NCBI GenBank assembly: GCA_016928395.1
Contig: JAFGKV010000288.1
Span: forward strand, 1-12,881
From: Candidatus Fermentibacterota bacterium
GTDB taxonomy: Bacteria; JAFGKV01
Reading direction: 5' to 3'
DNA: 12,881 nt
Positions 1 to 12,881 of this stretch are shown here, one piece after another; the stretch's first letter is position 1; each line of letters begins with the position of its first letter. The translations under genes and the position numbers were made by a program. The notes under the pieces are model-generated. The model made no database searches. It was given only the letters and a program-made list of their open reading frames with translations, and was not told where the DNA came from.

Positions 1-33
1 CCAACTGCCGGCTGTACTCTCAACCCTGAGAAT

Positions 34-58
34 TCTGAGGGAGCCCGGCGTCCTCAGA
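34..58. repeat. Inverted repeat, 7-bp arms
   Basis: TCTGAGG at 34-40 pairs perfectly with CCTCAGA at 52-58 across an 11-nt loop rich in G and C. Neither strand carries a T-run after the stem, so it is not a canonical intrinsic terminator. It sits just before the heptamer array. It could be a structural element of the repeat region or chance. Confidence 0.35.
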
Positions 59-63
59 GGCCG

Positions 64-203
64 CACTGAACCCTGAACCCCGAACCCGATGCCAGTCGGC
101 AATTGGCAGTCGGCAATCGGGACTATCTCCTCACTCCTCACTCCTATCTCCTCACTCCTATCTCCTCACTCCTATCTCCTCACTCCTCACCCCTATCTCA
201 TCC
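64..203. repeat. Compound heptanucleotide repeat, 20 units in one register
   Basis: Read in 7-base steps from 64, the sequence is an almost unbroken series of related heptamers. Three motif blocks follow each other. TGAACCC, TGAACCC, CGAACCC occupy 67-87. AGTCGGC, AATTGGC, AGTCGGC, AATCGGG occupy 94-121. CTCCTCA and CTCCTAT units occupy 127-196. The register does not slip between blocks although the motifs differ. Heptameric short tandem repeats are known from other bacterial intergenic regions, notably heterocystous cyanobacteria, but their role is not settled. Because 7 is not a multiple of 3, translated frames here are meaningless mosaics. Confidence 0.85.
127..196. repeat. Polypyrimidine core: ten CTCCTCA/CTCCTAT heptamers
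   Basis: Ten consecutive 7-bp units run CTCCTCA, CTCCTCA, then alternate CTCCTAT and CTCCTCA, ending CTCCTCA, CCCCTAT. The alternation produces a 14-bp super-repeat in three perfect tandem copies at 145-186, with another copy at 124-137. The plus strand is wholly C/T apart from one A per unit. The minus strand, which is the operon's sense strand, is therefore G/A-rich. Such tracts are prone to slippage and unusual helix structure. I infer copy-number variation between strains but cannot test it here. Confidence 0.85.
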
Positions 204-234
204 CCGGCCTTGCCCAAGAGAACATGCAAAGTCC

Positions 235-299
235 GTACTCGTGCTCGATTTCCTCTGCTCGCCGATCACGATTACGACAACGATATCGATCCCGACCCC
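235..299. repeat. Degenerate hexanucleotide repeat (GAYNNC units)
   Basis: Six hexamers in a row all begin GA and end in C: GATCAC, GATTAC, GACAAC, GATATC, GATCCC, GACCCC at 264-299. Three looser hexamers (GTACTC, GTGCTC, GATTTC) lie at 235-252, separated by 11 nt with a one-base shift of register. In one plus-strand frame the core reads as alternating Asp-x dipeptides, which can fool gene finders into calling a small acidic protein. No ribosome binding site or codon bias supports translation. This is a second repeat class beside the heptamers. Confidence 0.65.
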
Positions 300-313
300 G
301 GGGCGGGCGGAGT

Positions 314-382
314 CAGAGCTTTGCCCCTACGAGGCAACGGTTCCTCGCAGAGTTTTGTAGGGGAGGGCGTCTCTGCCCTCCC
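314..382. repeat. Nested inverted repeats, MITE- or REP-like
   Basis: CCCCTAC at 324-330 pairs with GTAGGGG at 357-363. Inside that pair, CGAGG at 330-334 pairs with CCTCG at 343-347 around an 8-nt loop. A further perfect stem, 361-382, follows immediately. The near-identical decamers CAGAGCTTTG (314-323) and CAGAGTTTTG (348-357) form direct repeats on the same strand. The combination of stacked palindromes and direct repeats in about 70 bp resembles dispersed palindromic elements of the REP or MITE sort. No open frame for a transposase is present. Whether other copies exist in the genome cannot be told from one window. Confidence 0.55.
361..382. repeat. Perfect 8-bp hairpin, 6-nt loop
   Basis: GGGAGGGC at 361-368 is exactly complementary to GCCCTCCC at 375-382 with the loop GTCTCT. 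It lies about 105 bp past the last operon gene on the minus strand. There the stem is followed by CTACAAAACT rather than a T-run, so factor-independent termination is unlikely. The stem could still stabilise the 3' end of the operon transcript if transcription reaches it. Confidence 0.6.
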
Positions 383-423
383 GCACGCCGCTGGGCACCC
401 CGCGATGCTGGTCGGGCCTGACA

Positions 424-460
424 GCCGATAGCCAACAAATGAACCCTGAAACCCGGACCC
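424..460. repeat. Second cluster of heptamer-array motifs, one inverted
   Basis: TGAACCC recurs at 440-446, followed by degenerate copies to 460, in the same orientation as the block at 67-87. Just before it, 424-435 is an inverted copy of the TTGGC-NN-TCGGC core of the 94-121 block, matching 10 of 12 bases. The two clusters bracket the hexamer repeats and palindromes between them, about 330 bp in all. Confidence 0.5.
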
Positions 461-487
461 TCGCGGCCGACGGCGAAGCGTGGGCCA

Positions 488-1714
488 TCATCCCCGTGCC
501 CCTCCCGCCGCCAGGCGCCGGATGGCATCGGCGGTGAGGTCGGCCGTGCGGTCCCAGGTGTACGTGGCGGCGATGCGGCGGCCTTCGGCGATCAGCCGGC
601 GCCGCAGGGCAGGGTCGGCTCTCAGCCCTACAATGGCTTCGGCCAGCATATCGGGCGAGTGGGGATCAACCACGAGAGCCGCATCCCCTGCCATGTCGGC
701 CATGGGGGTGTCAGTTGCCGTAATCACTGGACACCCGCAGGCCATGGCCTCAAAAGCAGGCAAGCCGAACCCCTCTACGAGCGAGGGAATGAGCAGCATC
801 GTCGCCCCTCGGTACAGACCCCCAAGCTGCGCATAGCCGACCGGCGCCGCCCGGTGAACGGCAGGAACATCGTGTGGATCCATCGCCGAGCGAAGCTCAC
901 GAAACCGTTCCCGTGACGCCCCCACCAGCACCAGATGCACATCTTTCCATTGTCGCCGCGCCCGATGCCACCCCTCCAGCACCATTGGCACGTTCTTGCC
1001 CGGCCCGGCGCTGCCCACGCACAATGCATAGGGCCAGCCCGGCGCGAATGCGGGGCCGTCCACGCCAAGCTGGGGGCTTACCCCTTCCGGCGTCGGGGTG
1101 ATGCGCGAACGAGGTACCCCCAGCACGCTCGTCAGCGCTTCTGCCGTTCGCTGGGATACGGCCAGGTGGTGCTCCGCTTTCGCCAGCCTGACATAATGGG
1201 CGCGGTACGAGGCAGGCACGCGGCCTGACGGGAAGAACAGGGCAGGATGCTGGATGAACGCCAGATCATGGCAGACCACCGCGTGATGGCGGGCCCATGA
1301 TGGCGAGGGAACCACCAGTTGCTGGGAGCTGACGAATACGTCCAGACGCAGCGGCGCGAGGGCGGCCCTCGTGGCACGCTCGACCCACAGAGCAGGAATC
1401 CGGGCCAGAAGCCCCATGGCGCCCCCGGCCGGCCGCCACCGCGGAGTCAGGCCGACGGTGCGTGCCCCGGGCCACAATGCGTGGAGGCAAACCGGGGGCT
1501 CATGCCCCTCTAGTATGCCCAGTACGCAGCATGCATCAGGAAGCCTGGCCGCAAGCCGGGGCAGCATTTCCTCCAGATATCTCCCCACCCCTCCGAGGTT
1601 GCCTGCAGAGCCGTCGGCAGGGCCGGGGATGGGCATCTCCTCGTCATCCGAGGCATACCGGGGGGCGTTCTCGTACGCCTCGTGGAGCCAGCGGACGTCG
1701 ATACCCAGGTTCAT
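488..1714 (-). CDS. GT4-type glycosyltransferase
   Basis: This 408-residue protein has the two Rossmann domains of the GT-B fold and most resembles GT4 (mannosyltransferase-like) enzymes. These retaining enzymes transfer a sugar from a nucleotide donor to a growing glycan on the cytoplasmic face. The N-terminal donor/acceptor loop is GGVGRY at 41-46. The C-terminal half holds GPGKN at 237-241 and the hallmark E-x7-E motif within EGFGLPAFEAMACGCPVI (314-331), with E314 and E322 as the donor-contacting acids. A glycine- and acid-rich insert of about 20 residues separates the first strand from GGVGRY, longer than usual. The ATG at 1714 overlaps the stop of the upstream radical SAM gene as ATGA, so it is translationally coupled. 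It is the last gene of the operon. The fold assignment is firm; donor and acceptor are unknown. Confidence 0.9.
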   Translation of the reverse strand: MNLGIDVRWLHEAYENAPRYASDDEEMPIPGPADGSAGNLGGVGRYLEEMLPRLAARLPDACCVLGILEGHEPPVCLHALWPGARTVGLTPRWRPAGGAMGLLARIPALWVERATRAALAPLRLDVFVSSQQLVVPSPSWARHHAVVCHDLAFIQHPALFFPSGRVPASYRAHYVRLAKAEHHLAVSQRTAEALTSVLGVPRSRITPTPEGVSPQLGVDGPAFAPGWPYALCVGSAGPGKNVPMVLEGWHRARRQWKDVHLVLVGASRERFRELRSAMDPHDVPAVHRAAPVGYAQLGGLYRGATMLLIPSLVEGFGLPAFEAMACGCPVITATDTPMADMAGDAALVVDPHSPDMLAEAIVGLRADPALRRRLIAEGRRIAATYTWDRTADLTADAIRRLAAGGARG

Positions 1715-3219
1715 GCCCGGCCTCGAAGAGCTCTCGCCAGGCGACGCAGCCGCGCCTCGATTCTCAGCCTCCAGAAGCGGTGTTCAGCGCGCCAGAACGC
1801 CAGATCAGCCAATCGTTTCCGCAGCCATGGCAGCGGGTACTCTCCCAGCCGGTCAGACTCCTCCACGTAGAACATGCTGAACAGGATATCCTCCATGAGG
1901 CCCGCATCCGCAATCCAGGGCAGGCGCCCAGACCGGAGAAAGCCCTGCGGCCCCAGCTCCGCTGCCCAGCCCGCCAGGTCGGCAGGCTCCTGGAGCCCCG
2001 CCTCCAGGGCTCGCGCATACAGCTCTCCGCCAGGATAGGGGCGAAACAAGCCCGGCCCGCATACCACGGATCGGGGAAAACGTCGCTTGAGCCGCGCCAT
2101 GAAGGCGAGGGTATCGAAAAGCTGCGCCCGAGTCTCTCCTGGAATGCCCATCATGAAGAACAAGAGAGGCACGATACCTGCATCGTGGCACGCAGCCACG
2201 GCATGTTCGGTCTCAGCCACCGTGATGTCTTTTTTCAGGAGTTGGAGCACCTCGTCATTGCCGCTCTCGGCGCCCATGCGCAGGCATGCGCATCCGGTCT
2301 CCCGCAGATAGGTGAGGAAGGCGCCGTCCACGAAACCCGGCCGGAACATGTCGGCACGGACATTTGCCTCCCACCGCACATGGGGGTATTGCCGGTGAAG
2401 GTGATCGAGGATACTGGTCACCCGGTCGATATCGCCGATGAATAGGTCGTCCATAAACCACACGTGATCGATCGTGCCGGGCTCAAGCAGCAGATCCAGC
2501 TCAGCGGTCACCTGGTCGACCGGTCGTTTGCGCCATCGCCTGCCCAGGAGCAGCTCATTGGGACAGAAGGCGCACCGGTAGGGACACCCCCGGGAGGTCA
2601 GGACATCCGTTCCCCGTACCATTCTGCCCCCGGGGATGCGGCGGGGCGCGTAGGATGCCGGATCGATTAGGTGGTACGCCGGCGAGGGAAGAGCTCGTAT
2701 ATCCGGCAGGGCCGGCTCACCGTTTCCCACGAGGGCTCCATCCTTCCGGCACAGCACGCCGGGGATTTCCAGCGGCTCGCCTGCATCGGCCAATATCGCA
2801 GCCAAGTTCACAGCCGATTCGTCCGCCTCCCGCGGCAGCACGAAGTCGGCGGCGGGATCCATGGCCGTACCCCGGGGAAACAGACTGGCGTGAGCCCCGC
2901 CCCAGACGATGGGAACACTGGGGGCAAGGGCTCGAACCTGCCGGGCAATGGCCAGCCCATGGGCGACCTGCACGGTCATGGCGGAGATGCCCACGAACAA
3001 AACATCCCGATTCAGACTCTCATGGATCCACGCCCGAGTCGCCTCCTTGGCGTGGCAGCGCGCATCGTGGAGGCGTACGACAAATCCACCGCGCTCCAGG
3101 GCGGCAGCCAAAAAGAGCAGGCCCATGGGCAGGCTGCGGCCCGGGTCCGAGGACAGTTCCTCGCCGGGATCGGCGGCATTGCTGCCCGGATAGACCAAAA
3201 GGATCTGCTTCCGGGTCAC
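1711..3219 (-). CDS. B12-binding-type radical SAM enzyme (second in operon)
   Basis: This 502-residue protein has an N-terminal cobalamin-binding-like Rossmann domain (about 1-150, with the typical WGGAHAS at 106-112). A radical SAM barrel follows, with the 4Fe-4S motif C212-x3-C216-x2-C219 in GCPYRCAFC. Further radical SAM signatures are GAESGNDEVL in the middle of the barrel and MGIPGE after it. This family (BchE, cobalamin-dependent methylases and relatives) methylates or rearranges unactivated carbon or phosphorus. The usual DxHxxG histidine that ligates cobalt is not visible; the equivalent region reads DARCH near residue 52. Cobalamin may be bound without a histidine ligand, or the domain may be degenerate. 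The start is GTG at 3219, overlapping the upstream stop as GTGA. The C-terminal 60 residues are Arg-rich. The substrate is probably a sugar or lipid of the glycan made by its neighbours (inference). Confidence 0.9.
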   Translation of the reverse strand: MTRKQILLVYPGSNAADPGEELSSDPGRSLPMGLLFLAAALERGGFVVRLHDARCHAKEATRAWIHESLNRDVLFVGISAMTVQVAHGLAIARQVRALAPSVPIVWGGAHASLFPRGTAMDPAADFVLPREADESAVNLAAILADAGEPLEIPGVLCRKDGALVGNGEPALPDIRALPSPAYHLIDPASYAPRRIPGGRMVRGTDVLTSRGCPYRCAFCPNELLLGRRWRKRPVDQVTAELDLLLEPGTIDHVWFMDDLFIGDIDRVTSILDHLHRQYPHVRWEANVRADMFRPGFVDGAFLTYLRETGCACLRMGAESGNDEVLQLLKKDITVAETEHAVAACHDAGIVPLLFFMMGIPGETRAQLFDTLAFMARLKRRFPRSVVCGPGLFRPYPGGELYARALEAGLQEPADLAGWAAELGPQGFLRSGRLPWIADAGLMEDILFSMFYVEESDRLGEYPLPWLRKRLADLAFWRAEHRFWRLRIEARLRRLARALRGRA

Positions 3220-4313
3220 CGCACGACTCCGGGCGCGGCATGATGGCAGCCTCGGCAGAGCTCGGGAATCCGCCCTCGGGATAGCCCATCCCGCATGGCG
3301 CGGTAGCCGGGCCCATTCCAGATGCTCTTGAACGAACTCGACCGCAAGTCACCCAGAGCCGCGGTTTCGGCATAGGGTAACGCGCAGCAGGGAGTAAGGA
3401 ACCCCTCCCACGTGACGTAGGGATAGTCCCACAGGTAGAAGCACGGGATGAAGGCCTCGGGCCATAGAGCCCGATCCAGTTTCGTGTACACGAAAGGCAA
3501 ATTCAGCTCTGCAGCCCTGCGCTCTGCCGCGAGCGTCATGCGCCGCGCACGCTCAATGCTCTCCACGGCCATGGGGTCAGTGCCCTCAGGCTTCCAGCGG
3601 GCGCTGAGGTCGCAGAAGCTGATGCGATCGACCTTCAGCTGTGCGCCCAGTTCCACGAACTCAACCAGTTCGCCCACATTGGGCTCCATGACCACCAGAG
3701 CCAAAGCCACGGAAGGCCGCGCGCTCAGCTCGCATACCGCGCCCACCTGGTGCACGATCTGGTCAAACCTGCCGCCCCGGACAACCTGATGGGTCGAGGC
3801 CGTCGCCGCATCCAGGCTGACCCCGATCTCACCCAGCCCGGCCTCGACCAGCTCCGCCACGCGCGCCGGGGTCAGGAGTACACCATTGGTGTTCAGGCCG
3901 ATCGTGGCCATCGGCGCCCGGGCCTTCACCGCTCTGGCCATGGCAGCCAGGTCGTGGTTCAAGAGCGGCTCTCCCAGACCGTGGAGCGTCACATGCTGGA
4001 AATGCCGGAAGTGAGCCAAGAGCTTCTCGAAAGTAGACAGCGACATGTGCCCCTGATGTTGGGGAGGGCCCAGCGTTGAACGGGAGCACTGGGCACAGGC
4101 CATGTTGCAGCGGCTGCTCACCTCGAACTGGAGGAATCGGGGCCAGGAGGCCACGCGGGTGGGCCGTCGCCGCACCGCCACCGCCGCGGCGATGTGATTC
4201 AGGGTGGCCGCGGCCCCCACCGAGTGTGCCAGGGCGATCATTCTCGCGAGCCTTCCCTGAGGTTTCTCCACGCGGGCGCGGGATGCGGCGGGGCGCAGAC
4301 TCTCGGCGCTCAT
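3216..4313 (-). CDS. Radical SAM/SPASM domain protein
   Basis: The 365-residue product carries C69-x3-C73-x2-C76 (CNMACAQC), the radical SAM 4Fe-4S motif, with GEP at 114-116 and GLNTNG at 139-144. The C-terminus has a short SPASM-like set of cysteines (C291, C309, C310, C353, C356), including the closing CRGC before the end. SPASM proteins hold extra Fe-S clusters and act on peptides or sugars, for example in peptide maturation or amino-sugar dehydrogenation or epimerisation. About 57 residues precede the barrel, with a hydrophobic stretch near 25-47. I chose ATG at 4313 because it forms an ATGA overlap with the upstream glycosyltransferase stop. The same frame stays open to 4460, but that extension lies inside the neighbouring gene. 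The stop overlaps the downstream GTG. Substrate unknown; a sugar modification would fit the context. Confidence 0.88.
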   Translation of the reverse strand: MSAESLRPAASRARVEKPQGRLARMIALAHSVGAAATLNHIAAAVAVRRRPTRVASWPRFLQFEVSSRCNMACAQCSRSTLGPPQHQGHMSLSTFEKLLAHFRHFQHVTLHGLGEPLLNHDLAAMARAVKARAPMATIGLNTNGVLLTPARVAELVEAGLGEIGVSLDAATASTHQVVRGGRFDQIVHQVGAVCELSARPSVALALVVMEPNVGELVEFVELGAQLKVDRISFCDLSARWKPEGTDPMAVESIERARRMTLAAERRAAELNLPFVYTKLDRALWPEAFIPCFYLWDYPYVTWEGFLTPCCALPYAETAALGDLRSSSFKSIWNGPGYRAMRDGLSRGRIPELCRGCHHAAPGVVR

Positions 4314-5254
4314 CTCACGCGAATCGAATAGGTGTGATGCGCGGAGAGCAGCATCCTGTTGAATGCCCTCTTCCGCTGCCAGTTCGCGTTGCAGAAGCCA
4401 AGAACCGAAAGCAGGGCGGCCAGAAATAGATTGAGCCGGGCGCACACCAAAGTCGTCCATCGCACCAATGCCCCTGCGCCGGGCCCGTGGCGCGCGGAGA
4501 AGTAGATATACTTACCCTCGTACGAACGGGCCAGCTGCAGCCCTTGGGGCAGAGTCCTCCATGTCGCCCCCATGTCATGCACCACCCGGACGGCGGGGAC
4601 GTAGTACCGCTGCCACCCGGCCCGCGCCATGCGATAGGCCCAGTCGATGTCTTCATAGTAGGTAAAGAAGCGCTCATCCATGCCGCCGGTGGCATCCAGG
4701 GCCGCGCGCCTGACCAGGAGGCAGGAGCCGGCCGGTGCATCCACCGGCCGGGGATCCTGTTCGCTCAGGGAGGGGGGGACGCCGCTGAAGCCGATATCCT
4801 TGAGCCTCCGGGGCAGGAGCCATCCCAGCGGCGAAAGCCCCAGGAGATGGGGCAGGAGCCGGGGGAACCGGGCATAGGAGATCTGTGGAGCACCCTCAGG
4901 AGTCACCAGCATGGGACTGGCCGCACCGACCCCGGGGTGTTCCTCCATGAACCGTACGAGCCCCTCCACCGCTCCCTGGGGGAGGATGCAATCGGGATTA
5001 AGAAGCAAGAGATAGTCTCCTCCTGCCGTGCTCATACCCGCATTGGCGCCCCTGGCGAACCCAGCATTCTCCTCGCTCCGCAGCAGAATCACGCCATCGA
5101 ACGCCGCGACAGCCTCGGCGGTGCCGTCGTCCGATGCATTGTCCACCACGATGTGCTCATACGTGCCGTCCATGGGACGAGCCTCCACCACCGAGGCAAG
5201 ACAATTGACCACATGGTCGCGGGCATTGAAGGTCACTGTCACGATGGAGACCAT
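4310..5254 (-). CDS. GT2 glycosyltransferase, rhamnosyltransferase-like
   Basis: This 314-residue protein has a GT-A fold of family 2. It starts with the nucleotide-binding strand VSIVTVTFN, followed by VDNASDDGT at 37-45, and NPDC at 86-89 takes the place of the DxD metal motif. The acceptor/catalytic segment GMDERFFTYYEDIDW is at 191-205, with the base probably in EDIDW, and H226 follows. This arrangement is typical of WbbL-like rhamnosyltransferases of cell-wall and O-antigen pathways. A hydrophobic stretch near 263-288 suggests membrane attachment at the C-terminus. I placed the start at ATG 5254 because an AGGAGA site stands 4 nt upstream and the family motif begins at once. The frame stays open to 5422, but that 56-residue Gly/Pro-rich extension lies within the preceding gene. 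The gene overlaps the upstream GT2 gene by 16 bp. Confidence 0.9.
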   Translation of the reverse strand: MVSIVTVTFNARDHVVNCLASVVEARPMDGTYEHIVVDNASDDGTAEAVAAFDGVILLRSEENAGFARGANAGMSTAGGDYLLLLNPDCILPQGAVEGLVRFMEEHPGVGAASPMLVTPEGAPQISYARFPRLLPHLLGLSPLGWLLPRRLKDIGFSGVPPSLSEQDPRPVDAPAGSCLLVRRAALDATGGMDERFFTYYEDIDWAYRMARAGWQRYYVPAVRVVHDMGATWRTLPQGLQLARSYEGKYIYFSARHGPGAGALVRWTTLVCARLNLFLAALLSVLGFCNANWQRKRAFNRMLLSAHHTYSIRVR

Positions 5255-6171
5255 CGGGTCTCCTGTATCAGCCTGCGGAGTGCGGCCCGGTAGAAAAGGT
5301 CGTGAACAAACCGGAAGTAGGGCGCCCGCAGGGCGGGCACCGCCGTGCACACCGGGGCCCATGCCTCGACCACCGCCAGCACCGGCCGGCTGTGGGCGAG
5401 AGCCCGCCGCGCCCGCGCCCATGGGGTGTCACGGCCGAGGGTGATGAGGCCGGGAATCGTGGCATCAGCGATGAGTGCGCCCTGCGCCAGGCTTTCCATG
5501 CGGGCGAGACTGCCGCGAAGGGTCACGGGGTGATGGTGATAGCCCACGGCGGCCGGCTCGTAGTGGAAACGCATGCCTCGTTGGCCCAGGCGTGCGCCCA
5601 GTTCGACATCCTCGAACGCCGCCCCGGGAAACCGTTCGCTGAATCCGCCGGCCTCACAGACAAACGAACGGGCCACCGAGATATTGGCAGTCCAGAAGAA
5701 GACCGGCGGCACGTTCATGGGATCGGTGATCTTGTCATAGCAGAACTGGGGCCCCCCGTGCTCCAGCCAGTGCATGAGCGGTGAGATGTGAAGCTCCCTG
5801 CTCCAGGTGACCCGCCCCAGCACCGCCACATCCTCTCCGGGAAACCGGTGATGATGCGCGAGGTGCGCCTCCACCAACCCCGGCGCCGCCACCACGTCGT
5901 CGCCCATGAAAAGCACAAGGCGCCCGTGGGCTGCGGCCAGGCCCCGATTGCGGGCAGTGGCGGGACCCCGGTGATCCTGGCGGATCATGCGCACCGGCAC
6001 GGGCGATTCCCGGGCCCAGAGCTCCACCGAGGCGACTGTGTCATCCACGGAGCCATCATCTACCACAACTACCTCGGCATCGCCCCGCTGGCATTGCCCC
6101 GCGATTTCTTTCAAGCCCCGCATGAGAATCGGGCGCCGGTTGAAGGTGGGGATGATGATGGAGAGAATCAT
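5239..6171 (-). CDS. GT2 glycosyltransferase
   Basis: This 310-residue GT-A fold protein begins ILSIIIPTFNR, with VDDG at 37-40, the metal-binding GDD at 90-92 in LVLFMGDDVV, and FEDVELGARL at 186-195 holding the likely catalytic base. It is a typical inverting family 2 enzyme that adds one sugar to a lipid-linked or soluble acceptor at the cytoplasmic membrane. It differs clearly from the next GT2 (DxD-type GDD rather than NPD), so the two probably add different sugars rather than being recent duplicates. The histidine-rich stretches AHHHRF and YHHHP are unusual but scattered. Its ATG at 6171 overlaps the upstream membrane-protein stop as ATGA, and its 3' end overlaps the following gene by 16 bp. 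Donor and acceptor cannot be read from the sequence. Confidence 0.9.
   Translation of the reverse strand: MILSIIIPTFNRRPILMRGLKEIAGQCQRGDAEVVVVDDGSVDDTVASVELWARESPVPVRMIRQDHRGPATARNRGLAAAHGRLVLFMGDDVVAAPGLVEAHLAHHHRFPGEDVAVLGRVTWSRELHISPLMHWLEHGGPQFCYDKITDPMNVPPVFFWTANISVARSFVCEAGGFSERFPGAAFEDVELGARLGQRGMRFHYEPAAVGYHHHPVTLRGSLARMESLAQGALIADATIPGLITLGRDTPWARARRALAHSRPVLAVVEAWAPVCTAVPALRAPYFRFVHDLFYRAALRRLIQETRWSPS
5259..5264 (-). promoter_or_regulatory. Ribosome binding site deciding the GT2 start at 5254
   Basis: AGGAGA on the minus strand lies 4 nt before the ATG at 5254, an almost ideal Shine-Dalgarno placement. It lies inside the 3' end of the preceding GT2 gene and supports the short form over the start at 5422. 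Confidence 0.75.
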
Positions 6172-8084
6172 CCGTCCTCCGGGTCGTGGAGTTCAACCAG
6201 CAGCATCCTCTCGGTTGACTCGATGATCCGCACGGGAGCGCCGCGTTGGGTTCGGTCGGCCAGCCAGCGGAGCACACCTTCCATGACGGCGTCGCGCTCC
6301 TGGCGGGCGAAGTAGGGGAACCCCCACCTGTAGGGCACGGTTTCCACCATGGCCACCACCGGGCGGGTGGAAGGCCATTGCATATCCGGGGACTCACCGA
6401 GCAGTGATGACAGGCGGCGCGTATGATGACGAGGCCAGACTATGGACTGCACAGGGTCCTGCGTGGGGAAGGGTCGGCCGTCAGGCAACCGAGAAATGAG
6501 CCCCAGCGAGTAGACCGTGCCCGGATGATCCAGGAGCAGCTCATGGGCCCAGCGGACCGCCTCGGGGTAGCCAAGACGCGCATAGTTCACCGGCTGGGGC
6601 CGCAGTGAGAACATCGCAAGCCCCACGAAGGTCGCACAGAGCCCGTCGCGGAGGCGACTCGAGAGCACCGTGGCTGCTGCGACCACGCCCAGCACTGCCA
6701 GAAGCACTCCCTGCGACGGCGTGGACTCGCCCGTCATGAGGCGGTGGGCTGCCAGCACCACCATGCCAGCCAAAGGTATGAGCCGCCGCCGGGACTCCAG
6801 CCGCACGTCACCGACAAGGCTGCCGGCCGCCCAGGCAAAGGCCATGGCATAGTAGGGGGGCGCATGACCGTAGTCGCCCAAATACAGCGCGTCGCGGGCG
6901 GCGGCGTAGGCGGTATGCAGCAGCACCAGGGCCATCAGCAAAGGCGGCATTGTGCGTCGTCGAAGGGCGGCACATCCCAGAACAACGACGATGACCACGG
7001 CCGTGATGTCCATCCATTCCACATACCATCCGGTACCCAGCAGGATTCGGTGCAGGTCGACGCCGTGGCCGCCCACGGTGAAGGATGCCCGGGGTGAGAG
7101 GTGCGCCATGGCGGAGATGCCGAAAGAATGATGCATCACATGGTAGTACGCCCACGCGAACAGCGTCATGACCGCACCGGCCAGTAGCACGGACAACGCG
7201 GGCCTTCGGGCGCCGGTCACTAGCCCTGCCACGGCTCCGCACACGATCCATGCCACCATGAACTGCACCGACAGGGGGTGAATCAACACGTGGGCCATCC
7301 CGGCACCCACGAGAACCGCCGCCGCACGCCGTGAGCCATGTTCCACGGCCTCGACCAGAAGCAAGAGCAAGGCGGGGAGGAAGGCGAAGGCAAACCGGTC
7401 GGGTTCCAGAGAGGTCTGCACCGAGGGCAGGACAAGATGGCGGTACGCAGGGACCGCATACACGAAGGCCGCAACCCAGCCGCCGAATGGCGTGGACGCA
7501 CGGCGAGCCAAGGCATAGGCGCCTACGACACCCATGAGGGAGAGCAGGGGGCCGAAGAAGCGCATCACCTCGTAGGGCGATAGCCCTGACGCCCCATGCA
7601 GGGTCAACACCAGGGCGTGGTAACCCCGAGGATAGAACGAAAAGTCATGGAATCCGGCGATGGGGTCTCCCATGGCCAATGCCTTGCAGAGCACTAGGTG
7701 GCCCCAGGGATCATTGCCGCCCAGGGCAAGGTGACGAAGGGAGTCCGGCAGGCGCAAGGCCAACGCCGCGGCCATGGCCAGGATGAGAGGCCACTGAAGC
7801 TTCGGCGCCGCGGTAGGACATCGGCGGCCCCAGGCCATCGCGGCCATCGAGACCACGATGTGCGCGATGAGGCCCCATTCGGGGGCATACGCGCCGGTGA
7901 CCATGAGGCAGTAGGAGGATGCGACATTCGCGGTCACCCCCAAGAGGAACGCGATGAGTGCCTGCGCGGCGTGTCCGCCGGGCCCAATCCTACCGCTGAC
8001 CCGCCACCACGGCAGGATCCACATCGCACCCCCCGCGGCCCCGAGACGAAGCAGCGCGAGCACTTCAACCCATCCGACCGTCAC
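6168..8084 (-). CDS. Polytopic membrane protein, GT-C-like glycosyltransferase candidate
   Basis: This 638-residue protein has roughly 14-16 hydrophobic segments spread over residues 5-493 and a soluble C-terminal tail of about 140 residues. After the fourth hydrophobic segment a loop carries GNDPWGHL (123-130), and a second acidic site EPD lies at 228-230. An acidic motif in the first large outer loop is what GT-C enzymes (PMT, ArnT, STT3/AglB, mycobacterial arabinosyltransferases) use with polyprenyl-phosphate sugars on the outer face. I therefore infer a lipid-linked sugar transferase or polymerase rather than a flippase. The overall similarity is too loose to name a family, and a Wzy-like or purely structural role is possible. 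The start is GTG at 8084 (GTGA overlap with the upstream gene); the 3' end overlaps the GT2 gene as ATGA. Confidence 0.8.
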   Translation of the reverse strand: MTVGWVEVLALLRLGAAGGAMWILPWWRVSGRIGPGGHAAQALIAFLLGVTANVASSYCLMVTGAYAPEWGLIAHIVVSMAAMAWGRRCPTAAPKLQWPLILAMAAALALRLPDSLRHLALGGNDPWGHLVLCKALAMGDPIAGFHDFSFYPRGYHALVLTLHGASGLSPYEVMRFFGPLLSLMGVVGAYALARRASTPFGGWVAAFVYAVPAYRHLVLPSVQTSLEPDRFAFAFLPALLLLLVEAVEHGSRRAAAVLVGAGMAHVLIHPLSVQFMVAWIVCGAVAGLVTGARRPALSVLLAGAVMTLFAWAYYHVMHHSFGISAMAHLSPRASFTVGGHGVDLHRILLGTGWYVEWMDITAVVIVVVLGCAALRRRTMPPLLMALVLLHTAYAAARDALYLGDYGHAPPYYAMAFAWAAGSLVGDVRLESRRRLIPLAGMVVLAAHRLMTGESTPSQGVLLAVLGVVAAATVLSSRLRDGLCATFVGLAMFSLRPQPVNYARLGYPEAVRWAHELLLDHPGTVYSLGLISRLPDGRPFPTQDPVQSIVWPRHHTRRLSSLLGESPDMQWPSTRPVVAMVETVPYRWGFPYFARQERDAVMEGVLRWLADRTQRGAPVRIIESTERMLLVELHDPEDG

Positions 8085-9280
8085 GGCAGCACCCCGCTGG
8101 AACCCAGGCCCAGCATGGCGCGGGCCACCGGGAACACCTCGGTCAGCGGTACGGCGCCTTCCGGCCCTGAGCCATCGCTGGTGATGAATGCGCCCCAGTT
8201 GTCGCTGACCGATGGGTGGTAACCGTGCATCCCTGCCGGCCTGATCCCCCTCTGGAAGTAGGAGGGCATGATCACTGTTCCCTCATCCACGACCCAGAAG
8301 GCCTCACCATTCTCGCGGCGGCCGCCTCGAAGATGCAGCTCGTCAAAATCGCCGGGGGAGAGCCAGCGCCCTCCGGGAAGCGCCTCAAGCCGTTCCGTGA
8401 TGCGCGCACGGGCCGGTTCGCGAAGAAACCAGAACCTCGCCACAGTGGAGTCCAGGAACACGACGTAGTCACGGCCGTGGCGAAGCGGGAGTTCGCCCAG
8501 AGCGGCCTCCACATTGACCTCTCCCCGCACCTCTACCATGCCATGATCACCAAACACCAGGAGCTTTGCATCCGGCCACAGAGACCGGGCATGGCGCCAC
8601 ACCGATTCGAGCCCTTCGTCGATGGCCCGCAGGGCCCGGTGGACCTCGGGGGAATGCGGCCCGTGCTCATGCCCGGCCCAGTCCAACTCTGCATAGTGCA
8701 GAAACACGAAGGAGTGCGAGGCTCTGATTCGAGACAACGCGGCCGCGGTGAGCACTGAGGTCCGCTGATCCACCACGGGATACCCAAGATGAAGCCAGGG
8801 GCGACAGTGGGCCGAGAGGATGCTGAGCAAGCCGGGCCGGGGCTGCGCCCGGTCTTCCCATGGGAGGTCCGTCTCGGAGAAGGCAAACAGAGACAACCGC
8901 CTCAGCGGGATTTCGGCCAGGTAGCAGTATGAGGCGCTGCCGCGATGGCCCCGACGCGCCTCCGCCCTGCACGCCATGGCCGTCAGAGCCCTGCGCACCC
9001 GCCACGACAGGGGCGTCCACCGGTCGAAGATGCCGGGGAGGAACCGCGCCGCCTTGAACGGCGAATTGGCCGGGTCATAGCAGAAAAGATGCCCGACCCC
9101 GCTTTCGTTCGGGAATAGGCCTGCCATGAATGCGGGCCGGAGCTGGCCCGCGAACACCTCTTGTGTCGCCCCTGCGGAGCCTGCGGCAGCCACCTCGGCC
9201 AAGAAGGGAGCATGCTCGGGCCTGACCTTGTCATGACGCAATGCATCCACCAGAACCATGAGCAGATGTTCGTTGCTCAC
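8081..9280 (-). CDS. Alkaline-phosphatase-superfamily protein (type I phosphodiesterase-like)
   Basis: This 399-residue protein matches the type I phosphodiesterase/nucleotide pyrophosphatase branch. D12 is in VLVDALRHD, D200 and H204 in LDWAGHEHG, D245 and H246 in GDHGM, and H352 in HGYHP. These are the six expected ligands of the two-metal centre. The nucleophile segment before GLFPNESG reads VFAGQLRPAFMAG (42-54). Counting back from the conserved glycine, the position normally held by Thr or Ser is A44 (codon GCG at 9149-9151). The enzyme may therefore be inactive as a classic hydrolase or use another nucleophile (T39 is near). There is no signal peptide, so it should be cytoplasmic. The family handles phosphodiester or phosphoglycan bonds. 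The start is GTG at 9280, touching the TAA of the upstream gene; an in-frame ATG at residue 8 would leave only three residues before D12 and cut the first strand. Confidence 0.87.
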   Translation of the reverse strand: MSNEHLLMVLVDALRHDKVRPEHAPFLAEVAAAGSAGATQEVFAGQLRPAFMAGLFPNESGVGHLFCYDPANSPFKAARFLPGIFDRWTPLSWRVRRALTAMACRAEARRGHRGSASYCYLAEIPLRRLSLFAFSETDLPWEDRAQPRPGLLSILSAHCRPWLHLGYPVVDQRTSVLTAAALSRIRASHSFVFLHYAELDWAGHEHGPHSPEVHRALRAIDEGLESVWRHARSLWPDAKLLVFGDHGMVEVRGEVNVEAALGELPLRHGRDYVVFLDSTVARFWFLREPARARITERLEALPGGRWLSPGDFDELHLRGGRRENGEAFWVVDEGTVIMPSYFQRGIRPAGMHGYHPSVSDNWGAFITSDGSGPEGAVPLTEVFPVARAMLGLGSSGVLP

Positions 9281-10381
9281 TTAGACTGGTTCCCCGTAGC
9301 AGACCTCAAACCACCGTTGCACCGAAAGCCTGGCGGCCTCGGACCAGCAGGTGAACCGAGGCGCCGGCCCTGAGTGTGCCAGGAACCGGTGCGCCAACCG
9401 TAGTGCATCCGCCTGGTCTGAGCCCTCGAGGCCCGATGCGCCCAACACGAGCACTTCGGCGCATTCGACGGCTCTGCGCCGGGCATCAAAGCGCCCCGTC
9501 TTGAGCAGAGACCGCAGGGTGGGGCGCACCGGCAGAAACCGGCGTCGCCACAGAGCCTGGGCCACGTGGGAGGCAGAGGCAGATGGGCTGCCGACAAAGC
9601 TCCCGACTTCAGCAATCAGCCGCCCGCAGGCGAGGCGCCACAGATCCGTGCTCCAGCGTCGCGGCCCGGGCTCCACTCGGAAGGAGAGCGCTTCCTCCGC
9701 GGCTTCTGCAAGCGGGTCGTCTGGCGCCAGGGCCTTGAACCGGGCCACCTTCTCACGGTAGGGTACGACGTAGGTTCCCGCCTTGACCAACGCGGCATCC
9801 ACCACCGCCAACACGGCCTTGCTCACCTGGGAGGGAAAGCGCGTAGGATCGGGCATTTCGCCCGTGAGTTCCTGTGGCGGGCATTCCAGGAGACAGACCA
9901 TCCTGTTCAAGAGCAGAATCAAGGCCTCGGTGCGGGCTACCGGGACCGCGGGAATATCGTGGAGCGGGCCGGCAGTTCCCCGCAGAAGCCCGTGGCCTCG
10001 TCGGGCATCGATCACCAGCATCGTGTCCGCGGCGCGAACCAGATCGCCAGGAGTGAACGGCACGATATCCAGACCGGGAAGACCCAGGTCCTTCTTCAGC
10101 TCGGCGCAGAGCGGCCCGATCCGCTCCCATCCGCTCCTCGTGGGGGTGACAAGGAGCAGATCATAGTCGTTCCACGGTGCGAATCCCGCCTCGGTGCGTG
10201 CCATGGCGCCCTCGCCCCTGCCGAAGGCGCCGATCACGGCCAAGGTCAGGAGTTCCCCAAACGCCGCCGCTACCCCGTCTGCGATTCGCCGAAGGTCGTT
10301 TCGGGCTCTGGCCTCGGCCTCGGGAAGACCGGATGCCGTGAGTCGGCCCACGGCAGGCGAATCATCGGAGATAGTCGGCAA
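9281..10381 (-). CDS. Polymerase-beta-like nucleotidyltransferase
   Basis: This 366-residue protein has a minimal nucleotidyltransferase core. VIGAFGRGEG at 49-58 supplies the G-x-G-R-x-E motif, NDYDLLLV at 71-78 gives the D72-x-D74 metal pair, and LDIVPF at 104-109 gives the third acid, D105. The spacing between the glycine motif and the DxD is longer than in small antitoxin-type members. The rest (about 120-366) is a helical domain without a family name I recognise. Such enzymes transfer an NMP to a protein, sugar or small molecule. The context suggests activation or decoration of a glycan precursor (inference). The start is uncertain. TTG at 10381 has an AGGGA a few bases upstream and overlaps the previous gene by 20 bp. 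GTG at 10351 would remove ten residues without harming the domain but lacks a clear ribosome site. The TAA stop abuts the next gene's GTG in the same frame. Confidence 0.82.
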   Translation of the reverse strand: MPTISDDSPAVGRLTASGLPEAEARARNDLRRIADGVAAAFGELLTLAVIGAFGRGEGAMARTEAGFAPWNDYDLLLVTPTRSGWERIGPLCAELKKDLGLPGLDIVPFTPGDLVRAADTMLVIDARRGHGLLRGTAGPLHDIPAVPVARTEALILLLNRMVCLLECPPQELTGEMPDPTRFPSQVSKAVLAVVDAALVKAGTYVVPYREKVARFKALAPDDPLAEAAEEALSFRVEPGPRRWSTDLWRLACGRLIAEVGSFVGSPSASASHVAQALWRRRFLPVRPTLRSLLKTGRFDARRRAVECAEVLVLGASGLEGSDQADALRLAHRFLAHSGPAPRFTCWSEAARLSVQRWFEVCYGEPV

Positions 10382-11702
10382 AGATCCCTATCTGTCGGGC
10401 CAGCATACCCAGCGAGCCCCTGGTGAACCGGCGAACGGCATACGCCGGCCGCAGGTAGTACCTCAGCAATGCGCGGCGCTGCACCGCCTTCAGATCTGCC
10501 CCGGGAAACCGGTAGCCGAAGGGAAAGAAGTCACCAGTGACGGCGTCGCCGAGTTCCTCTGCCATGGGAGTGCCGGGGTATGGCTCCAAGACATGGAACG
10601 AGGCGTAGGTCGGCGCCAGTTCTTTGGCGAACTCCACCGTCGCCTCCATGTCGGTGGGCGTTTCGCCCGGGAACCCGAACATGAAGAAGCAGGCGGTCTC
10701 CATGCCGGCGTCTTGGGCCATGCTGACTCCCCTGCGGATGGTCTCCGTAGTCTCGCCCTTGCGAATGCTGACCAGCACGCGGTCGCTGCCCGACTCGACG
10801 CCGAAGTGCACCAGGCGGCACCCGGTGTGCCGCATCCGCTTCAGAAGCGCCTCATCCAGGCTGTCGGCTCTGGTCTGGCAGCACCACGAGACATCGCGGC
10901 CCAGGCGTTCCATGCAATCGCATACGGCCAAGGCACTGGCACGGTCGATGGTGAACTCGATATCGATGAAGTAGAGGCTGCGGACCCCGTGGGTAAGCAC
11001 GGCTTCCCGAATCTCACGACAGACATTGTCCGCGGGTTTGCGGCGGAACGCGCGCCCGCCGTACATGGCCCGTAGGCAGAAGCGGCACCCATGGGGACAG
11101 CCCCGGGTCGCCTCGAGCAACATGAGATGGTCGCCCAGCACTTCGTAGCGATACCGTTGCATGGGCAGCAGTTCCATGGCAGGCGCGGGCAAGGCGCCCA
11201 GGTCGAGCAGTGGCCGGGGGCTGGTGGTGATGAGGGCGCCGTTCTCAAGGTATGCCACACCCGGCGTCGCCTCCCGGCTGCCGCGCGCCAGATCCCGCAT
11301 GGTCGCTTCAGGCTCGCCGATAACCGCCGCATAGGCGCCGGTGGCCCGCAGCATCTGTGCCGGGCGAACCGTGCCGTGCACTCCCACGACGACTACCCTG
11401 GGAACGACCTGCTTTACCGCCTCGACTGCGGCCAGGAACGGATCCAGCTCGGTATTGGGACAGACCCACTTGTCCAGCGTAGAACTGGTGACAAACGCCA
11501 ACTCAGCGCCGCGAACCCGCTCCGCCAGGCCTTCGGCCTCGATTCTTTCGGCATTGGCATCCACTACGGACACGGCAATGCCGGCATCACGGATCATCGC
11601 AGCGGCGGTCGCCAGCGACAGCGGCGGCCACACGCGGTTGTACACCGGGCCCCGGAGCCTTCTGCCTCTGGTCCACAGAGGATTGACGAGCACGACGCTC
11701 AC
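10362..11702 (-). CDS. B12-binding-type radical SAM enzyme (first in operon)
   Basis: This 446-residue protein has the cobalamin-binding-like domain at about 1-150 (PLSLATAAAMIRDAG, then VVDANAER). The radical SAM barrel has C202-x3-C206-x2-C209 in GCPHGCRFC, then GVESGSDRVL and FGFPGE. The layout is that of BchE-like and cobalamin-dependent methylase enzymes, which methylate or rearrange unactivated carbons. As in the operon's other B12-type enzyme, the DxHxxG cobalt-ligand histidine is missing (DAN at 48-50). The two share the same motif order and look like distant paralogues, with this one about 55 residues shorter. It begins at GTG 11702 behind an AGGGAG ribosome site 6 nt upstream. It opens the operon, separated from the nitroreductase by a 267-bp gap where a promoter would be expected. 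The substrate is not deducible. Confidence 0.9.
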   Translation of the reverse strand: MSVVLVNPLWTRGRRLRGPVYNRVWPPLSLATAAAMIRDAGIAVSVVDANAERIEAEGLAERVRGAELAFVTSSTLDKWVCPNTELDPFLAAVEAVKQVVPRVVVVGVHGTVRPAQMLRATGAYAAVIGEPEATMRDLARGSREATPGVAYLENGALITTSPRPLLDLGALPAPAMELLPMQRYRYEVLGDHLMLLEATRGCPHGCRFCLRAMYGGRAFRRKPADNVCREIREAVLTHGVRSLYFIDIEFTIDRASALAVCDCMERLGRDVSWCCQTRADSLDEALLKRMRHTGCRLVHFGVESGSDRVLVSIRKGETTETIRRGVSMAQDAGMETACFFMFGFPGETPTDMEATVEFAKELAPTYASFHVLEPYPGTPMAEELGDAVTGDFFPFGYRFPGADLKAVQRRALLRYYLRPAYAVRRFTRGSLGMLARQIGIFADYLR

Positions 11703-11708
11703 GTCAGA

Positions 11709-11714
11709 CTCCCT
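11709..11714 (-). promoter_or_regulatory. Ribosome binding site of the first operon gene
   Basis: AGGGAG on the minus strand lies 6 nt before the GTG at 11702. It supports that GTG as the real start and marks the head of the nine-gene unit. Confidence 0.65.
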
Positions 11715-11890
11715 GTGACGGTGGCTCTTTCTGATGGATACAGCACCACGTACCTCTGTGTGAAGTGTGGATCGGGAGGACAGCGGGGCTCACCGCGGAC
11801 GCCGCACGATACCCGACGGGTGATTCGAGGTTTATCAGCGCAGAAAGAAGGGGGAGCGGGCGCTGAATCGCAAGGCGTGGCAGTATTTTC

Positions 11891-11913
11891 CGCGAGGCCA
11901 TCCGCACCTCGCG
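11891..11913. repeat. Perfect 7-bp inverted repeat, 9-nt loop
   Basis: CGCGAGG at 11891-11897 pairs with CCTCGCG at 11907-11913. It lies 57 bp past the nitroreductase stop on the minus strand. There it is followed by GAAAATACTG, so it lacks the T-run of an intrinsic terminator. It could be a Rho-dependent 3' end stem, an operator-like site for the operon, or chance in GC-rich DNA. Confidence 0.35.
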
Positions 11914-11969
11914 ACCATATCCCCCGTTTCGGCACCGACGCCGACACCGGCGCGAAAGAGATTCGGGCG

Positions 11970-12587
11970 CTATTCCACGATCCTGACGACCTGTTCCAGC
12001 GGAGCCTTCCGGGGACCCGCCACCGGGTAGGCGGCATAACCGACCGGGACCACGGCCATGAACTCTCCCTGGGGCTCGCCCAGGAAGGAAAGCACATCAT
12101 CCTTGATGAGGAATAGGATGCCCAGCCACACTGTGGCAACGCCAAGGGATGTCGCCGCCACCAGCATGTTCTCCACCGCCGCCGCGGAGTTCTGGATCTC
12201 CATGGTGCGGAAGAAGTCGCGGGCGGAGTCTTCGCCGACCCCGAACAGCTCTGCTCCCCGGGCGATGAGTTCACCGGTATTCGAAACGGCGATTACGACG
12301 GGAGCGCTGACTATGCTTCGCGCCGCCATGCGCAGCAGGGTCGAGGCGGGGCGGGGGAACCCCGCGGCATGCGAAGTTACCAGATGGGCGAGAGCCTTTT
12401 TCTTCTCGCCGCGCACGACGACAAAGCGCCATGACTGCTGGTTGTGCGCCGAAGGCGCTTGGTTGGCGGCACGCAGGATCGCGGTGATGTGGTCATCAGG
12501 AACGAGCCTGCCGGTGAACATGCGGACACTGTGGCGGTTGGCGATGGAATCCAGCGTCTCATTGCGGACAGGACGTGACGCGGTCAT
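11970..12587 (-). CDS. Nitroreductase-family flavoprotein
   Basis: This 205-residue protein has the size of a single-domain FMN nitroreductase. NRHSVRMF at 17-24 provides the arginines that hold the FMN phosphate. PSAHNQQSWRF at 45-55 is the classic second FMN motif. The segment around 137-155 (AVENMLVAATSLGVATVWL) is the conserved helix and strand near the flavin. These dimeric cytoplasmic enzymes reduce nitro compounds, quinones or enones with NAD(P)H, and some oxidise or fragment special substrates. I chose ATG at 12587 because GGAGGT stands 4 nt upstream; the frame stays open to 12629 but the extra 14 residues lack support. It ends 267 bp before the operon on the same strand, so it may be a separate unit. 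The physiological substrate is unknown. Confidence 0.9.
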   Translation of the reverse strand: MTASRPVRNETLDSIANRHSVRMFTGRLVPDDHITAILRAANQAPSAHNQQSWRFVVVRGEKKKALAHLVTSHAAGFPRPASTLLRMAARSIVSAPVVIAVSNTGELIARGAELFGVGEDSARDFFRTMEIQNSAAAVENMLVAATSLGVATVWLGILFLIKDDVLSFLGEPQGEFMAVVPVGYAAYPVAGPRKAPLEQVVRIVE

Positions 12588-12591
12588 GGCT

Positions 12592-12597
12592 ACCTCC
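12592..12597 (-). promoter_or_regulatory. Strong ribosome binding site of the nitroreductase
   Basis: GGAGGT on the minus strand lies 4 nt before ATG 12587. It decides between this start and the upstream ATG at 12629. Confidence 0.8.
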
Positions 12598-12643
12598 GGC
12601 AGGACGAGGCGCACGGGGAATGGGGGCACGGAAACAGAGAGGA

Positions 12644-12672
12644 ATGAATGGGGGAATCTGTGAGCCCGTCAA
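12644..12672 (-). promoter_or_regulatory. Tentative sigma-70-type promoter for the nitroreductase
   Basis: On the minus strand TTGACG (12672-12667) matches five of six bases of a -35 box. ATTCAT (12649-12644) follows at a 17-bp spacing as a poor -10 box, with three of six matches. It lies 57 bp before the ATG at 12587, in the 131-bp gap after the preceding gene. The -10 is weak, so this is only a candidate. The nonamer GAATGGGGG occurs twice nearby on the plus strand (12618-12626 and 12646-12654). Confidence 0.25.
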
Positions 12673-12718
12673 CGTCAGACCGCCCACCGCCCGCGGCAGC
12701 TCCCGTGGCGCGGCCCGC

Positions 12719-12881
12719 CTACCTGATCACCACCAAGGGCGTGCGCCCCACGAATCCCTCTGTCCGCATCTGCAGGATGTACGTCGCCGGGGGCACCCGC
12801 GTGCCGGACCGAGTTCGGAGATCCCACACAAACTCATGAGTTCCCTCCCCGCGCGGTCCCTCCCACCTCTTACTCAAGAGC
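12719..12881 (-). CDS. C-terminal fragment of a FlgD/Ig-like domain protein
   Basis: The minus strand is open from the window edge to a TAG at 12719-12721, giving 53 residues with no start inside the window. The peptide has the pattern of the FlgD-type Ig-like repeat that ends many secreted or surface proteins. HEFVWDLRTRSGTRVPPATY is followed by ILQMRT, GRTPLVVIR and the stop, matching the usual W-D...G...VPPGxY...L...(T)...VVLxR layout. The common Gly before the Tyr is replaced by Thr. Such tails are abundant in FCB-group and related candidate phyla, where they cap large extracellular proteins, sometimes for sorting. The body of the protein, and so its function, lies outside the window. Confidence 0.75.
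   Translation of the reverse strand, partial: LLSKRWEGPRGEGTHEFVWDLRTRSGTRVPPATYILQMRTEGFVGRTPLVVIR

Follow-up and report, generated by a model that had tools for sequence, protein, structure and literature searches.

A nine-gene unit of Candidatus Fermentibacterota with three radical SAM enzymes and a paired nucleotidyltransferase and NPP-fold phosphodiesterase

Introduction

Radical chemistry on sugars is known mainly from antibiotics and lipids. The described enzymes closest to those treated here are AprD4, a radical SAM diol dehydratase that acts on paromamine (PMC5461906), and HpnJ, which is part of the BHT cyclitol ether pathway (PMC5462960). Nucleotidyltransferases with a polymerase-beta core are represented by AadA, AAD(9), ANT(4') and MNT/HalB, the nucleotide pyrophosphatases (NPPs) by Xac NPP (2gsn) and ENPP6 (5egh), and the ABC-transporter-dependent O-antigen loci by the exporter Wzm/Wzt. 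To our knowledge, neither radical SAM enzymes nor a nucleotidyltransferase-phosphodiesterase pair are among the parts of the described Wzm/Wzt O-antigen loci.

Here we present the analysis of a stretch of 12,881 nucleotides from Candidatus Fermentibacterota (the window), which is the entire contig C16 of a draft genome of 4.79 Mb in 343 contigs. It carries a unit of nine genes that resembles each of these systems in part. The two B12-type radical SAM enzymes of the unit (rSAM1 and rSAM2) have the domain layout of AprD4 and HpnJ, enzymes that work on sugar-bearing substrates and are their best matches, but the family scores of rSAM1 and rSAM2 lie far below the cut-offs. The nucleotidyltransferase (NTase) has the polymerase-beta core, the DxD motif and the third carboxylate in common with AadA, AAD(9), ANT(4') and MNT/HalB, whereas its length of 366 aa, which includes a long C-terminal helical region, its lack of a family in Pfam and NCBIfam and its position in glycan loci, paired or fused with a phosphodiesterase (PDE), set it apart. 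The PDE in turn has the fold and all six metal-binding residues of the NPPs; unlike them it has Ala44 in place of the threonine, no phosphate-binding asparagine and an additional DSTxxR motif, and it looks cytoplasmic and is always accompanied by its own NTase. A colinear relative of the unit in another phylum lies directly behind Wzm and a Wzt with a Wzt_C domain, whereas the window unit has no transporter.

Results

Positions 488-11702 of the window hold nine intact open reading frames, all on the minus strand, transcribed in the order rSAM1, NTase, PDE, GT-C-like protein, GT2a, GT2b, SPASM, rSAM2 and GT4 (Table 1). The initial annotation had described them as a gapless series, and all of its junctions hold when GT2b is started at 5254, not at the longest-ORF start 5422, and SPASM at 4313. 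They consist of a 20 bp overlap between rSAM1 and NTase (10362-10381), a direct TAA-GTG abutment of NTase and PDE (9281/9280), GTGA overlaps at PDE/GT-C (8081-8084) and SPASM/rSAM2 (3216-3219), ATGA overlaps at GT-C/GT2a (6168-6171), GT2b/SPASM (4310-4313) and rSAM2/GT4 (1711-1714), and a 16 bp overlap between GT2a and GT2b (5239-5254). The Pfam domains bear out the two B12-type and one SPASM radical SAM enzymes, the two GT2 and the one GT4 glycosyltransferases of the same annotation, and for the PDE they give a type I phosphodiesterase/nucleotide pyrophosphatase. In the gap 5' of the unit a consensus scan detected no promoter, and the predicted fold of the upstream RNA was nothing unusual. 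The Rfam search gave no match. A nitroreductase-family gene (11970-12629) lies on the same strand 267 bp 5' of the unit, and 86 bases close to the right end of the contig (12714-12799), another short dispersed repeat, have a 99% match to contig C45.

Table 1. Features of the nine-gene unit and its surroundings in the window.
Feature	Coordinates	Strand	Description
rSAM1	10362..11702	-	first gene; B12-binding and radical SAM domains; PF02310, PF04055
NTase	9281..10381	-	predicted polymerase-beta-fold nucleotidyltransferase (motifs and predicted fold); TTG start
PDE	8081..9280	-	NPP-fold phosphodiesterase; PF01663
GT-C-like	6168..8084	-	polytopic membrane protein; family unassigned by Pfam/NCBIfam
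GT2a	5239..6171	-	glycosyltransferase; PF00535
GT2b	4310..5254	-	glycosyltransferase; PF00535
SPASM	3216..4313	-	SPASM radical SAM enzyme; PF04055 62.5 bits, PF13186 50.5 bits
rSAM2	1711..3219	-	B12-binding and radical SAM domains; PF02310, PF04055
GT4	488..1714	-	PF00534, PF13692; last unit gene on contig C16
Gap 5' of unit	11703..11969	-	presumed promoter region
Dispersed repeat	1..487	not assigned	at contig end, where the unit is cut

The phylum sample comprised three genomes: that of the window, G001 of the same genus (locus L010; recorded as Candidatus Eisenbacteria) and G002 of the same family (locus L011; recorded as Candidatus Fermentibacteria). Both relatives have all nine genes in an order identical to that of the window, with protein identities to the window of 60-82% in G001 and 47-66% in G002 (66-82% for rSAM1 in L010/L011), and several of the L010 junctions retain the 4-base overlaps. 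The order is therefore beyond chance, and the reading of the nine genes as one co-inherited unit is supported. The co-occurrence of the nine families that the initial annotation had looked to is thus found in these two genomes, but within our sample of 386 genomes the complete set is confined to this small phylum. The flanks of the unit differ among the three genomes: the upstream nitroreductase of the window has no match in L010 or L011, and a second, lipoprotein-like type I phosphodiesterase is encoded just 5' of rSAM1 in L010 (1485-2876) but was not seen there in the two remaining genomes.

In both relatives GT4 is followed by a tenth gene with weak similarity to PMT_2. Its relative in the window genome is situated at the start of contig C49, 274 bases in (L084:274-1842), and the encoded protein has 55% identity to that of G002. 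The left end of the window is a dispersed repeat, of which the genome contains over 40 further partial copies, many located at contig ends; it is probably the reason for the assembly break, and the unit is therefore cut there. The presence of the tenth gene in both relatives, its position on C49 and the repeat together indicate that the operon probably has at least ten genes and was split by assembly. Directly after the tenth gene, L084:1875-6440 encodes a protein of 1521 aa that contains propeptide and peptidase C25 domains, the latter of gingipain type.

In NCBIfam, GT2a came closest to EpsD (NF041875; 182 bits, below the cut-off of 370). For the GT-C-like protein there was no match in Pfam or NCBIfam and no PDB relative by sequence, and it occurs in three of the 386 genomes, all three phylum members. 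According to Pfam, no flippase, ABC exporter, polymerase or sugar-nucleotide gene is among the nine, which agrees with the initial annotation as regards flippase and sugar-nucleotide genes; seven Wzx-like flippases are encoded elsewhere in the window genome and could provide the export route for the unit. Since export and polymerase genes are absent and the contig ends within the locus, we only liken the unit to surface-glycan loci and do not call it a full member.

All three radical SAM enzymes have the CX3CX2C motif (rSAM1 C202-C209, rSAM2 C212-C219, SPASM C69-C76), and rSAM1 and rSAM2 score above the cut-off for both of their Pfam domains, as putative B12-type (class B) enzymes. The closest solved relative is AprD4 (6fd2) for rSAM1 (E 2.9e-29) and for rSAM2 (E 5.5e-22) and BtrN (4m7t) for the SPASM enzyme; cytosylglucuronate decarboxylase was also among the solved relatives, and the closest ones of all three enzymes act on sugars or cyclitols. 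In NCBIfam, HpnJ was the best match for both B12-type enzymes. With a score of 163.9 against a cut-off of 577.6 bits for HpnJ (TIGR03471), and of 121.5 and 84.3 against 500 bits for AprD4 (NF033070), the enzymes are so far under every family cut-off that neither the HpnJ nor the AprD4 reaction is assignable. About 70 radical SAM domains are encoded in the window genome. A RiPP reading ranked low: beside the radical SAM genes there is no precursor peptide gene, as the overlapping and abutting genes leave no space for one, and in the NCBIfam comparison of the nine proteins all scores of RiPP radical SAM models were under the cut-off.

The NTase has the motif GxFGRGEG...DYD...D, and its residues G51, F53, E57, G58, D72 and D74 are invariant across the NTase family; D105 is likely the third carboxylate, judged from the sequence. 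Its AlphaFold model (pLDDT 88.1) is nearest to the solved folds of AadA and AAD(9) (Z 13), HalB (Z 11.6) and MNT (Z about 11). Because the sequence motifs and the predicted fold agree, we retain the polymerase-beta-like assignment made initially, and the window protein is a putative polymerase-beta-fold nucleotidyltransferase with a predicted activity.

For the PDE, first described as a phosphatase-fold protein, the assignment had to be changed. The predicted structure (pLDDT 91.8) has the fold of a nucleotide pyrophosphatase, with a Z of 31.9 over 326 residues to ENPP6 and of 31.0 to Xac NPP, which makes it a phosphodiesterase of NPP fold, but one from which the threonine nucleophile of the NPPs is absent. 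The six metal ligands (D12, D200, H204, D245, H246 and H352) and the DSTxxR motif (277-282) are invariant in all family members where covered. In the profile alignment Ala44 is aligned with the nucleophile T90 of Xac NPP, gapless up to a conserved glycine, and among the 31 members covered this column holds alanine in 9, glycine in 11, serine in 11 and threonine in none. Alanine and glycine belong to the branch of the window and serine to another, separate and supported branch (99/96). A first alignment had placed threonine at this position in the PDE of locus L013; this was overturned by the profile alignment, which gives glycine. By counting at the position that corresponds through the Xac NPP alignment, the phosphate-binding asparagine, N227 in NPP3 (PMC6052110), is present in 0 of the 31 members. 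Crystals of NPP3 T206A soaked with a substrate analogue still showed the product AMP (PMC6052110), and therefore loss of the threonine is no proof of loss of activity. The PDE translation has no obvious secretion signal.

The PDE profile matched 16 of the 386 genomes at E < 1e-40, the next best genome being at 4e-18, and at E < 1e-5 the NTase profile matched an identical set of 16, with neither partner alone in any other genome. The 13 pair-carrying genomes outside the phylum belong to eight families, which gives nine bacterial families in all. The chance of two identical sets of this size would be about 1e-28 if the genomes were independent, which they are not. The NTase profile was built from sequences near PDE genes; such a profile alone could not make entire genomes agree, and G243 has the two genes on different contigs. 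By our home-made profiles, 23 of the 27 loci that lie outside the phylum have NTase and PDE adjacent or fused, within about 3 kb, and a Wzx-type flippase identified by Pfam adjoins the PDE in six loci (L067, L069, L070, L073, L076 and L020). Plasmid and phage collections contained no real PDE relative. The functional pairing of NTase and PDE is well supported. Most of the pair loci beyond the closest relatives of the window have no radical SAM genes nearby, so that radical chemistry and pair do not necessarily contribute to a common product in all carriers. A core that recurs in unrelated genomes, as the initial annotation had envisaged, is found in the broadly recurring NTase-PDE pair, but usually without the radical SAM genes.

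The colinear relative in another phylum (G044) has six genes with seven domains in window order. Its locus reads methyltransferase, epimerase, Wzm, Wzt, B12-type radical SAM enzyme, NTase, PDE-GT2 fusion, GT2, B12-type radical SAM enzyme and GT4, so that the colinear block adjoins an O-antigen-type exporter; compared to the window, the GT-C and SPASM genes are absent. The GT2 fused to PDE in this locus (L012) is a relative of GT2a. Larger fusions were found in two loci recorded as Deltaproteobacteria, namely a B12-rSAM-NTase-PDE-GT2-TPR protein of 1704 aa that is open at the contig end (L017) and an NTase-PDE-GT2-TPR protein with SPASM radical SAM and methyltransferase domains, 3274 aa long and open at its start (L018). 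The open frame of the latter (L018:3-9827) contains many TPR repeats. PDE and NTase form a single protein in Acidobacteria and one Betaproteobacterium; where the contig extends beyond it, genes for a GT2 and a GT2-GT4 protein come next. The window genome has a second glycan locus of its own (L013, on contig C201) with NTase, PDE, GT4, a Wzy-like protein, methyltransferases, two GT2, two B12-type radical SAM enzymes and an epimerase. Just 5' of these genes lies one for a SAM hydroxide adenosyltransferase (13851-14654). The association with radical SAM genes holds for L013 and the closest relatives but does not extend through the whole family of the pair. In a tree of the B12-type radical SAM enzymes L012_rSAMa, the first such enzyme of the colinear locus, was not placed with rSAM1, and shared gene order is therefore not proof of orthology for every gene; rSAM2, L012_rSAMb and both L013 enzymes form a group with a support of only 86/88.

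Discussion

It seems rather probable that the unit assembles a surface glycan, the sugars of which are remodelled by radical SAM enzymes, and that a nucleotidyl phosphodiester is formed by the NTase-PDE pair and afterwards passed on or removed by it. This reading fits the anatomy of the unit as well as the fusions, the co-occurrence of the pair and what adjoins it in sister loci. An envelope glycan with radical-installed modifications and perhaps a nucleotidyl or phosphodiester decoration had already been proposed in the initial annotation. Its assembly is supported by the Wzx, Wzm/Wzt or Wzy-like protein beside the core in sister loci and the radical modifications by the closest solved relatives acting on sugars, while the decoration, likewise supported, is now the strongest part of the interpretation.

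The glycan role of the unit is well supported; as to the exact chemistry of the pair, its direction, the substrates, the order of steps, the lipid carrier and the export, we infer the following. GT2a, GT2b and GT4 would build an oligosaccharide in the cytoplasm, and rSAM1, rSAM2 and the SPASM enzyme may remodel its sugar residues by deoxygenation, epimerisation, oxidation or C-methylation. The NTase would attach to a glycan intermediate either an NMP or a phosphate derived from one. The phosphodiester so made would be the substrate of the PDE, which would hand its phosphoryl part straight to an acceptor or else take off the nucleotide, bypassing the covalent intermediate on a threonine that is usual. 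The last steps of transfer or polymerisation across the membrane would fall to the GT-C-like protein and the product of the tenth, PMT_2-like gene, with export through genes elsewhere in the genome. Against the surface-glycan reading it can be said that a protein of NPP fold that has lost its nucleophile could be without catalytic activity, that the nine genes include no flippase, polymerase or sugar-nucleotide gene and that the orthology of rSAM1 is unsupported by the tree. A further step, which we put forward only tentatively and regard as doubtful, is that the pair represents an undescribed and widespread chemistry, in which the nucleotidyl-glycan phosphodiester made by the NTase is directly transferred to an acceptor by the nucleophile-less NPP-fold enzyme, while in this lineage that glycan is also remodelled by the radical SAM enzymes.

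The NPP-fold protein might instead have no enzymatic role and, with its metals bound, serve the NTase as a phospho-ligand-binding partner or regulator, as would fit both its obligate pairing and fusion with the NTase and the lack of the threonine nucleophile and the phosphate-binding asparagine in 31 of the 31 members covered. However, six invariant metal ligands are unusual for a dead enzyme, serine occupies the nucleophile position in one subclade and AMP was still seen in the NPP3 T206A crystals (PMC6052110), and we consider such a role unlikely. Somewhat less likely still is a pathway for a small, aminoglycoside-like pseudo-oligosaccharide. In such a pathway the sugars would be tailored by the radical SAM enzymes, and the product would be kept masked within the cell by an ANT-like NTase until the NPP-like enzyme removed the mask. 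AprD4 and BtrN, the closest solved relatives, both come from aminoglycoside pathways and the NTase has the AadA/ANT fold, but Pfam shows neither a cyclitol synthase nor an aminotransferase in the unit, the best AprD4-family score is only about a quarter of its cut-off (121.5 vs 500), the PDE has no obvious secretion signal and the sister loci contain Wzx, Wzm/Wzt or Wzy-like genes. That an ordinary O-antigen, capsule or exopolysaccharide locus merely picked up radical SAM, NTase and PDE genes as unrelated tailoring functions is very improbable, for although glycan loci readily mix genes and radical SAM domains abound in this genome, the order is identical in three genomes and the pair co-occurs in 16 of 16, with multi-domain fusions.

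Each protein of the unit is a member of a known superfamily, and glycan operons are already known. In the literature searched, largely from outside subscription journals, we found no description of the pair, of the gene combination or of nucleotidylated glycans of this sort, and the same holds for the NPP clade that lacks the nucleophile, the fusions and the joint occurrence of the obligate pair with three radical SAM enzymes; the set thus does not appear there as an already described locus, in line with the initial annotation, which could not match it to a named pathway.

The analysis provides a concrete enzyme pair in surface-glycan loci that was complete in 16 of the 386 genomes and never represented by one partner alone, and for which the literature searched describes no function. 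In case the pair makes and moves a glycan phosphodiester, this would mean an extra step in glycan assembly and an active site of the alkaline phosphatase superfamily that works without its nucleophile. In this phylum, the three radical SAM enzymes together with the pair would bring radical sugar chemistry into a cell-surface glycan.
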